In this document: piece after piece, positions 1 through 64,000 of the stretch
Layout: each line of letters opens with the position of its first letter
How positions within the stretch are numbered: position 1 is the stretch's first letter
Origin: Aggregatibacter sp. 2125159857
GTDB lineage: Bacteria > Pseudomonadota > Gammaproteobacteria > Enterobacterales > Pasteurellaceae
DNA: 64,000 nt
NCBI RefSeq assembly: GCF_017798005.1
Contig: NZ_CP072548.1
Location: 434,001 to 498,000, forward strand
Direction of reading: 5' to 3'
Program-made: the position numbers and the translations under genes
The notes under the pieces: model-generated
The model's input: the letters and a program-made list of their open reading frames with translations, nothing else
What the model was told of the DNA's origin: nothing
Database searches by the model: none

Positions 1-2
1 TT

Positions 3-410
3 TTTGCCATTTTGAAAAATCAGATTATTGATTTATTGAAGTATCGGCAGCGTGTGGTAACGGTTTCAGAGGTGAGTGATGACGATGATCCCAATGTGTT
101 TTTTGATCAAGAAGGGCATTGGGATCGTAGTCGATTTTTACCTTCTACGTGGGAAGAACCTCAAGAACAGGTATATAAAAAAGAGTTTTGGATTATTTTT
201 GAAGCCTGCTTGGATCATCTGCCGGCACAGCAAGCGCGTGTTTTTATGATGCGAGAATATTTTGATATGCAAAGTGAACAAATTTGCCAAGAATGTGATT
301 TATCCACCTCTAATTTGCACGTGTTGCTATACCGCGCCCGCTTACAATTACAAGCGTGTTTGTCCCACCATTGGTTTGATCAAACGGATAATGCCGGAGA
401 AAAACGATGA
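3..410 (+). CDS. RNA polymerase sigma-70 family (ECF-like) factor, 5' end cut by window
   Basis: The visible 136 codons are the C-terminal part of an alternative sigma factor. After a linker rich in Asp (DDDDPNVFFDQEGHW) comes a sigma region 4 helix-turn-helix: the LPAQQARVFMMREYF segment followed by QICQECDLSTSNLHVLLYRAR. The reading frame is open to the left edge, and a TTG at 12 has no ribosome binding site, so the true start and region 2 probably lie outside the window. The stop overlaps the start of the next gene (407), a small zinc-finger protein, which is the usual sigma/anti-sigma coupling. Family assignment is sound. What it responds to cannot be read here. Confidence 0.85.
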   Translation, partial: FAILKNQIIDLLKYRQRVVTVSEVSDDDDPNVFFDQEGHWDRSRFLPSTWEEPQEQVYKKEFWIIFEACLDHLPAQQARVFMMREYFDMQSEQICQECDLSTSNLHVLLYRARLQLQACLSHHWFDQTDNAGEKR

Positions 411-592
411 AATGTCGTCAAGTGACTCAATTAATTTCTAAGCATCAAGAAAACCCCTTGACCCTATTAGAACAAGGACAAGTTTATCTGCATTTGGCGA
501 TTTGTCCTTATTGCCGAGCGTTTCATAAAAATTGTCAGAAAATGCATCAGTTAATGCGAACGTTTTCTGTGCAAGGAGAACGCCGAGATTAA
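407..592 (+). CDS. Small zinc-finger (zf-HC2 type) putative anti-sigma factor
   Basis: This 61-residue protein carries the HxxxCxxC zinc motif of ZAS anti-sigma factors (HLAICPYC, about residues 29-36) and an N-terminal MKCRQVTQLISKHQ helix like those of zf-HC2 domains. It lacks any membrane segment, so it would act in the cytoplasm. Its ATG overlaps the last codon of the sigma factor gene by four bases, indicating translational coupling. By family knowledge such proteins bind and silence the adjacent sigma factor, sometimes releasing it on thiol or zinc stress. That role is inferred from context. Confidence 0.75.
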   Translation: MKCRQVTQLISKHQENPLTLLEQGQVYLHLAICPYCRAFHKNCQKMHQLMRTFSVQGERRD

Positions 593-622
593 ATTTACCT
601 CACGAGGTGGTGACCATGTTTT

Positions 623-1255
623 CTATGCTGACTTGCGATGACAGGCTTCATACAGCGGTAAGAGCTCACGAATGCTATTAACGATAAATTGGGTCGCATC
701 CAGTGAATCCAGTTCGGCTTTTTCTGCGTTTCGCCCGATGCACCAAAAATCATCGTCAGAACGTAGCGTTAAATCAGCCGGCGAAAGCGTCTTGACTTTA
801 CGAAAATCATCGTATTCACTTTCATCACCGCGCCAAATATCAAATTCCGCAAAGGTAGTAAAGTCGATATTTTCAAGCCATTGGTTATATTGTTGTACAT
901 TAATTTGCGAACGATCGGCGCGATAGCAATGCCAATCTAAACTGACGGACAAACGACGAGAGTTTAATAATACCGATAAAATCGCCGCGGAATTAAGATG
1001 ATCTTCATACTTAAAATAAGCAAAAAAATGTCCGCGTACCTGCCACCCATTCGTCCAACTTTCAATATGCGGTTTAGCAAAAGGCGCACCGAGTTCTGTG
1101 GACACTTGCAAAATGGTCGCTTTCCAGTTTTCCCAATGAGCTTTATAGTCAGCTTTAATGCGCGGAATCTCTTCCGGGCAAAATTTTTTCATTTGAGCAA
1201 ATTGGAAAAAAGGAAGATTAAACAGCTCACAAGCACTGGCATTAATTAAGTTCAT
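623..1255 (-). CDS. Conserved hypothetical protein, 210 aa
   Basis: This is a soluble protein of 210 residues without signal peptide or membrane segment. I see no catalytic motif that I can name. It is rich in aromatic residues, with a central stretch (WQVRGHFFAYFKYEDHL) and a C-terminal DDDFWCIGR segment. The start ATG lies two bases beyond the stop of the upstream marC-like gene on the same strand, so the two are probably cotranscribed. Codon use and the long open frame resemble neighbouring core genes, so I regard it as real. The function is unknown. Confidence 0.7.
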   Translation of the reverse strand: MNLINASACELFNLPFFQFAQMKKFCPEEIPRIKADYKAHWENWKATILQVSTELGAPFAKPHIESWTNGWQVRGHFFAYFKYEDHLNSAAILSVLLNSRRLSVSLDWHCYRADRSQINVQQYNQWLENIDFTTFAEFDIWRGDESEYDDFRKVKTLSPADLTLRSDDDFWCIGRNAEKAELDSLDATQFIVNSIRELLPLYEACHRKSA

Positions 1256-1257
1256 GT

Positions 1258-1887
1258 TTAACTCATTTGTGTAAAGAAATCACGAATGCCCACCAACATA
1301 TTATTAATGGCAACGGCGGCTAAAATTAACCCCATCACGCGACTAATTACCGCAGCGCCGGTGTTACCAATCCAGCGTTGAATGCGATTGGCGGCGAGGA
1401 ATAAAAGATAGGTAATCAACAACACAGAAAGCATGATTAAGGTTGTCATGGTTTGATCGAACAGGCTGAAACGATGGTTGTCGGTGAGTAACACAATCGC
1501 CATCATCGCGCCGGGCGAGGCAATAGACGGCACAGCTAACGGATACACGGCCAGTTCGTTGAGATTGGATGAGAGTTTAATTTCTTGTTCCGGTTTGCCT
1601 TCACCGAAAATCATGGTCAAAGCGAACAACAATAACACCAAACCACCGGCAATTTGGAAGGCGGTGAGGGGAATTTGCATGGCTTCTAACAAGGCTTGTC
1701 CCGCGATGAGGAAGAAAATCAAAATACCGGCGGAAATCATCACAGCTTTGCGTGCGATTTTTCGGCGATCTTCCACGGATAAGCCAACGGTTTTGGTTAA
1801 ATAGACGGGAATGGAGCCAATCGGGTCAACAACCGCCCATAGCACGACAAATTGAACGACGAGAGAATCAAACATTGGCAACTCCAA
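1258..1887 (-). CDS. MarC/YhgN family integral membrane protein
   Basis: This 209-residue inner membrane protein has about six hydrophobic helices and the family signature near its N-terminus (VVLWAVVDPIGSIPVYL). A second conserved block reads AVPSIASPGAMMAIVLL. It belongs to the MarC (UPF0056) family, called NAAT transporters in some databases. The substrate is not established, and the old link to multiple antibiotic resistance has not held up. The downstream 210-aa gene starts two bases after its stop. An alternative start four codons further in (MFDSL) is possible. yheS diverges from it at 1955. Confidence 0.88.
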   Translation of the reverse strand: MELPMFDSLVVQFVVLWAVVDPIGSIPVYLTKTVGLSVEDRRKIARKAVMISAGILIFFLIAGQALLEAMQIPLTAFQIAGGLVLLLFALTMIFGEGKPEQEIKLSSNLNELAVYPLAVPSIASPGAMMAIVLLTDNHRFSLFDQTMTTLIMLSVLLITYLLFLAANRIQRWIGNTGAAVISRVMGLILAAVAINNMLVGIRDFFTQMS

Positions 1888-1954
1888 TAAAAAAGTGGAA
1901 AATAACCTACGTATTTTATGAACTGATATCTTATATTAAATTCGTTATAAACCA

Positions 1955-3880
1955 ATGCTTTTTTTCACAAATTTAACCTTAAAACGGGGCTTGACTACGC
2001 TCCTCGAAAACGCCAATGCCACCATTAATCCCGGACAAAAAGTTGGCTTAGTCGGCAAAAATGGTTGTGGCAAATCGTCCTTATTTGCGTTGCTTAAAAA
2101 TGAAATGAGCGCCGAAGGTGGTGAGGTGTCTTTTCCGTCAACGTGGGCGTTAGCGTGGGTGAATCAAGAAACGCCCACACTGGATTGCCGCGCCATTGAT
2201 TATGTGATTCAGGGCGACCGTGAATACAGCCGTCTGCAACAGGCATTGCAACAAGCGAACGCTGACAATGACGGTAATGCGATAGCCACTTTGCATAATC
2301 AACTTGATGCCATTGATGCTTGGACGATTGAAGCACGTGCCGGCGAATTATTGCATGGTTTGGGATTTTCTCAGGCGGAATTGGAACAGCCGGTGAAGGC
2401 GTTTTCCGGTGGTTGGCGGATGCGGTTGAATTTGGCTCAAGCCTTGATTTGTCGCTCTGATTTATTGTTGCTCGATGAACCCACCAACCACTTAGATTTG
2501 GACGCCGTGATTTGGTTGGAGTGTTGGTTAAAACAATATCAGGGGACATTAATTCTGATCTCGCACGACCGCGACTTTTTAGACCCGATTGTCGGCAAGA
2601 TTTTGCATATTGAACAACAAAAACTCAATGAATACACGGGCGATTATTCTTCCTTTGAATTGCAACGGGCAACGAAATTAGCGCAACAAAATGCCATGTA
2701 TCGCCAGCAACAACTGAAAATTGATCACTTGCAGCGTTATATCGACCGTTTCAAAGCCAAAGCTACCAAAGCCAAACAGGCGCAAAGCCGCATAAAGGCA
2801 TTGGAGCGCATGGAAAAAATTGCGCCGGCGTATGTGGATAATCCGTTTCATTTTGAATTTCGCGAACCGTTCTCTCTGCCAAGTCCGCTATTAATGATGG
2901 AAAACGCCTCTGCAGGTTATGGTTCGGGTGAAAGTGCGGTGGAAATTTTAAGTAAAATTAAACTGAATCTGGTGCCCGGTTCACGTATCGGGTTGCTCGG
3001 TAAAAACGGTGCAGGGAAATCCACCTTAATTAAATTATTGGCAGGCGAAATTGCGCCGACCGGTGGCACGATTCAATTAGCCAAAGGCGTACAATTAGGC
3101 TATTTCGCCCAGCACCAATTAGACACGTTGCGCGCGGATGAAAGCGCCTTGTGGCATTTGCAAAAAATTGCGCCCCAACAAACAGAGCAACAACTGCGCG
3201 ATTATTTAGGCGGATTTGCCTTTCACGGCGACAAAGTCAATCAGCCGGTGGCGTCTTTTTCCGGAGGCGAAAAGGCGCGTTTGGTGCTGGCGCTTATTGT
3301 GTGGCAACGTCCTAATTTACTGTTGCTGGATGAACCGACCAACCACTTGGATTTGGATATGCGTCAGGCACTGACCGAAGCGTTGGTGGATTATCAAGGT
3401 TCTTTGGTATTGGTTTCGCACGATCGCCATTTATTACGCAATACCGTGGATGAATTCTATTTGGTGCATGATAAGCAAGTGGAAGAATTTAAAGGGGATT
3501 TGGCGGATTATCAGAAGTGGCTGAACGAGCAGAATGCACAACCGGCAGTGATAAAAGCACAAAATGAGCCCAGCGAAAATGAAAATTCTGCCGCCAATCG
3601 TAAAGAACAAAAACGTAAGGAAGCGGAACTTCGCCAACAACTGGCACCATTACGCAAACAGGCAACGCAGCTGGAAACTCAAATGGAAAAATTGGAGGCG
3701 AAGTTGCAGCAGATTGAAACGGCGCTGGCAGATCCGAGTTTGTACGACGTAGAAATGAAAGCAAAACTGACCGCACTTTTAGCCGAGCAAGTGCAGGTGA
3801 AAAAGCAGTTGGAAGAGGTAGAAGCTGACTGGTTGGCACTCCAAGAAAGCATAGAAGACATCATGTCTCAAGCAGAATAA
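1955..3880 (+). CDS. yheS: ABC-F family ATPase YheS
   Basis: This 641-residue cytoplasmic protein has two ABC nucleotide-binding domains and no membrane segment. The first Walker A (GKNGCGKSS, residues 34-42) and signature FSGGWRMRL come first, the second Walker A (GKNGAGKST, near 350) and FSGGEKARL follow, and each half has LLLLDEPTNHLDLD. A basic linker (FKAKATKAKQAQSRIKALE) joins the domains, and the C-terminus (about 540-640) is a charged coiled coil. ABC-F proteins bind the ribosome E site and relieve stalled translation; YheS is the member most like this in E. coli. It diverges from the marC-like gene. Confidence 0.95.
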   Translation: MLFFTNLTLKRGLTTLLENANATINPGQKVGLVGKNGCGKSSLFALLKNEMSAEGGEVSFPSTWALAWVNQETPTLDCRAIDYVIQGDREYSRLQQALQQANADNDGNAIATLHNQLDAIDAWTIEARAGELLHGLGFSQAELEQPVKAFSGGWRMRLNLAQALICRSDLLLLDEPTNHLDLDAVIWLECWLKQYQGTLILISHDRDFLDPIVGKILHIEQQKLNEYTGDYSSFELQRATKLAQQNAMYRQQQLKIDHLQRYIDRFKAKATKAKQAQSRIKALERMEKIAPAYVDNPFHFEFREPFSLPSPLLMMENASAGYGSGESAVEILSKIKLNLVPGSRIGLLGKNGAGKSTLIKLLAGEIAPTGGTIQLAKGVQLGYFAQHQLDTLRADESALWHLQKIAPQQTEQQLRDYLGGFAFHGDKVNQPVASFSGGEKARLVLALIVWQRPNLLLLDEPTNHLDLDMRQALTEALVDYQGSLVLVSHDRHLLRNTVDEFYLVHDKQVEEFKGDLADYQKWLNEQNAQPAVIKAQNEPSENENSAANRKEQKRKEAELRQQLAPLRKQATQLETQMEKLEAKLQQIETALADPSLYDVEMKAKLTALLAEQVQVKKQLEEVEADWLALQESIEDIMSQAE

Positions 3881-3943
3881 ACCCTAAAAGAATGCAGTTT
3901 TGGAAGCTGTGTCACATTATTTTTAAAAAGATCAAAATTTCAC

Positions 3944-3972
3944 TTGATACTGTATATTGATACAGTTATTAT
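3944..3972 (+). promoter_or_regulatory. recA promoter
   Basis: A -35 like TTGATA (3944-3949) and a -10 like TATTAT (3967-3972) are separated by 17 bases, and the SOS box lies in the spacer. LexA bound there would block RNA polymerase, as expected for recA. Confidence 0.7.
3950..3965 (+). promoter_or_regulatory. LexA (SOS) box upstream of recA
   Basis: The 16-mer CTGTATATTGATACAG fits the gamma-proteobacterial LexA consensus CTGT-N8-ACAG with both half-sites perfect. It sits about 45 bases before the recA start, between the -35 and -10 elements. The recA-recX pair is therefore expected to be DNA-damage inducible. Confidence 0.9.
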
Positions 3973-4010
3973 AAGCGCAAATTTTGATAATGATTTTCCC
4001 GAGGTAAAAA

Positions 4011-5063
4011 ATGGCAACTCAAGAAGAAAAACAAAAAGCGCTCGACGCCGCGTTAGGTCAAATCGAAAAACAATTTGGTAAAGGCGCCATCATGAAATTA
4101 GGCGACAGCCAAAAATTGGATATTGAAGCGATTTCCACCGGCTCCTTCGGTCTTGACTTAGCATTAGGGATCGGCGGTTTGCCAATGGGACGTATCGTTG
4201 AAATTTTTGGCCCGGAATCTTCCGGTAAAACCACCTTGACGCTTTCTGTGATCGCTGAAGCGCAAAAAGCAGGCAAAACCTGTGCCTTTATCGATGCGGA
4301 ACATGCCTTAGACCCAATTTATGCCTCTAAACTGGGTGTGGATGTGAAAGAGTTGTTGGTTTCTCAACCGGATAACGGTGAGCAAGCGTTAGAAATCTGT
4401 GATGCCTTAGTGCGTTCCGGTGCCGTGGATGTGATTATTGTTGACTCCGTTGCGGCCTTAACGCCGAAAGCGGAAATCGAAGGCGACATGGGCGATTCTC
4501 ATGTGGGCTTGCAAGCGCGCCTCATGTCTCAAGCGTTGCGTAAATTAACCGGACAAATTAAAAATGCCAACTGCTTAGTGATTTTCATCAACCAAATTCG
4601 TATGAAGATCGGCGTGATGTTTGGTAACCCGGAAACCACTACCGGTGGTAATGCGCTGAAATTTTATGCCTCTGTGCGTTTGGATATTCGCCGTGTTGGC
4701 TCAATCAAAGAAGGCGATGAGGTCATTGGTAATGAAACGCGCGTCAAAGTGGTGAAAAACAAAGTCGCACCGCCATTCCGTCAAGTGGATTTCCAAATTC
4801 TGTACGGTGAAGGCATTTCTAAAGAAAGCGAATTGATTGATCTTGGTGTAAAACACAAACTTATCAGCAAAGCCGGTGCATGGTATGCCTATGAAAACGA
4901 GAAAATCGGTCAGGGTAAAACCAATGCAATGAAATGGTTAAAAGAGAATCCGGAGCAAGCGAAATTAATTGAAAGCACTTTGCGTGATGAATTGTTAGCG
5001 CATCCGGAAACGGCCATTACCGCCGATGTTGAAGACGAAGCAGCTGAAGCTGATTTCGAATAA
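4011..5063 (+). CDS. recA: Recombinase RecA
   Basis: RecA (350 residues) forms ATP-dependent filaments on single-stranded DNA, drives homologous pairing and triggers LexA self-cleavage. The Walker A motif GPESSGKT is at residues 67-74, and the DNA-binding loop region follows the [15 protein letters not shown] block. The acidic C-terminal tail ([12 protein letters not shown]) is typical. The start is set by a GAGGTAAA ribosome binding site just upstream. An SOS box overlaps the promoter. recX follows after a hairpin built from an inverted uptake-signal pair. In a naturally transformable family, RecA is also what integrates incoming DNA. Confidence 0.99.
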
Positions 5064-5077
5064 AATGAGTGATAGGT

Positions 5078-5107
5078 AAAGTGCGGTGAAAAAAGACCGC
5101 ACTTTTT
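5078..5107 (+). terminator. Uptake-signal inverted pair between recA and recX
   Basis: AAAGTGCGGT (5078-5087) and ACCGCACTTT (5096-5105) form a 10-bp stem with an A-rich loop, followed by T residues. It is a rho-independent terminator made from two uptake signals. It probably limits read-through so that RecX is made in lower amount than RecA. Confidence 0.75.
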
Positions 5108-5145
5108 CTATCTGTTCCTTTAACGGTAATCACAAGTGACACAAT

Positions 5146-5607
5146 ATGTCCTCTCTTGCCCTTAATTATGTGATGAATTTACTTTCTCGCCGTGAATACA
5201 GCGAATTTGAACTGCGTTGTAAAATGCAGGAAAAAGCCTTTTCTGAGGAAGAAATTGACCAAGCCATTGCCCATTGCCAGCAAAAAAACTGGCAAAGTGA
5301 TCAACGTTTTACTGAAAGTTATTTGAATAGCCGTTCTCAACGAGGCTATGGTGTGAATAGAATTAAACAAGAATTGCGTCAATTAAAAGGGATTGAAAGC
5401 ACAATCATTGAAGCGGTTGTCCGTGAATGCGATATTGATTGGTCGGCATTGGCGTTAAATGTGTTACGCAAAAAGTTTCCTGATTATAAGGAAAAGCAAC
5501 CGCCGAAAATGCGCCAAAAAATTTGGCAATACATGCTGTCACATGGTTTTAATCAAGAGGATTTTGCGGATTATGTGGGCAGTGGTGAACGCGAAGACGA
5601 GTTTTGA
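5146..5607 (+). CDS. recX: Regulatory protein RecX
   Basis: RecX (153 residues) binds RecA filaments and inhibits their extension and activity. The sequence shows the family's helical repeats: LSRREYSEFELRCKMQEKAF, then the QRGYGVNRIKQELRQLKG block, then a C-terminal RQKIWQYMLSHGF segment. It lies directly downstream of recA in the same direction, with only an uptake-signal hairpin between, and probably shares the SOS-controlled promoter. The length is normal for the family. Confidence 0.95.
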   Translation: MSSLALNYVMNLLSRREYSEFELRCKMQEKAFSEEEIDQAIAHCQQKNWQSDQRFTESYLNSRSQRGYGVNRIKQELRQLKGIESTIIEAVVRECDIDWSALALNVLRKKFPDYKEKQPPKMRQKIWQYMLSHGFNQEDFADYVGSGEREDEF

Positions 5608-5621
5608 TCTCGAAAAATAAC

Positions 5622-5663
5622 AAAAAAAATGACCGCACTTTGCATTAAGTGCGGTCATTTTTT
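5622..5663 (+). terminator. Terminator downstream of recX
   Basis: AAAATGACCGCACTT and AAGTGCGGTCATTTT form a 15-bp stem with a six-base loop (TGCATT), flanked by A and T tracts. It is a strong bidirectional terminator containing two inverted uptake signals. The composite repeat starts immediately after it. Confidence 0.88.
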
Positions 5664-6300
5664 ATAGCTAGACAAAGTCTGACTATAAAAACCATATGCA
5701 TAGCGTATGGAGCTAAATAGCTTAAGCGATGAATAGAAAAAATCCTTGCTATATAATGAACAAGGCTGACAACCGAAACTTAACATATAGTCGGATTATT
5801 TCTCCCCTCGTAGCGTGCAACTTGTTGCACGAATAGTTAACCTCGATGTGTAATTCATGATTTCATGCGTAGCGTGCATCTTGATGCACGACCAAATCAC
5901 ACACAGAACGTTATTTAACCCTTTCGGACATTCACGATTTCGTGCAACAAGTTGCACGCTACGATTCACTAAAATAGATTAACTTCTATGTGTAATTCGC
6001 GATTTCGTACGTAGCGTGCAGCTTGATACACGAATGATTCACCTCGATACGTAATTCGCGATTTCGTACGTAGCGTGCATCTTGATGCACGAATGATTAA
6101 CCTAGATGCGTAATTCACAATTTCATGCGTAGCGTGCATCTTGATGCACGACCAGACCACGCACGGAACGTTATTTAATCCTTTCGGATATTCATAATTT
6201 CGTGCAACAAGTTGCACGCTACGAGGGGAGAAATAATCCGCCTATATGTTAATTTTCGGTTGTCAGTTTTCACAAGCTCTTTGAGGAGCTTGTGAAGTAT
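5663..6300. repeat. Composite intergenic repeat, copy A, with 68-bp terminal inverted repeats
   Basis: This gene-free stretch sits between the convergent ends of recX and leuS. A 68-bp arm at 5766-5833 recurs inverted at 6199-6266 with only two mismatches. Between the arms lie copies of a short palindrome, GTAGCGTGCAWCTTGWTGCACG, at about 5810, 5869, 6011, 6070 and 6129, and inverted at 5941-5963 and 6201-6223, often about 60 bases apart. A 95-bp block (5869-5963) is duplicated at 6129-6223. Outside the arms are a hairpin at 5663-5687 (TATAGCTAG/CTGACTATA) and one near 6271-6294 (CAAGCTC/GAGCTTG). Related copies lie near 22.2-22.8 kb and 53.0-53.4 kb. Short ORFs within it look spurious. Confidence 0.85.
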
Positions 6301-6304
6301 AGGT

Positions 6305-6334
6305 AAAAAAAACCGCACGTTTTATGTGCGGTTT
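6305..6334 (-). terminator. Terminator downstream of leuS
   Basis: AAACCGCAC (6310-6318) and GTGCGGTTT (6326-6334) form a 9-bp stem. Read on the minus strand it is followed by a run of eight T residues. It ends leuS transcription, and a nearly identical hairpin ends the gene at 53459. Confidence 0.85.
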
Positions 6335-6343
6335 GTGATTAAA

Positions 6344-8932
6344 TTACTGCGGTTTCACCACAACATTGAGCAATTTGCCGGCAACGTAAATTACCTTAAC
6401 AATTTGCATTCCATCGGTAAAACGTTTGACGTTCTCATCGGCAAAAGCGATCGCTTTCACACTTTCTTCGTCTGCCTCTGCAGCCACAGTGACTTTACCA
6501 CGCACTTTGCCGTTCACTTGAACCACAATCAATTTTTCATCTTCAATCATCGCGTCAGGGTCGGCTTCCACCCATGGCGCAAAATCAATGGCGTCTTGGT
6601 TGCCTAATTCTTGCCATAAACGGAAACAAATGTGGGGCGTAATTGGATAAAGCATACGTACGACAGCGCTCAAGGCTTCCGCCATGATGGCACGATCTTG
6701 CTCGTCATCTAATGGCGCACGGGTCAATTTGTTCATTAATTCCATGACTGCCGCAATCGCCGTATTGAACGTTTGACGACGACCAATGTCATCACTGACT
6801 TTTGCGATGGTTTTGTGGACATCACGACGTAACGCTTTTTGAGTGCTAGAAAGTGCGGTCGGATTAACGGTTGTTTTTGTCGGATTTTTGCTGTATTCAA
6901 ACACCAAATTCCATACGCGTGCTAAGAAACGTTTCGCGCCTTCCACACCGGATTCTTGCCATTCCAAGGTCATTTCCGCAGGAGAGGCAAACATCATGAA
7001 CAAGCGCACAGTGTCCGCGCCGTATTTTTCCACCATTTCTTGTGGGTCAATACCGTTGTTTTTGGATTTTGACATTTTCGTCATACCGGCGTGCACCAAC
7101 TCATGACCTTCATCATCCACCGCTTTCACGATACGACCTTTGTCGTCACGCTCTAAAGTCACTTTGGTTGGCGAAACCCAGATACGCTCGTTGGTCGGGC
7201 TGGTGTAATAGAACGCATCCGCTAACACCATGCCTTGGCATAACAATTTATTCGCCGGTTCATCACTGGTGACAAAGCCTGCATCACGCAATAATTTATG
7301 GAAGAAGCGGAAATACAATAAATGCATGGTCGCATGCTCAATACCGCCGATATATTGATCCACAGGCAACCAGTAGTTCGCTTCTTCGCTATTTAACATG
7401 CCTTGTTGATATTCTGGGCAAGTGTAACGGGCGTAATACCAAGAGGATTCCATAAAGGTGTCGAAGGTGTCGGTTTCTTTTAACGCCGGCTTGCCTTGAT
7501 AGGTGGTTTTTGCCCATTCAGGATCCGCTTTAATCGGGCTGTTCACGCCATTCATTACCACATCTTCCGGCAGGATGATGGGTAAATCTTCCATTGGCAC
7601 CGGCACTACATCACCATTTTCCAAGGTTAACATTGGAATCGGCGCGCCCCAATAACGTTGACGGGAGACGCCCCAGTCGCGTAAACGGTAATTCACTTGG
7701 CGTTTGCCCACGCCTAATTTTTCTAATTTGTCGGCAATGCCATTAAATGCCGCATCAAATGGCAGGCCATCAAACTCACCGGAGTGAATCAGTTTGCCAT
7801 GTTCGGTAAAGGCTTGTTTGGTTAAATCAATTTCTTCACCGTTCATCGGTTCGATCACTTGTTTCACTGCCAAACCGTATTTTTGTGCGAATTCATAGTC
7901 GCGCTGATCGTGCGCCGGTACAGCCATCACGGCACCGGTGCCATAATGCATTAATACAAAGTTCGCCACCCACACAGGCACTTGTTCACCGGTTAACGGA
8001 TGCACCGCATACAAACCGGTAGCCATACCTTTTTTCTCCATGGTGGCAATGTCCGCTTCCGCAACTTTAGCGTTTTTCGCTTCTTGAATGAACTCTGCTA
8101 ATTCAGGATTATTTTGCGCAGCAAGTGTCGCCAATGGATGAGCTGCCGCTACCGCCACATAACTCACGCCGTAGAACGTGTCCGGACGGGTGGTATAAAC
8201 GGCTAATTTTTTGTTGGTGTCTTTAATATCAAAGGTGATTTCCACGCCTTCAGAACGACCGATCCAGTTACGTTGCATGGTTTTGACTTGATCCGGCCAT
8301 TGTGGCAAGTCATCCAAGCAGTTCAATAATTGCTCGGCATAGTCGGTAATTTTAATAAACCATTGCGGAATTTCTTTTTGTTCCACCGGCGTATCGCAGC
8401 GCCAGCAACAACCTTCATGCACCTGCTCGTTTGCCAAGACGGTTTTATCGTTCGGGCACCAGTTCACCGTAGAGGTTTTCTTATACACCAAGCCTTTTTT
8501 GTATAACTCGGTAAAGAACCATTGTTCCCATTTATAATATTCCGGACGGCAGGTGGTTACTTCGCGATCCCAGTCATAACTGAAACCCAACAGTTGCAAC
8601 TGGTTTTTCATATAGGCAATATTTTCATAAGTCCATTTTGCCGGGGCGGTATTATTTTTTACTGCTGCGCCTTCCGCCGGTAAACCAAACGCATCCCACC
8701 CCATCGGTTGTAACACGTTTTTACCAATCATGCGTTGATAACGGGAAACCACATCACCGATGGTGTAATTACGAACATGCCCCATGTGCAAACGGCCGGA
8801 TGGATACGGCAACATGGAAAGACAGTAATATTTTTCTTTGTTGTTATCTTGTACCGCTTTGAAAGTTTTATTGTCCTGCCAGAATTTTTGCACTTCCGGC
8901 TCAAGTAAATCAGGACGATATTGTTCTTGCAT
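6344..8932 (-). CDS. leuS: Leucyl-tRNA synthetase
   Basis: LeuS charges tRNA-Leu with leucine. This 862-residue class I synthetase is full length (E. coli 860). It has the HIGH motif as HMGH in [15 protein letters not shown] (near residue 50), a zinc-type insert (CPNDKTVL...CCWRC), the CP1 editing domain (about 220-420, including [14 protein letters not shown]), and KMSKS (near 620, [11 protein letters not shown]). The C-terminus carries the anticodon-binding and extension domains. It is monocistronic: glmU diverges upstream and a terminator follows. Confidence 0.98.
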
Positions 8933-9111
8933 AAAAAATCACCTTAAAAAATAGACCGCACTTTGGCGGGTTTTAACTGAGAAAATACGGCATAGAATAG
9001 CGTAAAATGGGGAAAAATAACAGGAAGACGTGCGGTGTTTTTTATTCTTTTACAAAATGCCAAGAATGATATACTAGTGCGCAATTTTTAGCGAACAAAA
9101 GAGACATTTTT

Positions 9112-10479
9112 ATGACAACTCAAGCACTCAGCGTCGTCATTTTGGCGGCCGGCAAAGGCACCCGCATGTATTCCGATTTACCCAAAGTCTTACATCCGAT
9201 TGCGGGCAAACCGATGGTGAAACACGTTATTGACACAGCGAAACAACTTGGCGCGCGCAATATTCATTTGGTTTACGGACACGGTGGCGATTTAATGCAA
9301 CAGCGTTTGGCGGCGGAACCGGTGAATTGGGTTTTGCAAACAGAACAGCTCGGCACAGGGCATGCGATGCAACAGGCTGCACCGTTTTTTGCGGATGACG
9401 AAAATATTTTGATGGTGTACGGCGATGGACCGATGATCACGCCTGAAACCTTGCAAAAGTTGATTAATGCCAAGCCTGAAAATGGCGTTGCTGTTTTAAC
9501 GGTGGTATTGGATAACCCAACAGGATATGGCCGAATTTTACGTGAAAACGGTAAAGTCATTGGGATTGTGGAGCAAAAAGATGCCTCACCGGAACAACGG
9601 GAGATTCGTGAGATCAATACGGGGGTTTTGGTTGCTGACGGCGCGAGTTTTAAGAAATGGCTTGCTCAGTTAGACAATAATAATGCGCAAGGCGAGTATT
9701 ACATTACAGATGTCATTGGGCTAGCAAATCGTGATGGGCGTGCTGTTGTTGCAGTACAAGCTGAGGATTTTATGGAAGTTGAAGGTATTAATAACCGTCA
9801 ACAATTAGCGCGCATGGAGCGTTATTTTCAGCGTAAACAAGCGGATAAACTGATGTTGGCAGGCGTGATGCTGTTAGATCCTGAGCGTTTTGATTTGCGT
9901 GGTAACTTGACTCACGGCAAGGATGTTGAAATAGATGTTAACGTGATTTTAAACGGCAAAGTGCGGTTGGGAAATCGGGTGAAAATCGGTGCCGGCTGTG
10001 TGCTGACGAACTGTGATATCGGCGATGATGTGGAAATCAAACCGTATTCTGTATTGGAAGATGCCACTGTGGGCGCCAATGCGGCTATCGGCCCATTCTC
10101 TCGCTTACGCCCGGGCGCAGAATTAGCAGAAAACACCCATGTGGGCAACTTTGTGGAAATTAAAAAAGCACAAATCGGCAAGGGATCCAAAGTGAACCAC
10201 TTAACCTATGTGGGCGATGCGGAAATTGGTCAAAATTGTAATATCGGCGCAGGCGTGATTACCTGTAACTACGATGGTGCCAATAAATTTAAAACCACTA
10301 TCGGCGATAACGTCTTTGTCGGCTCCGATAGCCAACTTATCGCGCCAGTGACGATTGAAAGCGGTGCAACAATTGGCGCCGGTTCCACTATCCGCTACGA
10401 TGTTAAACGCGACGAACTGGTCACCACCCGTGTGCCACAAAAACACGTGCAAGGTTGGGAAAGACCGAAGAAAAAATAG
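9112..10479 (+). CDS. glmU: Bifunctional GlmU (UDP-N-acetylglucosamine pyrophosphorylase / glucosamine-1-phosphate N-acetyltransferase)
   Basis: GlmU makes UDP-GlcNAc, the precursor of peptidoglycan and lipid A, from glucosamine-1-phosphate, acetyl-CoA and UTP. The N-terminal uridylyltransferase half opens with [19 protein letters not shown] (from residue 11). The C-terminal half (about 250 on) is a left-handed beta helix of hexapeptide repeats, including [21 protein letters not shown] and NYDG, typical of the acetyltransferase site. The length of 455 matches the family. It diverges from leuS and is followed by its own terminator. Confidence 0.98.
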
Positions 10480-10501
10480 CTCGAATAAATTGAGCAATTC
10501 A

Positions 10502-10536
10502 AAGAGCAACGCAGTTAGGCTGTGTTGCTCTTTTTT
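10502..10536 (+). terminator. Terminator downstream of glmU
   Basis: AAGAGCAACGCAG and CTGTGTTGCTCTT form a long stem with a six-base loop and a run of T residues. It is a standard rho-independent terminator. Confidence 0.88.
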
Positions 10537-10749
10537 ATGATTTTTGAGGTATAAAGTGCGGTGATTTTTTTATATTTTTTGAGCGACTTCAAATCTCGAT
10601 CTATTCATCACTATAATTATGTATGCATTCAAGTTAAACTAAAGGAATAGCGTTAAAATACGGTGTGGAAATGCGCCGGATTTGATTTCAGAGAATAGGC
10701 ACTTTCTATCCACTTCGGAAAAGGCGAATGTATTTGATTGGAGAATAAC

Positions 10750-11004
10750 ATGAAAAATTACGATCCGTTGCGTATTGAATGGGATTGTCGGCGTGGGATG
10801 CTGGAGTTGGATAAGGTCATCATGCCGTTTTATAAACAGCATTTTGAGCAGTTAAGCGAGCATAAAAAAGCCATTTTTGTTCGCTTGTTGGCTTGCAGTG
10901 ATTTGCAGTTGTTTTCTTGGTTCTTTAATCATGGCGAAATTGCGGATCCGCAATTGGCTGACATGGTACAGGAAATTCAGCAAAAGCTTAATCTAACACA
11001 TTGA
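10750..11004 (+). CDS. sdhE: FAD assembly factor SdhE (YgfY family)
   Basis: SdhE (84 residues) helps attach FAD covalently to the flavoprotein subunits of succinate dehydrogenase and fumarate reductase. The diagnostic RGxxE motif is present as RRGMLELD near residue 15. The open frame reaches back to a TTG at 10738, but the ATG at 10750 has GGAG six bases upstream and gives the normal family length, so I use it. It lies just upstream of rpoE with a separate sigma-E type promoter between them. Confidence 0.93.
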   Translation: MKNYDPLRIEWDCRRGMLELDKVIMPFYKQHFEQLSEHKKAIFVRLLACSDLQLFSWFFNHGEIADPQLADMVQEIQQKLNLTH

Positions 11005-11038
11005 TTTGCATTATTTTATTCATTTTTATAAAAGAACT

Positions 11039-11065
11039 GAACTTTTTTTTATTCATTTCGTCTAA
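11039..11065 (+). promoter_or_regulatory. Sigma-E type promoter of the rpoE operon
   Basis: GAACTT (11039-11044), a spacer of exactly 16 bases, then TCTAA (11061-11065) matches the sigma-E consensus GAACTT-N16-TCTRA. It lies about 60 bases before the rpoE start. This implies positive autoregulation of rpoE as in E. coli. The match is seen; activity is inferred. Confidence 0.82.
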
Positions 11066-11125
11066 TTTGCTGTAAGCTTGCTGGCTTTGAAATTAAAGTT
11101 TGTGAGACGTAATATTTGAGGTGAT

Positions 11126-11701
11126 ATGGCTGAACAGCTAACAGATCAAGCTTTGGTAGAAAGGGTGCAGCAGGGAGATAAGAAAGCTTTCAATTTGTTG
11201 GTATCGCGTTATCAAAATAGAGTCGCCGGATTGTTAACGCGGTACGTTTCACCGAATGATATTCCCGATGTTGTACAAGAATCATTTATAAAAGCCTACC
11301 GTTCTATCGGTGCTTTTCGTGGTGATAGTGCTTTTTATACTTGGCTATATAGAATCGCAGTAAATACTGCAAAAAATTATTTAACGGCACAGGGTCGCCG
11401 TCCTCCAAATGAAGATATTTTGGCTGAAGAGGCAGAGTCTTACGATGTCGGATCGAATTTACGGGATGTGGCAACACCTGAAAACGAAATGTTATCTAAC
11501 GAATTAAAGAAAATTGTGTTTGATACCATTAAAGGCTTACAAGAAGATTTACGCACAGCAATTACTTTGCGCGAAATTGAAGGATTGAGTTACGAAGAAA
11601 TTGCGGAAATTATGGAATGTCCGGTGGGGACGGTCAGATCACGAATTTTTAGAGCACGTGAAATTATTGAAAGCAAGGTCAAACCGCTTTTACAACGTTA
11701 A
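11126..11701 (+). CDS. rpoE: RNA polymerase sigma-E factor (extracytoplasmic stress)
   Basis: RpoE (191 residues, same as E. coli) directs transcription of envelope-stress genes when misfolded outer membrane proteins accumulate. Region 2 includes the YQNRVAGLLTRYV and DVVQESFIKAYRSI blocks, and region 4 ends with YEEIAEIMECPVGTVRSRIFRARE. The gene starts at GAGGTGAT followed by ATG. It heads the operon rpoE-rseA-rseB-rseC and is preceded by a promoter of its own class, so the operon should be self-activating once RseA is degraded. Confidence 0.98.
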   Translation: MAEQLTDQALVERVQQGDKKAFNLLVSRYQNRVAGLLTRYVSPNDIPDVVQESFIKAYRSIGAFRGDSAFYTWLYRIAVNTAKNYLTAQGRRPPNEDILAEEAESYDVGSNLRDVATPENEMLSNELKKIVFDTIKGLQEDLRTAITLREIEGLSYEEIAEIMECPVGTVRSRIFRAREIIESKVKPLLQR

Positions 11702-11742
11702 TTGAAAATTAAGAATACCACTACGGTGAGTCGGAGTAAAAA

Positions 11743-12330
11743 ATGCAAAAAGAATTACTTTCAGCATATATGGACGGTGAGCAAGTGAATCCTACGTTCA
11801 CCGAACAATTATGCCAAGATGCGGAATTGCAGGAAAGTTGGGAAGATTTTCACACCATTCGTTCTATTATGCGTCAAGAATCGAATGTTGTATTAGGCGC
11901 TGATTTCACCGCCAAAATGGAAAGCTTAATTGCAACAGAAGAGATTCAAGTGCCTAACGCAATGACGTCTCAACCGTTGCCACAGGAAGTGGAAAATACG
12001 CCGTTCATGCAAAAATTGAAAGCGTGGTTTATGCCGATAACACAGGTTGCCGTTGCAGCAAGCGTGTGTTTGGTAGCCGTATTAGGCGTGCAGTCTTTTA
12101 ATGCGAAATCTACCGTTCAAAGTGCGGTGGATGCGCCAGTATTACAGACCCTGCCTTTTAACAATGGTGTGCAAGAAGTGAGTTACAATGCGCCAAGCAA
12201 AGATGTGATGACAGCTGAGCAGCTTGAGCAAAAAAATAAGCGTATTGGTGCGATGTTGCAAAGTTATGAACTACAACGCCGGGTTTATGCGGATTCCATC
12301 AATTTGGGACAAAACCGCAACAATAAATAA
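11743..12330 (+). CDS. rseA: Anti-sigma-E factor RseA
   Basis: RseA is a single-pass inner membrane protein that holds sigma-E inactive until DegS and RseP cleave it. The N-terminal cytoplasmic domain starts MQKELLSAYMDGEQV, the RseA-N signature. A hydrophobic helix near residues 102-118 (VAVAASVCLVAVLGVQ) is followed by a periplasmic part ending near residue 195. That is slightly shorter than the 216 residues of E. coli. It lies 42 bases after rpoE. A hairpin separates it from rseB. Confidence 0.93.
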   Translation: MQKELLSAYMDGEQVNPTFTEQLCQDAELQESWEDFHTIRSIMRQESNVVLGADFTAKMESLIATEEIQVPNAMTSQPLPQEVENTPFMQKLKAWFMPITQVAVAASVCLVAVLGVQSFNAKSTVQSAVDAPVLQTLPFNNGVQEVSYNAPSKDVMTAEQLEQKNKRIGAMLQSYELQRRVYADSINLGQNRNNK

Positions 12331-12360
12331 TCCTGTGTTTCGGGATGACCATTTTATAAG

Positions 12361-12388
12361 AATTCACCACCATTTTGGGTGGTGAATT
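12361..12388 (+). terminator. Hairpin between rseA and rseB (attenuator or partial terminator)
   Basis: AATTCACCACC (12361-12371) and GGTGGTGAATT (12378-12388) form a perfect 11-bp stem with a six-base loop, followed by TGTTTATT. It lies just upstream of the rseB ribosome binding site. It could reduce read-through into rseB-rseC or protect the upstream mRNA end. The T tract is interrupted, so full termination is doubtful. Confidence 0.5.
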
Positions 12389-12408
12389 TGTTTATTAGGA
12401 ATTTGATC

Positions 12409-13368
12409 ATGTTAAAAACATTTTTAAAAACCACCGCACTTTTTTTCTTACTCAGTACTTCATTTTCTTCTGTCGGTGCCGAAACGCTTTCGGCGAAACA
12501 GTTGTTGCAGGAAATGAAGAAAGCCGCCGATCAGCTCAATTATGAGTTTTCTTTTGTGCAAACCACGCCGTCCAATATGGATTCGTTGCGTTATCGTCAT
12601 TTTAAAGTGAACGGCAAAACATTTGCGCAATTAGTGACACTTGATGGCGCTCAACAAGAAATTATTCAACGCGATAAATTAATTAGCTATTTCCAGCCAA
12701 ACTATCAACCCTTTAGCATTAACAGTGAAGGAATTACCGATAATTTGCCGCCACTCATTCGTGCGAATTTTGATACCTTGGAGCAATACTATGATTTTGT
12801 GAATATCGGGCGTAATCGCGTAGCGGATCATGTGGTGCAAACCATTCGAATTTTGCCGAAAGACGATTTTCGTTATCAATATGTTGCTTTTATTGATGAA
12901 GAGAATAACTTGTTGTTGCGCAGCGATATGTTGGATCGCGATGGCAATTTATTGGATCAATTCCGTGTCGTTAATGTGTATGTGGGAAATGGAATTTCAG
13001 GCTTAGTGGATTATTTCAATCAAGTGGCTTTCCCTCCGTTATTAATGGATAAAAATGCCAATCAAACGCCAAACTTTACTTGGGCGCCGGGTTGGTTGCC
13101 ACAAGGTTTTAAAGCGGTAAATCGTAGTATTGAACGTGATAGCAATGATAAAATTGAATCACAACTTTATAGCGACGGACTTTTTTCTTTTACGTTATAT
13201 GTATCTGATAAAATGACTGAAAATACACAGCCGGACAATACGTGGCGACAAGGCGCATACACGATTTATAACGAAACCGTGGGCAATAAAGAGGTGACAA
13301 TTATTGGGCAATTACCGATTTCTACGGCAAAACGTATTGTGCAAGACATTCAATTTAACAAAAACTAA
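12409..13368 (+). CDS. rseB: Sigma-E regulatory protein RseB
   Basis: RseB (319 residues) is a periplasmic protein that binds RseA and shields it from DegS until it senses displaced lipopolysaccharide. A signal peptide (MLKTFLKTTALFFLLSTSFSSVGA) is followed by a MucB/RseB fold with an N-terminal LolA-like part and a C-terminal domain (about 215-319) starting FTWAPGWLPQGFKAV. The open frame extends back to a GTG at 12379 inside a hairpin, but the ATG at 12409 preceded by TTAGGA fits the signal peptide and is chosen. Confidence 0.93.
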   Translation: MLKTFLKTTALFFLLSTSFSSVGAETLSAKQLLQEMKKAADQLNYEFSFVQTTPSNMDSLRYRHFKVNGKTFAQLVTLDGAQQEIIQRDKLISYFQPNYQPFSINSEGITDNLPPLIRANFDTLEQYYDFVNIGRNRVADHVVQTIRILPKDDFRYQYVAFIDEENNLLLRSDMLDRDGNLLDQFRVVNVYVGNGISGLVDYFNQVAFPPLLMDKNANQTPNFTWAPGWLPQGFKAVNRSIERDSNDKIESQLYSDGLFSFTLYVSDKMTENTQPDNTWRQGAYTIYNETVGNKEVTIIGQLPISTAKRIVQDIQFNKN

Positions 13369-13379
13369 ACAGGCTTATT

Positions 13380-13817
13380 ATGTTGACAGAAAGTGCGGTC
13401 GTGATTGAATACGAATCCGGCAAGGCGAAAGTCAAATGCCAATCACAAAGCGCGTGTGGCAGTTGTGCAGCGAAATCCGCTTGTGGAAATTCCGCATTAT
13501 CGGAATTAACCGGTAGCGGTGCGCGTGGTGAGCATATTTTCACCATTGAAACCATTACCCCGCTAAAAGTTGGGCAGCGGGTGGAGATTGGTTTGTCTGA
13601 ACATTCCTTGATCAAATCGGCGTTACTGATGTATTGTGTTCCGTTGTTCACCTTATTATTCAGCACGCTGTTGTTTGATTCGTTGTTGAGTCACGAGCTT
13701 GTCAGTGTATTTTTTATTTTTATTTCCACCGCACTTTCCTTTCTTGGTGTGCGCTGGTATGCCCAAAAACTGAACCGTAAATCGGCTTACCAACCGGTGT
13801 TATTACGCGTACTTTAA
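13380..13817 (+). CDS. rseC: SoxR-reducing / sigma-E modulating protein RseC
   Basis: RseC (145 residues) is an inner membrane protein with a cysteine cluster at residues 23-37 (CQSQSACGSCAAKSACG) that may bind a redox centre. Two hydrophobic helices (about 80-95 and 102-119) follow. It is the last gene of the rpoE operon, starting 12 bases after rseB. In E. coli the homologue modulates sigma-E and takes part in reducing SoxR. An uptake signal lies within its first codons, so coding and uptake functions overlap. Confidence 0.93.
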   Translation: MLTESAVVIEYESGKAKVKCQSQSACGSCAAKSACGNSALSELTGSGARGEHIFTIETITPLKVGQRVEIGLSEHSLIKSALLMYCVPLFTLLFSTLLFDSLLSHELVSVFFIFISTALSFLGVRWYAQKLNRKSAYQPVLLRVL

Positions 13818-13878
13818 CGTAGATGACGCTCTATTTTATCGCATTATGTCGTCTCTAGGCGATGGCTTTGAGCCTTCC

Positions 13879-14934
13879 TTATGTTTCATTGGAAGGCCAA
13901 GCATTGACAACGGCTTTAACCAGTGTGGCGAGCGGAATTGCGAAAAATACCCCCCAGAATCCCCACAAGCCGCCAAAAATAAGCACCGCAATAATGATAA
14001 TCAGCGGATGTAAATTCACGGCTTCCGAAAAAAGAAAAGGCACAAGTAGGTTACCGTCTAAGAGCTGTGTGATGATAAATGTGATCACGATGTACCAAAA
14101 CGTATGGGTATCACCGAACTGAAAAATCGCAACCAGCACGACAGGAATGGTCACTAACACCGCACCGATATAAGGCACTAATACGGAAAGTCCGACCGCT
14201 ACGGCTAATAATAATGGGTAATTTAAGCCGAAAATGAGAAAGGTGGCGTAGGTGATGATGGTGACCACCAAAATTTCCATTAATTTTCCACGAATATAAT
14301 TGGCGATTTGTTGTTGCATTTCTAACCAAACCACAGAGGCTAATGTTCGGTTACGCGGTAGAAAACGGCTGACGCCGGCAATTAATTGTTCTTTATCTTT
14401 CAGCAAGAAAAAAATCATTAACGGCACAAGAAAAGAATAAATCCCCAATGTCACCAAGTTCATGATCGAGGAAAGAGAGAGTTTTAAGGCAGATTCGCCT
14501 AAACCGAGAATTTTAGTACGCACGGAACTGAAAATAGAATCAACCATTTGATAGTCAATTAATTCCGGGTAGTGTTCCGGCAAGGAGAGCAGCCATTCAT
14601 TAAATTTATTGAACATATGTGGTAAATCGCCTAATAATCCCGCCATTTGTCCCCATAGATTAGGGATTAAAACGACAACAATTAAGAAAACCAAGCCGAT
14701 AAATCCACCTAAAATAATGGTGCTAGCGAGTAGTCTTGGACATTTTAAGCGCGTATTTAACCAACGAACGGGCCATTCTAAAAGATAAGCAAGCACAATG
14801 GCAACGAGCAAGGGTGCAATCAAATCACTCAAAAAATAGATTAAGATAAAGCCAAATAACAAAATGGCAAATAATCCCATCGCTTGCGGATCGCTGAAAC
14901 GACGAACGTACCACGTTTTTAACATTTCAATCAT
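13879..14934 (-). CDS. perM: AI-2E family transporter / permease PerM
   Basis: This 351-residue polytopic inner membrane protein belongs to the AI-2E (UPF0118) family. It has about eight hydrophobic helices and the conserved C-terminal block [55 protein letters not shown]. It resembles E. coli PerM (YfgO). Some family members export autoinducer-2 or exchange Na+/Li+ for H+, but the substrate of this subgroup is not known. It diverges from an arsC-like gene, the same neighbourhood as yfgO/yfgD in E. coli. Confidence 0.88.
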
Positions 14935-15008
14935 AATAAATACCTCTGTAAAACGGGTACGATTATAAGTTAAAATTTGAGCGAATCACATATACAGAAG
15001 GAATTTCC

Positions 15009-15362
15009 ATGTCACTTATTCTTTTTCATAATCCTCGTTGTTCAAAAAGCCGTGAAACATTAGCTTTATTAGAACAGCGCCATATTCATCCTAAAATTGA
15101 GCTTTATTTGCAAAACACTTATACCCCGGCTGAATTACAGCATCTTGCAGATAAATTAGGTATTAGCGATATTCGACAAATGATGCGAACAAAAGACGCG
15201 TTATATGGTGAACTGGGTCTGGATAACCCGAGTTTGAGTCAAGAGGCGCTTTTGCAAGCGATTAGTCAGCATTCCTCACTTTTAGAACGCCCCATTCTTA
15301 TTAACGACAATAAAGCCAAAATAGGGCGCCCGCCGGAAAGTGTATTGGCTATTTTAGATTAG
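15009..15362 (+). CDS. arsC: ArsC/YfgD family glutaredoxin-dependent arsenate reductase-like protein
   Basis: This 117-residue thioredoxin-fold protein has the ArsC active-site cysteine near residue 12 in FHNPRCSKSRETL, and a C-terminal RPILINDNKAKIGRPPESV block. Family members reduce arsenate using glutathione and glutaredoxin. There is no arsenite pump or ArsR gene nearby, and the chromosomal YfgD-like copies often have no proven role in arsenic resistance. The start is supported by AGAAGGAA upstream. It is divergent from perM. Confidence 0.85.
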   Translation: MSLILFHNPRCSKSRETLALLEQRHIHPKIELYLQNTYTPAELQHLADKLGISDIRQMMRTKDALYGELGLDNPSLSQEALLQAISQHSSLLERPILINDNKAKIGRPPESVLAILD

Positions 15363-15474
15363 AAAAAATGTAATTATTTTTGACCGCACTTTGAGGGGGG
15401 GATGAATTAACTGCTTGTAGCGTAAAAACTGATTGAAGCGTAAATTGGGTGCGGATTTGATGATTGAAATAACC

Positions 15475-15505
15475 TAAAAAAATACCCTGCTTTTGCAGGG
15501 TATTT
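15475..15505 (-). terminator. Terminator downstream of rpmA
   Basis: AAATACCCTGC and GCAGGGTATTT form an 11-bp stem with a four-base loop. On the minus strand it is followed by a T run, ending the rplU-rpmA transcript. Confidence 0.88.
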
Positions 15506-15524
15506 ATTTGTTCTCAGTGTAAAA

Positions 15525-15782
15525 TTATTCAGTAACGATACTTACGTATTTACGGCTTTTCTCGCCTTTTACTTCAAATTTTACTTTACCATCGGCTGTC
15601 GCAAATAAGGTGTGGTCACGTCCCATTCCAACGTTGTTGCCTGCGTGGAATTTAGTACCACGTTGACGAACGATGATGCTACCTGCTAATACAGATTCGC
15701 CACCGAAACGTTTAACACCAAGGCGTTTAGCTTCAGAATCACGACCGTTACGAGTTGAACCACCAGCTTTTTTAGTTGCCAT
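15525..15782 (-). CDS. rpmA: 50S ribosomal protein L27
   Basis: L27 (85 residues) lies near the peptidyl transferase centre of the large subunit. The N-terminus [20 protein letters not shown] is unmistakable, followed by [22 protein letters not shown]. It starts 20 bases after rplU on the same strand, the classical rplU-rpmA pair, and is followed by a strong terminator. The obgE gene, which often follows, is not here. Confidence 0.98.
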
Positions 15783-15802
15783 CTACTTGATCTCCTCTGA
15801 AA

Positions 15803-16114
15803 TTATGCTTGAATCCCAGTGATTTTCACTTCTGTGAACCACTGACGATGACCTTGTTGTTTACGGCTGTGTTTACGACGACGGAACTTAACGATTTTTA
15901 CTTTATCGCCACGACCTTGCGCAACTACTTCAGCCACTACTTTTGCACCAGCAACGACTGGGGCACCGATTTTAACATCTTCACCATTAACGACCATCAA
16001 CACTGAATCGAATTCAACTGTTGCGCCAGTTGCAAGTTCAAGTTTTTCTAAACGAACCACTTGACCTTCGCTTACTCGGTGTTGTTTACCGCCACTTTGG
16101 AAAACTGCGTACAT
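15803..16114 (-). CDS. rplU: 50S ribosomal protein L21
   Basis: L21 (103 residues) binds 23S rRNA. The N-terminus [20 protein letters not shown] and the basic [19 protein letters not shown] block define it. An open frame extends 15 codons further upstream, but the ATG at 16114 preceded by GGAG gives the universal MYAVF start and is used. It heads the rplU-rpmA operon and diverges from ispB. Confidence 0.98.
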
Positions 16115-16353
16115 AAATACTCCGCTATCATTGTGCTCTAATGTTGTTTCATTTCGCACATAAAATTCATATAAATAGGGCGCAAATTCTACGTAAAAAT
16201 TTGCCTTATGGCAAGGACTTCTTTAAAAGAAAATAAAAAATCCCACAAATTTTCCGGAACGATTTCAGAAAGCCTAAAAAATCAGGTAAAATCGACCGCA
16301 CTTTATGCCTCAGTTTTAACGTAACCGGCCTTATGTAGCCCAAATTGACCAAA

Positions 16354-17343
16354 ATGAAGACAACAAACTTAATGGATATGAATGCGATCCAGGCGTTAAG
16401 CCAAGCGGATATGCAAAAAGTGAACGAATCGATTTTAGCCCAACTGAACTCAGATGTGGTGTTGATTAATCAATTGGGATTCTACATTGTGCAAGGTGGT
16501 GGCAAACGCATTCGTCCCTTAATCGCTGTGTTGGCGGCAAGAGCCTTGGGTTTTGAAGGGCAAAAAGCCATTACGTGCGCTACCTTTGTCGAATTTATTC
16601 ACACGGCATCTTTGTTGCATGATGATGTCGTCGATGAATCGGATATGCGTCGCGGACGTGCCACAGCCAATGCGGAGTTTGGTAATGCCGCAAGCGTGTT
16701 GGTGGGCGATTTCATTTATACCCGCGCGTTCCAATTGGTTGCTCAGCTGGAATCGTTAAAAATTTTGCGCATTATGGCGGACGCCACCAATGTGTTGGCA
16801 GAAGGCGAAGTGCAACAATTAATGAATGTGAACGATCCGCAAACCAGCGAAGAAAATTATATGCGGGTAATTTACAGCAAAACCGCTCGTTTATTTGAGG
16901 TGGCGGCGCAAGCTGCCGCAATCATTGCCGATGCGGATGACGAGCAGGAAAAAGCATTACAGAATTACGGTCGTTATCTCGGTACGGCATTCCAGTTGGT
17001 GGATGATGTGTTGGATTACAGCGCGAATGCCAAAGCGCTTGGGAAAAATGTGGGCGATGATTTAGCTGAAGGCAAACCGACCCTTCCTTTATTACACGCG
17101 ATGCACCACGGCAATGAGCAACAAGCCGCATTAATTCGTGAGGCTATTGAGCAAGGCGGAAAACGCGAGGCCATTGATGAGGTGTTAGCCATTATGGCTG
17201 AGCATAAATCCCTTGATTACGCGATGGGTCGCGCTAAACAAGAAGCGCAAAAAGCCGTTGATGCGATTCAAGTTTTGCCGGAAAGCGAATATAAACAAGC
17301 GTTAATTTCTTTGGCCTATTTATCGGTAGATAGAAGTTATTAA
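16354..17343 (+). CDS. ispB: Octaprenyl diphosphate synthase
   Basis: IspB (329 residues with this start) extends farnesyl diphosphate to the C40 side chain used for ubiquinone and menaquinone. The two aspartate-rich motifs are present: [15 protein letters not shown] and [17 protein letters not shown] binds isopentenyl diphosphate. A TTG at 16345 and downstream ATGs are also possible starts, and no clear ribosome binding site decides between them. ispB is divergent from rplU, as in E. coli, and its stop is next to the queH start, so the two are likely coupled. Confidence 0.96.
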
Positions 17344-17344
17344 A

Positions 17345-18073
17345 ATGACAGAACAACAATTTCAAAGTGCAGTCAGTTTTCAACATAAAACACGCAAACA
17401 AAAACCGCGTAAAGATCCGAATGCGCCGTTTATTCGTGAAAAACTGGAATTGCCCGAAGGGCACAATAAACTGCTTTTGCATTCCTGCTGTGCCCCTTGC
17501 TCGGGGGAGGTGATGGAGGCTATTTTGGCGTCCGGTATTGAATTTACGATTTATTTCTACAACCCGAACATTCACCCGTTAAAAGAATATTTAATTCGTA
17601 AAGAAGAAAATATTCGTTTTGCACAGAAATTTGGTATTCCGTTTATTGATGCTGACTACGATCGTCAAGAATGGTTTGATCGTGCTAAAGGCATGGAATG
17701 GGAGCCAGAGCGTGGTATTCGTTGTACCATGTGTTTCGATATGCGTTTTGAAAAAGCGGCTGAATATGCCCATGAACATGGTTTCCCGGTCTTCACCAGT
17801 TGCCTTGGGATTTCCCGCTGGAAAGACATGGAGCAAATTAACGGTTGCGGTCATCGTGCGGCAGAAAAATATGATGATGTGATTTATTGGGATTACAACT
17901 GGCGTAAAGAAGGTGGCTCACAACGGATGATTGAAATCAGTAAACGCGAGCGTTTTTATCAGCAAGAATATTGCGGTTGCGTTTATTCTTTGCGTGATAG
18001 TAATAAATGGCGCGAACAAACCGGCCGTCAAAAGATTGAAATTGGTAAACTTTATTACTCACCGAATCAGTAA
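17345..18073 (+). CDS. queH: Epoxyqueuosine reductase QueH
   Basis: QueH (242 residues) reduces epoxyqueuosine to queuosine in tRNA, the last step of queuosine synthesis; it is the non-cobalamin alternative to QueG. The cysteine pattern of the family is complete: HSCCAPCSG near residue 44, the CTMCFDMR pair near 125, and EYCGCVYS near 205. These hold an iron-sulfur cluster plus a second metal in studied homologues. The gene starts one base after the ispB stop. An uptake-signal-like stretch occurs in its first codons. Confidence 0.93.
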
Positions 18074-18095
18074 GTCATTCCATGTATTGATTCAT

Positions 18096-18152
18096 GGCAG
18101 ATAAATTTCAGGCGAAGTTTGCTTTTCTAGAGTGTTTATCTGCCTTTTCTTT
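18096..18152 (+). terminator. Terminator downstream of queH
   Basis: GGCAGATAAA (18096-18105) and TTTATCTGCC (18135-18144) pair, with a 29-base loop that may fold further, then TTTTCTTT follows. It is a probable terminator of ispB-queH. Confidence 0.6.
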
Positions 18153-18292
18153 ATTCTCTTCAATTGCTATTTCTTCTACCTCCAACAGGTAAAATTCTTC
18201 GAAAAATCTGCTTTTTTGCTAGCGGGAAAAAGCGCAACTCGGTAGAATAGCCAGTCAATTTTTATGAACCATTAGAGTAAATTTTAGCCAGT

Positions 18293-19717
18293 ATGACGCA
18301 AAAACTACATATTAAAACTTGGGGCTGCCAGATGAACGAGTACGATTCATCTAAGATGGCGGATTTATTACACAGCACACACGGTTTGGAACTTACCGAA
18401 GTGCCGGAAGAAGCGGATGTTTTATTGTTAAATACCTGTTCCATTCGTGAAAAAGCACAGGAAAAAGTCTTCCATCAATTAGGTCGTTGGAAAGAATTAA
18501 AGAAAAATAACCCGAATTTATTGATTGGCGTAGGCGGTTGTGTGGCATCGCAGGAAGGCGAACATATTCGCACTCGTGCGCCTTATGTGGATATTGTTTT
18601 TGGGCCGCAAACGTTGCATCGTTTGCCTGAAATGATCAACCAAATCCGCGGTGGGAAAAGCTCCGTTGTAGATATTAGCTTCCCGGAAATTGAGAAGTTT
18701 GACTGTTTGCCGGAGCCTCGTGCTGAAGGCCCAACAGCGTTCGTTTCTATTATGGAAGGCTGTAATAAATATTGCACTTATTGTGTAGTGCCTTATACCC
18801 GTGGCGAGGAAGTCAGCCGTCCGGTAGATGATATTTTATTTGAAATTGCGCAGTTAGCCGCACAGGGAGTGCGTGAAGTAAACTTGCTTGGTCAAAACGT
18901 GAATGCTTATCGTGGGCCGACATTTGACGGTGAAATTTGTACCTTTGCGGAATTATTGCGTTTAGTCGCTGCCATTGATGGTATTGACCGCTTACGTTTT
19001 ACCACGAGCCATCCAATCGAATTTACCGATGATATTATCGATGTGTATCGTGATACCCCGGAGCTCGTGAGTTTCCTTCATTTGCCGGTGCAATCCGGTT
19101 CAGACCGTGTGTTAACCATGATGAAACGCGGACATACAGCGCTTGAATACAAATCCATTATTCGCAAACTAAAAGCGGTACGTCCGAATATTCAAATCAG
19201 TTCTGACTTCATTGTAGGCTTCCCGGGGGAAACCAATGAAGATTTCGAGCAGACCATGAATTTGATCGCCCAAGTGAACTTCGACATGAGTTTTAGCTTC
19301 ATTTATTCTGCCCGTCCTGGTACACCAGCGGCAGATTACCCTGACGATGTCACCGAAGACGAGAAAAAACAACGTTTATATTTGTTGCAACAACGTATCA
19401 ATAACCAAGCGGCACAATTCAGCCGTGCGATGTTAGGCACGGAGCAACGTGTATTAGTGGAAGGTCCGTCCAAGAAAGATATTATGGAATTAACCGGACG
19501 TACGGAAACCAACCGCATTGTGAATTTCCAAGGCACGCCGGAAATGATCGGGAAATTTGTCGACATTAAAATCACGGATGTATTCACGAACTCCTTACGT
19601 GGTGAAGTGGTGCGCACCGAAGATCAAATGGGCTTACGTGTGTTGCAATCGCCACAAATGGTAATTAACCGCACCCGTAAAGAAGATGAGCTGGGTGTAG
19701 GCCGTTACACCGGCTAA
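18293..19717 (+). CDS. miaB: tRNA-2-methylthio-N6-dimethylallyladenosine synthase MiaB
   Basis: MiaB (474 residues) is a radical SAM methylthiotransferase that adds the 2-methylthio group to i6A37 of tRNAs. The N-terminal cluster cysteines lie in [23 protein letters not shown] and GGCVASQEG. The radical SAM CxxxCxxC is in [18 protein letters not shown] (near residue 155), and a C-terminal TRAM domain ends the protein. It is monocistronic, with a terminator shared with the convergent priC gene. Confidence 0.98.
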
Positions 19718-19734
19718 TTTATCTGTTCGGAATG

Positions 19735-19765
19735 AAAAAACCTCGCGATTTTGGCGAGGTTTTTT
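19735..19765. terminator. Bidirectional terminator between miaB and priC
   Basis: AAAAAACCTCGC and GCGAGGTTTTTT form a 12-bp stem with a seven-base loop. A tracts on the left and T tracts on the right let it serve both convergent genes. Confidence 0.92.
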
Positions 19766-19772
19766 ATTGCGA

Positions 19773-20345
19773 CTATTTTTGCTTTTCGAGGAAAATTAAA
19801 TATTCCTCTAACATTTCGATGGCTTCCAAGCAACGGGCGCGACGTTGTTCTAGTTGTTCCAGTTTTAATCGGTTAAATGGAAGTCCCTCTCTCTGCGCTT
19901 CACTTAAACTGTCTTGCTCGTGCTGAATTTTCTCATTAAAAGACGCTAAATATTCATAATATTTTGCCAAGCGCTCGCGCGGTGGCAGGCTGTGTACGGG
20001 ATGTTGACGTTTATTTTGCGGTTTATTTTCTTCTTTATCTTTAACGGGAAAGAGTTGCGCATTTTGCTGTTGACGCGTTAAGGCATCCGAAAGTGCGGTG
20101 CATTGTGCGGATAGTTTTTGCGTGTAAAACTGCCAGGCTTCAATGTTATCCCTTTCAATCTGTTCAAGCTGCATAAGAGAGTGTTCGATCTGCGCAAAAT
20201 AAAATGCCGTTTTTTGCCAATTTTCCGTAAACAGATTGGGTGAAAATTTGGCATAAACAATCTCTTCTTTTTGCGTGGCGTAACGCGCGAAGAAATCCTG
20301 GAAACTTTGTTTTAAGCGTTGGGTGGAAATGTTGTTCATAGCCAT
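19773..20345 (-). CDS. priC: Primosomal replication protein PriC (N'')
   Basis: PriC helps reload DnaB at stalled replication forks. The protein is highly charged and helical. It has the family N-terminus (MNNISTQRLKQSFQDFFARY), a central coiled coil (LSAQCTALSDALTRQQQN) and a C-terminal RLKLEQLEQRRARCLEAIEMLEEYL helix. The open frame begins at 20393, but those codons lie in the terminator of the upstream gene, so I place the start at the ATG at 20345 (190 residues); the ATG at 20339 is equally possible. No strong ribosome binding site is visible. Confidence 0.8.
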   Translation of the reverse strand: MAMNNISTQRLKQSFQDFFARYATQKEEIVYAKFSPNLFTENWQKTAFYFAQIEHSLMQLEQIERDNIEAWQFYTQKLSAQCTALSDALTRQQQNAQLFPVKDKEENKPQNKRQHPVHSLPPRERLAKYYEYLASFNEKIQHEQDSLSEAQREGLPFNRLKLEQLEQRRARCLEAIEMLEEYLIFLEKQK

Positions 20346-20349
20346 AAAA

Positions 20350-20397
20350 AAGCAAAAGTGCGATGGAAAATTGATGTGTTTTTCCGACCGCACTTTT
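20350..20397 (-). terminator. Terminator downstream of the putative histidine transporter
   Basis: On the minus strand AAAAGTGCGGTCGGAAAAA pairs imperfectly with TTTTTCCATCGCACTTTT, followed by GCTTTTTT. The right-hand uptake signal carries a mismatch (GCGATG for GCGGTC). It lies between the transporter gene and priC and reaches almost to the priC start. Confidence 0.65.
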
Positions 20398-20401
20398 AGG
20401 G

Positions 20402-21751
20402 TTAGAGAGTCATTGCTGCAAGCCAGCCAAAGGCTAACAACGGAATGTTATAGTGAATGAAGGTAGGTACAACAGAATCCCAAATGTGGTCGTGTTTACC
20501 ATCCATATTCAAACCGGATGTTGGCCCTAAGGTTGAGTCGGAAGCCGGTGAACCCGCATCACCTAATGCTGCCGCAACGCCCACGATAGACACGGTGGCA
20601 AGTGGGGAGAAGCCGAAAGACAAACAAAGCGGTACATAAATCGAGGTGATGATTGGCACCGTAGAGAAGGAAGAGCCGATCCCCATGGTGATCAACAAGC
20701 CGACGAATAACATTAAGAACGCTGCAAGTCCTTTACTTTGTAAGCCTTGCCCTAACGCTTGTACTAAGTCTGTTACGCCACTGGTGGTATTAATCACATT
20801 AGCGAAGCCGGACGCGGCGATCATCACAAAGCCGATCATGGCCATTAAGCGTAAGCCTTGTTGGAAAATGTCGTTGCTTTCTTTGAGCTTGAAGATACCA
20901 AACACGGCAAAAATGATTAAACCGACCAAACCACCGATGATAGTAGAGCTTGTGACTAATTGCGTGGTGAAGGTTGCTACAATCGCAACAAGACTTGCGG
21001 TGATTTGTTTTGGTGTAATGTTAGCAATGTGTTGCTCAATGTCTTGCGTTGTCGGTTCTGCTGTAGTGACGCTGTATTCACGCGGTTTGCGATAAGTGAT
21101 AAACACGGCAGTCAATAAACCTAAAATCATCCCGGTTACCGGAATCATCATGGCAAGGGAAACTTCACTGACGGTTGTTTGTAACCCCAATGGCGCACCG
21201 ACATGATTAATATTTTTCACCAAAACGCTTTCGATAAAGATTTTACCGAAACCCACCGGTAATAACATATAGGTGGCGGTTAAACCGAAAGTGAGGACGC
21301 AAGCCACGGCGCGACGGTCAATTTTCAGTTTGTTGAACACGGTAAGTAGAGGTGGAACCACAATAGGAATAAACGCAATGTGCACCGGTAGCAGGTTTTG
21401 TGAGGAAATTGAGAACAAGACCAAAATCCCTAATAAGGCATACTTGAACATGGCAATCCCATTGGCAGAGGGGGTTTTGTTCATGCGGGTAATCACTTTA
21501 TAGGCAAGTAAATCAGTGATGCCGGATTTGGAGATGGCAATGGCAAAGGCACCGAGCATGGCATAGTTCATTGCCACTTCAGCACCACCGCCGAGGCCAC
21601 CGGTAAAGGTTTCAATGGTTTTTGTGAGTCCTAGATTACCAATTAAACCTGCGGTGAGGGCAGAAATAACCAAGGCTATGACCACGTTAATTCGCAGCAA
21701 GCTGAGAACTAGCAAGACCGCGATAGAAATAACAACTGGGTTAGTAAGCAT
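20402..21751 (-). CDS. NhaC/YuiF-type transporter, putative histidine transporter
   Basis: This is a 449-residue polytopic inner membrane protein with about eleven or twelve helices. Family blocks include MNYAMLGAFAIAISKSGITDLL and the C-terminal GVAAALGDAGSPASDSTLGPTSGLN. It belongs to the Na+/H+ antiporter (NhaC-like, YuiF) superfamily, where annotation as an antiporter is only by similarity. About 250 bases upstream lies a leader peptide with five consecutive histidines followed by alternative hairpins. The gene is therefore controlled by histidine supply, and the product is best read as a histidine (or precursor) importer. Comparative studies have made the same proposal for Pasteurellaceae YuiF homologues. 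Substrate is inferred from regulation, not from sequence. Confidence 0.82.
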   Translation of the reverse strand: MLTNPVVISIAVLLVLSLLRINVVIALVISALTAGLIGNLGLTKTIETFTGGLGGGAEVAMNYAMLGAFAIAISKSGITDLLAYKVITRMNKTPSANGIAMFKYALLGILVLFSISSQNLLPVHIAFIPIVVPPLLTVFNKLKIDRRAVACVLTFGLTATYMLLPVGFGKIFIESVLVKNINHVGAPLGLQTTVSEVSLAMMIPVTGMILGLLTAVFITYRKPREYSVTTAEPTTQDIEQHIANITPKQITASLVAIVATFTTQLVTSSTIIGGLVGLIIFAVFGIFKLKESNDIFQQGLRLMAMIGFVMIAASGFANVINTTSGVTDLVQALGQGLQSKGLAAFLMLFVGLLITMGIGSSFSTVPIITSIYVPLCLSFGFSPLATVSIVGVAAALGDAGSPASDSTLGPTSGLNMDGKHDHIWDSVVPTFIHYNIPLLAFGWLAAMTL

Positions 21752-21851
21752 TTTTTTGTCCTTATGATTTAAGTTATTGATAATTTACTAGAGAAATAAA
21801 ATTTGTCTAATAAAATCATAGATTAATTTCTAAGGCATTTATTTTTACGGT

Positions 21852-21893
21852 AAAAAAACAAACCCCTCGAAAGTCAACTTCCGAGGGGCTTAA
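21852..21893 (-). terminator. Histidine attenuator terminator (segments 3:4)
   Basis: On the minus strand AAGCCCCTCGGAAG pairs with CTTTCGAGGGGTTT around a short loop, and a run of T residues follows. It is a rho-independent terminator placed between the histidine leader peptide and the transporter. Its 5' arm (CTCGGAAGT) can instead pair with the 3' arm of the preceding hairpin. Confidence 0.88.
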
Positions 21894-21917
21894 AGGGATA
21901 GCGTTTTATTCGTGCCT

Positions 21918-21939
21918 GCTCGGAAGTCATCTTCCAAGC
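21918..21939 (-). promoter_or_regulatory. Histidine attenuator pause hairpin (segments 1:2)
   Basis: On the minus strand GCTTGGAAG and CTTCCGAGC form a hairpin with an ATGA loop just after the leader stop codon. Its 3' arm, ACTTCCGAG, is an exact complement of CTCGGAAGT in the terminator's 5' arm. The antiterminator 2:3 is therefore mutually exclusive with both 1:2 and 3:4, the classical attenuation layout. Confidence 0.85.
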
Positions 21940-21958
21940 ACACCAAATACCTGAAAGA

Positions 21959-22003
21959 TCATTCAGTTACGTGGTGATGATGGTGACGACGAATAAAGCG
22001 CAT
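21959..22003 (-). CDS. Histidine leader peptide (HisL-like), 14 aa
   Basis: The 14-codon frame encodes MRFIRRHHHHHVTE, with five consecutive histidine codons (CAC CAT CAT CAC CAC). AGGAG (22012-22016 on the complement) lies eight bases before the ATG. It is followed by a pause hairpin and a terminator. Scarcity of charged tRNA-His would stall the ribosome on the His codons, favour the antiterminator and allow transcription of the transporter gene. It resembles the leader of the his operon but here precedes a transporter, with no his biosynthetic gene nearby. Confidence 0.92.
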   Translation of the reverse strand: MRFIRRHHHHHVTE

Positions 22004-22240
22004 TTGGGAATCTCCTAGTGAATTGCTTTTTAAACTACTGGAAAATATTTTTTATCGCAAGTGTTTTTTCAAAAAAATGTGAAGTGCGGTCGATATTCTC
22101 GAGGTTTTTATGTTTTGAAGAAAACATACGGGAATTTGCCTCAGTGTGTTTTAGGATTTTCGCCGATATGCAATAAAACGCATACGTAACCTATTTAATT
22201 GAAAAAAACACAGTAAAAACTCACCGCACTTTTTAGAATC

Positions 22241-22775
22241 GTAGCGTGCAACTCGTTGCACGAATAAAACGCTCGTGAGGAAAATCATTTGTGCATCAAG
22301 ATGCACGCTACAATATGAAATCACGCTCCCTGTAGCGTGCAACTCATTGCACGAATAAAAATGCTCGTGAGGAAAATCATTCGTGACACGCTACGCACGA
22401 AATTGTGAATGCCTGAAAGGGCTAAATATCGTTCCGTGCGTGGTTTGGTCGTGCATCAAGATGCACGCTACAATATGAAATCACGCTCTCCGTAGCGTGC
22501 AACTTGTTGCACGAATAAAAATGCTCGTGAGGAAAATCATTCGTGACACGCTACGCACGAAATTGTGAATGCCTGAAAGGGTTAAATAATGTTCCGTGCG
22601 TGGTTTGGTCGTGCATCAAGATGCACGCTACAATATGAAATCACGCTCTCCGTAGCGTGCAACTTGTTGCACGGATAAAAACGCTCGTGAGGAAAATCAT
22701 TCGTGGCAGGCTACGCATGAAATTGTGAATTACGCATCGCGTAGGGTTTTTATAGTCAGACTTTGTTTGGCTATA
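22241..22775. repeat. Composite intergenic repeat, copy B: tandem 160-bp units
   Basis: This stretch downstream of the TonB receptor gene carries no credible gene. The palindrome GTAGCGTGCAACTTGTTGCACG starts units at 22241, 22332, 22492 and 22652. The last three are exactly 160 bases apart, and the two full units differ at about five positions. The first unit lacks about 70 bases from its middle. Each full unit holds the complement of the 95-bp block seen in copy A, with cores in both orientations. The array ends in a hairpin at 22751-22775 (TATAGTCAG...TTGGCTATA), the inverted counterpart of hairpins at 5663 and 53003. Between 22020 and 22240 I see only an uptake signal and AT-rich leader promoter DNA. 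Confidence 0.85.
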
Positions 22776-22810
22776 ATGAAAAGGATTAAGTCCAACTGAA
22801 CTTAATCCTT
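22776..22810 (-). terminator. Terminator downstream of the TonB-dependent receptor
   Basis: AAGGATTAAGT (22781-22791) and ACTTAATCCTT (22800-22810) form an 11-bp stem with an eight-base loop. On the minus strand it is followed by TTTTCATT. Confidence 0.78.
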
Positions 22811-22858
22811 CATGATGTATTGAAAAAACACGGTAAAATCTCACCGCACTTTTCAGGT

Positions 22859-24937
22859 TTAGAACGTGTAGTTTACACTTAAACGAACGTCACGACCTGG
22901 CTCAGGCAAGGTGGATACGCCTGCGCGTTGGCTGTGGCTGCGGTAGTATTTGTTGAACGCATTGTTTAATGCCAGGTTGACGTTAACGTTTTTAACCGGT
23001 TTCCAAGTTACATAGAAATCGTTCACGCCATACCCCGGACGTTTGGTGGTGGTTGCTCCGCCGCCACGGTTGTTGGTGGTGGAATCGTAGCTGGTATGTT
23101 GTACAAAGCGACCTTTCCAGCCGATTTCTACGTCAGGTTGTTCGAAACGGTAAGAGGCGCCGGTGGTCCAAGTGCGACCGATTGGAATCGCCGTGACGGT
23201 GTTGTCCACGGTTCTGCCGTCCAATTCCGGTTTGCTGTAAGCCACGCCGGCACGCAAGGTTAAGCCTTCATATTTATAGGCGGTGCCTAACTCGTAACCG
23301 TGATTTCTTAATTTGCCGGCATTTTGGATTTCATAATAACCCTGTCTGATTTGCGTAAAGGCGTGCGTGTCCTGAACGGTTTGCCAGAAATAGCTACCAT
23401 TTAAGGAAAGGCTATCAGCGAATTTATAGTTGAAACCCACTTCTGCATTGCGAGATTTTTCCGGTTTGATGTTGTTGGCGATGGAATACACGGCCGAGCC
23501 TCCTCGGCTAGCGCCTGAAGAAAGCATGATTTCGTGGAAACGCGGGCTACGGGTAGCATAGTTTAAGCTGGTATTTAAACTAAGATCATTGGTGACTTCA
23601 TAAATCAACCCTACGCTTGGATTCACACTGCCTTTCTTGGATTTTGAACCGTCCATGGCACGGAAATTGAAGTGATCGTAACGCAAACCGGTGGTTAAGG
23701 TGAATGCGCCTAAGCCCCAAATGCCCTCTGTGTAAACACCGACTTCACGTTTCTTTTGAGTCTTCATTTGGATGCCGTTTTGTACGGTAAGAGAATTCGG
23801 TTTACCTTCTTGATCGCGGTAATTGACACCGTATTTGATTAAGTGAGATTCACCGATAGGTGAATCCAAGTTTACGTTGGCGCCATTGGCAATTAAACGG
23901 ATTCTGGAACGTTCGCTCGGCTCTTCACGGCTAATTACACTGCGCCACACATTGACCTTGGCATTGCTGATAAAGCCCATGTTTTGCCCTGTCCATTCAA
24001 TTTTGCTGGTGTCATTGGTGGTGATGCGATAGCGAGGGGCGTTATTTGCCGTATTCGGAATTTTGTTGCCATCGCGATCTAAAACATACCAAGTATTCCC
24101 TTCTCGGTTTAACGTATAGCCGTTTGCACGCTGTTCTTTTGTGAGTGCCGGTGGGTTGCCATTTCGTCCATTTGCCGTTAGCCAATCCTGTGAAAAGTCA
24201 AATTCTTCACGAAGTGCACGAACGCCATAATGACGTTCTTGACGATGACTTAATTCAATTCGGTGATCTTCATTCAAATCTGCGCCAACTTTTGCTAATA
24301 AGCCCCGTTGACCTAATGCACTATTTTTGATTTTGTAGCCGTTGCCTGCTTTATACTCGCTTTCTTTGACCCAGTTACCGGAAATTAACGCATCCATCAT
24401 ACCGGCGCGTGAATAAACGGTTGCGCCTTTGCTCCAGCCTTTGTTTGAGCTCACGCCGGCATTTAGTTTAAAACCAACGTCTTGACCTTCTTTCAGCAAG
24501 TCTTTTGCGCTCACGGTTTCCGCAACGATTGCACCGCTGGTTGCACCGATGCCGGCACTGGCGGATCCTGTGCCTTTTTGTACGCTGACTTTCTTCAATA
24601 GTGCCGGATCAAAGATGAAACGACCTTGATGGTGGAAAAGTTGAGCATCGGTATAAGCATCATCCACTTTTACATCCACTTGATCTTGCCCCATCCCACG
24701 AATGGTAAACCACTGTGATGTGCCGCGACCGCCACCGAAGTTAATCGCCGGTTCGTCTTTCAATAAACCTTTTAATTCGGTTTCCGTGCTGCGATTAATG
24801 GATTCCGTTGTAATCACATTGGTTTTACTTTTTGCACCGGTATTTTCAGACACCACGTTAATCACGTCTAAGTTGTCCGCATAAACAGCGGTGGTAACTA
24901 ACATTGCGAGGGGAAGCAAGGAAAAATGTTTGCGCAT
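22859..24937 (-). CDS. TonB-dependent outer membrane receptor
   Basis: This outer membrane protein (692 residues with this start) imports an iron or metal complex using energy from TonB. A signal peptide (MRKHFSLLPLAMLVTTAVYA) is followed by a TonB-box-like segment (NLDVINVVS), a plug domain (about 40-160, with FTIRGMGQDQVDVKVDDAYTD) and a 22-strand barrel ending in a C-terminal Phe (RDVRLSVNYTF). The open frame extends 50 codons upstream, but ATG 24937 with AGGAG before it fits the signal peptide. The ligand is uncertain: heme, hemoglobin or a siderophore are the candidates. A Fur-like palindrome lies upstream, supporting iron regulation. Confidence 0.9.
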   Translation of the reverse strand: MRKHFSLLPLAMLVTTAVYADNLDVINVVSENTGAKSKTNVITTESINRSTETELKGLLKDEPAINFGGGRGTSQWFTIRGMGQDQVDVKVDDAYTDAQLFHHQGRFIFDPALLKKVSVQKGTGSASAGIGATSGAIVAETVSAKDLLKEGQDVGFKLNAGVSSNKGWSKGATVYSRAGMMDALISGNWVKESEYKAGNGYKIKNSALGQRGLLAKVGADLNEDHRIELSHRQERHYGVRALREEFDFSQDWLTANGRNGNPPALTKEQRANGYTLNREGNTWYVLDRDGNKIPNTANNAPRYRITTNDTSKIEWTGQNMGFISNAKVNVWRSVISREEPSERSRIRLIANGANVNLDSPIGESHLIKYGVNYRDQEGKPNSLTVQNGIQMKTQKKREVGVYTEGIWGLGAFTLTTGLRYDHFNFRAMDGSKSKKGSVNPSVGLIYEVTNDLSLNTSLNYATRSPRFHEIMLSSGASRGGSAVYSIANNIKPEKSRNAEVGFNYKFADSLSLNGSYFWQTVQDTHAFTQIRQGYYEIQNAGKLRNHGYELGTAYKYEGLTLRAGVAYSKPELDGRTVDNTVTAIPIGRTWTTGASYRFEQPDVEIGWKGRFVQHTSYDSTTNNRGGGATTTKRPGYGVNDFYVTWKPVKNVNVNLALNNAFNKYYRSHSQRAGVSTLPEPGRDVRLSVNYTF

Positions 24938-25015
24938 AAATGCTCCTATTCCTATAAAGGTTAATGAAAGATGAAATTTATCGCGAAGAAATTTAACGTA
25001 TTTACTTATTGTATG

Positions 25016-25033
25016 CAAATAATTCTTATTTAT
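25016..25033 (-). promoter_or_regulatory. Fur-box-like operator of the TonB receptor gene
   Basis: On the minus strand TAAATAAGAATTATTTGC contains the perfect palindrome AAATAA-GAA-TTATTT, resembling the Fur consensus of repeated AT-rich hexamers. A possible -10 (TATAAA) with TTGTCT 16 bases before it lies immediately upstream, so a bound repressor would overlap the promoter. The remaining intergenic DNA between this gene and cysS (24938-25195) shows only an uptake signal near 25080. Confidence 0.5.
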
Positions 25034-25195
25034 ATTCTCAACTATAAAATAGACAACATAAGAAAACACAACATTTTTTGACCGCACTTTATCTGCTTTT
25101 GTGGTTGGCTATGCGCATCAGGTTTCTGATTGCGCCAAAAGATGAGTTGAGTCTGGAAATTGTACGAGTGAAGTACATTTGAAATGGGAATAAAC

Positions 25196-25230
25196 AAAAA
25201 AGGAAAGTGAGTGATTCACTTTCCTTTTTG
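25196..25230 (-). terminator. Terminator downstream of cysS
   Basis: AAAGGAAAGTGA and TCACTTTCCTTT form a 12-bp stem with A and T tracts on both sides, so it could stop transcription in either direction. It lies 18 bases beyond the cysS stop. Confidence 0.85.
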
Positions 25231-25247
25231 TTTTTTAACTTATCGTC

Positions 25248-26627
25248 TTATTGTTTTCGCCAAGTGGTGCCGTTCGGACCGTCTTCTAATACAATGCCCA
25301 TTTGCGTTAAGGCGTTGCGGGCTGCATCTGCAGCCGGCCAGTCTTTGGCAGCACGGGCTTCGTTGCGTTGTTTGATGAGTCCTTCGATTTTAGCGACTTC
25401 GTCATCATCAGAGCCGGCTTGTAAAAATTGTTCAGGATCAAGCTGAAGCAAACCGAGAATGCCGGCAAGTTCGCGTAAACGCGCGGCAAGTCCGTTGGCT
25501 TTGGACATGTCTTCGGTTTTTAGTTTGTTCAATTCGCGCGCCATTTCAAATAGCACAGAAAGGGCATTTGGCGTATTGAAATCATCGTCCATTGCCTCAC
25601 GGAAGGCATCCACAAAATTTTCACCGCCAAAAGCCACCGCACTTTTATCGGTGCCGCGCAATGCGGTGTAGAGGCGTTCTAATGCGCCGTGGGCGAGATT
25701 GAGGTTTTCTTCGCTGTAATTTAATTGGCTACGGTAGTGGGCGCTGAGCAAGAAGTAGCGTACGCTTTCTGCATCGTAGTGGCTTAATACATCGCGAATC
25801 GTGAAGAAGTTGCCGAGGGATTTCGACATTTTCTCTTTATCCACCATGATCATGCCGGAATGCAGCCAGTAGTTCACATACTGGTTACCGTGGGCGCAAC
25901 AAGATTGAGCGATTTCGTTTTCATGGTGCGGGAACATCAGGTCGGAGCCACCACCGTGAATGTCAAAATGTTCGCCAAGTTGTTTGCTGTTCATGGCGGA
26001 ACATTCAATGTGCCAGCCCGGGCGACCTTTGCCCCAAGGCGAATCCCAACTTGGTTCGTTTGGTTTGGACATTTTCCACAACACGAAATCCATTGGGTTT
26101 TTCTTGATTTCATTGATTTCGATACGTGCGCCCGCTTGTAATTGTTCTAAATCTTGGCGGGATAATTTGCCGTATTCTTTGAAACTTTCCACATCAAACA
26201 TCACATCGCCGTTGTCTGCCACATAAGCATGTCCGCGCTGAATCAGTTTTTCAACAAGGGCAATAATTTCAGGAATGTGATGGGTTGCACGTGGTTCAAA
26301 GTCAGGACGCAAAATGTTCAGGGCATCAAAATCCTTGTACATTTCCACGACCATGCGATCGACGAGTTGATCGCAGGTTTCTTTGTTTTCTAAGGCGCGT
26401 TTAATGATTTTGTCGTCCACGTCAGTGATGTTGCGTACATAGGTTAACTCGTAGCCTAAATAGCGTAAGTAACGTGCGACAACATCAAAACACACAAAGG
26501 TGCGTCCATGCCCGATATGGCAGAGATCGTAAACGGTTACGCCGCAAACATACATGCCGATTTTGCCTGCATGAATCGGTTTAAAAATTTCTTTTTCGCG
26601 AGTAAGAGTATTGAAAAGTTTTAACAT
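25248..26627 (-). CDS. cysS: Cysteinyl-tRNA synthetase
   Basis: CysS (459 residues; E. coli 461) charges tRNA-Cys. It shows the HIGH motif in [13 protein letters not shown] (near residue 35), the zinc-binding cysteine in GMYVCGVT near residue 28, and KMSKS in [14 protein letters not shown] (near 267). The open frame extends ten codons further upstream, but [10 protein letters not shown] at 26627 is the family start. It diverges from ppiB. Confidence 0.97.
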
Positions 26628-26726
26628 ATTGGGATCCAAATCTTTTTGAAAACGCACCGCACTTTATGGCGATTTGGGGCGGATTATGGAATAATGACGC
26701 TCTTTAATTCGTATAGGAAAAGCACA

Positions 26727-27239
26727 ATGATTACACTACACACTAATTTCGGCGACATTAAAATTGCCTTAAATCATGAGAAAGCACCGGTAACGGCAGA
26801 AAACTTCTTAACTTATTGTAAAAATGGGTTTTATGATAACACAATTTTCCACCGCGTGATTGACGGTTTTATGATCCAAGGCGGTGGCATGGAAAGCGGT
26901 ATGCGCGAGAAAGCGACTAACGCACCGATTAAAAATGAAGCGAACAACCGTTTAAGCAACAAGCGCGGCACCATCGCCATGGCGCGTACTTCTGATCCGC
27001 ATTCTGCGACGGCGCAATTCTTCATTAATGTGGCGGATAACACCTTCTTGGATTACCGTTCAAAAGAAATGTTTGGCAAAGAAGTGGTACAAGAGTGGGG
27101 CTACGCGGTATTTGGCGAAGTGGTTGAAGGCATGGATGTCGTGGACAAAATCAAAGGTGTGAAAACCGGCAACAAAGGTTTCCATCAAGACGTGCCGAAT
27201 GAAGATGTGGTGATTACCTCTGTTACTGTTGACGAATAA
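26727..27239 (+). CDS. ppiB: Peptidyl-prolyl cis-trans isomerase B (cyclophilin)
   Basis: PpiB (170 residues) is the cytoplasmic cyclophilin that speeds proline isomerisation. Core motifs are [14 protein letters not shown] and the block [24 protein letters not shown]. The N-terminus [13 protein letters not shown] is typical and is preceded by AGGAAA. The longer open frame starting at 26646 is rejected because it reads through the upstream promoter region. Its gene pair with divergent cysS is conserved in enteric bacteria too. Confidence 0.97.
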
Positions 27240-27245
27240 GACTAT

Positions 27246-27275
27246 GGGCAACTCATTGAGTTGCCTGATTTTTTT
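27246..27275 (+). terminator. Terminator downstream of ppiB
   Basis: GGCAACTC and GAGTTGCC form an 8-bp stem with a three-base loop, then TGATTTTTTT follows. It lies just before yjjV. Confidence 0.8.
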
Positions 27276-27283
27276 AGATTGAT

Positions 27284-28075
27284 ATGTATTCATTTTTCGA
27301 CACCCATACCCACCTCGATTATTTGCAGCAAGCCACCGGTGAGCCGTTAGCACAGCTTATGCAAAATGCACAGGCGGCTGGTGTGCAAAAGGTCTTGATT
27401 GTTGCCGTGTTACAGCGGGATTTCAAAACGATTGAAAAAATGACCGCACTTTATCCTGAACACTTGTATTACGGCTTGGGGCTACATCCGTTGTACATCA
27501 AAGAACACCAAGCGCAGGATTTGGATTTATTGGAACAGGCGTTAGCAACGCGTTCGGCAAATTGCACGGCAATCGCAGAAATCGGTTTGGAGCGCGCCGT
27601 ATCGGACTTGTTAAGCGAGGCATTATGGCGTAAGCAATGTGATTTTTTTGAGGCGCAACTGTATTTGGCGAAGAAGTACGATTTGCCGGTGAACATGCAT
27701 TCCCGGAAGTCGCACGATCAGCTGTTCTCTTTTCTCAAACGCATTGAGGTGCCGAAACGTGGCGTCGTACATGGTTTTGCAGGCAGTTACGATCAGGCAA
27801 AGCGCTTTGTTGATTTGGGCTATTCTATTGGTGTAGGTGGTACGATTACCTATGAACGCGCTAATAAAACCCGTCAAACCATCGCGAAATTGCCACTGGA
27901 TGCCTTGCTGTTAGAAACGGATTCGCCCGACATGCCGGTATTTGGTTTTCAAGGTCAACCGAATCGCCCGGAAAGAGTGCAACAGGTTTTTAAGGTGTTG
28001 TGTGAATTAAGACGCGAAACGCCGGAGATAATTGCCGAGACAATTTGGCAAAATAGCCTGAGTAAATTTGCGTGA
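27284..28075 (+). CDS. yjjV: TatD family metal-dependent hydrolase YjjV
   Basis: This 263-residue protein has the TatD fold with metal ligands in FDTHTHLDY near the N-terminus, AEIGLE (near 102), HSRKSHDQL (near 134), VVHGFAGS and the LLETDSPDMP block near 205. TatD proteins act as DNA exonucleases or deoxyribonucleases, and YjjV is a less studied paralogue. It starts 44 bases after ppiB behind a terminator. Confidence 0.9.
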   Translation: MYSFFDTHTHLDYLQQATGEPLAQLMQNAQAAGVQKVLIVAVLQRDFKTIEKMTALYPEHLYYGLGLHPLYIKEHQAQDLDLLEQALATRSANCTAIAEIGLERAVSDLLSEALWRKQCDFFEAQLYLAKKYDLPVNMHSRKSHDQLFSFLKRIEVPKRGVVHGFAGSYDQAKRFVDLGYSIGVGGTITYERANKTRQTIAKLPLDALLLETDSPDMPVFGFQGQPNRPERVQQVFKVLCELRRETPEIIAETIWQNSLSKFA

Positions 28076-28124
28076 ACCCATTTAAAAAATGATTTTTTAT
28101 TTCTTTTATCTATAAGGGAAGACT

Positions 28125-28358
28125 ATGGATGAGATTAAATTTAGAGCCATGCGTGCTGCCGGTATCGGTTGTGTTGTTATGTTAGCGATTATCGGCTTTT
28201 TCGTGTTTACCACGCCGACAAATGCGCTTATTGATTTCTTAACGGAGATTGGCGAAATGGCTGGCGGACGAACTACGATCGGGGTTTTCATACTTGCCTC
28301 GTTACCACCGCTTACCGGTTTTATTTGCTATTACTTTTGGAAATGGGTGCTTAAATAA
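28125..28358 (+). CDS. Small inner membrane protein of unknown function
   Basis: This 77-residue protein has two hydrophobic helices (about residues 13-31 and 50-72) separated by a short loop ([22 protein letters not shown]). It has no signal peptide cleavage site and no motif that I recognise. A good ribosome binding site (AAGGGAAGACT) precedes its ATG, and tdk starts two bases after its stop, so the pair is probably cotranscribed. I think it is a Pasteurellaceae-restricted family, but I cannot verify that here. Confidence 0.75.
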
Positions 28359-28360
28359 TC

Positions 28361-28939
28361 ATGGCTAAGCTGTATTTTTACTATTCCACCATGAATGCAG
28401 GAAAATCCACAACGTTGCTGCAATCTTCCTACAACTACCGTGAACGCAACATGAATACGCTGGTTTATACGGCGGCCATTGATGATCGTTTCGGCACAGG
28501 TCGCGTGACTTCCCGCATTGGGATCAGCGAGCAAGCGAATACCTTCGCACCGGATACGGATTTATTCGCAGAAATTCAACAACATTTAGCGAAAGCACCG
28601 TTGCATTGCATTTTGGTGGATGAAGCGCAGTTTTTAACTAAAGCGCAGGTGTATCAACTAAGCGATGTGGTGGATAAATTGAACATTCCGGTGTTGTGTT
28701 ATGGCTTGCGCACGGACTTCCAAGCGGAGCTTTTTGAAGGCAGCCGCTATTTGCTGGCATGGGCGGATCAGTTGGAAGAACTTAAGACTATTTGCTATTG
28801 CGGTCGTAAAGCCAATTTTGTCCTGCGTCTCAATGAACAGGGCGACGTTGTCAAACAAGGAGACCAAATTCAAATCGGCGGTAACGACAGCTATTTGTCA
28901 GTATGTCGATTGCATTATAAAGAACGCATGGCGGAATAA
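28361..28939 (+). CDS. tdk: Thymidine kinase
   Basis: Tdk (192 residues) phosphorylates thymidine for salvage. It is a type II enzyme: P-loop [12 protein letters not shown] near residue 9, the DEAQFL block near residue 89, and zinc cysteines CYCGRKANF near 147 with CRLHY at the C-terminus. It follows the small membrane protein gene by two bases and converges on the yafJ-like gene. Confidence 0.97.
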
Positions 28940-28965
28940 AGTGCGGTGAATATTGACCGCACTTT
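28938..28965. terminator. Uptake-signal hairpin between tdk and the convergent amidotransferase gene
   Basis: AAAGTGCGGT and ACCGCACTTT form a 10-bp stem with an eight-base loop. The left arm overlaps the tdk stop codon. No long T tract follows on either strand, so termination may be partial. Confidence 0.6.
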
Positions 28966-28980
28966 GAGGATGGCGAGGGA

Positions 28981-29811
28981 TTAAGCGATACCGGCTTTGC
29001 CTAAGGTGCCGTCATCAATTGGGGCGGTGTTTAGCGTGCCGAGCACTTCCCAGACTTTATCGCCATTTTTGAAAAACACAAATCCACCGTTATCCATTTT
29101 GGTCCAAACTTCATCCTTTGTCAGTGGAACAGTCGTAATAATTGTGACTTTGTCCCCTTCTTTGGTGTAGTCGTTGAAGTCGATGACACCGCCATCATCC
29201 ACCCGTTGTGCCTTACCGAAGGGCGCTTGACGGGTGATGTAATGTAAGTTTGTTGAGCAACGCACGATCATCCATTCGCCGTTCGACAGCATAAAATTTA
29301 ATGTGCCGTAGCGTGCCAGCTCATTGCTGATCTGTTGAATCGCCTCAAAAATTTCTTCTTCACTCGGTTTGTGTTTAAAGCGTGTTTTGAGCTGTTCTAA
29401 CATATAACAGAATGCTGTTTCAGAATCGGTGGTACCAATCGGTTGGTAAAAAATCGTTTCAGTCACAGGCAAATTCACCAAATTGCCATTGTGCGCGAAT
29501 ACCCAATTTTCACCCCAAATTTCACGCATAAAAGGGTGGGTATTTTCGATGTTGACATCACCTTGCGTCGCTTTTCGAATGTGGGCAATCACGTTAAGTG
29601 ACTTAATGTTATATTGTTTTACACAGTCGGCAATGGGGGAGCTGTGTCCCGGTTTATTATCACGAAACACGCGCACGCCTTTGCCTTCAAAAAAAGCAAT
29701 CCCGAAACCGTCCGAGTGACAGTCGGTTAAACCGGCACGATGGCGGAAACCTTCAAAGGAAAACACAATATCTGTCGGTGTGTTGCAATTCATTCCTAAT
29801 AGTTGACACAT
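28981..29811 (-). CDS. Class II glutamine amidotransferase (YafJ-like)
   Basis: This 276-residue protein has an N-terminal nucleophile domain: Cys2 in MCQLLGMNC, plus HSDGFGIAFFEG near residue 32 and VFAHNGNLVN near 107. Such domains release ammonia from glutamine, but no synthase domain or partner is attached here. E. coli YafJ is a close relative of unknown substrate. It stands alone, ending against tdk. Confidence 0.88.
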   Translation of the reverse strand: MCQLLGMNCNTPTDIVFSFEGFRHRAGLTDCHSDGFGIAFFEGKGVRVFRDNKPGHSSPIADCVKQYNIKSLNVIAHIRKATQGDVNIENTHPFMREIWGENWVFAHNGNLVNLPVTETIFYQPIGTTDSETAFCYMLEQLKTRFKHKPSEEEIFEAIQQISNELARYGTLNFMLSNGEWMIVRCSTNLHYITRQAPFGKAQRVDDGGVIDFNDYTKEGDKVTIITTVPLTKDEVWTKMDNGGFVFFKNGDKVWEVLGTLNTAPIDDGTLGKAGIA

Positions 29812-29970
29812 ACTTGACCTAATATCTTAATAACCATAAAACTTATGGCGATTTAACACGATAATCCGGCAAAATTCAACTTAAACCACAGGCTGTTCTT
29901 AGAACAAAATGTTTGGCTTGATAACCGTTCTCTATGAGAAAAAAGAGTCACGGTATGCACGAATCTGTCA

Positions 29971-30008
29971 TATAAAACGGACACTGATGCTGAAACAAAA
30001 GTGTCCGT
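29971..30008 (-). terminator. Probable terminator downstream of clpX
   Basis: ACGGACACT (29977-29985) and AGTGTCCGT (30000-30008) pair around a 14-base loop; on the minus strand TTTTATA follows. It would end the clpP-clpX transcript. Confidence 0.65.
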
Positions 30009-30027
30009 GATGTTTTGAGAGAGAAAA

Positions 30028-31272
30028 TTAGGCGTAGATAAGTTCAGGCGCCTTGCCGTCATTAATGGTTTGCTCGTTAACTACCACTTTTTCCAATCCT
30101 TCTAAAGAAGGTAAGTCGTACATGGTGTCGAGTAAAACGCTTTCAATAATAGAGCGCAAGCCGCGGGCGCCGGTTTTGCGGGCGAGGGCTTTTTTCGCCA
30201 TGGCGATTAAGGCTTCTTTAGTGAATTCTAGTTTCACATTTTCCAAACCAAATAACGCTTGATATTGTTTACACAAGGCATTTTTCGGTTCGGTCAGAAT
30301 ACGCACAAGGGCTTCTTCGTCTAATTCGCTTAACGGCGCAACCACCGGTAAACGTCCGATAAACTCCGGGATTAAGCCGTATTTCATTAAATCGTCCGGT
30401 TCTACTTGTTTGAACAAGTCCGTCAACGTGGCTTTGTCTTTTTCGCTCTTGATTTCGGCGCCGAAACCAATCGCAGTGGCGACGCTGGTGCGTTTTTCAA
30501 TGACTTTATCCAAGCCGGCAAAGGCACCGCCACAAATAAACAGAATTTTGGAGGTATCGATGCGCAACATTTCCTGTTGTGGGTGTTTGCGTCCGCCTTG
30601 TGGTGGAATGGAAGCAACCGTGCCTTCAATCAGTTTTAACAAGGCTTGTTGTACGCCCTCGCCGGAAACATCGCGGGTAATGGACGGATTTTCTGATTTG
30701 CGGGTGATTTTGTCGATTTCGTCGATATAAATAATGCCTTGTTCCGCACGTTCGATGTCGTAATCACAATTTTGCAGTAATTTTTGTAACACGTTTTCCA
30801 CGTCTTCGCCCACATAACCGGCTTCCGTCAAGGTGGTGGCATCCGCCATGGCGAAAGGCACGTTTAACATACGCGCCATGGTCTCTGCTAATAGGGTTTT
30901 ACCGCTACCGGTCGGGCCGATAAGTAAAATATTACTTTTACCCAATTCCACATCATTGGTTTGATGTTTGGTGCGTAGGCGTTTGTAGTGGTTATACACC
31001 GCCACTGCTAACACTTTTTTCGCATAATCTTGGCCGATGACATAATCGTCTAAGTGGGCACGTATTTTGTGCGGTGTGGGTAATTCCTGCTCTTTTGTCG
31101 CTTCTGCGTCTTCGCTTTCGGCTTCTTCGCCATGCTCTTCATTGAGCAACATATCGTGACACAGTTCGATGCATTCATTACAAATGTAACCGGAAGTGCC
31201 AGCGATAAGTTTATTGACTTCGTCTTGTTCTTTGCCACAGAAAGAACAATGTAATTCTTTATCTTTTGCCAT
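30028..31272 (-). CDS. clpX: ATP-dependent Clp protease ATP-binding subunit ClpX
   Basis: ClpX (414 residues) is the AAA+ unfoldase that feeds substrates to ClpP. A zinc-binding domain (CSFCGK...CNECIELC, residues 9-37) leads into the Walker A motif GPTGSGKT (near 114), Walker [11 protein letters not shown] and the sensor regions. The GYVGEDVE pore loop and IGF loop (AIGFGAE) needed to dock ClpP are present. It follows clpP by nine bases, forming the usual operon. Confidence 0.98.
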
Positions 31273-31281
31273 TTTTATCTC

Positions 31282-31863
31282 TTAACGTTTAGTCAACACT
31301 TTATCGATTAAGCCGTAGTTTTTGGCTTCTTCTGCCGACATAAAGTTGTCGCGGTCAGTGTCTCTTTCAATGGTTTCAATAAGTTGGTCGGTGTGGAAAG
31401 CTAAACGTTCATTTAACGTGCTTTTGATTTTTAAAATCTCTTGGGCATGAATTTGAATATCCGATGCTTGTCCGCGGAAACCGCCTAATGGTTGGTGAAT
31501 CATTATACGGGCATGTGGTAATGCCCCGCGTTTGTCTGCTGCGCCACCGGCGAGTAAAAATGCGCCCATAGAGCAGGCTTGTCCAACACAAAGGGTTCGT
31601 ACATCCGGCTTGATGAATTGCATGGTATCGTAAATTGCCATACCGGCAGTAACGGAACCGCCCGGTGAGTTGATATATAAATTGATGTCTTTATCGGGAT
31701 CTTCTGATTCTAGGAAAAGCAATTGTGCCACAATTAGATTGGCCATGTTGTCTTCCACTTCACCGCTTAGGAAAATCACGCGATCTTTTAGTAAGCGGGA
31801 ATAAATGTCATAGGCGCGTTCGCCACGGGAAGTTTGGTCAACGACCATAGGAATTACACTCAT
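31282..31863 (-). CDS. clpP: ATP-dependent Clp protease proteolytic subunit ClpP
   Basis: ClpP (193 residues) forms the 14-subunit proteolytic chamber. The catalytic triad is visible: Ser98 in GQACSMGAF, His123 in MIHQPLGG and an Asp near 172. The N-terminus [24 protein letters not shown] is typical and has little or no propeptide. clpX follows directly. The tig gene, often upstream of clpP, is absent here; a phosphoethanolamine transferase gene lies there instead. Confidence 0.98.
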
Positions 31864-31924
31864 ATGTTCCTCAATTTAGTCAGGATAGGGTGAAAAGTGC
31901 GGTCAGAAAAAACGGAGTTTTTTG

Positions 31925-31952
31925 ATATTGGACGAGCCAACAGCGCCGCAAG
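31925..31952 (-). promoter_or_regulatory. Possible heat-shock (sigma-32-like) promoter of clpP
   Basis: On the minus strand CTTGCGG, 13 bases, then TCCAATAT partly match the sigma-32 pattern CTTGAAA and CCCCATNT. It lies about 60 bases before clpP, a gene under heat-shock control in E. coli. The match is imperfect. Confidence 0.35.
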
Positions 31953-32030
31953 AACAAAATTCTTTCATAAAAAACGGCGGTTATTCTACCTGAAAAATTA
32001 GGTTTGCTGAATGGCTATTCCGGCAAAAAT

Positions 32031-32072
32031 AAAAATGCGGTCATTCGTTTGAAAAAATGACCGCACTTTTAG
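32031..32072 (-). terminator. Uptake-signal hairpin downstream of the phosphoethanolamine transferase gene
   Basis: AAAATGCGGTCATT and AATGACCGCACTTTT pair with one mismatch around a ten-base loop; the left uptake signal is degenerate (ATGCGGT). Flanking A and T tracts suggest a terminator. Confidence 0.65.
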
Positions 32073-32087
32073 GGTTGGGACCTGTTA

Positions 32088-33695
32088 TTACGGTTCTTGT
32101 TTCGCCGGATCCTCTTTCAACGACTGATAGTCCACCAAGGCCCGCCAGTTAAACACTTTGATTGGTTGCGGTTTCGGGTTGAAAAAATCTTCTTGGCTTA
32201 AATGACTTTCTTTAATGCCTAACCATTGGGCAAAGCCGTGAATAAAATTAAAGGCGCTTTGCGGGTTTTTAATGAGGGTTCTTTTGGTGTCGTCACTGGA
32301 AAAACGAACAAAAGGCACCGCATAACTTTGTTTATATTCCTTATTATTTAGCATAGACAGATTTTTGCCTGCGCCTAAATGCGCCAACCCGTGATCTGAG
32401 AAATAAATGACGGAATAGCTTTGGCCTTGATCTTTGAGAATTTGATTCACCTCAGACAATAAGCTATCCGTTTGTTTTAAGGTGTCTAAATAACACGACA
32501 TTTCTCGGCTAATTAAATGGAATTTGGGTTCTTCACCATTTAAATGGGCGCAAAATGTTGGGTGCGAGCCAATTAAATGTAAAACGATTAATTTGGTTTG
32601 ATCTTTATCTTTCGCCAAAAGTTGTTTCAATGGTTCTAATAACGCCGTATCGGCGATATTGTCCGAATCATACCCGCCTTTTTTGGTAAAGAACGATTCA
32701 TCTGCTTGAATGCCGATACGCGATGCCATGGTGTCCCATTCGCCGACTTTGCCTTGGTTAGACAGCCAATAAGTTTTGTAATGGGCAAGTTTGGCGAGCG
32801 AGATAATGTTATCGGTGTAAACCGTTTCTTCATTGTTGTTAATGGAACGATACAACGTGCGTTGCAACGACGGCTGGGTATTCGGGCCGGCAGCCACATA
32901 TAAATCGAAAATCAAGCCGTTCACTTGTTCTAAAAACGGCGTGGTTTTTTGTGGGTAGCCGTATAAGGATGTGTAATCCCGTCGCATACTTTCGCCGATC
33001 ACTAAGACATAGTTTTGATATTTTGGCTCAACGGAAAGGATTTGCCATTCCGGTGTTTTGGTCAAGGCGTCGTTTAATAATGCCCGTTGCGTTAAATAGG
33101 TGTTATTTACTTTGATGGCGTTGGAAAGAAAACTCACCGGATAAAAGTTTGAGGCTTTAAAAAATTCGGAGAGCTTAAATGCTTTTTCAGGATCCGTATT
33201 TTCCACTTCTTTTGCAATGGGCGTATAAAGTGAAAAGGTGAGAAGACCAAGGTAAACGGCAGCATAGATTTTCTTCTGAGATTTATTTGAGGTTTTATGT
33301 CGTTGAATCAATAAGATAACGATAAATAAAAGAAGATAGAAAAAAGTAAAAATATAAATAGAGAGCGGAATCGCTTTAAAAAAACCGATGGCTTCACTGA
33401 AATTGGTTTCATAAACCGAGGCAATTACCCCAATCGACACCGGGCCATATAATAAGCCGGAAGGAAGATAGCCGAGAGAGAGAGCGAAAATAAAAAGAAA
33501 GCCAATTAAAAATAAGATCTTGCTGTGTTTCCGTAAGGTCAAAAGCAGCAAACCTAATGCAAAAATACTCACCAGATTAGTCAGATAATTATCCAAAATG
33601 CCCAAGGCAATGTGGGAAAGAAAGGAAAAAATCAATAATAACAACGCAAAAGTGATGTCATTATTGATGAGATTGTGTTTTTTGAATTGACTCAT
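32088..33695 (-). CDS. Phosphoethanolamine transferase (EptA/CptA family)
   Basis: This inner membrane enzyme (535 residues) transfers phosphoethanolamine from phosphatidylethanolamine to lipopolysaccharide. Five hydrophobic helices (about 15-155) anchor a periplasmic sulfatase-fold domain. In that domain the metal and nucleophile residues are visible in VIGESMRRDYTS, the Thr of GPNTQPSLQR and the C-terminal FSDHGL. The target (lipid A, core heptose or another sugar) cannot be read from sequence. I prefer the ATG at 33695 over a GTG at 33707. It diverges from gshF. Confidence 0.88.
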   Translation of the reverse strand: MSQFKKHNLINNDITFALLLLIFSFLSHIALGILDNYLTNLVSIFALGLLLLTLRKHSKILFLIGFLFIFALSLGYLPSGLLYGPVSIGVIASVYETNFSEAIGFFKAIPLSIYIFTFFYLLLFIVILLIQRHKTSNKSQKKIYAAVYLGLLTFSLYTPIAKEVENTDPEKAFKLSEFFKASNFYPVSFLSNAIKVNNTYLTQRALLNDALTKTPEWQILSVEPKYQNYVLVIGESMRRDYTSLYGYPQKTTPFLEQVNGLIFDLYVAAGPNTQPSLQRTLYRSINNNEETVYTDNIISLAKLAHYKTYWLSNQGKVGEWDTMASRIGIQADESFFTKKGGYDSDNIADTALLEPLKQLLAKDKDQTKLIVLHLIGSHPTFCAHLNGEEPKFHLISREMSCYLDTLKQTDSLLSEVNQILKDQGQSYSVIYFSDHGLAHLGAGKNLSMLNNKEYKQSYAVPFVRFSSDDTKRTLIKNPQSAFNFIHGFAQWLGIKESHLSQEDFFNPKPQPIKVFNWRALVDYQSLKEDPAKQEP

Positions 33696-33937
33696 TTTAT
33701 GTGCCACAGGTGTTTTCCATGTACTTTTCTAAGGGCGGAAATTTTAGACCCTTTATTCCCCAAAATGAAGTATTTTCGTTTCAATACATTAAGTTATAAC
33801 CATTCCTTATGGGGGATGCGATTTTTTTATTTGCATTTAAGGGGATTAATTTTAATAATGTGGCGATTTTTTAAGAAGTTTATGCAAGTAGGCATGCCTA
33901 AACAGTATGATTCCTCGTTTAGCTAAAAGGAAATTTT

Positions 33938-36211
33938 ATGAATATTCAACAGGTTATAAAAGAAAATCGCTTGGAGCTGTTGTTCCAACAAGGGTCATTT
34001 GGCATTGAAAAAGAAAGCCAACGTGTACACGCAGACGGAGCGATTGTGGTGACTGAGCACCCAAAATGCTTCGGCAATCGTTCTTATCACCCTTATATTC
34101 AGACGGATTTTGCGGAAAGTCAGCTTGAGTTAATCACCCCACCCAATAAAAAAATTGAAGATACGTTGCGTTGGTTATCCGCCATTCACGAAGTGGTGTT
34201 ACGTTCTTTGCCGGAAGACGAATATGTCTTTCCGTTGAGCATGCCGGCCGGCTTGCCACCGGAGGATCAAATTAAAGTGGCACAACTGGACAATCCGGTC
34301 GATGTGGCGTATCGCGAGCATTTAGTGAAATCCTACGGTAAAAGCAAGCAAATGGTGAGTGGTATTCACTACAACTTCCAGCTTGAGCCAGCGTTCATTC
34401 AACAGCTGTTTGCACGACAAAATGACTACCAAAGTGCGGTGGATTTTCAGAACGATTTATATTTGAAAATTGCCCGTAATTTCTTGCGTTATCAATGGAT
34501 CCTCGTCTATTTATTAGCGGCCACGCCAACCGTTGATGCCAATTATTTCCGTCACGGTACGCCATTGAAAGCGGGGCAATACGTCCGTAGTTTACGTTCT
34601 GGCCAATATGGTTATGTGAATGACCCAAGTGTGAAAGTGTCTTATGACAGTTTGAAAGATTATGTGGCAACCTTGGAGCAGGCAGTCAACAGCGGACAGC
34701 TTATTGCCGAAAAAGAATTTTATTCCAACGTGCGTTTGCGTGGTGCGAAACAAGCGCGTGAATTGCTCCAAAACGGCATTCAATATTTGGAATTCCGTCT
34801 ATTCGATCTAAACCCGTTTGAGGCTTATGGTATTGCCTTGAATGATGCCAAATTTGTGCATTATTTTATTTTATTAATGGCGTGGTTGGATGAAGAATCT
34901 TTGGCAAGTGCGGTGGAATTAGGCAAAGAAAAATTAGCCCAAGTGGCGTGGGAAAATCCATTGTCGGCAACGGCTTTCCAAGCAGAAGGCGAACGTGTTT
35001 TACAGCAATTATTGGCGATGTTGGCGGAAATTCACGCCGATGCAGAGATGACCGAGATCGTCAAAGAGAAACTGGCGCAGTTTGCTGATCCAAGCCAAAC
35101 GCTTGGTGCGCGCTTAGTCAATGCTATCGAAGCACATGGTGGTTATCAAAAACTGGGCGCGGAACTGGCGATTCGTTACAAAAAACAAGCCTTTGAACGT
35201 TTTTATGCGTTGTCAGCTTTCGACAACATGGAGCTTTCCACCCAAGCGCTGATGTTTGATGCCATTCAAAAAGGCTTAAAAATGGAGATTTTAGACGAGC
35301 GCGATCAGTTCTTAAGTCTGCAATTCGGTGACCATTTGGAATATGTCAAAAACGGCAACATGACTTCCCATGACAGCTACATTTCGCCTCTTATCATGGA
35401 AAATAAAGTGGTGACCAAAAAAGTGTTGGCGAAAGCCGGCTTTAACGTGCCGCAAAGCGTGGAATTTACCAGTGTGGAACAAGCCGTGGCCAATTATGCT
35501 TTATTCGCAGGGCGTGCTGTGGTGATTAAACCGAAATCCACTAATTACGGTTTAGGCATCAGTATTTTCCAACAGGGCGTGCATGATCCTGAGGATTTTG
35601 CCAAAGCCATTGAAATTGCTTTCCGTGAAGACAAAGAAGTGATGGTAGAAGATTACCTCACCGGCACGGAATACCGTTTCTTCGTGCTAGGTGATGAAAC
35701 CCTTGCCGTGTTGTTGCGTGTGCCGGCAAATGTCATTGGCGACGGCGTGCATACGGTGGCGGAATTAGTGGCTCAGAAAAATGATCATCCGTTGCGTGGC
35801 GATGGTAGCCGCACGCCATTGAAGAAAATTGCGTTGGGCGACATCGAACAGTTACAGTTAAAAGAGCAAGGCTTAACCGTGGACAGCGTGCCGGCGAAAG
35901 ATCAGCTGGTGCAGTTACGTGCCAATTCCAACATTAGCACCGGTGGCGATTCCATTGACATGACCGACCAAATGCACCCAAGCTACAAAGCCTTGGCGGT
36001 TGGCATCACCAAAGCCATGGGCGCTGCGGTGTGTGGTGTGGATTTAATCATTCCCGATTTAACCAAACCGGCTGAGCCGAGCCTGCAATCTTGGGGCGTG
36101 ATTGAAGCCAACTTTAATCCAATGATGATGATGCATATCTTCCCGTACGCAGGACAATCCCGTCGGGTGACGCAAAACGTACTGAAAATGCTCTTTCCGG
36201 AGTTGAAATAA
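33938..36211 (+). CDS. gshF: Bifunctional glutathione synthase GshF (GshAB)
   Basis: GshF (757 residues) makes glutathione from glutamate, cysteine and glycine in one protein. The N-terminal half (to about 450) is a GshA-like gamma-glutamylcysteine ligase (QTDFAESQLELITPP, GIHYNFQL, EFRLFDLNPF). The C-terminal half (about 490-757) is an ATP-grasp domain (VVIKPKSTNYGLGISIF, then ANFNPMMMMHIFPY). Fused GshF is known in Pasteurellaceae and Gram-positive bacteria. GGAAATTTT precedes the ATG. It is monocistronic with its own terminator. Confidence 0.97.
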   Translation: MNIQQVIKENRLELLFQQGSFGIEKESQRVHADGAIVVTEHPKCFGNRSYHPYIQTDFAESQLELITPPNKKIEDTLRWLSAIHEVVLRSLPEDEYVFPLSMPAGLPPEDQIKVAQLDNPVDVAYREHLVKSYGKSKQMVSGIHYNFQLEPAFIQQLFARQNDYQSAVDFQNDLYLKIARNFLRYQWILVYLLAATPTVDANYFRHGTPLKAGQYVRSLRSGQYGYVNDPSVKVSYDSLKDYVATLEQAVNSGQLIAEKEFYSNVRLRGAKQARELLQNGIQYLEFRLFDLNPFEAYGIALNDAKFVHYFILLMAWLDEESLASAVELGKEKLAQVAWENPLSATAFQAEGERVLQQLLAMLAEIHADAEMTEIVKEKLAQFADPSQTLGARLVNAIEAHGGYQKLGAELAIRYKKQAFERFYALSAFDNMELSTQALMFDAIQKGLKMEILDERDQFLSLQFGDHLEYVKNGNMTSHDSYISPLIMENKVVTKKVLAKAGFNVPQSVEFTSVEQAVANYALFAGRAVVIKPKSTNYGLGISIFQQGVHDPEDFAKAIEIAFREDKEVMVEDYLTGTEYRFFVLGDETLAVLLRVPANVIGDGVHTVAELVAQKNDHPLRGDGSRTPLKKIALGDIEQLQLKEQGLTVDSVPAKDQLVQLRANSNISTGGDSIDMTDQMHPSYKALAVGITKAMGAAVCGVDLIIPDLTKPAEPSLQSWGVIEANFNPMMMMHIFPYAGQSRRVTQNVLKMLFPELK

Positions 36212-36225
36212 TATTCCAAGAACGC

Positions 36226-36255
36226 AAAGGCGAATCGGAGGATTCGCCTTTTTGT
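36226..36255 (+). terminator. Terminator downstream of gshF
   Basis: AAAGGCGAATC and GATTCGCCTTT form an 11-bp stem with a four-base loop and a T run. Confidence 0.9.
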
Positions 36256-36447
36256 TTGCTTGAAGTGCGGTCGTTTTTGACGATGTTTTGGAGAATCAAA
36301 AATAATTAAAAAATCCACCGCACTTCTCCGATAAAATTACGAAGAACGTGATTGCGTAAAATCATGGATAACGTAAGGCGAGTGGTGCGCGTGGAATGCA
36401 AGATTTCCTTTGACTATTTTATTTTCTGAGGGTAATATTCACGCCCT

Positions 36448-36972
36448 ATGCAAAAGGTAAAACTACCCCTCACTGTCGATCCGGTGAAAGATGCGCAACG
36501 AAGATTAGATTATCAGGGTTATTACGCTGCCAATCAATTAAGTCGTCTTGCCGAATCGGTTGGTAAAGTGCTCAGCGATGCACAGGTTACATTATCGTTC
36601 TTTGTTGATCCGCAAAAATTGGTTGTTATGAAAGGTCATGCCAAGGTTGATGTTGAATTAAATTGTCAGCGTTGTGGTGAACCTTTCGTTCAAACCGTTG
36701 ATTGTGAGTTTTGTTACAGTCCGGTGGCTAATTTGGATCAAATTGATGTATTGCCGGAAATCTATGAGCCAATTGAATTCAATGAATTCGGTGAAATAGA
36801 TTTACTTGGAACAATTGAAGATGAATTAATTTTAAGTCTGCCGATTGTGCCAATGCATTCATCTGAACACTGTGAAGTGTCCGTGGCTGAACAGGTTTTT
36901 GGCGAATTGCCGGAAGAATTGGCAAAAAAACCGAACCCGTTCGCTGTATTAGCTAATTTAAAGCAAAAATAA
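36448..36972 (+). CDS. yceD: YceD (DUF177) protein, 23S rRNA accumulation factor
   Basis: This 174-residue protein has the DUF177 CxxC pair in [11 protein letters not shown] (near residue 71) and a matching acidic block further on ([17 protein letters not shown]). In E. coli and plants the homologues support 23S rRNA accumulation. It is directly followed by rpmF, the near-universal pairing of this family, and starts the ribosome/lipid operon yceD-rpmF-plsX-fabH-fabD-fabG-acpP. Confidence 0.92.
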
Positions 36973-36988
36973 TTTAGGAGTATAGCCA

Positions 36989-37159
36989 ATGGCTGTTCAA
37001 CAAAATAAAAAATCCCGTTCACGTCGTGATATGCGTCGTTCTCACGATGCGTTAACAACTGCTGCAGTATCCGTTGATAAAGCAAGTGGTGAAACTCATT
37101 TGCGTCACCATGTAACCGCTGACGGTTACTATCGTGGTCGTAAAGTGATTAACAAGTAA
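36989..37159 (+). CDS. rpmF: 50S ribosomal protein L32
   Basis: L32 (56 residues) starts [20 protein letters not shown], the family signature, and ends with [13 protein letters not shown] strong ribosome binding site (TTAGGAG) lies ten bases before the ATG. It falls between yceD and plsX in the conserved order. Confidence 0.98.
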
Positions 37160-37186
37160 TTATCTCAATTACATCAAGGTAATCAC

Positions 37187-38221
37187 TTGAGTCGTCTAAC
37201 CCTGGCGTTAGATGCGATGGGCGGGGACATTGGTCCCCGTATTACTATCCCAGCATCCATTTTAGCCTTGGAGCGCGATCCAACGCTTTCTCTCTTATTG
37301 TTTGGCGATCGTCAACAAATTCTTCCGCTTTTATCTTCTGCTCCCAACAGTCTTCGTCAACGCTGTGACATTGTTCATTGCACTCGTGTGATTGATAGTC
37401 GTCAGGGAATTTCCTATGCACTGCGTCATAGCAAAGATACTTCTATGCGTTTAGCGATTGAAGCCGTACAAAAAGGGGATGCGCAGGGCTGTGTGAGTGC
37501 GGGTGATACAGCAGCTTTGATGGGCTTATCGAAAATCTTATTGCAACCTCTAGAAGGTATCCATCGTCCGGCACTGATTTCTACGATTCCAACGGTGATA
37601 GGTGAGCGTTCGATTATGTTGGATCTGGGGGCGAATGTTGAGTGTGATGCAGAAAATTTGTATCAATTTGCCTTGATGGGTGCCATTTTTGCAGAAAATA
37701 CCTTGAATTTAGTTTATCCACGCATTGCGTTATTGAATATTGGTATTGAAGCGGTGAAAGGATACAAATCTATCCGGGATGCGGCAGATTTACTGAAAAA
37801 AGACACCGCACTTAATTACATTGGATTCCTTGAAGGCAATTTTTTACTCAATGGCAAGGCGGATGTGATTGTGACAGATGGCTTTGCCGGCAATGTTGCG
37901 CTGAAAACCTTGGAAGGCGCGGCAAAGAACGTGATTTCTCTACTGAAAAGTGATAAGAAAAAGAGTATATTAAGTCACGTTTTTGAGTATTTAATTAAAT
38001 ATCTTTTCAAAGATAAATACCAACGATTAAAGCAAATCAACCCTGATCAATATAATGGCGCATCGCTTATCGGTTTGACCTCTGTTGTGGTGAAAAGTCA
38101 CGGAAGTGCAAATATAGAGGCATTTGCTTATGCGATTGCCGATGCGGCATTACAAGCCCGACGTCAAATCCCGCAGAAAATTTTGGCGGGCTTAAATAAA
38201 AATGAAATATCAATGAAGTAG
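37187..38221 (+). CDS. plsX: Phosphate acyltransferase PlsX
   Basis: PlsX (344 residues) converts acyl-ACP to acyl-phosphate, a first step in phospholipid synthesis. The N-terminus reads [16 protein letters not shown], and the central block [26 protein letters not shown] is typical. It starts with TTG at 37187 behind AAGGTAA; no ATG lies at the right place, so the weak start codon is probably real and may lower translation. fabH follows almost without gap. Confidence 0.96.
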
Positions 38222-38256
38222 TGAGTTTCCTCGCTATTATTTTTAACGAGATGACT

Positions 38257-39207
38257 ATGTTTAGCAAAATTTTATCGACAGGTAGCTATTTACCGCAGCA
38301 TATTCGCACCAATGCCGATTTAGAAAAAATGGTAGATACTTCAGATGAGTGGATTGTTACCCGTTCCGGTATTCGTGAACGTCGCATTGCTGCACCGGAT
38401 GAAACCGTCTCTACCATGGGATTTGAAGCAGCCCAAAAAGCCATTGAAGCGGCAAACATCAATCCACAGGAAATTGATCTTATTTTAGTAGCAACAACCA
38501 GCAACTCTCATGCTTATCCAAGTGCAGCTTGCCAAATTCAAGGGATGTTAGAGATTGACGATGCCATTGCGTTTGATTTAGCGGCGGCTTGTACCGGCTT
38601 TGTGTATGCGTTAGGTGTTGCTGATCAATTTATTCGTACCGGTAAAGTGAAAAAGGCGCTCGTGATCGGTTCTGATTTAAATTCCCGTAAATTAGATGAA
38701 ACAGATCGTAGTACCGTTGTGTTATTCGGTGATGGTGCAGGCGCGGCTATTTTGGAAGCATCGGAACAAGAAGGGATTATTTCTACCCATTTACACGCCT
38801 CAGCAGATAAAAATGGCGCATTGTTACTTCCTCAGCCTGAGCGTGGCGTGGCAAAATCCGGCTATATCGAAATGCAAGGCAATGAAACCTTTAAATTGGC
38901 GGTGCGTGAACTGTCGAATGTGGTGGAAGAAACCCTTGCCGCCAATAATTTAGATAAAAAAGACATTGATTGGTTGGTGCCTCATCAAGCGAATTTACGT
39001 ATTATTGCCGCCACGGCAAAAAAATTAGACATGGATATGTCGCAAGTGGTGGTCACGCTGGATCGTTATGCCAATAACAGCGCGGCAACCGTGCCGGTCG
39101 CATTGGATGAAGCGGTGCGTGATGGACGTATTCAGCGTGGTCAGTTGCTCCTTCTTGAAGCCTTTGGTGGTGGTTGGACTTGGGGTTCGGCTTTAGTGAG
39201 ATTTTAG
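38257..39207 (+). CDS. fabH: 3-oxoacyl-ACP synthase III (FabH)
   Basis: FabH (316 residues) condenses acetyl-CoA with malonyl-ACP to begin fatty acid synthesis. The catalytic Cys lies in [11 protein letters not shown], the His in VPHQANLR and the Asn in [10 protein letters not shown]. Earlier starts (GTG 38221, ATG 38251) are possible, but ATG 38257 with GAGAT upstream gives the normal length and N-terminus ([13 protein letters not shown]). It is followed by an uptake-signal terminator and then fabD. Confidence 0.97.
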
Positions 39208-39227
39208 ATAATCTGTTATCATTCGTG

Positions 39228-39260
39228 AAAAAAAGTGCGGTTATTTTTGACCGCACTTTT
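39228..39260 (+). terminator. Uptake-signal hairpin between fabH and fabD
   Basis: AAAAGTGCGGT and ACCGCACTTTT form an 11-bp stem with an eight-base loop and short T tract. It may partly separate plsX-fabH from fabD-fabG-acpP transcription. Confidence 0.7.
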
Positions 39261-39315
39261 CGACTGTAACGCATATCGGAATAAATTGATTTATTTTTTA
39301 GTATAGGTAAGAGAC

Positions 39316-40254
39316 ATGAAAAAATTTGCAATGGTTTTCCCAGGACAAGGTTCACAAACGGTGGGAATGTTAGCGGAATTAGCCGGCGACTACCCAATTG
39401 TACAAGAAACCTTTAAACAAGCTTCAGAAGTATTGGGATATGATTTGTGGCAATTAGTGCAGGAAGGCCCTGCGGAAGAATTAAACAAGACATGGCAAAC
39501 GCAGCCAGCGTTGTTAACGGCATCTGTGGCTGTTTATCGTGTATGGCAACAAAAATACCCGGCATTAAAACCGGAAGTGATGGCTGGTCATAGCTTAGGT
39601 GAATATTCTGCGTTGGTGTGTGCAGGTGTGTTAGATTTCCAAGATGCGGTTAAATTAGTGGAATTGCGCGGTAAGCTTATGCAACAAGCTGTGCCGGAAG
39701 GTACTGGGGCGATGTACGCGATCATTGGTTTAGACAATGACGCCATTATTAACGCCTGCAAACAAGCAGAACAGGGCGAAGTGGTTTCCGCCGTGAACTT
39801 CAATTCACCGGGCCAAGTCGTGATTGCCGGTGCGAAAGCGGCGGTAGAACGTGCGGCAGCATTATGTAAAGAAGCCGGTGCTAAACGTGCATTACCGCTA
39901 GCGGTTAGCGTGCCTTCACACTGTGCTTTAATGAAACCGGCTGCGGATCAATTATCTGTTTCCTTAGAAAGTATTACGTTGAAAGCGCCGGTAGTTGCGG
40001 TGTTAAATAATGTGGATGTAAAAGCCGAAACTGATGCCGTTGCGATTCGTAATGCTTTGGTTCGCCAACTTTATAGCCCGGTACGTTGGACAGAAACCGT
40101 AGAGAAAATGGCACAAAACGGCGTCGAAGTGTTAGTGGAAGTGGGGCCGGGTAAAGTGTTAAACGGGTTAGCGAAACGAATCGTGGATTCCTTACAAGCG
40201 GTTTCTGTAAATGATGTGAAATCCCTCGATTCCGTCGAAGAAGTATTAGCATAG
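39316..40254 (+). CDS. fabD: Malonyl-CoA:ACP transacylase FabD
   Basis: FabD (312 residues) loads malonyl groups on ACP. FPGQGSQTVGM is near the N-terminus, the nucleophile Ser lies in AGHSLGEYSAL (near residue 92), and the active-site His in VPSHCALM (near 200). It follows fabH and precedes fabG by 21 bases. Confidence 0.98.
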   Translation: MKKFAMVFPGQGSQTVGMLAELAGDYPIVQETFKQASEVLGYDLWQLVQEGPAEELNKTWQTQPALLTASVAVYRVWQQKYPALKPEVMAGHSLGEYSALVCAGVLDFQDAVKLVELRGKLMQQAVPEGTGAMYAIIGLDNDAIINACKQAEQGEVVSAVNFNSPGQVVIAGAKAAVERAAALCKEAGAKRALPLAVSVPSHCALMKPAADQLSVSLESITLKAPVVAVLNNVDVKAETDAVAIRNALVRQLYSPVRWTETVEKMAQNGVEVLVEVGPGKVLNGLAKRIVDSLQAVSVNDVKSLDSVEEVLA

Positions 40255-40275
40255 TAGTGAAAAGGAGAGAAAGTT

Positions 40276-41004
40276 ATGCAAGGTAAAATTGCATTAGTCA
40301 CAGGTGCAACGCGTGGTATTGGCCGTGCAGTAGCCGAAGAATTAGTATCAAAAGGCGCTTTTGTTATCGGTACAGCAACGTCTGAGAAAGGTGCTGAAAG
40401 TATTTCTGCCTATTTAGGTGAGAAAGGCAAAGGATTGGTATTAAATGTTGCGGATCAAGCTTCCATTGATACGGTATTGGAACAGATCAAACAAGAATTT
40501 GGCGACATTGATATTTTAGTGAATAACGCCGGTATTACCCGTGATAATTTGTTAATGCGCATGAAAGATGAAGAATGGTTCGATATTTTACAAACTAACT
40601 TGAGTTCTGTTTACCATCTTTCCAAAGCGATGCTTCGCACCATGATGAAAAAACGTTTCGGGCGTATCATCAACATTGGTTCTGTCGTGGGCTCCATGGG
40701 GAATGCCGGTCAGACAAATTATTGTGCGGCAAAAGCAGGTCTCATTGGTTTCAGTAAAGCCTTGGCAAAAGAAGTGGCTTCCCGTGGCATTACGGTAAAC
40801 GTTGTGGCACCAGGCTTTATTGCTACCGACATGACGGAAGTGTTAAGCGAAGAACTAAAAAATAACTTATTAACTCAAATCCCGGCAGGCCGTTTAGGTG
40901 AGCCGAAAGATATCGCTAAAGCCGTGGCATTTTTGGCTTCTGAGGATGCGTCTTATATTAATGGTACAACGTTGCACGTTAACGGTGGTATGTACATGAG
41001 CTAA
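40276..41004 (+). CDS. fabG: 3-oxoacyl-ACP reductase FabG
   Basis: FabG (242 residues) is the NADPH-dependent ketoacyl-ACP reductase of fatty acid elongation. It has the short-chain dehydrogenase cofactor loop TGATRGIGRAVA, NNAG near residue 86, and the catalytic Tyr and Lys in NYCAAKAGLIGFSK. It starts behind AAAGGAGAG. acpP lies 268 bases downstream with its own promoter region. Confidence 0.98.
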   Translation: MQGKIALVTGATRGIGRAVAEELVSKGAFVIGTATSEKGAESISAYLGEKGKGLVLNVADQASIDTVLEQIKQEFGDIDILVNNAGITRDNLLMRMKDEEWFDILQTNLSSVYHLSKAMLRTMMKKRFGRIINIGSVVGSMGNAGQTNYCAAKAGLIGFSKALAKEVASRGITVNVVAPGFIATDMTEVLSEELKNNLLTQIPAGRLGEPKDIAKAVAFLASEDASYINGTTLHVNGGMYMS

Positions 41005-41272
41005 TGGGTAGCAAGTGGAGGTTGCGGATAAATTGGATAAATGCGTGCAAATTAATTTGCTTAATGTTAGAATCCACCCCGCAACTGTCACTTGGTTACG
41101 TCATTCAATGTCTGTGAAAGACATAACTATTTTAAACTGTATGTGGTTGCAAAAATTCGGAACTCTTTTTTGAGGTTTGACCTCTAACAAGAAATCTTGC
41201 GAAATGTTTTGTAAATACATACACTACTTAACTTATCGCAATGAGCGTAAACTTAAACATAGGAAGAAACAA

Positions 41273-41503
41273 ATGAGCATTGAAGAACGCGTAAAAAAAA
41301 TCATCGTTGAACAATTAGGCGTGAAAGAAGAAGATGTAAAACCTGAAGCGTCTTTCGTTGAAGATTTAGGTGCGGATTCTTTAGATACTGTTGAATTGGT
41401 GATGGCTTTAGAAGAAGAATTCGATATCGAAATTCCAGATGAAGAAGCTGAAAAAATCACAACTGTTCAATCAGCAATTGATTACGTTCAAAACAATCAA
41501 TAA
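41273..41503 (+). CDS. acpP: Acyl carrier protein
   Basis: AcpP (76 residues) carries acyl chains on a phosphopantetheine attached to Ser36 ([11 protein letters not shown]). The protein is acidic and helical, as expected. The ATG at 41273 follows AGGAAGAAACAA; the longer open frame from 41177 is upstream leader. fabF, which usually follows acpP in enteric bacteria, is missing here, as I recall for H. influenzae. A strong terminator ends the cluster. Confidence 0.98.
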
Positions 41504-41517
41504 TTTCTGATTCTCAA

Positions 41518-41552
41518 TTTAGGCGGTTTAATAACCGCCTAAATTTTTTTTT
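41518..41552 (+). terminator. Terminator downstream of acpP
   Basis: TTTAGGCGGTT and AACCGCCTAAA form an 11-bp stem with a four-base loop and nine T residues after it. Confidence 0.95.
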
Positions 41553-41656
41553 ATCAAAAGAAAATCACAACATCACACCGCCATCACAAAATTTCTCAAT
41601 AAATCCAAAGACTAACCTTATTCTGTTATACAAACCTTCCTCATTCTCTTATAAAA

Positions 41657-41704
41657 ACACTACATATTGTGTGTTGAATAGTTAAAGATAACTATATATA
41701 GTAT
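41657..41704 (+). promoter_or_regulatory. Tandem NrdR-box-like operators upstream of nrdD
   Basis: ACACTACATATTGTGT (41657-41672) matches the NrdR consensus ACACWATATATWGTGT with one mismatch. TAACTATATATAGTAT (41689-41704) matches it at most positions. Their starts are 32 bases apart, about three DNA turns, the spacing known for NrdR sites. They lie 35-82 bases before the nrdD start, so NrdR repression when dATP is high is expected. Confidence 0.8.
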
Positions 41705-41738
41705 TGCCAACTTTAATCACACATTATAGGTGGCATAC

Positions 41739-43865
41739 ATGGGAACATTCTTCGTCATTAAGCGTGATGGTTCACGCATCGGGTTTGAAATTCAACGCAT
41801 TATTAATGCCATTAAAAAGGCAGCCCAAGCGGTGGGTATTCAAGATGAACGTTTTTGTCATGATATTGCACAAAAAGTCAGCAATGACATTTTTGCGCAT
41901 CATCAACAAGAAATTGACATTAGCCACATTCAAAAGATTGTCGAAAATCACCTAATGGCAAGCCAATATCCACAAATTGCGCGCGCTTATATTGAATACC
42001 GCCACGAACGTGATATGGCACGTGAAAAACGCAGTCAATTAACCAAAGAAATCGAGGGCCTGATTGAACAAAGTAACGTGGAGTTACTCAATGAAAATGC
42101 CAATAAAGACGCCAAAGTGATCCCAACACAGCGGGATTTATTGGCCGGTATCGTGGCGAAACATTATGCTAAACGTTACATTTTGCCGCGCGATGTCGTA
42201 GAAGCACATGAAAAAGGTGAAATTCACTATCACGATTTGGATTATTCACCTTTCTTCCCGATGTTTAACTGTATGTTAGTCGACTTAAAAGGCATGTTGA
42301 CCCATGGTTTTAAAATGGGGAATGCTGAAATTGAACCGCCGAAATCCATTGGCACCGCGACAGCCGTCACCGCCCAAATCATCGCCCAAGTGGCTAGCCA
42401 TATTTACGGTGGTACTACTATTAACCGCATTGATGAAGTGCTTTCGCCTTATGTGCAGTTAAGCTATGAGAAACACTTGAAAAATGCGGAACAATGGCAT
42501 ATTCCGGATGCACAAGGATATGCGCAAGCCTTGATTGAAAAAGAATGTTTCGATGCCTTCCAGTCTTTGGAATATGAAGTAAACACGCTGCATACTGCCA
42601 ATGGACAAACACCGTTTGTTACCTTTGGTTTTGGCTTAGGCACAACGTGGCAAGCACGTTTAATTCAAAAATCCATTTTACAAAATCGGATTCGCGGTTT
42701 AGGCAAAAACCACAAAACACCGGTATTCCCGAAACTGGTCTTTACTCAACGCAAAGGCGTAAATTTGGAGCCAAACGATCCGAATTACGACATCAAACAA
42801 CTTGCGTTGGAATGTGCTAGCAAACGGATGTATCCGGATATTCTGAATTACGACCAAGTCGTCAAAGTCACCGGCTCCTTTAAAGCCCCAATGGGCTGCC
42901 GCAGTTTCTTAGGCGCTTACGAAGAGGATGGCGAGCAAATCCATGACGGGCGTAACAACCTCGGCGTAGTGAGCCTCAATTTGCCACGTATCGCCATTGA
43001 AGCCAAAGGCGATGAAAAACGTTTCTATGACATATTGGATCAACGCTTGGCTTTAGCGAAAAAAGCCTTAATGACCCGCATCGCCCGTTTGGAACACACC
43101 AAGGCCCGCGTCGCGCCAATTCTCTACATGGAAGGTGCCTGTGGCGTGCGTTTGAAAGCAGATGATAATGTGGCACAAATCTTCAAAAATGGCCGTGCCT
43201 CCATTTCTCTAGGCTATATCGGTATTCACGAAACCATCAATGCGTTGTATCACCAAGGACATATTTACGATGACGAAATGCTACGTGAAAAAGGCCGTGC
43301 CATCGTAGAGCATTTAAGTAACGCGGTTAAACAATGGCGCGCCGAAACAGGCTATGCCTTCAGCTTATACTCCACGCCAAGTGAAAATCTGTGCGACCGT
43401 TTCTGTCGCCTTGACACCAAACAATTCGGTGTTATCGACGGCGTGACCGACAAAGGCTACTACACCAACAGCTATCACTTGGATGTTGAGAAAAAAGTGA
43501 ACCCATACGACAAGTTAGACTTTGAAATGGTGTACCCACCATTGGCTAACGGTGGTTTTATTTGCTACGGCGAATACCCGAACATTCAACACAACCTGAA
43601 AGCATTAGAAGACGTGTGGAATTACAGCTACGACCGCGTACCTTACTACGGTACCAACACGCCAATCGACGAATGTTATGAATGTGGTTTCACCGGCGAA
43701 TTTGAATGCACCAGCAAAGGTTTCACCTGCCCGAAATGCGGCAACCACGACAGTGAAAAAGTTTCTGTTACTCGCCGCGTCTGCGGCTACCTCGGCAGCC
43801 CAGATGCCCGTCCGTTTAATGCTGGGAAACAGGAAGAGGTGAAGCGTCGGGTTAAACACATGTAA
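41739..43865 (+). CDS. nrdD: Anaerobic ribonucleoside-triphosphate reductase NrdD
   Basis: NrdD (708 residues) reduces ribonucleotides without oxygen using a glycyl radical. An N-terminal ATP-cone (FFVIKRDGSRIGFEIQRIINAI) senses dATP/ATP. The C-terminal zinc site is CYECGFTGEF...CPKCGNH, and the glycyl radical site is in RRVCGYLGSPDARPFNAGK. ATG 41739 is preceded by AGGTGG at five bases, so I prefer it to GTG 41730. The activase gene nrdG lies unusually far (400 bases) downstream. Confidence 0.98.
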   Translation: MGTFFVIKRDGSRIGFEIQRIINAIKKAAQAVGIQDERFCHDIAQKVSNDIFAHHQQEIDISHIQKIVENHLMASQYPQIARAYIEYRHERDMAREKRSQLTKEIEGLIEQSNVELLNENANKDAKVIPTQRDLLAGIVAKHYAKRYILPRDVVEAHEKGEIHYHDLDYSPFFPMFNCMLVDLKGMLTHGFKMGNAEIEPPKSIGTATAVTAQIIAQVASHIYGGTTINRIDEVLSPYVQLSYEKHLKNAEQWHIPDAQGYAQALIEKECFDAFQSLEYEVNTLHTANGQTPFVTFGFGLGTTWQARLIQKSILQNRIRGLGKNHKTPVFPKLVFTQRKGVNLEPNDPNYDIKQLALECASKRMYPDILNYDQVVKVTGSFKAPMGCRSFLGAYEEDGEQIHDGRNNLGVVSLNLPRIAIEAKGDEKRFYDILDQRLALAKKALMTRIARLEHTKARVAPILYMEGACGVRLKADDNVAQIFKNGRASISLGYIGIHETINALYHQGHIYDDEMLREKGRAIVEHLSNAVKQWRAETGYAFSLYSTPSENLCDRFCRLDTKQFGVIDGVTDKGYYTNSYHLDVEKKVNPYDKLDFEMVYPPLANGGFICYGEYPNIQHNLKALEDVWNYSYDRVPYYGTNTPIDECYECGFTGEFECTSKGFTCPKCGNHDSEKVSVTRRVCGYLGSPDARPFNAGKQEEVKRRVKHM

Positions 43866-43904
43866 TCTTAAGGCGTTGCCAAATCTCCTCTAAGCCCTCT
43901 TTTA

Positions 43905-43934
43905 CCCCCTCTTTGCTAAAGAGGGGGATTTTAG
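43905..43934 (+). terminator. Terminator downstream of nrdD
   Basis: CCCCCTCTTT and AAAGAGGGGG form a 10-bp stem with a three-base loop, followed by ATTTTAGG. The short T tract makes it a moderate terminator. Confidence 0.72.
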
Positions 43935-44061
43935 GAGCATTATCACGATAAAGTGCGGTCATTTTTTGGGGGAGATATTCAGTCAAAAACATGAAAAAAT
44001 CTGACCGCACTTTTGCAACGCTCAAATAAAATGGGATTCCCGTATAAGACGCCTGAGCAGC

Positions 44062-44132
44062 TTGCCATTTTTAGGCAATTTTCGTCTGTTTGAGCGTAGC
44101 GAGTTCGAAAATTGCCGTAAAGAAAATGGCAA
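44062..44132. repeat. Long imperfect inverted repeat between nrdD and nrdG
   Basis: TTGCCATTTT and GGCAATTTTCG pair with CGAAAATTGCC and AAAATGGCAA further on, giving an interrupted stem of about 21 bp around a loop that contains GAGCGTAGCGAG. After it comes a second palindrome near 44178-44206 (ACTTTCTTTTG/CAAAAGAAAGT). The whole 43866-44265 gap has no convincing gene; an open frame on the minus strand merely crosses these palindromes. Uptake signals lie near 43951 and 44003. It looks like a multi-copy intergenic element. Confidence 0.65.
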
Positions 44133-44265
44133 TCAAGCGAAGAACAGCGGCTTATCCGGGTGCACTTTTCTTTGCTTACTTTCTTTTGTGCAAACAAAAG
44201 AAAGTGAGTCGCCATCGGCGAAACCCGATATTTAAAAAAGCGAATTTGATTTAAATAAAACAAAA

Positions 44266-44802
44266 ATGAACTACCTCCAATACTATCCCGTCGATATCGT
44301 CAACGGCGAAGGCACGCGTTGTACACTGTTTGTCAGCGGCTGTACTCATGGCTGCAAAGGGTGCTACAACCAAAAAAGCTGGTCATTTAGCGCCGGGGTG
44401 CCCTTTGGTAGTGAAATGGAAGAACAAATTCTCAAGGATCTCAAAGACACGCGCATTAAGCGACAAGGATTAACCCTTTCCGGGGGAGACCCTTTGCATC
44501 CGAGAAACATAGAAGCCCTGCTGCCTTTGGTTCAACGGGTAAAACGAGAATGTCCCGATAAAGACATTTGGGTTTGGACGGGTTACAAATTAGAAGAGTT
44601 GGATGAATATCAACGTCAAATGCTGCCTTATATTGACGTGCTCATTGATGGTAAGTTTATTCAAGAACAGGCGGACCCGAGCTTAGTTTGGCGTGGCTCG
44701 GCGAACCAAGTGATTCATCGACTAGCGTCAAAAAAACAGACCGCATCTAATATTTCCGACAGCTATTCAGCGGCAGGGCTTATTCAGCGATTTAAGATTT
44801 AG
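44266..44802 (+). CDS. nrdG: Anaerobic ribonucleotide reductase activating protein NrdG
   Basis: NrdG is the radical SAM enzyme that installs the glycyl radical on NrdD. The CxxxCxxC cluster motif is in CTHGCKGCYNQKSW near residue 26, followed by GLTLSGGDPLHP near 70. The protein matches family members to about residue 155 (WRGSANQVIHRL), after which 23 extra residues of low similarity run to the stop at 44802. This tail may be a recent C-terminal extension from stop loss. It is separated from nrdD by 400 bases with a terminator and repeats. Confidence 0.95.
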   Translation: MNYLQYYPVDIVNGEGTRCTLFVSGCTHGCKGCYNQKSWSFSAGVPFGSEMEEQILKDLKDTRIKRQGLTLSGGDPLHPRNIEALLPLVQRVKRECPDKDIWVWTGYKLEELDEYQRQMLPYIDVLIDGKFIQEQADPSLVWRGSANQVIHRLASKKQTASNISDSYSAAGLIQRFKI

Positions 44803-44827
44803 AGGCGAAAGTAGAGGCAGGAAAAAC

Positions 44828-44876
44828 AAAAGTGCGGTGGATTTAAAAAACGTTTTTCAAACCTACCGCACTTTTT
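44828..44876. terminator. Uptake-signal terminator between nrdG and asnA
   Basis: AAAAGTGCGGT (44828-44838) and ACCGCACTTTTT (44865-44876) pair; the 26-base interval holds a second A/T palindrome (AAAAAACGTTTTT). Both convergent genes can use it. Confidence 0.78.
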
Positions 44877-44882
44877 CATCTA

Positions 44883-45875
44883 TTACAGAATATGTTGATA
44901 TTCTTCTAACATTTCTTTCGGCCAAACGCTGGATTGCACTTCGCCGATATGTTTTTTACGTAATAACAACATCGCCAAACGAGATTGACCGATACCGCCA
45001 CCAATACTTAACGGCAATTTGCCTTGCAATAATTCTTGGTGCCAATCCATGTTGAGACGGTCTTCATCACCGGTTAAGCTCACTTGTAAACGTAACGCTG
45101 CTTCATCTACACGAATGCCCATTGAAGACAACTCAAAGGCTTTACCAAGCTGGTCGTTCCAAACCAAGATATCTCCGTTCAAGCCTTTGTAGCCATTTTC
45201 TGACTCTGTTGTCCAGTCATCATAATCCGGTGCACGTCCATCGTGTGGCTTGCCGTCAGACAATTTGCCGCCGATACCGACTAAGAAAACGGCGCCGTAT
45301 TCTTTACAAATCGCATTTTCACGTTCTTTGCCGCTCATGTTTGGATAACGTTTCACGAGGTCTTCACTGTGTACGAAAGTAATGTGTTTTGGTAGTACGG
45401 ACGGAATATCAAAACGGGCTTCCACCGCCAATTCTGTTAAGCGAATCGCACGATAAATCGAATTCACGGTTTCTTTTAAATAGGCGAAATTACGACGACC
45501 TTCCGGAATCACTTTCTCCCAGTCCCATTGGTCAACATAAACGGAGTGGGTCGCATCTAACGAATCTTCGTCCGGACGCAACGCTTTCATGTGTACAAAC
45601 AAGCCTTCGCCTTCTCTAAAATGAAAACGAGCCAATGTATGACGTTTCCATTTTGCCAAAGAGTGAACCACTTCAAACACCGCATTTGGAATTTGTTTTA
45701 CATGCACTTGAACCGCTTTTTCAATACCGGAAAGGTTATCTTGCATACCATTACCGACTTGGCTAAGAATCGGGCCTTGAACTTCGATGATGCCTAATTG
45801 CTCGATGAGGTTTTGAGTAAATGTATTTTTTACAAAACTAATCTCTTGTTGTTGCAAAATAAATGTCTTTTTCAT
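44883..45875 (-). CDS. asnA: Aspartate-ammonia ligase (asparagine synthetase A)
   Basis: AsnA (330 residues; E. coli 330) makes asparagine from aspartate, ammonia and ATP. It has a class II synthetase fold, with the block [20 protein letters not shown] and the C-terminal [25 protein letters not shown] that resembles motif 3. It diverges from asnC, its usual activator gene. Confidence 0.98.
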
Positions 45876-46002
45876 TGTTTTTACCCTATATTATCTAATG
45901 TTCCTACATGAATGGCGGAGATTCTCTCTATTCTTTAGGGTTAATGCAACACAATTTAGCCGAAATCAAAGAAATTTCATCATTATTTAAATGACATCTA
46001 AA

Positions 46003-46019
46003 AAATAATATAATTATTT
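46003..46019. promoter_or_regulatory. AT-rich palindrome in the asnA-asnC divergent promoter region
   Basis: AAATAATATAATTATTT is almost perfectly palindromic and lies 28 bases before asnC. AsnC/Lrp proteins favour such AT-rich symmetric sites, so it is a candidate operator. It could also simply be promoter DNA. Confidence 0.3.
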
Positions 46020-46046
46020 AGAGTTTTTAAAACAAAGGAGTGTGTT

Positions 46047-46499
46047 ATGCACAATATCGACAATTTAGATCAACAAATATTGCGTGTATTAACCAAAGAT
46101 GCCCGAACCCCTTATGCAGAAATGGCGAAAAATTTTGGTGTTAGCCCCGGCACAATTCATGTTCGGGTGGAAAAAATGCGCCAATCAGGCATTATTGAAG
46201 GGACAAAAGTGAAAATCAATGAACGCAAACTGGGTTATGATGTTTGCGGTTTCATTGGCATTATTTTGAAATCGGCAAAAGATTATGACAAAGTGATCAA
46301 AAAACTGGAAGCCATTGATGAAGTAGTAGAAGCCTATTACACCACCGGCAATTACTCCATCTTCATTAAAGTCATGACACACACGATTGCCGAACTGCAT
46401 TTAGTCTTGTCGGCAAAAATTCAATTAATTGATGAGATTCAATCCACAGAAACCTTAATTTCCATGCAGAACCCGATTTTGCGTGATATTAAACCGTAA
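46047..46499 (+). CDS. asnC: Transcriptional regulator AsnC (Lrp/AsnC family)
   Basis: AsnC (150 residues) activates asnA when asparagine is low and represses itself. The N-terminal helix-turn-helix ([38 protein letters not shown]) is followed by the RAM ligand-binding domain (about 65-150). AAAGGAGTG precedes the ATG. udp begins 28 bases after its stop and may be cotranscribed. Confidence 0.95.
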
Positions 46500-46527
46500 A
46501 AAACAAAGAACAAGAAAGGAGGATGTT

Positions 46528-47286
46528 ATGTCAGAAGTCTTTCACCTTGGCTTAACGAAAGCCATGTTAGATGGGGCTAAATTAGCCATCGTCCCGGGCG
46601 CACCGGAGCGTGTGGAACGCATTGCACGCTTATTAGATCGCCCCAAATTCCTCGCCTCCACCCGCGAATTTACCTCTTGGCTCGGCTATATTGAGGAACA
46701 TGCCGTAGTCGTATGTTCCACCGGTATTGGCGGACCATCGGTTTCCATCGCGGTAGAAGAATTAGCCCAACTCGGTGTGCGTACTTTCTTACGTATCGGC
46801 ACAACCGGTGCCATCCAACCGCACATTAATGTCGGTGATTTATTAGTCACAACTGGTGCTGTACGTCTTGATGGTGCCAGCCGTCATTTTGCGCCGTTAG
46901 AATATCCTGCCGTAGCAAACTTTGAGTGTACCGAAGCCCTTTACAAAGTCGCCAAAGAAGAGGTCGGCGATGCTGTCCATGTGGGTATCACCGCCTCTTC
47001 CGACACCTTCTATCCGGGACAAGAACGTTACGACACCTATACCGGCAAAATTTATCGTCATTTCCAAGGTTCATTAAAACAATGGCAAGAACTGAACGTC
47101 ATGAACTACGAAATGGAATCGGCTACCTTGTTCACCATGTGCTCTGCCCTTGGTTTACGTGCCGGCATGATCGCAGGCGCTATCGTCAACCGCACCCAAC
47201 AAGAAATCCCGAATGAGGCGACGATTCAATCCACGGAAGAAACCGCCATTCATGTGGTAGTGAAAGCGGCTGGCTTGTTAGTGTAA
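46528..47286 (+). CDS. udp: Uridine phosphorylase
   Basis: Udp (252 residues; E. coli 253) splits uridine to uracil and ribose-1-phosphate. [33 protein letters not shown] is typical, with STGIGGPS, the phosphate-binding LRIGTTGAI and the [11 protein letters not shown] block. AAGGAGG precedes ATG 46528; the open frame extending to 46483 overlaps asnC and is not used. A terminator follows. Confidence 0.97.
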
Positions 47287-47304
47287 TTTTATCGTCTTAC
47301 TGAT

Positions 47305-47345
47305 GTAGAAGATCTGTGAGGATCTTCTACATTTATTTATTTGAA
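47305..47345 (+). terminator. Terminator downstream of udp
   Basis: GTAGAAGATC (47305-47314) and GATCTTCTAC (47321-47330) form a perfect 10-bp stem with a six-base loop followed by ATTTATTTATTT. Confidence 0.88.
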
Positions 47346-47440
47346 CGATACGCCTTATCCATCGCCATAATCACTTCACGCACCACTTTTTTCTGCTCCT
47401 GTGGCAAATTCAAGAACATTTGAAACAGCGTTTGATCTTA
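47333..47440 (-). pseudogene. Remnant of a gene C-terminus (possible regulator)
   Basis: A minus-strand frame of 35 codons ends at 47333 and reads MFLNLPQEQKKVVREVIMAM followed by DKAYRSNK, with QTLFQ before it. The leucine/charged heptad pattern looks like the C-terminal helix of a small HTH-type regulator. A stop codon lies immediately upstream (47438-47440) and no start codon precedes the similarity. The DNA further upstream is AT-rich and unrelated, so this is a truncated leftover. Family identity is a guess. Confidence 0.45.
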
Positions 47441-47514
47441 ATTGACTTAAATGACTAAATATATAATATGGCAATATCAGAATTTATATTCCTATAGGTT
47501 ACAAAAAATATTTC

Positions 47515-47958
47515 TTATTCTTTGTTTAATTTAATGAGAAAATGTTTAAATTGTTCTTCATGACTATTTAGTTTTCCAAAAAATAACTCATCAATTTTCT
47601 CAACTAACGGAACAGCTGTTTTTAATATTTCTTCTCCCTTTTTTTTCAACATAACAACTTTTGCTCTGGTATCTCTTGAGTGTTCTTTTCTTTCTACAAA
47701 ATGATGTTTTTCTAATAAACTCAGTATCTGAGATACCGTCATGACATCTATCTCAGAGAGTTTTGAAATCATAACTTGTGTAACTTCGTTCTCGTTTTGT
47801 GATAGATAAGCAAGAGAAGCCAGAACAACAAATTGAGGGTGTGTCAGATTTATTCTCTTCAGCTCCTTTTTTATCATGAGGTGCCATTTATTGTACACCC
47901 TCATAAATAACAAGCCGGTTGATTTTTCTGAGTCGTCTTTATATTTCGAGATAAACAA
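47515..47958 (-). CDS. MarR family transcriptional regulator
   Basis: This 147-residue protein has the MarR winged helix: THPQFVVLASLAYL, then ISKLSEIDVMTVSQILSLLEKHHFVERKEHSRDTRAKVVMLKKKG (about residues 65-110). The N- and C-terminal helices would form the dimer. It is 12 bases downstream of an SRPBCC-fold gene on the same strand and likely controls that pair. The DNA is clearly more AT-rich than its surroundings and has no uptake signal, suggesting horizontal acquisition. Confidence 0.88.
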   Translation of the reverse strand: MFISKYKDDSEKSTGLLFMRVYNKWHLMIKKELKRINLTHPQFVVLASLAYLSQNENEVTQVMISKLSEIDVMTVSQILSLLEKHHFVERKEHSRDTRAKVVMLKKKGEEILKTAVPLVEKIDELFFGKLNSHEEQFKHFLIKLNKE

Positions 47959-47970
47959 ATAGCAATTACC

Positions 47971-48378
47971 TTATTTTTCTAAGAGATTTTTTAGGATAAA
48001 TATGGACTGTGGAACGTCTGAAAAAACGTGTTTTAAAAAGTCTAAATGTTGCTCATCTTCATTTTCTAAAATTACAGTATGTTTTATATTTACACTTCCG
48101 TCATGATTATCAATTATTTGATGACCGAAAAGGATATCTCCAAAAGGTGTCTCTGTCTTATCCCAAAATTCTTCAAAAGGTTTTACAAGAGTAAGTTGAT
48201 ATTCCATGGGAGGCATCCCTTCAAGTTCCATCGTTCCATATGAACCCGTCTCGAATTTTCCGTTCAGTGTTATATTTTTTAAATCGGTTTCCCAGTGATA
48301 CCATTTTTCAATATTTGCATAGTAATTCCACACATCTTCTTTTGTGGTTTTAATTTTTAAACTAAAGCTGAATTCCAT
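47971..48378 (-). CDS. SRPBCC (START-like) domain protein
   Basis: This 135-residue protein starts MEFSFSLKIKTTKEDVWNYY and has the polyketide cyclase/SRPBCC pattern: KWYHWETDLKNITLNGKFETG, then GTMELEGMPPMEY, then a C-terminal helix ending in ILKNLLEK. Such folds bind hydrophobic ligands in a deep cavity. No catalytic role can be assigned. ATG 48378 follows AGGAGAG; earlier codons to 48408 are not needed. It forms a two-gene unit with the MarR gene, which may sense the same ligand. Confidence 0.8.
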   Translation of the reverse strand: MEFSFSLKIKTTKEDVWNYYANIEKWYHWETDLKNITLNGKFETGSYGTMELEGMPPMEYQLTLVKPFEEFWDKTETPFGDILFGHQIIDNHDGSVNIKHTVILENEDEQHLDFLKHVFSDVPQSIFILKNLLEK

Positions 48379-48588
48379 GATGACTCTCCTATTTTTATAA
48401 GTGCACATATTATATATTGATTTATAATATTATCAACAAATTTCTAGTAGGAGTAGGGGCTTTAGATTTTCTAACTAGGAAAATCACTTTTTTCAGTATG
48501 TGAAGTTTGTTGTAATCCACTTCTTTTATCGTTCCCGATGAGCGGTTTTAATACCTGAAACGCCACTCAAACCGACCGCACTTTGCCG

Positions 48589-49944
48589 CTATTTCCCGAT
48601 ACAAAACGAACTAAAAATATTCGTGAGCAAATCATCAGAGGTAAACTGGCCGGTAATTTCACTTAAGGCATCTTGCACCATACGCAACTCTTCCGCCAAC
48701 AATTCACCGGCATGGAATTGGGTTAATTGAATGTGTCCCGTCTGTAAATGTTGTGCCGCCTGTTCTAAGGCTTCCAAGTGGCGACGGCGTGCTAAGAAGC
48801 CCCCTTCGATACCCGTTTGATACCCCATCGCTTGTTTTAAATGCTCACGCAATAAATCCACGCCTTGCTGAGTTTTTGCGGACAAATTGACGACCGTATA
48901 ACCGTCTTGCTCATATAAACGTTCCGTTTCACCGGTTAAATCCGCTTTGTTGCGAATAAGGGTAACCGGAATAGTGTTCGGTAATTTTGCCAGAAATTCC
49001 GACCGCACTTTTATTAAATCTTGTTCGGCATCACTGCTGTCCAGCATCAATAAAATCCGATCCGCCTGTTCAATTTCACTCCATGCACGCGAAATACCAA
49101 TGCGCTCCACCTCATCTGTCGCATCACGTAACCCCGCAGTATCAATAATATGTAATGGCATGCCATCTAAGTGGATATGTTCTCGCAATACATCCCGCGT
49201 AGTACCGGCAATGTCTGTGACAATGGCCGCTTCACGTCCGGCAAGGGCATTCAACAAACTGGACTTACCTGCATTCGGACGGCCTGCAATGACCACTTTC
49301 ATCCCTTCACGCAAAATAGAACCTTGCTTCGCTTCGGCACGAACCTGGTCCAACTGCGCAATAATGCCATTCAAATGCCCTTCAATTTTGCCATCGGCAA
49401 GAAAATCAATCTCTTCATCCGGAAAATCAATCGCCGCCTCCACATAAGTACGCAAATAAATGACGGAATCCACAAGCTGATTCACTTTATTGGAAAACTC
49501 GCCTTGCAACGATTTTAGGGCTGAACGAGCCGCCTGTTCGGAACTGGCATCAATTAAATCGGCAATCGCTTCCGCTTGGGCTAAATCCAATTTATCGTTC
49601 AAAAATGCCTGCTCAGAAAACTCGCCTGGGCGCGCGAGTCGAATGCCATCAATAAGTAAAATACGCTTTAGCAACAGATCTAATACGACCTGTCCTCCGT
49701 GCCCCTGAAGTTCAAGCACGTCTTCACCGGTAAAGGAATTTGGCCCTTTAAAATACAATGCAATCCCTTGATCTAACACGGTGCCATCCGCATCTTTAAA
49801 GGGCAAATAATCTGCCATACGTGGTTTGGGGCATTTTCCTAATACCGCTTGTGCCACATCAGTGGCCTTCGGGCCGGATACACGTAAAATGCCAATACCG
49901 CCACGCCCCGGCGCAGTGGCTTGAGCAACGATTGTTTCTTTCAT
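48589..49944 (-). CDS. mnmE: tRNA modification GTPase MnmE
   Basis: MnmE (451 residues) works with MnmG to place the (carboxymethyl)aminomethyl group on U34 of tRNAs. The N-terminal tetrahydrofolate domain ([22 protein letters not shown]) precedes a G domain inserted in a helical domain ([24 protein letters not shown]), and the protein ends with the required CIGK. yidC, which often precedes it, is not here. It stands alone. Confidence 0.98.
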
Positions 49945-50045
49945 AACTATCCTTTTAAAGGTGTTGATTTTTTATCTCAATGTTTTTATATCAATTTTAT
50001 CTCAATACGTAAAATGCGAAGAAAATTAACCGTACTTTACCTTGG

Positions 50046-50525
50046 CTAAGCCTTTTCATACCAAATACGATTTACATATAACTGGATTTTACCGGAAGGC
50101 GTTTCTACGGTAATTTCATCATCTTGTTCTTTGCCTATTAAGGCGCGAGCTACCGGCGAGTCAATGGAGATCCAGTTTTTTGCCGGATCAAATTCATCAC
50201 AACCGACAATGCGATACTGTTTGATATCGCCATCTTCATTTTCTAATTCCACCCAGGCGCCAAAGAATACTTTGCCTTCTTGCTTTGGCGAATAATCTAC
50301 GATTTGTAGCACTTCCAACCGTTTGGTGAGAAAACGCACTCGACGGTCAATTTCGCGTAAGCGACGCTTGCCGTAAATATATTCTGCATTTTCACTGCGA
50401 TCGCCTAACGCAGCAGCATCAGACACGGCTTGGGTGACTTGTGGGCGTTCTTCTTTCCATAAAAATTTTAATTCCCGATCCAGCACATTCCAGCCTTGTC
50501 GGGTGATGTAATTTGACTTTGCCAT
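50046..50525 (-). CDS. greB: Transcription elongation factor GreB
   Basis: GreB (159 residues) rescues backtracked RNA polymerase by stimulating transcript cleavage. The N-terminal coiled coil includes LGDRSENAEYIYGKRRLREIDRRVRFLTKRL with the acidic tip residues, and the C-terminal FKBP-like domain follows. The ATG at 50525 has AGGA upstream and gives the usual MAKSNYIT N-terminus; the longer frame to 50591 is not used. It diverges from tex, as in E. coli. Confidence 0.97.
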   Translation of the reverse strand: MAKSNYITRQGWNVLDRELKFLWKEERPQVTQAVSDAAALGDRSENAEYIYGKRRLREIDRRVRFLTKRLEVLQIVDYSPKQEGKVFFGAWVELENEDGDIKQYRIVGCDEFDPAKNWISIDSPVARALIGKEQDDEITVETPSGKIQLYVNRIWYEKA

Positions 50526-50637
50526 AATCCTGTCCTCAATTGCCGCAAAATTATACCGAAAAAGGAACAAATATTTGAGCCTCTTGCGCAAAAACAGTAT
50601 GCTATGCCCGTTTTTTCATTCTTAAGAAGTACATATC

Positions 50638-52953
50638 ATGTTAAACCAGCAAATTAGCCAACTTATCGCGCAAGAGTTAAATGTACGCGATAGTCAAATT
50701 CTTGCCGCCATTCAATTATTAGACGATGGCAACACGATTCCTTTTATCGCCCGTTATCGTAAAGAAGCCACCGGCGGCCTAGACGATACACAATTACGTC
50801 ATTTTGAAACCCGCTTAATTTATTTACGCGAATTGGAAGACCGTCGCCAAACCATTTTGAAATCCATTGAAGAACAAGGCAAATTAACGGATGAATTGAG
50901 TGACAAAATCCAAGCCACGCAAAGCAAAACTGAGTTGGAAGATTTGTATTTACCGTTTAAACCAAAACGCCGTACGAAAGGTCAAATTGCCATTGAGGCG
51001 GGGCTTGAGCCATTAGCGGATTTACTTTGGAACGAGCCAAAAACAGAACCGGAAACCACCGCACTTGATTATGTGAATGCGGAGAAAGGGGTGGCCGATG
51101 TTAAGGCTGCATTAGATGGCGCTCGCTATATTTTGATGGAACGTTTTGCCGAAGATGCAGGATTATTGGCAAAAGTGCGCGATTATTTAAGCAAAAATGC
51201 GCTGATTGTTTCTAAAGTGATTGAGGGTAAAGAGGCGGAAGGTACGAAATTCCAAGATTATTTTGATCACCAAGAGCTGCTTAAAAATGTGCCGTCTCAT
51301 CGTGCTTTGGCGATGTTCCGTGGCCGTAATGAAGGCATTTTACAATTAAGTTTAAATGCGGATCCTGAAGCGGAAGAGGGGAGTCGCCAGAGTTATTGCG
51401 AAGAGATTATTCGTGATTATTTAGGTGTTCGTTTTAATGACCAACCTGCCGATAAATGGCGTGAGCAAGTGATTGCTTGGACATGGAAAATTAAAGTGGC
51501 CTTGCATTTGGAAACGGAACTTATGGCAACCTTGCGTGAGAAAGCGGAAGATGAAGCTATTGATGTGTTTGCACGAAATCTGACCGCACTTTTAATGGCT
51601 GCTCCGGCAGGCGCCAAGAACACGATGGGGTTAGACCCGGGTCTGCGTACCGGTGTGAAAGTGGCCGTGGTAGATAACACCGGTAAGTTATTGGCAACCG
51701 ATACTATTTATCCGCACACTGGGCAGATGGAGCGTGCGATGTTATCTATTTTCCAATTAATTAAACAACACAACGTGGAATTGATTGCTATCGGAAATGG
51801 GACCGCCTCTCGTGAGACAGAGCGTTTCGCCAAAGACGTGATTAAGGAAATTAAAGAACATAAACCACAAACGGTGGTGGTGAGCGAAGCGGGTGCTTCT
51901 GTCTATTCCGCTTCCGAATTGGCTGCGCAGGAATTTCCGGATTTGGATGTATCCTTGCGTGGCGCCGTGTCCATTGCCCGTCGTTTGCAGGATCCGTTGG
52001 CAGAATTGGTGAAAATCGAGCCGAAAGCCATTGGCGTGGGGCAGTATCAACATGATGTGAATCAAAGCCAATTAGCGCGTAAATTGGATGCGGTGGTGGA
52101 AGACTGTGTAAATGCCGTAGGTGTGGACTTAAACACCGCCTCTGTGCCGTTATTAGCCCGTGTAGCGGGGATGACTAAAACGATTGCTCAAAATATTGTG
52201 GTATATCGTGATGAAAACGGGCGTTTTGACAGTCGCGAGCAACTGAAAAAAGTCCCGCGTTTAGGCCCGAAAGCCTTTGAACAATGCGCCGGGTTTATGC
52301 GTATCGCTGCAGGCAACAATCCGTTAGATGCATCGGGTGTACATCCGGAAGCCTATCCTGTGGTGGAAAAAATTCTGCAAGCAACGGAACAATCGATTCA
52401 GGATTTAATGGGCAATGCAGGCTTAGTGCGCCAGCTTGATGCAAAACAGTTTACCGATGAGCAATTTGGTTTACCGACTGTTCAGGATATTTTCAAAGAA
52501 TTGGAAAAACCGGGACGTGACCCGCGCGGTGAATTTAAAACCGCAACCTTTGCTGAGGGCGTGGAAGAAATCACAGATTTGAAAGCCGGCATGATCTTAG
52601 AAGGTACGGTAACCAACGTGACTAATTTTGGTGCCTTTGTGGATATTGGTGTACATCAAGACGGCTTGGTTCATATTTCTTCCATCAGCGATAAATTTGT
52701 GGAAGATCCGCATAAAGTGGTGAAAACCGGCGATGTCGTGAAAGTGAAAGTATTGGAAGTGGATGTGGCGCGTCGTCGTATTGCATTAACTATGCGTTTA
52801 GATGAAAGTGCGGTGAAAAATGATGGCAAATCTGACCGCACTTTATCCGCAAAATCGCGTTCTGATAATGCTCGTCAAGACCGTAACAATTCGCGAGCAA
52901 ATAATGCAATGGGCAATGCTTTTGCGGATGCGCTGAAGAATTGGAAGAAGTAA
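50638..52953 (+). CDS. tex: Transcription accessory protein Tex (YhgF)
   Basis: Tex (771 residues) is a conserved nucleic-acid-binding protein linked to transcription. It has an N-terminal helical domain, a YqgF-like RNase H fold ([10 protein letters not shown], near residue 330, written [16 protein letters not shown]), helix-hairpin-helix pairs ([17 protein letters not shown] and [18 protein letters not shown]) and a C-terminal S1 domain ([31 protein letters not shown], about 640-715). A terminator follows. Confidence 0.97.
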
Positions 52954-52970
52954 CGCCTAGGACGGCAAGA

Positions 52971-53000
52971 AGGCTAATCAGTTGATTAGCCTGTTTTTTT
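52971..53000 (+). terminator. Terminator downstream of tex
   Basis: AGGCTAATCA and TGATTAGCCT form a 10-bp stem with a two-base loop and a run of seven T residues. Confidence 0.9.
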
Positions 53001-53400
53001 ATTATAGCCAGCCAAAGTCTGGCTATAAAAACCATACGCTATGCGTATGGAGCCAAATAGCTTAAGCGATGAACAGAAAAAAATCCTCGCGATATAATGA
53101 ACAAGGCTGACAACCAAAATTCAACATATAGGAGGATTATTTACCCCTCGTAGCGTGCAACTTGTTGCACGAATGATTAAAGCATTAACCTCGATGCGTA
53201 ATTCACGATTTTGTGCGTAGCGTGCATCTTGATGCACGACCAAATTACACACAAAACATTATTTAACTCTTTCGGGTATTCACGATTTCGTGCAACAAGT
53301 TGCACGCTACGATTCACTAAAATAGTGATATGAAAATAAACACGGTTACCTGTTTTCACAAGCCCCTTGAGTGGCTTGTGAAGTATAGGTCCTTATAGGA
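53001..53400. repeat. Composite intergenic repeat, copy C
   Basis: This gene-free stretch again sits between convergent gene ends (tex and the membrane protein gene). It opens with the hairpin TATAGCC...GGCTATA (53003-53027) and CCATACGC/GCGTATGG, then the left arm from 53107 that matches copy A's 68-bp end with a few changes. Cores lie at about 53150 and 53217, and inverted near 53289-53311. The right arm is replaced by GATTCACTAAAATAG. The distal hairpin CACAAGCC...GGCTTGTG (53358-53380) is kept. Copy C looks like a shortened relative of copy A. Confidence 0.83.
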
Positions 53401-53406
53401 GAGCCT

Positions 53407-53432
53407 AAAAACCGCACGTTTTACGTGCGGAT
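53407..53432 (-). terminator. Terminator downstream of the DUF2301-type gene
   Basis: CCGCACGT and ACGTGCGG form an 8-bp stem; on the minus strand TTTTTAGG follows. It is nearly the same hairpin as the one after leuS. Confidence 0.78.
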
Positions 53433-53458
53433 TGTTATTTGTGTGTTGGAGATAGGAA

Positions 53459-53965
53459 TTACACCTGATATTTCGTTTTATCGCCAATGTCAAAATGCAA
53501 CGGCATGCGCCATTTTTGAATGCTTAATAGCAAAATGAGAATACCGGTCACAAAGCATAATAAAGTGCTTAACCAAGTGATATTGAATAATAAGGCAAAC
53601 CATAACACCGCAAAAAATATCGGTTGTAGATTTAAGGCAAAGACACGGAAGCAAAAATATTCTTTATAACTTAATCCGCCGAGCACCAAAAATGCTGCGC
53701 CCAGCGCTAGTTGCGGAAACTCTAACACTTGGCAGAGCAAGCCCACCCACATGGCAAATTGAAAAATATAACGGAAGTTTTTCATATATAAATGCACGCA
53801 AGCGGCACATAAGGTCGCTGCGATAAGCAAACCAACGTGTGCGGTTGCGGGATACCAAGGCAGCATAAACAACATTGGAACAGCAAGAACGAAGCCCAAG
53901 CGATAAATGATTACGGTTGCGTAATCCCAACCATCCATAGGCGATTTAATATGTGGATCAGCCAT
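53459..53965 (-). CDS. DUF2301-type integral membrane protein
   Basis: This 168-residue inner membrane protein has about five hydrophobic helices and conserved blocks [22 protein letters not shown] and [25 protein letters not shown] recognise the family as DUF2301, which has no known function. Its ATG overlaps the end of lpxH by eight bases, so it is translated from the lpxH message. Confidence 0.82.
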
Positions 53966-54689
53966 TTTTTCTCCTTAACGTATCATTAATAAATTCGATT
54001 GAATGGGGCGTGACTTCTAAAAGGGAAGCGGTTTCTCCCCAATCACCCAGCACGATACGATGAAAGTGCGGTGGAATTTCATGGTGTTTTTGACGGTGCG
54101 TATGTCCGTGAATCATTTGCGTTACATGAAATTGCACAAACATTTGCTGCACAAAAACGGCATTCACATCCATGATTTCCGTCGATTTTAATTGTTTATC
54201 TTGGCGGCTTTTCGCGCGAATTTTCTCTGCAATTTTTAACCGCACTTTTAACGGTAAATGTAAGAACAGCCACTGGCGCCATTTTTGATGAACTTTTTTG
54301 CGATATTGTTGATATTTCACATCGTCTACGCAAAGGGTGTCGCCGTGACATAAAAGGGTGGGGGTGCCGTATAAATCAATGACTTGATAAGTTGGCAGTA
54401 ACGTCAGCCCGCACGCCTTGGCAAATTTTTTACCAATCAAAAAATCCCGGTTACCATGCTGGAAATAGCATGGCACGCCTTGTTCTGTCAGATGTCTGAT
54501 GAGCTGTTGCACTTCGCTGATGAGATCGGATTGTTCATCATCGCCAATCCAAAAATCAAATAAATCGCCCAAAATATAGAGTTTTTCTGCTTCTGGCGCT
54601 TGTTCTTGCATAAATTGACGAAACAGGGCGAATAAGTGCGGTCGATTTTCGGAGAGATGTAAATCCGCAATAAAATAGGTTTTTTGCAT
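53958..54689 (-). CDS. lpxH: UDP-2,3-diacylglucosamine diphosphatase LpxH
   Basis: LpxH (243 residues) releases UMP from UDP-2,3-diacylglucosamine to give lipid X in lipid A synthesis. It is a calcineurin-like enzyme with [33 protein letters not shown] and [11 protein letters not shown], which together supply the two-metal site. It acts at the inner face of the cytoplasmic membrane. It overlaps the DUF2301 gene downstream and diverges from plsC. Confidence 0.97.
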
Positions 54690-54797
54690 AGCAATTCAAT
54701 TAAAAATTTTTTGATTAGATTAGCACATTTCATCGTTATGAATACACTTAACGGGCTAATTTCGTTATACTTACGCAAATTTTTAAGAGGCTTTATC

Positions 54798-55550
54798 ATG
54801 CTAAAAATCGCCAGAATTTTCATCATTGTGATTTGTTGTATTCTGATTTGTATCCTGGGTACGCTTTATTCCTTCATTCGTTTCCGTAATCCGAGTAATG
54901 TGGGCATTTTTGCCCGTTGGTTTGGACGGTTACATCCACTCTTTGGGCTGAAAGTGGAACATCGTTTCCCGGCGAATGCCGATAAAGTGGGTCGTTGTAT
55001 TTATATCGGCAACCATCAAAATAACTACGATATGGTAACCATTTCTTACATGGTCATGCCTCGTACAGTGAGCGTCGGCAAGAAGAGTCTGATTTGGGTG
55101 CCGTTTTTCGGGATTTTATATTGGGCAACGGGCAATATTTTTCTCGATCGTGATAACCGTTCTAAAGCGCATAACACCATGTCGGAATTAGCGCGTCGTA
55201 TTAATGAAGATAATCTGTCCATTTGGATGTTCCCGGAAGGAACACGCAGTCGCGGACGCGGGTTATTGCCGTTCAAAACCGGAGCATTCCACGCTGCGAT
55301 TGCCGCCGGCGTACCCATTGTGCCGGTCGTTTGCTCGACAACCCATAATAAAATCGATTTAAACCGTTGGGATAATGGCACGGTGATTTGTGAAATGCTG
55401 GAACCTATTGATGTGTCCGGCTACAGCCGTGAAAATGTGCGCGAATTAGCGGAATATTGTCATGATGTGATGCAAAATCGCATTGCGGAATTGGATCGTG
55501 AAATCGCACAAAAAGCCATTGAACAGAAAAACGAGAATAAGCAGGCCTAA
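54798..55550 (+). CDS. plsC: 1-acyl-sn-glycerol-3-phosphate acyltransferase PlsC
   Basis: PlsC (250 residues) makes phosphatidic acid. An N-terminal membrane helix (LKIARIFIIVICCILICILG) leads to the HX4D motif NHQNNYD (near residue 74) and the acceptor site FPEGTRSRGRG (near 149). ATG 54798 with AAGAGG upstream gives the family N-terminus; the open frame to 54684 overlaps the lpxH promoter side and is not used. ftsP starts right at its stop. Confidence 0.97.
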   Translation: MLKIARIFIIVICCILICILGTLYSFIRFRNPSNVGIFARWFGRLHPLFGLKVEHRFPANADKVGRCIYIGNHQNNYDMVTISYMVMPRTVSVGKKSLIWVPFFGILYWATGNIFLDRDNRSKAHNTMSELARRINEDNLSIWMFPEGTRSRGRGLLPFKTGAFHAAIAAGVPIVPVVCSTTHNKIDLNRWDNGTVICEMLEPIDVSGYSRENVRELAEYCHDVMQNRIAELDREIAQKAIEQKNENKQA

Positions 55551-56963
55551 ATGAAACATTGCTCCCGTCGTCAGCTGTTGAAAACAACCTTATTTTCCAC
55601 CGCACTTTTTAGTGTACCGGTGCCCTTGCTGGCGGCAACACGCCCGGCATTGACAATTCCGCCGCTGTTTGAGGCACGGCGAGGCAAGCCAATTTTTCTG
55701 AATATGCAAAATACCCAAGCACCGCTATTGTCCGGAAAACGCACGGAAGTCTGGGGCTTTAACGGCAGTTATTTAGGGCCAACCATTAAAATTAAGAAAG
55801 ACGATTTTGCCAAACTGAATTGGAAAAATAATTTACCGCAATTTGTCGCGATGAATATCCAAGGTTTGCAAGCCTCGAGCGAGTTGCTCGGTGGCATTGC
55901 GAAAAACTTACAAAAAGGCGAAACCTGGTCACCGATCATTCCCATTACGCAAGCGCCGTCCACCTGTTGGTATCATGCCTGCACCCTTGCCAGCTCAGCG
56001 TATCAAACGTATCGTGGGTTAGTTGGATTATGGATTATCGAAGATAAAGAAAGTTTGAAATTGGGATTGCCACAAAAATATGGTGTGGACGACATTCCGT
56101 TGATTCTCCAAGATATGCAACTGAACGGTGAGGGCGCGCAACTCTTCCAACAAAATCAAGGCAGTTTTGTCGGTGAGCGTTTGTTTGTTAATGGTCAAGA
56201 AGCGCCTTATCTCACGGTACCACGCGGCTTAGTGCGCCTACGTCTCCTTAACGCCTCGCTTTCCCGCACCTATGAATTACGTTTTGATGACGAGCGGGAA
56301 TTTACGCTCATTGCACAAGATCTCGGTTTCTTGCCGCAAGGTCAAAAACGCAATGTCGTTACACTCGCGCCAAGTGAGCGTGTGGAAATTTTGGTGGACT
56401 TAAATGACGGTGAAAATGTGAGTCTCATTACCGGTAAAAAACGCGGTATTTTAGATAACATCAGTCATTTCTTTGGTTCTGACGGTGAGTTAATTGATAA
56501 TCGCATTTTAGAACTGCGTCCGGAAGGCCTTGCCGGCGCCTTTGAGAAAAAAGAACAGACTTGGCAATTTAACACGGATGCGCCGAGTTTGCTGTCGGCT
56601 AACGTTCAACAAGAACGCACGTTTTATCTGGATACCAACAATGCCACCATAAACCAAAAACGCTTTGATCCGCGCCGCTTGGATGTTTCCGCAACACTCG
56701 GTAGCGTAGAACGCTGGCACCTCAGTGCCTCCTCTCCGGTCGGTTTTAATGTGGTCGGCGCAAAATTTATTGTCGAATCTGTGAATGACAAGCCGTTAGC
56801 ACAAAACGAAATCGGCTGGAAAGATAGCGTACTCATCAATGGAAACCTGTCTCTTTTAGTGAAATTTGAAAATACGTCCTCCAATAATTATCCGTTCACG
56901 TTTGGTGCGTCTGATTTAATGTTGGCAGACAAAGGCTGTATGGGATTGATGTTGGTGCAGTAG
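55551..56963 (+). CDS. ftsP: Cell division protein FtsP (SufI)
   Basis: FtsP (470 residues) is a periplasmic protein that stabilises the divisome under stress. The N-terminus [20 protein letters not shown] is a twin-arginine signal. Three cupredoxin-like domains follow, but the copper ligands of true multicopper oxidases are missing, as in E. coli SufI. The gene begins immediately after plsC, as in E. coli, implying one transcript. An uptake signal lies within the signal-peptide codons. Confidence 0.95.
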
Positions 56964-57133
56964 TCTTCTTTAAGGATGTTTTCTTTACATTTTATTTACA
57001 TAAAGAGACTTCATTTTTGAAATTGATATGCTATAGTCAGCCGGCTTTGATGTTTTACGCCAAGCAAATGGTCGATATGCATCGTTTTTTGCATTCGTTT
57101 AACTTTTAAATCTTATTACTTAGAGGTCCTTTT

Positions 57134-57919
57134 ATGAAGAACGCTATTGTAAAATTCAGTTTAACGGCATTAGCCGCATTCACGTTAGCTGCTTGTGGGA
57201 GCAGTGGTGGTAGCAGTGATAATACTGCTGCACCAAGCAATGAACAAAAAACACAGGCAACGCCATCTAAAACCAATTTGCCAACACAAAATTCAACTAA
57301 GGCAAATCAAACCGTTACAGGTTCAGCTTTTGTTATCTCTGAACAAGATAACAAGGTTCAAGTCAAAAATGTTAAATTCAATAACGCAAATATAAATCAA
57401 TTAGAGGTTGATGGCCAAACGATTACACTTACTTACCCTGGCATTTACGCAGGTAGCTGGCAACGTATAAATAATACAGCCGTATGTTGTGGTAAGTATG
57501 CCAATGTCCGTATGGGCGTATCTTTAAGCAAGGGTCCGACTGAGAAAGATATTCTGTTCTATAATGGTGCTCCAACCCAAAATATGCCTGTAACCGGTTT
57601 GGCGTCGTATAAAGGCGATAGTATTATTTCGTCAGATGATATTAGCGATGATTCTGATGCGGTAGCCGGTCAATCTTCTTTTGATGTTGATTTTGGTGCG
57701 AAGACGCTAAGCGGTTCTATTACAGCCAACAATGTACCAACCATTAATATTAGTGCGAATATTTCCGGTAATAGCTTTGAGGGCACGGCTAAATCGACAA
57801 AATTGACTGATGGCGCAGTTGAAGGTAAGTTTTATGGCAATAATGCGGTAGAATTAGGCGGCTTGGCAAAAGCAAATGATAATTCATGGGGCGCCGGTTT
57901 TGTTGGTAAGAAACAGTAA
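57134..57919 (+). CDS. Surface lipoprotein, probable Slam substrate
   Basis: This 261-residue lipoprotein has a signal peptide with lipobox LAAC (Cys21) followed by GSSGGSS, a Gly/Ser linker typical of surface-exposed lipoproteins. A Gln/Thr/Asn-rich spacer (to about residue 60) precedes a beta-rich body; near the middle is a CC pair (NTAVCCGKYANVRMG). The C-terminus (about 175-261) looks like a TbpB/factor-H-binding-protein type eight-strand barrel ending SWGAGFVGKKQ. The next gene encodes a Slam translocator, which flips such lipoproteins to the cell surface. The ligand (heme carrier, metal, host protein) cannot be read. Confidence 0.85.
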   Translation: MKNAIVKFSLTALAAFTLAACGSSGGSSDNTAAPSNEQKTQATPSKTNLPTQNSTKANQTVTGSAFVISEQDNKVQVKNVKFNNANINQLEVDGQTITLTYPGIYAGSWQRINNTAVCCGKYANVRMGVSLSKGPTEKDILFYNGAPTQNMPVTGLASYKGDSIISSDDISDDSDAVAGQSSFDVDFGAKTLSGSITANNVPTINISANISGNSFEGTAKSTKLTDGAVEGKFYGNNAVELGGLAKANDNSWGAGFVGKKQ

Positions 57920-57935
57920 TCTCCCCGAGTGAACA

Positions 57936-57966
57936 ATAAAGCAAGCCATGTGCTTGCTTTATTTAT
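57936..57966 (+). terminator. Hairpin between the lipoprotein and slam genes
   Basis: AATAAAGCAAG and CTTGCTTTATT pair around a short loop (CCATGTG), followed by TATTTG. It would let the lipoprotein be made in excess over the translocator. Confidence 0.7.
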
Positions 57967-57988
57967 TTGAATATATGGTTAAAACGAT

Positions 57989-59425
57989 ATGATGAAATTA
58001 CCCTTATCTTTTGGAATTGCGATTGGCGTATTCGTGTCTGCTTCAGCAGCGGCAGAAATTGCTGCACCAAAGAACGCATCGCCTGAAGAACATTTAAAGC
58101 TGGCGAGCCCTCAATTGCCTCAACATGACGTTGTAGAGACCTCCACTTCAAAAGAACATACCCTGTCTATTACAAAAGAAGAACTTGCCAAACGACCGGA
58201 TTTGATTATCCGTGGCCTGATTCCGGCATTGCTACAAAGCCATGCGGAGGCAGTGGCATTGTTGTTGCCCTTATACAAAAATTTGCCACAACAAGATCCT
58301 TTTTTGGTGGCTTGGGGCGAGGCTATGATGGCAACGCATCAAGGGAATTATGCCTCAGCGGTGCAGCAATATCGTGAATTATTTGCAAAACATCCTGAAG
58401 TTTTACCATTGCGTTATCAATTAGCCCATGCGTTATTTTTGAATAACGATAATGAAGCGGCGAAAGATCAATTCCAAAAACTTCGTGCGGAAGTGAATGA
58501 TGCCTCATCGCAGCAAATGATCGATCAGTATTTAACCGCAATTAACCAACGAGATCAGTGGAAAATCAACGGCGGCATCAGTTTCTTAAATGAATCCAAT
58601 ATTAATAATGCGCCAAAAGCCGGCACCCGTATTGGTGCGTGGAAAGCTTGGGAGCGAGAACAGGCGCATGGGCTGTCTTATTATGTCGGAGCCGAAAAAA
58701 AATGGTCGTTGCCTCATCAGTTTTTTGCGAAACTGGTTTTAGATGGGCAAGGCAAATATTATTGGGATAACAAAAAATATAACGAATTTAATGCCCGAAT
58801 CGGTGCAGGCCTGGGTTATCAAACGGCAAATACTGAACTTGCCTTAGTGCCTTTCACAGAACGACGTTGGTATTCCGGTGGATCGTCCGGCAGTGATGCC
58901 ATGAAACAATATTCTAAAAATTCCGGTGTGCGTGTTGATGTGACCCATTGGCTCAATAAATCATGGCAAATTTCGACCGCACTTGAATATGGTGAGCAGC
59001 GTTATGCCACGCGTAAACATTTAAATGGCAATAATTATTTGTGGTCGAATACGCTCTTATTTTTACCTTACAGCGGACAATATTGGTATATCGGTGCGGA
59101 TTATAATCGCGAAAATACACGTGATCGTGATAATGCCTATCAACGTAAAAACGTGCGTTTAGGTTGGGTGCAAGAATGGCCGTTGGGCATTTCCAGTCGT
59201 CTTTCTGTCGCTTATGCAAGACGAGCGTATAAAGGGGAAGATTTACTTGGCATTCGTCAAAAAAACAAGGAATATCAAACCAATGTCACTTTATGGCATC
59301 GTAACGTGTATTTCTGGGGTATTACGCCGAAAATTACCTGGTCGTACCAAAAAAATGACAGTAATCATCCGTTTTATCGCTATGATAAAAATCGGATTTA
59401 TTTAGAAATGAGTAAAACGTTTTAA
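57989..59425 (+). CDS. Slam family outer membrane translocator (type XI secretion)
   Basis: This 478-residue protein has a signal peptide (cut near ASAAA, residue 22), a TPR-containing periplasmic part (about 60-190, including ALLLPLYKNLPQQDPFLVAWGEAMMATHQG split over helices) and a beta barrel (about 195-478, DUF560) ending in a C-terminal Phe (IYLEMSKTF). This is the Slam architecture; Slams move lipoproteins or hemophilin-like proteins across the outer membrane. Its position right after a lipoprotein gene fits a dedicated pair. Two start Met codons (MMKLP) occur in a row. Confidence 0.92.
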   Translation: MMKLPLSFGIAIGVFVSASAAAEIAAPKNASPEEHLKLASPQLPQHDVVETSTSKEHTLSITKEELAKRPDLIIRGLIPALLQSHAEAVALLLPLYKNLPQQDPFLVAWGEAMMATHQGNYASAVQQYRELFAKHPEVLPLRYQLAHALFLNNDNEAAKDQFQKLRAEVNDASSQQMIDQYLTAINQRDQWKINGGISFLNESNINNAPKAGTRIGAWKAWEREQAHGLSYYVGAEKKWSLPHQFFAKLVLDGQGKYYWDNKKYNEFNARIGAGLGYQTANTELALVPFTERRWYSGGSSGSDAMKQYSKNSGVRVDVTHWLNKSWQISTALEYGEQRYATRKHLNGNNYLWSNTLLFLPYSGQYWYIGADYNRENTRDRDNAYQRKNVRLGWVQEWPLGISSRLSVAYARRAYKGEDLLGIRQKNKEYQTNVTLWHRNVYFWGITPKITWSYQKNDSNHPFYRYDKNRIYLEMSKTF

Positions 59426-59446
59426 TCATGGATTGAGGCAACGATC

Positions 59447-59722
59447 ATGACGTTACAACAACGCTATCAACAAGCAACAAAGGAAGCCCGTTGGGCATTA
59501 GGTTTAACCCTGCTTTATGTGATTGGGTGGTGCTTATGTGCTTACTTGCCGAAAGGCACACAAGGTCCTATTGGCTTTCCGCTGTGGTTTGAACTTGCCT
59601 GTATTTACCTGCCGATGCTGTTTATTGTGGTGGCGTATTGGTTGATTAAAATTGTGTTTCAAGATATTCCGCTGGATGTGGAACAGAAAAATCAAGATAT
59701 GACAATGGAGCGTCATCAATGA
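59447..59722 (+). CDS. yhdT: YhdT family small membrane protein
   Basis: This 91-residue protein has two hydrophobic helices (about 17-33 and 45-68) and the DUF997 pattern REARWAL...GWCLCAYL and FPLWFELACIYLPMLF (here KEARWALGLTLLYV). It overlaps the panF start by four bases (ATGA), and the yhdT-panF pair is conserved in enterobacteria. YhdT may form a complex with the pantothenate carrier, but its role is unproven. Confidence 0.93.
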   Translation: MTLQQRYQQATKEARWALGLTLLYVIGWCLCAYLPKGTQGPIGFPLWFELACIYLPMLFIVVAYWLIKIVFQDIPLDVEQKNQDMTMERHQ

Positions 59723-61170
59723 ACCTAGGGATTATTTTTCCGCTCGTCATTTATTTAGCCTTTGTCTTCGGGGCGGCGATTTATGCTTATGTGAAACGTC
59801 AAAAAGGCGGGGATTTTCTTTCCGAATATTATGTCGGTAACCGTTCTATGACGGGCTTCGTGCTCGCTATGACGACTGCCTCCACCTATGCCAGTGCGAG
59901 TTCTTTTATCGGTGGCCCCGGTGCGGCGTATAAATACGGCTTAGGCTGGGTTTTGCTTGCCATGATCCAAGTACCGGCGGTGTGGTTGGCGCTTGGTGCG
60001 CTAGGGAAAAAATTTGCCTTGCTTTCACGCGAAACTAACGCCTTGACCATCAATGATTTATTGCTTTATCGCTATAAAAACAAATATTTAGTGTGGATTG
60101 CCTGTGTTGCGTTGTTGATCGCGTTCTTTGCGGCGATGACCGTGCAATTTATCGGTGGCGCCCGTTTGTTGGAAACTACCATCGGCATTCCTTACACCCA
60201 AGCCTTGTTAATTTTCGCTTTAACCGTGGGGATTTATACCTTCATCGGTGGTTTCCGTGCCGTGGTGTTAACGGACACGATTCAAGGTACTGTCATGATT
60301 CTCGGCACGATAGTGTTATTGGTCGGCGTGATTTATCAGGTAGGCGGCGTAGAAAGTGCGGTCAAAAAATTAACTGAAATTGACCCAAGCCTCGTCAGCC
60401 CGTACGGACCAAATGAGATGCTGGATTTCCAATTTATGGCGTCCTTCTGGATTTTGGTTTGCTTCGGTGTGGTCGGCTTGCCGCACACGGCCGTGCGTTG
60501 CATGGCGTTTAAAGACAGCAAAGCCCTGCACAATGGTATGTTGATCGGCACGATCGTGTTGACGATTATCATGTTCGGTATGCACTTGGCAGGAGCATTG
60601 GGGCGCGCCATCGTGCCGGATTTAACGGTGTCGGACAAAGTGATTCCGACCCTGATGTTACAAGTGTTGCCGCCGATTGTCGCGGGGATTTTCCTTGCAG
60701 CACCAATGTCGGCGATTATGTCCACGGTAGATGCACAACTGATTCAATCGTCTTCTATTTTTGTAAAAGACTTGTATTTGGCGGCAAAACCACAGGCAGT
60801 GCAAAATCAAAAACGGATTGGTCGAATTTCCTCCGTTATTACGTTAATTTTGACCGCACTTTTAATTTTCGCTTCTCTTAATCCGCCGGATATGATCATT
60901 TGGCTGAACCTGTTTGCCTTTGGTGGACTTGAAGCCGCATTTTTGTGGGTTATTGTTCTTGGACTTTACTGGGACAAAGCCAATGCTTACGGTGCGGTTA
61001 GCTCCATGTTGGTTGGCTTGGTTTCGTTTATTTTATTTACCCAATTTGGTATTAAACTTTTTGGCTTCAACCCGATTGTGCCAGCGTTAGTCTTCGGCTT
61101 AGCGGCATTTTTGATGGGGAATAAAATTGGAGAGAAGCGCCATTCAAAGTGCGGTGAAAATGACAGGTAA
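59719..61170 (+). CDS. panF: Sodium/pantothenate symporter
   Basis: PanF (483 residues; E. coli 483) brings in pantothenate with Na+ for coenzyme A synthesis. It is a sodium:solute symporter with about 13 helices; the family blocks [26 protein letters not shown] (near residue 52) and [23 protein letters not shown] are clear. It overlaps yhdT. An uptake signal interrupts its middle (ESAVKKL) and another its C-terminus. fic starts five bases after the stop. Confidence 0.97.
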
Positions 61171-61175
61171 AATAC

Positions 61176-61721
61176 ATGAAAAAAATCGATCAAAAAAGCT
61201 TAGAAAATGCTTACCGCTTGTTTGAAACGAATGATATTCAGCAAATTGAAGTGGGAACAACACGGGGATTGCAGCAAATTCACCGCTATTTATTTCAAGA
61301 TTTGTATGATTTTGCCGGCGTGATTCGAGAACAAAATATTTCCAAAGGCAATTTTCGTTTTGCTAATTCGTTGTATTTAAAAGAAGCCTTGGGCAAAATC
61401 GAGCAAATGCCGGAAACGACATTTGAAGAGATTATTAATAAATACGTTGAAATGAATATTGCGCATCCTTTTTTAGAGGGCAATGGTCGTTCAACAAGGA
61501 TTTGGTTGGATTTAATCTTAAAGAAAAATTTAGGCAAAGTCGTAAATTGGCAAAATGTCGATAAAACCTTGTATTTGCAGGCAATGGAGCGTAGTCCGAT
61601 TAATGATTTAGAAATCCGTTTTTTATTGCAAAATAATTTAACGGGTGATGTGGATAATCGTGAAATTATTTTTAAAGGCATTGAGCAATCCTACTACTAC
61701 GAAGGTTATGAAAAAGAATAA
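61176..61721 (+). CDS. fic: Class III Fic domain adenylyltransferase
   Basis: Fic proteins transfer AMP from ATP to target hydroxyls. The active-site motif [12 protein letters not shown] (residues 97-108) has all key residues including the catalytic His97. The flap strand is near [12 protein letters not shown]. The C-terminal helix carries SYYYEGY (Ser172, Glu176), matching the (S/T)xxxE(G/N) inhibitory motif at the C-terminus that defines class III, as in Neisseria meningitidis Fic. It should be self-inhibited until oligomer state changes or Tyr autoAMPylation. It sits between panF and prmA, an order I recall from H. influenzae too; no antitoxin gene is present. Confidence 0.92.
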
Positions 61722-61733
61722 AAGGATAAACAC

Positions 61734-62618
61734 ATGGCTTGGATTCAAATTCGCCTAAACAGTACTAACGAAAAGGCAGAGCAAATCAGTGATTTTTTAG
61801 AAGAGATCGGATCGGTGTCCGTCACCTTCATGGACAGCCAAGATACGCCGATTTTTGAACCGTTACCGGGAGAAACACGGCTTTGGGGTAACACGGACGT
61901 GATTGCTTTGTTTGATGCGGAAACCGATATGAATGTGGTGGTGGATGCACTTAAACAGGCGAACCATTTAGAGGAACATACCGCCTATAAAATCGAACAA
62001 ATCGAAGACAAAGACTGGGAGCGCGAGTGGATGGATAATTTCCATCCAATGCAATTCGGTAAGCGTTTGTGGATTTGCCCAAGTTGGCGCGACGTGCCGG
62101 ATCCGAATGCCGTGAACGTGATGCTTGATCCGGGCTTGGCGTTTGGTACGGGGACGCACCCGACCACCGCGCTTTGTTTGGAATGGCTTGATAGTTTAGA
62201 TTTAAAAGATAAAACGGTGATCGACTTTGGTTGTGGTTCCGGTATTTTAGCCATTGCGGCATTGAAGTTAGGCGCGAAAAGTGCGGTCGGTATTGATATC
62301 GATCCGCAAGCGATTTTAGCCAGCCGCAACAATGCGGAACAAAACGGTGTGGCGGATCGTTTGCAACTGTTTTTATCCGATGCAAAACCGTCGGACTTGA
62401 AAGCCGATGTGGTGGTGGCGAATATTCTGGCGGGGCCGTTAAAGGAGCTTTACCCGGTGATTAGCCAGTTAGTGAAACCCAACGGAGATTTAGGCTTGTC
62501 GGGCATTTTAGCTACACAAGCGCAATCCGTGTGCGATGCCTACGCCGAGCGTTTTGTGCTCGAGCCGGTGGCAGAGCGCGAAGAGTGGTGTCGAATTACC
62601 GGTAAGTTAAAGGCATAA
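61734..62618 (+). CDS. prmA: Ribosomal protein L11 methyltransferase
   Basis: PrmA (294 residues) trimethylates L11. A ferredoxin-like N-terminal domain (about 1-100) binds L11; the class I SAM domain has the block [19 protein letters not shown] (near residue 163), [11 protein letters not shown] and [10 protein letters not shown] (near 226). It lies 12 bases after fic. The classical panF-prmA order is kept with fic inserted. Confidence 0.98.
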
Positions 62619-62643
62619 TGCGTAATAAACGTCAGTAGGTGAT

Positions 62644-62690
62644 AAAAAAGTGCGGTGGAAAAATATCACGTTTTTTCACCGCACTTGGTT
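62644..62690. terminator. Uptake-signal terminator between prmA and cpdA
   Basis: AAGTGCGGTGGAAAAA and TTTTTTCACCGCACTT form a long stem around a seven-base loop, flanked by A and T tracts. It serves both convergent transcripts. Confidence 0.82.
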
Positions 62691-62699
62691 TTTGAGAGG

Positions 62700-63524
62700 C
62701 TAGTAACCGCTTTCCTGAAAATTCGGCAAGAATGAAGCCTGCTGAATCCGCTTGACGCGGGTCTCAATACGCCCGTCTGCATAGAGCTCGATTTCACGCC
62801 AGCCCGGCTGAAGGGTATCAAGCGTAAAGCTGTTGCAGTCCGGTTTAAATTGCACACAGGTGGAAGGGGTGGCCATGACACGGTAGCCATGCCATGTGCT
62901 ATCTGCCTGTTGATGAATATGACCATATAATAGGGCTTTAACGCGTGGAAATGGCGCTAACACGCCGGCTAATTCATGAGGATTGCGCAAATTATGCTGA
63001 TCCAACCAAGCTGAGCCGGTTGACAGCAAATGGTGATGCAACACAACAAGGGCATAGCGTTGAGGGTGCGCCTCTAACTTTGTTTTTAACCATGCCAGTG
63101 TTTCCGGTTCAAGTTGACCGTGCGGCACGCCTTGTACTTGGCTATCTAATAATAGGATTTGCCAATGTTCCCCTAATAAGAGGTGCTTTCCGGCATTGAC
63201 GTTGCCTTGGGTGAGATGCTCAACCATTTTAGGCTGAAAGTCATGATTTCCCGGAATCCAAAACACCATTTTTTCTAGCGATTTTACATTGTCGCAAAAG
63301 CGTAAATAACCTTCATCACTGCCGTCTTGTACCAAATCCCCTGTCGCGAGCACGAGATCATAGGTATAGTGGGCTTGTTGGATCTCAGTGAGTACTTGCG
63401 AAAAACTGGCTTGTGTATTAATTCCCAACAATTCCCCGTTGATGTCCTTGAATAAATGAGGATCCGTAATTTGTATAATACGAAAGACCTCTTGTTGGGC
63501 GTGATATTGATAGGTATTTAACAA
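62700..63524 (-). CDS. cpdA: 3',5'-cyclic AMP phosphodiesterase CpdA
   Basis: CpdA (274 residues) hydrolyses cyclic AMP and thus tunes CRP, which controls competence and sugar use in this family. Metal-binding motifs are TDPHLF, ATGDLVQDG, IPGNHDF (near residue 94), VLHHHLLS and YGHIHQQ. It lies 57 bases after nudF on the same strand, a pairing also seen in E. coli (nudF-yqiB-cpdA) without yqiB here. Confidence 0.96.
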   Translation of the reverse strand: MLNTYQYHAQQEVFRIIQITDPHLFKDINGELLGINTQASFSQVLTEIQQAHYTYDLVLATGDLVQDGSDEGYLRFCDNVKSLEKMVFWIPGNHDFQPKMVEHLTQGNVNAGKHLLLGEHWQILLLDSQVQGVPHGQLEPETLAWLKTKLEAHPQRYALVVLHHHLLSTGSAWLDQHNLRNPHELAGVLAPFPRVKALLYGHIHQQADSTWHGYRVMATPSTCVQFKPDCNSFTLDTLQPGWREIELYADGRIETRVKRIQQASFLPNFQESGY

Positions 63525-63581
63525 AGTAAACTCCTCATATTAACTGCGCCTAAATGGCCTGAGCTGTCTAAACGCATGGGG

Positions 63582-64000
63582 TTATCGCCATTGCGTTTTC
63601 AGTTGAGGATAATTTAACGCTAACCATTGAAGCCCCATAACGGCAATGCCATTATCAATTTTGCCTTCACAAACCCATTGATAGGCGGTTTCTCGACTAA
63701 CGACATGAACGCGAATATCTTCATTTTCTTCCGCCAAACCATGCAAACCGCCAACTTGGGTGCTGTCCACTTTGCCGACAAATAAATGAATGCGTTCTAG
63801 TACGCCTCCCGGACTATCCCAAACGCTTAAGCAGTGTTGTAGATGGGTGATTTTTGCACCGGCTTCTTCTTCGCTTTCTCTTAATGCGACGGATTCCGGC
63901 GTCTCGCCTTCTTCTACCATGCCGGCAATCAATTCTAGAAGCCAAGGGGATTGGTTTGATTTTGGATCGTAAGCTCCAATGCGGACTTGTTCTACTAAAA
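63582..64000 (-). CDS. nudF: ADP-ribose diphosphatase NudF, 5' end beyond window
   Basis: The visible 139 codons include most of the Nudix domain: YDPKSNQSPWLLELIAGMV, then GETPESVALRESEEEAGA with the REx2EE core. NudF splits ADP-ribose to AMP and ribose-5-phosphate. The frame stays open through the right edge, so the N-terminus lies outside; a TTG at 63932 is internal and not the start. cpdA follows in the same direction. Confidence 0.93.
   Translation of the reverse strand, partial: LVEQVRIGAYDPKSNQSPWLLELIAGMVEEGETPESVALRESEEEAGAKITHLQHCLSVWDSPGGVLERIHLFVGKVDSTQVGGLHGLAEENEDIRVHVVSRETAYQWVCEGKIDNGIAVMGLQWLALNYPQLKTQWR

Follow-up and report, generated by a model that had tools for sequence, protein, structure and literature searches.

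A his-operon-type attenuator in front of a yuiF-type carrier gene in Aggregatibacter, and a candidate long-range helix in His leader RNAs

Why is a gene that is publicly named as a Na+/H+ antiporter preceded by a leader peptide with a run of histidine codons? This arrangement is found on the minus strand of the 64-kb stretch of DNA analyzed in this work (the window), where a His attenuator at 22016-21852 lies in front of a yuiF-type carrier gene (20402-21751) that encodes a protein of 449 amino acids. From these analyses we conclude, with a probability of about 0.9, that a histidine importer is expressed under the control of a ribosome-mediated, his-operon-type transcription attenuator.

We infer that the switch responds to His-tRNA. 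With enough His-tRNA, the ribosome would read the leader to its stop codon and cover segment B, C:D would form, and E would then pair with F and end transcription before yuiF. With His-tRNA in short supply, the ribosome would stall on the His codons, covering A and the start of the leader; B:C would form once C has been made, D would be free for E, and no terminator would appear. By read-through, yuiF would be made and histidine would be brought into the cell.

Architecture and alternative folds of the attenuator

The attenuator, all of whose parts are on the minus strand, includes a Shine-Dalgarno sequence, a leader peptide, six RNA segments and a U-run. The Shine-Dalgarno sequence AGGAGA (22016-22011) is placed 7 nt 5' of the ATG of the leader ORF (22003-21959), which encodes the peptide MRFIRRHHHHHVTE with five consecutive His codons at 21985-21971; both the good ribosome binding site and the five His codons had been proposed by the original prediction. 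The window contains a single run of five CAY codons, and 2 of 200 dinucleotide shuffles of the window contain one; an identical leader peptide is found in genomes G020 and G021. The segments follow the scheme of the his operon, in which the A:B and C:D hairpins and the terminator E:F alternate with B:C and D:E. The A:B hairpin (21976-21941) is formed by 21976-21972 with 21945-21941 and an inner stem of 21966-21962 with 21955-21951, and the C:D hairpin by 21940-21931 with 21926-21917, both according to folding and conservation; the intrinsic terminator E:F (21892-21859) is a 15-pair stem followed by the U-run (21858-21852), identified by folding, a terminator search and conservation. In the antiterminating fold, a constrained calculation gives a B:C hairpin of 13 pairs (21959-21947 with 21941-21929), and D pairs with E through ACTTCCGAG (21927-21919) and CTCGGAAGT (21885-21877). 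The exact complementarity of these two sequences had been noticed before and represents D:E. The scheme of two hairpins in a 1:2/2:3/3:4 arrangement was right in its mutually exclusive folds and short in its hairpin count, given that there are three (A:B, C:D and E:F) made of six segments, and in addition an outer long-range helix. The latter has 3+9+3 pairs (22001-21985 with 21916-21901), joins the leader start and codons 2-6 to the spacer between D and E, and is present in the minimum-energy fold. The region 21995-21852 has a folding energy of -59.1 kcal/mol (z -7.1 against shuffles), and the Rfam model RF00514 (His_leader) matches 21983-21855 with 64.8 bits (gathering cut-off 49), over model positions 1-126 of 126 and with an E value of 5.7e-8 for the window. 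The element is a His attenuator, a reading that is supported by the covariance model and by the conservation of both alternative folds.

Upstream, a promoter-like site, TTGAAA-17-AATATT (22072-22044), shows 9 of 12 matches; it is weak, given that five such sites were found on both strands of 21750-22200 and 1.7 were expected. In the neighbouring sequence, a tandem array (22291-22770) has a 160-bp unit in 2.8 copies, pieces of which give 135 matches in the same genome, and a TonB-dependent receptor is encoded at 22859-25087 on the minus strand, its nearest models being of the haem/haemoglobin type and its scores below the NCBIfam cut-offs. A perfect 16-nt inverted match links 21900-21915, in the D-E spacer, with 22258-22273, in the repeat region, by chance or by sequence exchange.

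The conservation of the folds was analyzed in 50 distinct yuiF leaders out of 57, identical ones being counted once. In the terminating fold 90.3% of the cells are standard pairs (29.6-61.7% in slid controls) and 9 of the 35 pairs changed on both sides; in the antiterminating fold 98.5% of the cells are paired (33.3-61.2% in slid controls), with 99.7% for the 7-pair core of B:C and 97.6% for D:E; many pairs of the antiterminating fold are invariant and hence little informative on their own. Most relatives lack the three outermost pairs of the window's terminator, and many lack the outermost pair of C:D. The outer helix was left out of this count because its register shifts between genera, and was analyzed by a permutation test.

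The competition between folds was modelled with a fixed ribosome footprint, computing the pairing of transcripts that end after C or after E. The leader search pattern caught 107 of the 190 loci tried, including 34 of 37 hisG leaders and all 57 yuiF leaders except L053. When the transcript ends after C and the ribosome is stalled on the His codons, B:C exceeds A:B in 56/56 yuiF leaders and in 30/34 hisG leaders, and the window leader forms 13 B:C pairs; with the ribosome at the stop codon this occurs in none of them (0/56 and 0/34), and without a ribosome it is already the case in 15/56 and 7/34. In transcripts ending after E, a stalled ribosome lets D:E beat C:D in 61% of the 56 yuiF leaders; D:E wins in none without a ribosome or with the ribosome at the stop codon. 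The window leader keeps C:D at equilibrium under the stalled ribosome (4.64 expected pairs, vs 0.54 for D:E); its antiterminator would therefore need folding during transcription, with B:C made first.

The carrier, its substrate and the histidine genes of the host

The product of the regulated gene carries the domains PF13726 (109.7 bits) and PF03553 (257.1 bits), both over the cut-offs, a combination that we take to define the YuiF-type histidine permease family; PF13726 was also matched in the B. subtilis control genome. The protein is publicly named a Na+/H+ antiporter and PF03553 itself bears the name Na_H_antiporter, in agreement with the NhaC/YuiF-type carrier, annotated as an antiporter, that had been recognized earlier. 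A sequence search of solved structures and a search of NCBIfam gave no match for the carrier. The best matches of its predicted fold are DASS/INDY, ArsB, AbgT and TRAP carriers; NhaA- and NhaP-type antiporters are absent among the fold matches listed, which leaves room for families outside that list and excludes nothing. Since NhaC is presumably placed in the same superfamily, the fold leaves antiport possible.

Downstream, the PriC gene (19773-20393, minus strand) is located 3' of yuiF, from which it is separated by a short spacer containing AAGTGCGGT, presumably a Haemophilus-type uptake signal. Of 80 named loci, 51 have a priC relative downstream of yuiF, and priC may share histidine control with yuiF.

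The YuiF relatives place the window in Aggregatibacter, the nearest of the named ones being A. segnis with 97% YuiF identity. The genome consists of one contig, is rated 100% complete and has a single His_leader match. Searches that covered HisG, HisD and HisA/F types revealed no HisG and no HisD in it; two marginal HisA/F-type matches, with 23.9 bits (cut-off 23.6) and 20.8 bits, are taken for other proteins. With neither hisG nor hisD detected, a histidine switch here probably serves uptake; the histidine of this host probably comes from outside, and the sole His attenuator found sits on the carrier, which suggests how a genome that lacks these two genes in our searches senses histidine. In the congener G015, contig C9 holds a decayed his region: its hisG frame is short, a HisA/F-type frame is interrupted by a stop, and HisD gave no match.

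Two other explanations have to be weighed at this point. The attenuator could be real and the carrier could move something else, for instance by exchanging protons or sodium or by transporting a histidine-related solute, with histidine control serving another reason; this would suit the public names and the name of PF03553, and the predicted fold is silent on the substrate. Against it, in the available part of PMC10817146, the S. aureus protein SAUSA300_0846, of the YuiF type and annotated as NhaC, takes up labelled histidine, uptake is nearly lost in the 0846 mutant and restored by complementation, and the mutants of five other cation/proton antiporters do not show its acid phenotype; likewise, the accessible text of PMC9413887 describes YuiF as a histidine permease under the control of HisR, and of a T-box in two auxotrophs. 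With the failure to find HisG in its own genome, these observations make another substrate quite improbable, and by analogy the carrier of the window very probably imports histidine. The original prediction had argued for histidine import from the regulation, and the attenuator, the searches for hisG and hisD, the uptake by 0846 and the HisR and T-box regulons support it; it had also held that regulation tells more than homology, of which the first half stands, regulation pointing to histidine, and the contrast is gone, because homology now points to histidine as well. The other explanation sees in the leader the remnant of a lost his operon, now placed in front of yuiF and free of selection, as could be thought from the missing HisG and HisD and from the decayed his region of G015. 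This is hardly credible and was rejected: the hisG leader and the yuiF leader are both listed in 25 genomes, including the congeners G016-G019, and leaders from 13 genera preserve the folds, with pairs altered on both sides. The control of a histidine importer by the attenuator is the reading that we retain.

Distribution and targets of His leaders in Pasteurellaceae

Of 140 Pasteurellaceae genomes, 133 have an RF00514 match, which exceeds the cut-off in 131; HisG is matched in 104, and PF13726 in 139, the exception being G083. The corrected label, histidine importer for Na+/H+ antiporter, concerns a carrier whose domain is found in nearly the whole family. The leader matches number at least 150; of the 150 listed, 81 precede hisG, 50 precede the best YuiF hit and 19 lie in other places. 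The YuiF loci examined were 136, taken from the 139 best YuiF hits, and lower-scoring hits of G067, G086 and G098 were left out. The proposed search for such a leader before this carrier family in Pasteurellaceae was positive at 57 of these loci (L051-L102, L105, L107, L168, L175 and L177), which have a His-rich leader peptide; at the other 79 no leader was found by a search for short ORFs, which can miss some, and histidine control is consequently not general in the family. In this search, the short His ORFs of L103, L108, L150 and L179, an extra ORF in L093 and the second ORFs in L074, L081 and L086 were dropped as non-leaders by position or sequence, and the leader of L085, which the length filter had not passed, was included after visual inspection. 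In the genus of the window the leader precedes yuiF in 9/9 genomes.

Mapped on a FastTree phylogeny of YuiF, the leader requires at least 7 changes between presence and absence. Genomes without hisG carry the yuiF leader more often (25/35, counting as hisG-less every genome outside the 104 in which HisG was matched) than genomes with hisG do (32/101; Fisher p 5.6e-5). This is a raw association only: on the tree, which offers only 4 independent pairs, a link between the absence of hisG and the leader is unsupported. Many leaders, from three other genera, show a second short ORF with AGGAG between the terminator and yuiF, with starts such as MRH, MQRHHHY and MQHHY (L055, L058, L062, L074, L086, L087 and relatives); it was not seen in the window.

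The 19 remaining leaders include 10 before an aminotransferase gene, one before hisD, 6 before genes of the DppA family and 2 at contig ends. The aminotransferase gene, taken for hisC, carries PF00155 in the 4 tested of the 10 (4/4), and in some of these cases another gene or a longer gap separates it from the leader. The six leaders before a DppA/SapA-family binding protein (L036, L043, L044, L045, L048 and L050) belong to six genomes of five genera; the proteins carry PF00496, and their best NCBIfam model is DppA, with 704-801 bits, below the cut-off of 1005. This arrangement suggests histidine control of peptide uptake, with histidine-containing peptides as the predicted ligands; the papers listed by a search of the open-access literature include none on such control of DppA-type uptake.

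The outer helix and the comparison with known systems

The outer helix would form only when no ribosome sits on leader codons 2-6; its 5' arm would be masked by a stalled ribosome. Because D lies inside the helix and E outside it, the helix can coexist with D:E only as a pseudoknot. When pairing between leader start and spacer was penalised in the absence of a ribosome, the window RNA switched to D:E (7.03 vs 0.01), as did 32% of the 56 yuiF leaders; for this reason we read the helix as a lock that, in the model, should exclude the antiterminator and hold the terminating fold.

If the helix is functional, the start of a leader should fit its own spacer better than the spacers of other genera; that it is an accident of leader composition without function we consider unlikely. 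On average the own spacer pairs much better: the 41 distinct yuiF leaders, from 13 genera, give -12.27 kcal/mol with it and -7.15 kcal/mol across genera, and the 33 distinct hisG leaders, from 25 genera, give -10.26 and -7.78 kcal/mol. In either set 0 of 20000 permutations reached the own value; still, the own spacer ranks first among all spacers in only 7/13 and 4/25 genera, respectively. Five of six control tests with other stretches gave no signal (10452 to 19125 of 20000), which also argues against an accident, while the sixth, pairing the 30 nt upstream of the Shine-Dalgarno region with the spacer in yuiF leaders, was positive (15/20000), perhaps because in several genera the spacer also pairs with the Shine-Dalgarno region. 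DppA-type leaders alone gave 317/20000 (6 leaders, 5 genera). Outside Pasteurellaceae the signal is weaker (own -11.67, cross -9.98; 114/20000), with 13 of 28 loci readable; in hisL of E. coli K-12, GCGTTCA in the leader faces TGAACGC in the spacer. Also in favour of an accident, the helix has no counterpart in the RF00514 model or in the A-F scheme as given in the available part of PMC4046918.

The outer helix itself is probably not new. In the portion of PMC10989985 at hand, the E. coli hisL RNA contains rDnaA boxes 1 and 2 before A:B and box 3 between C:D and E:F, boxes 2 and 3 form a double-stranded stem, and the leader is likened to tRNA-His, after Ames et al. 1983; that stem is very probably the outer helix, and its account there includes neither a co-variation test nor the exclusion with D:E. 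For Pasteurellales, among other orders, the Lyubetsky group predicted RNA triplexes with a regulatory role upstream of hisG; this extra pairing, whose anatomy is absent from the account as available in PMC4833913, may correspond to the outer helix. In the accessible parts of these two papers, neither the co-variation of the helix nor its exclusion with D:E is met.

Taken jointly, the results admit a reading to which we give even chances: that the outer helix, formed by the start of the leader frame and in some genera the Shine-Dalgarno region with the D-E spacer, is a functional element of His attenuators, broken by a ribosome stalled on the His codons and otherwise locking out the antiterminator, and that Pasteurellaceae have a histidine regulon of biosynthesis, uptake by YuiF and, in some species, a DppA-family peptide-binding protein for the uptake of His-containing peptides. 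Two proposals open to testing follow from it: that a textbook attenuator contains a locking helix, and that certain peptide-binding proteins are under histidine control.

Vitreschak et al. 2004 (FEMS Microbiol Lett 234:357) reportedly predicted yuiF orthologs as histidine transporters. The available part of PMC3766115, a survey that includes Pasteurellales, gives 49 His leaders and histidine transporters among the RNA-controlled functions, and that of PMC4809551 a His_leader RNA before hisG in A. pleuropneumoniae. Searches of the open-access literature brought up no paper describing such an attenuator in front of yuiF in this family, and the supplement of PMC3766115 may list such a case. Histidine import by the YuiF-type carrier is well supported, and it belongs to a known kind, like the switch and the carrier themselves. 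Like the his operon attenuator (RF00514; hisL of E. coli and Salmonella), that of the window has a leader with a His run, exclusive folds and a U-run; it differs in preceding a carrier gene instead of hisG, in its five His codons instead of seven, and in the rest of the leader peptide. YuiF of B. subtilis and 0846 of S. aureus are likewise annotated as NhaC-type and subject to histidine-linked regulation, a likeness drawn from domains and descriptions; in these bacteria carriers of this type are controlled by the HisR repressor or by His T-boxes, whereas in the window the control would be exerted by a ribosome-mediated attenuator.
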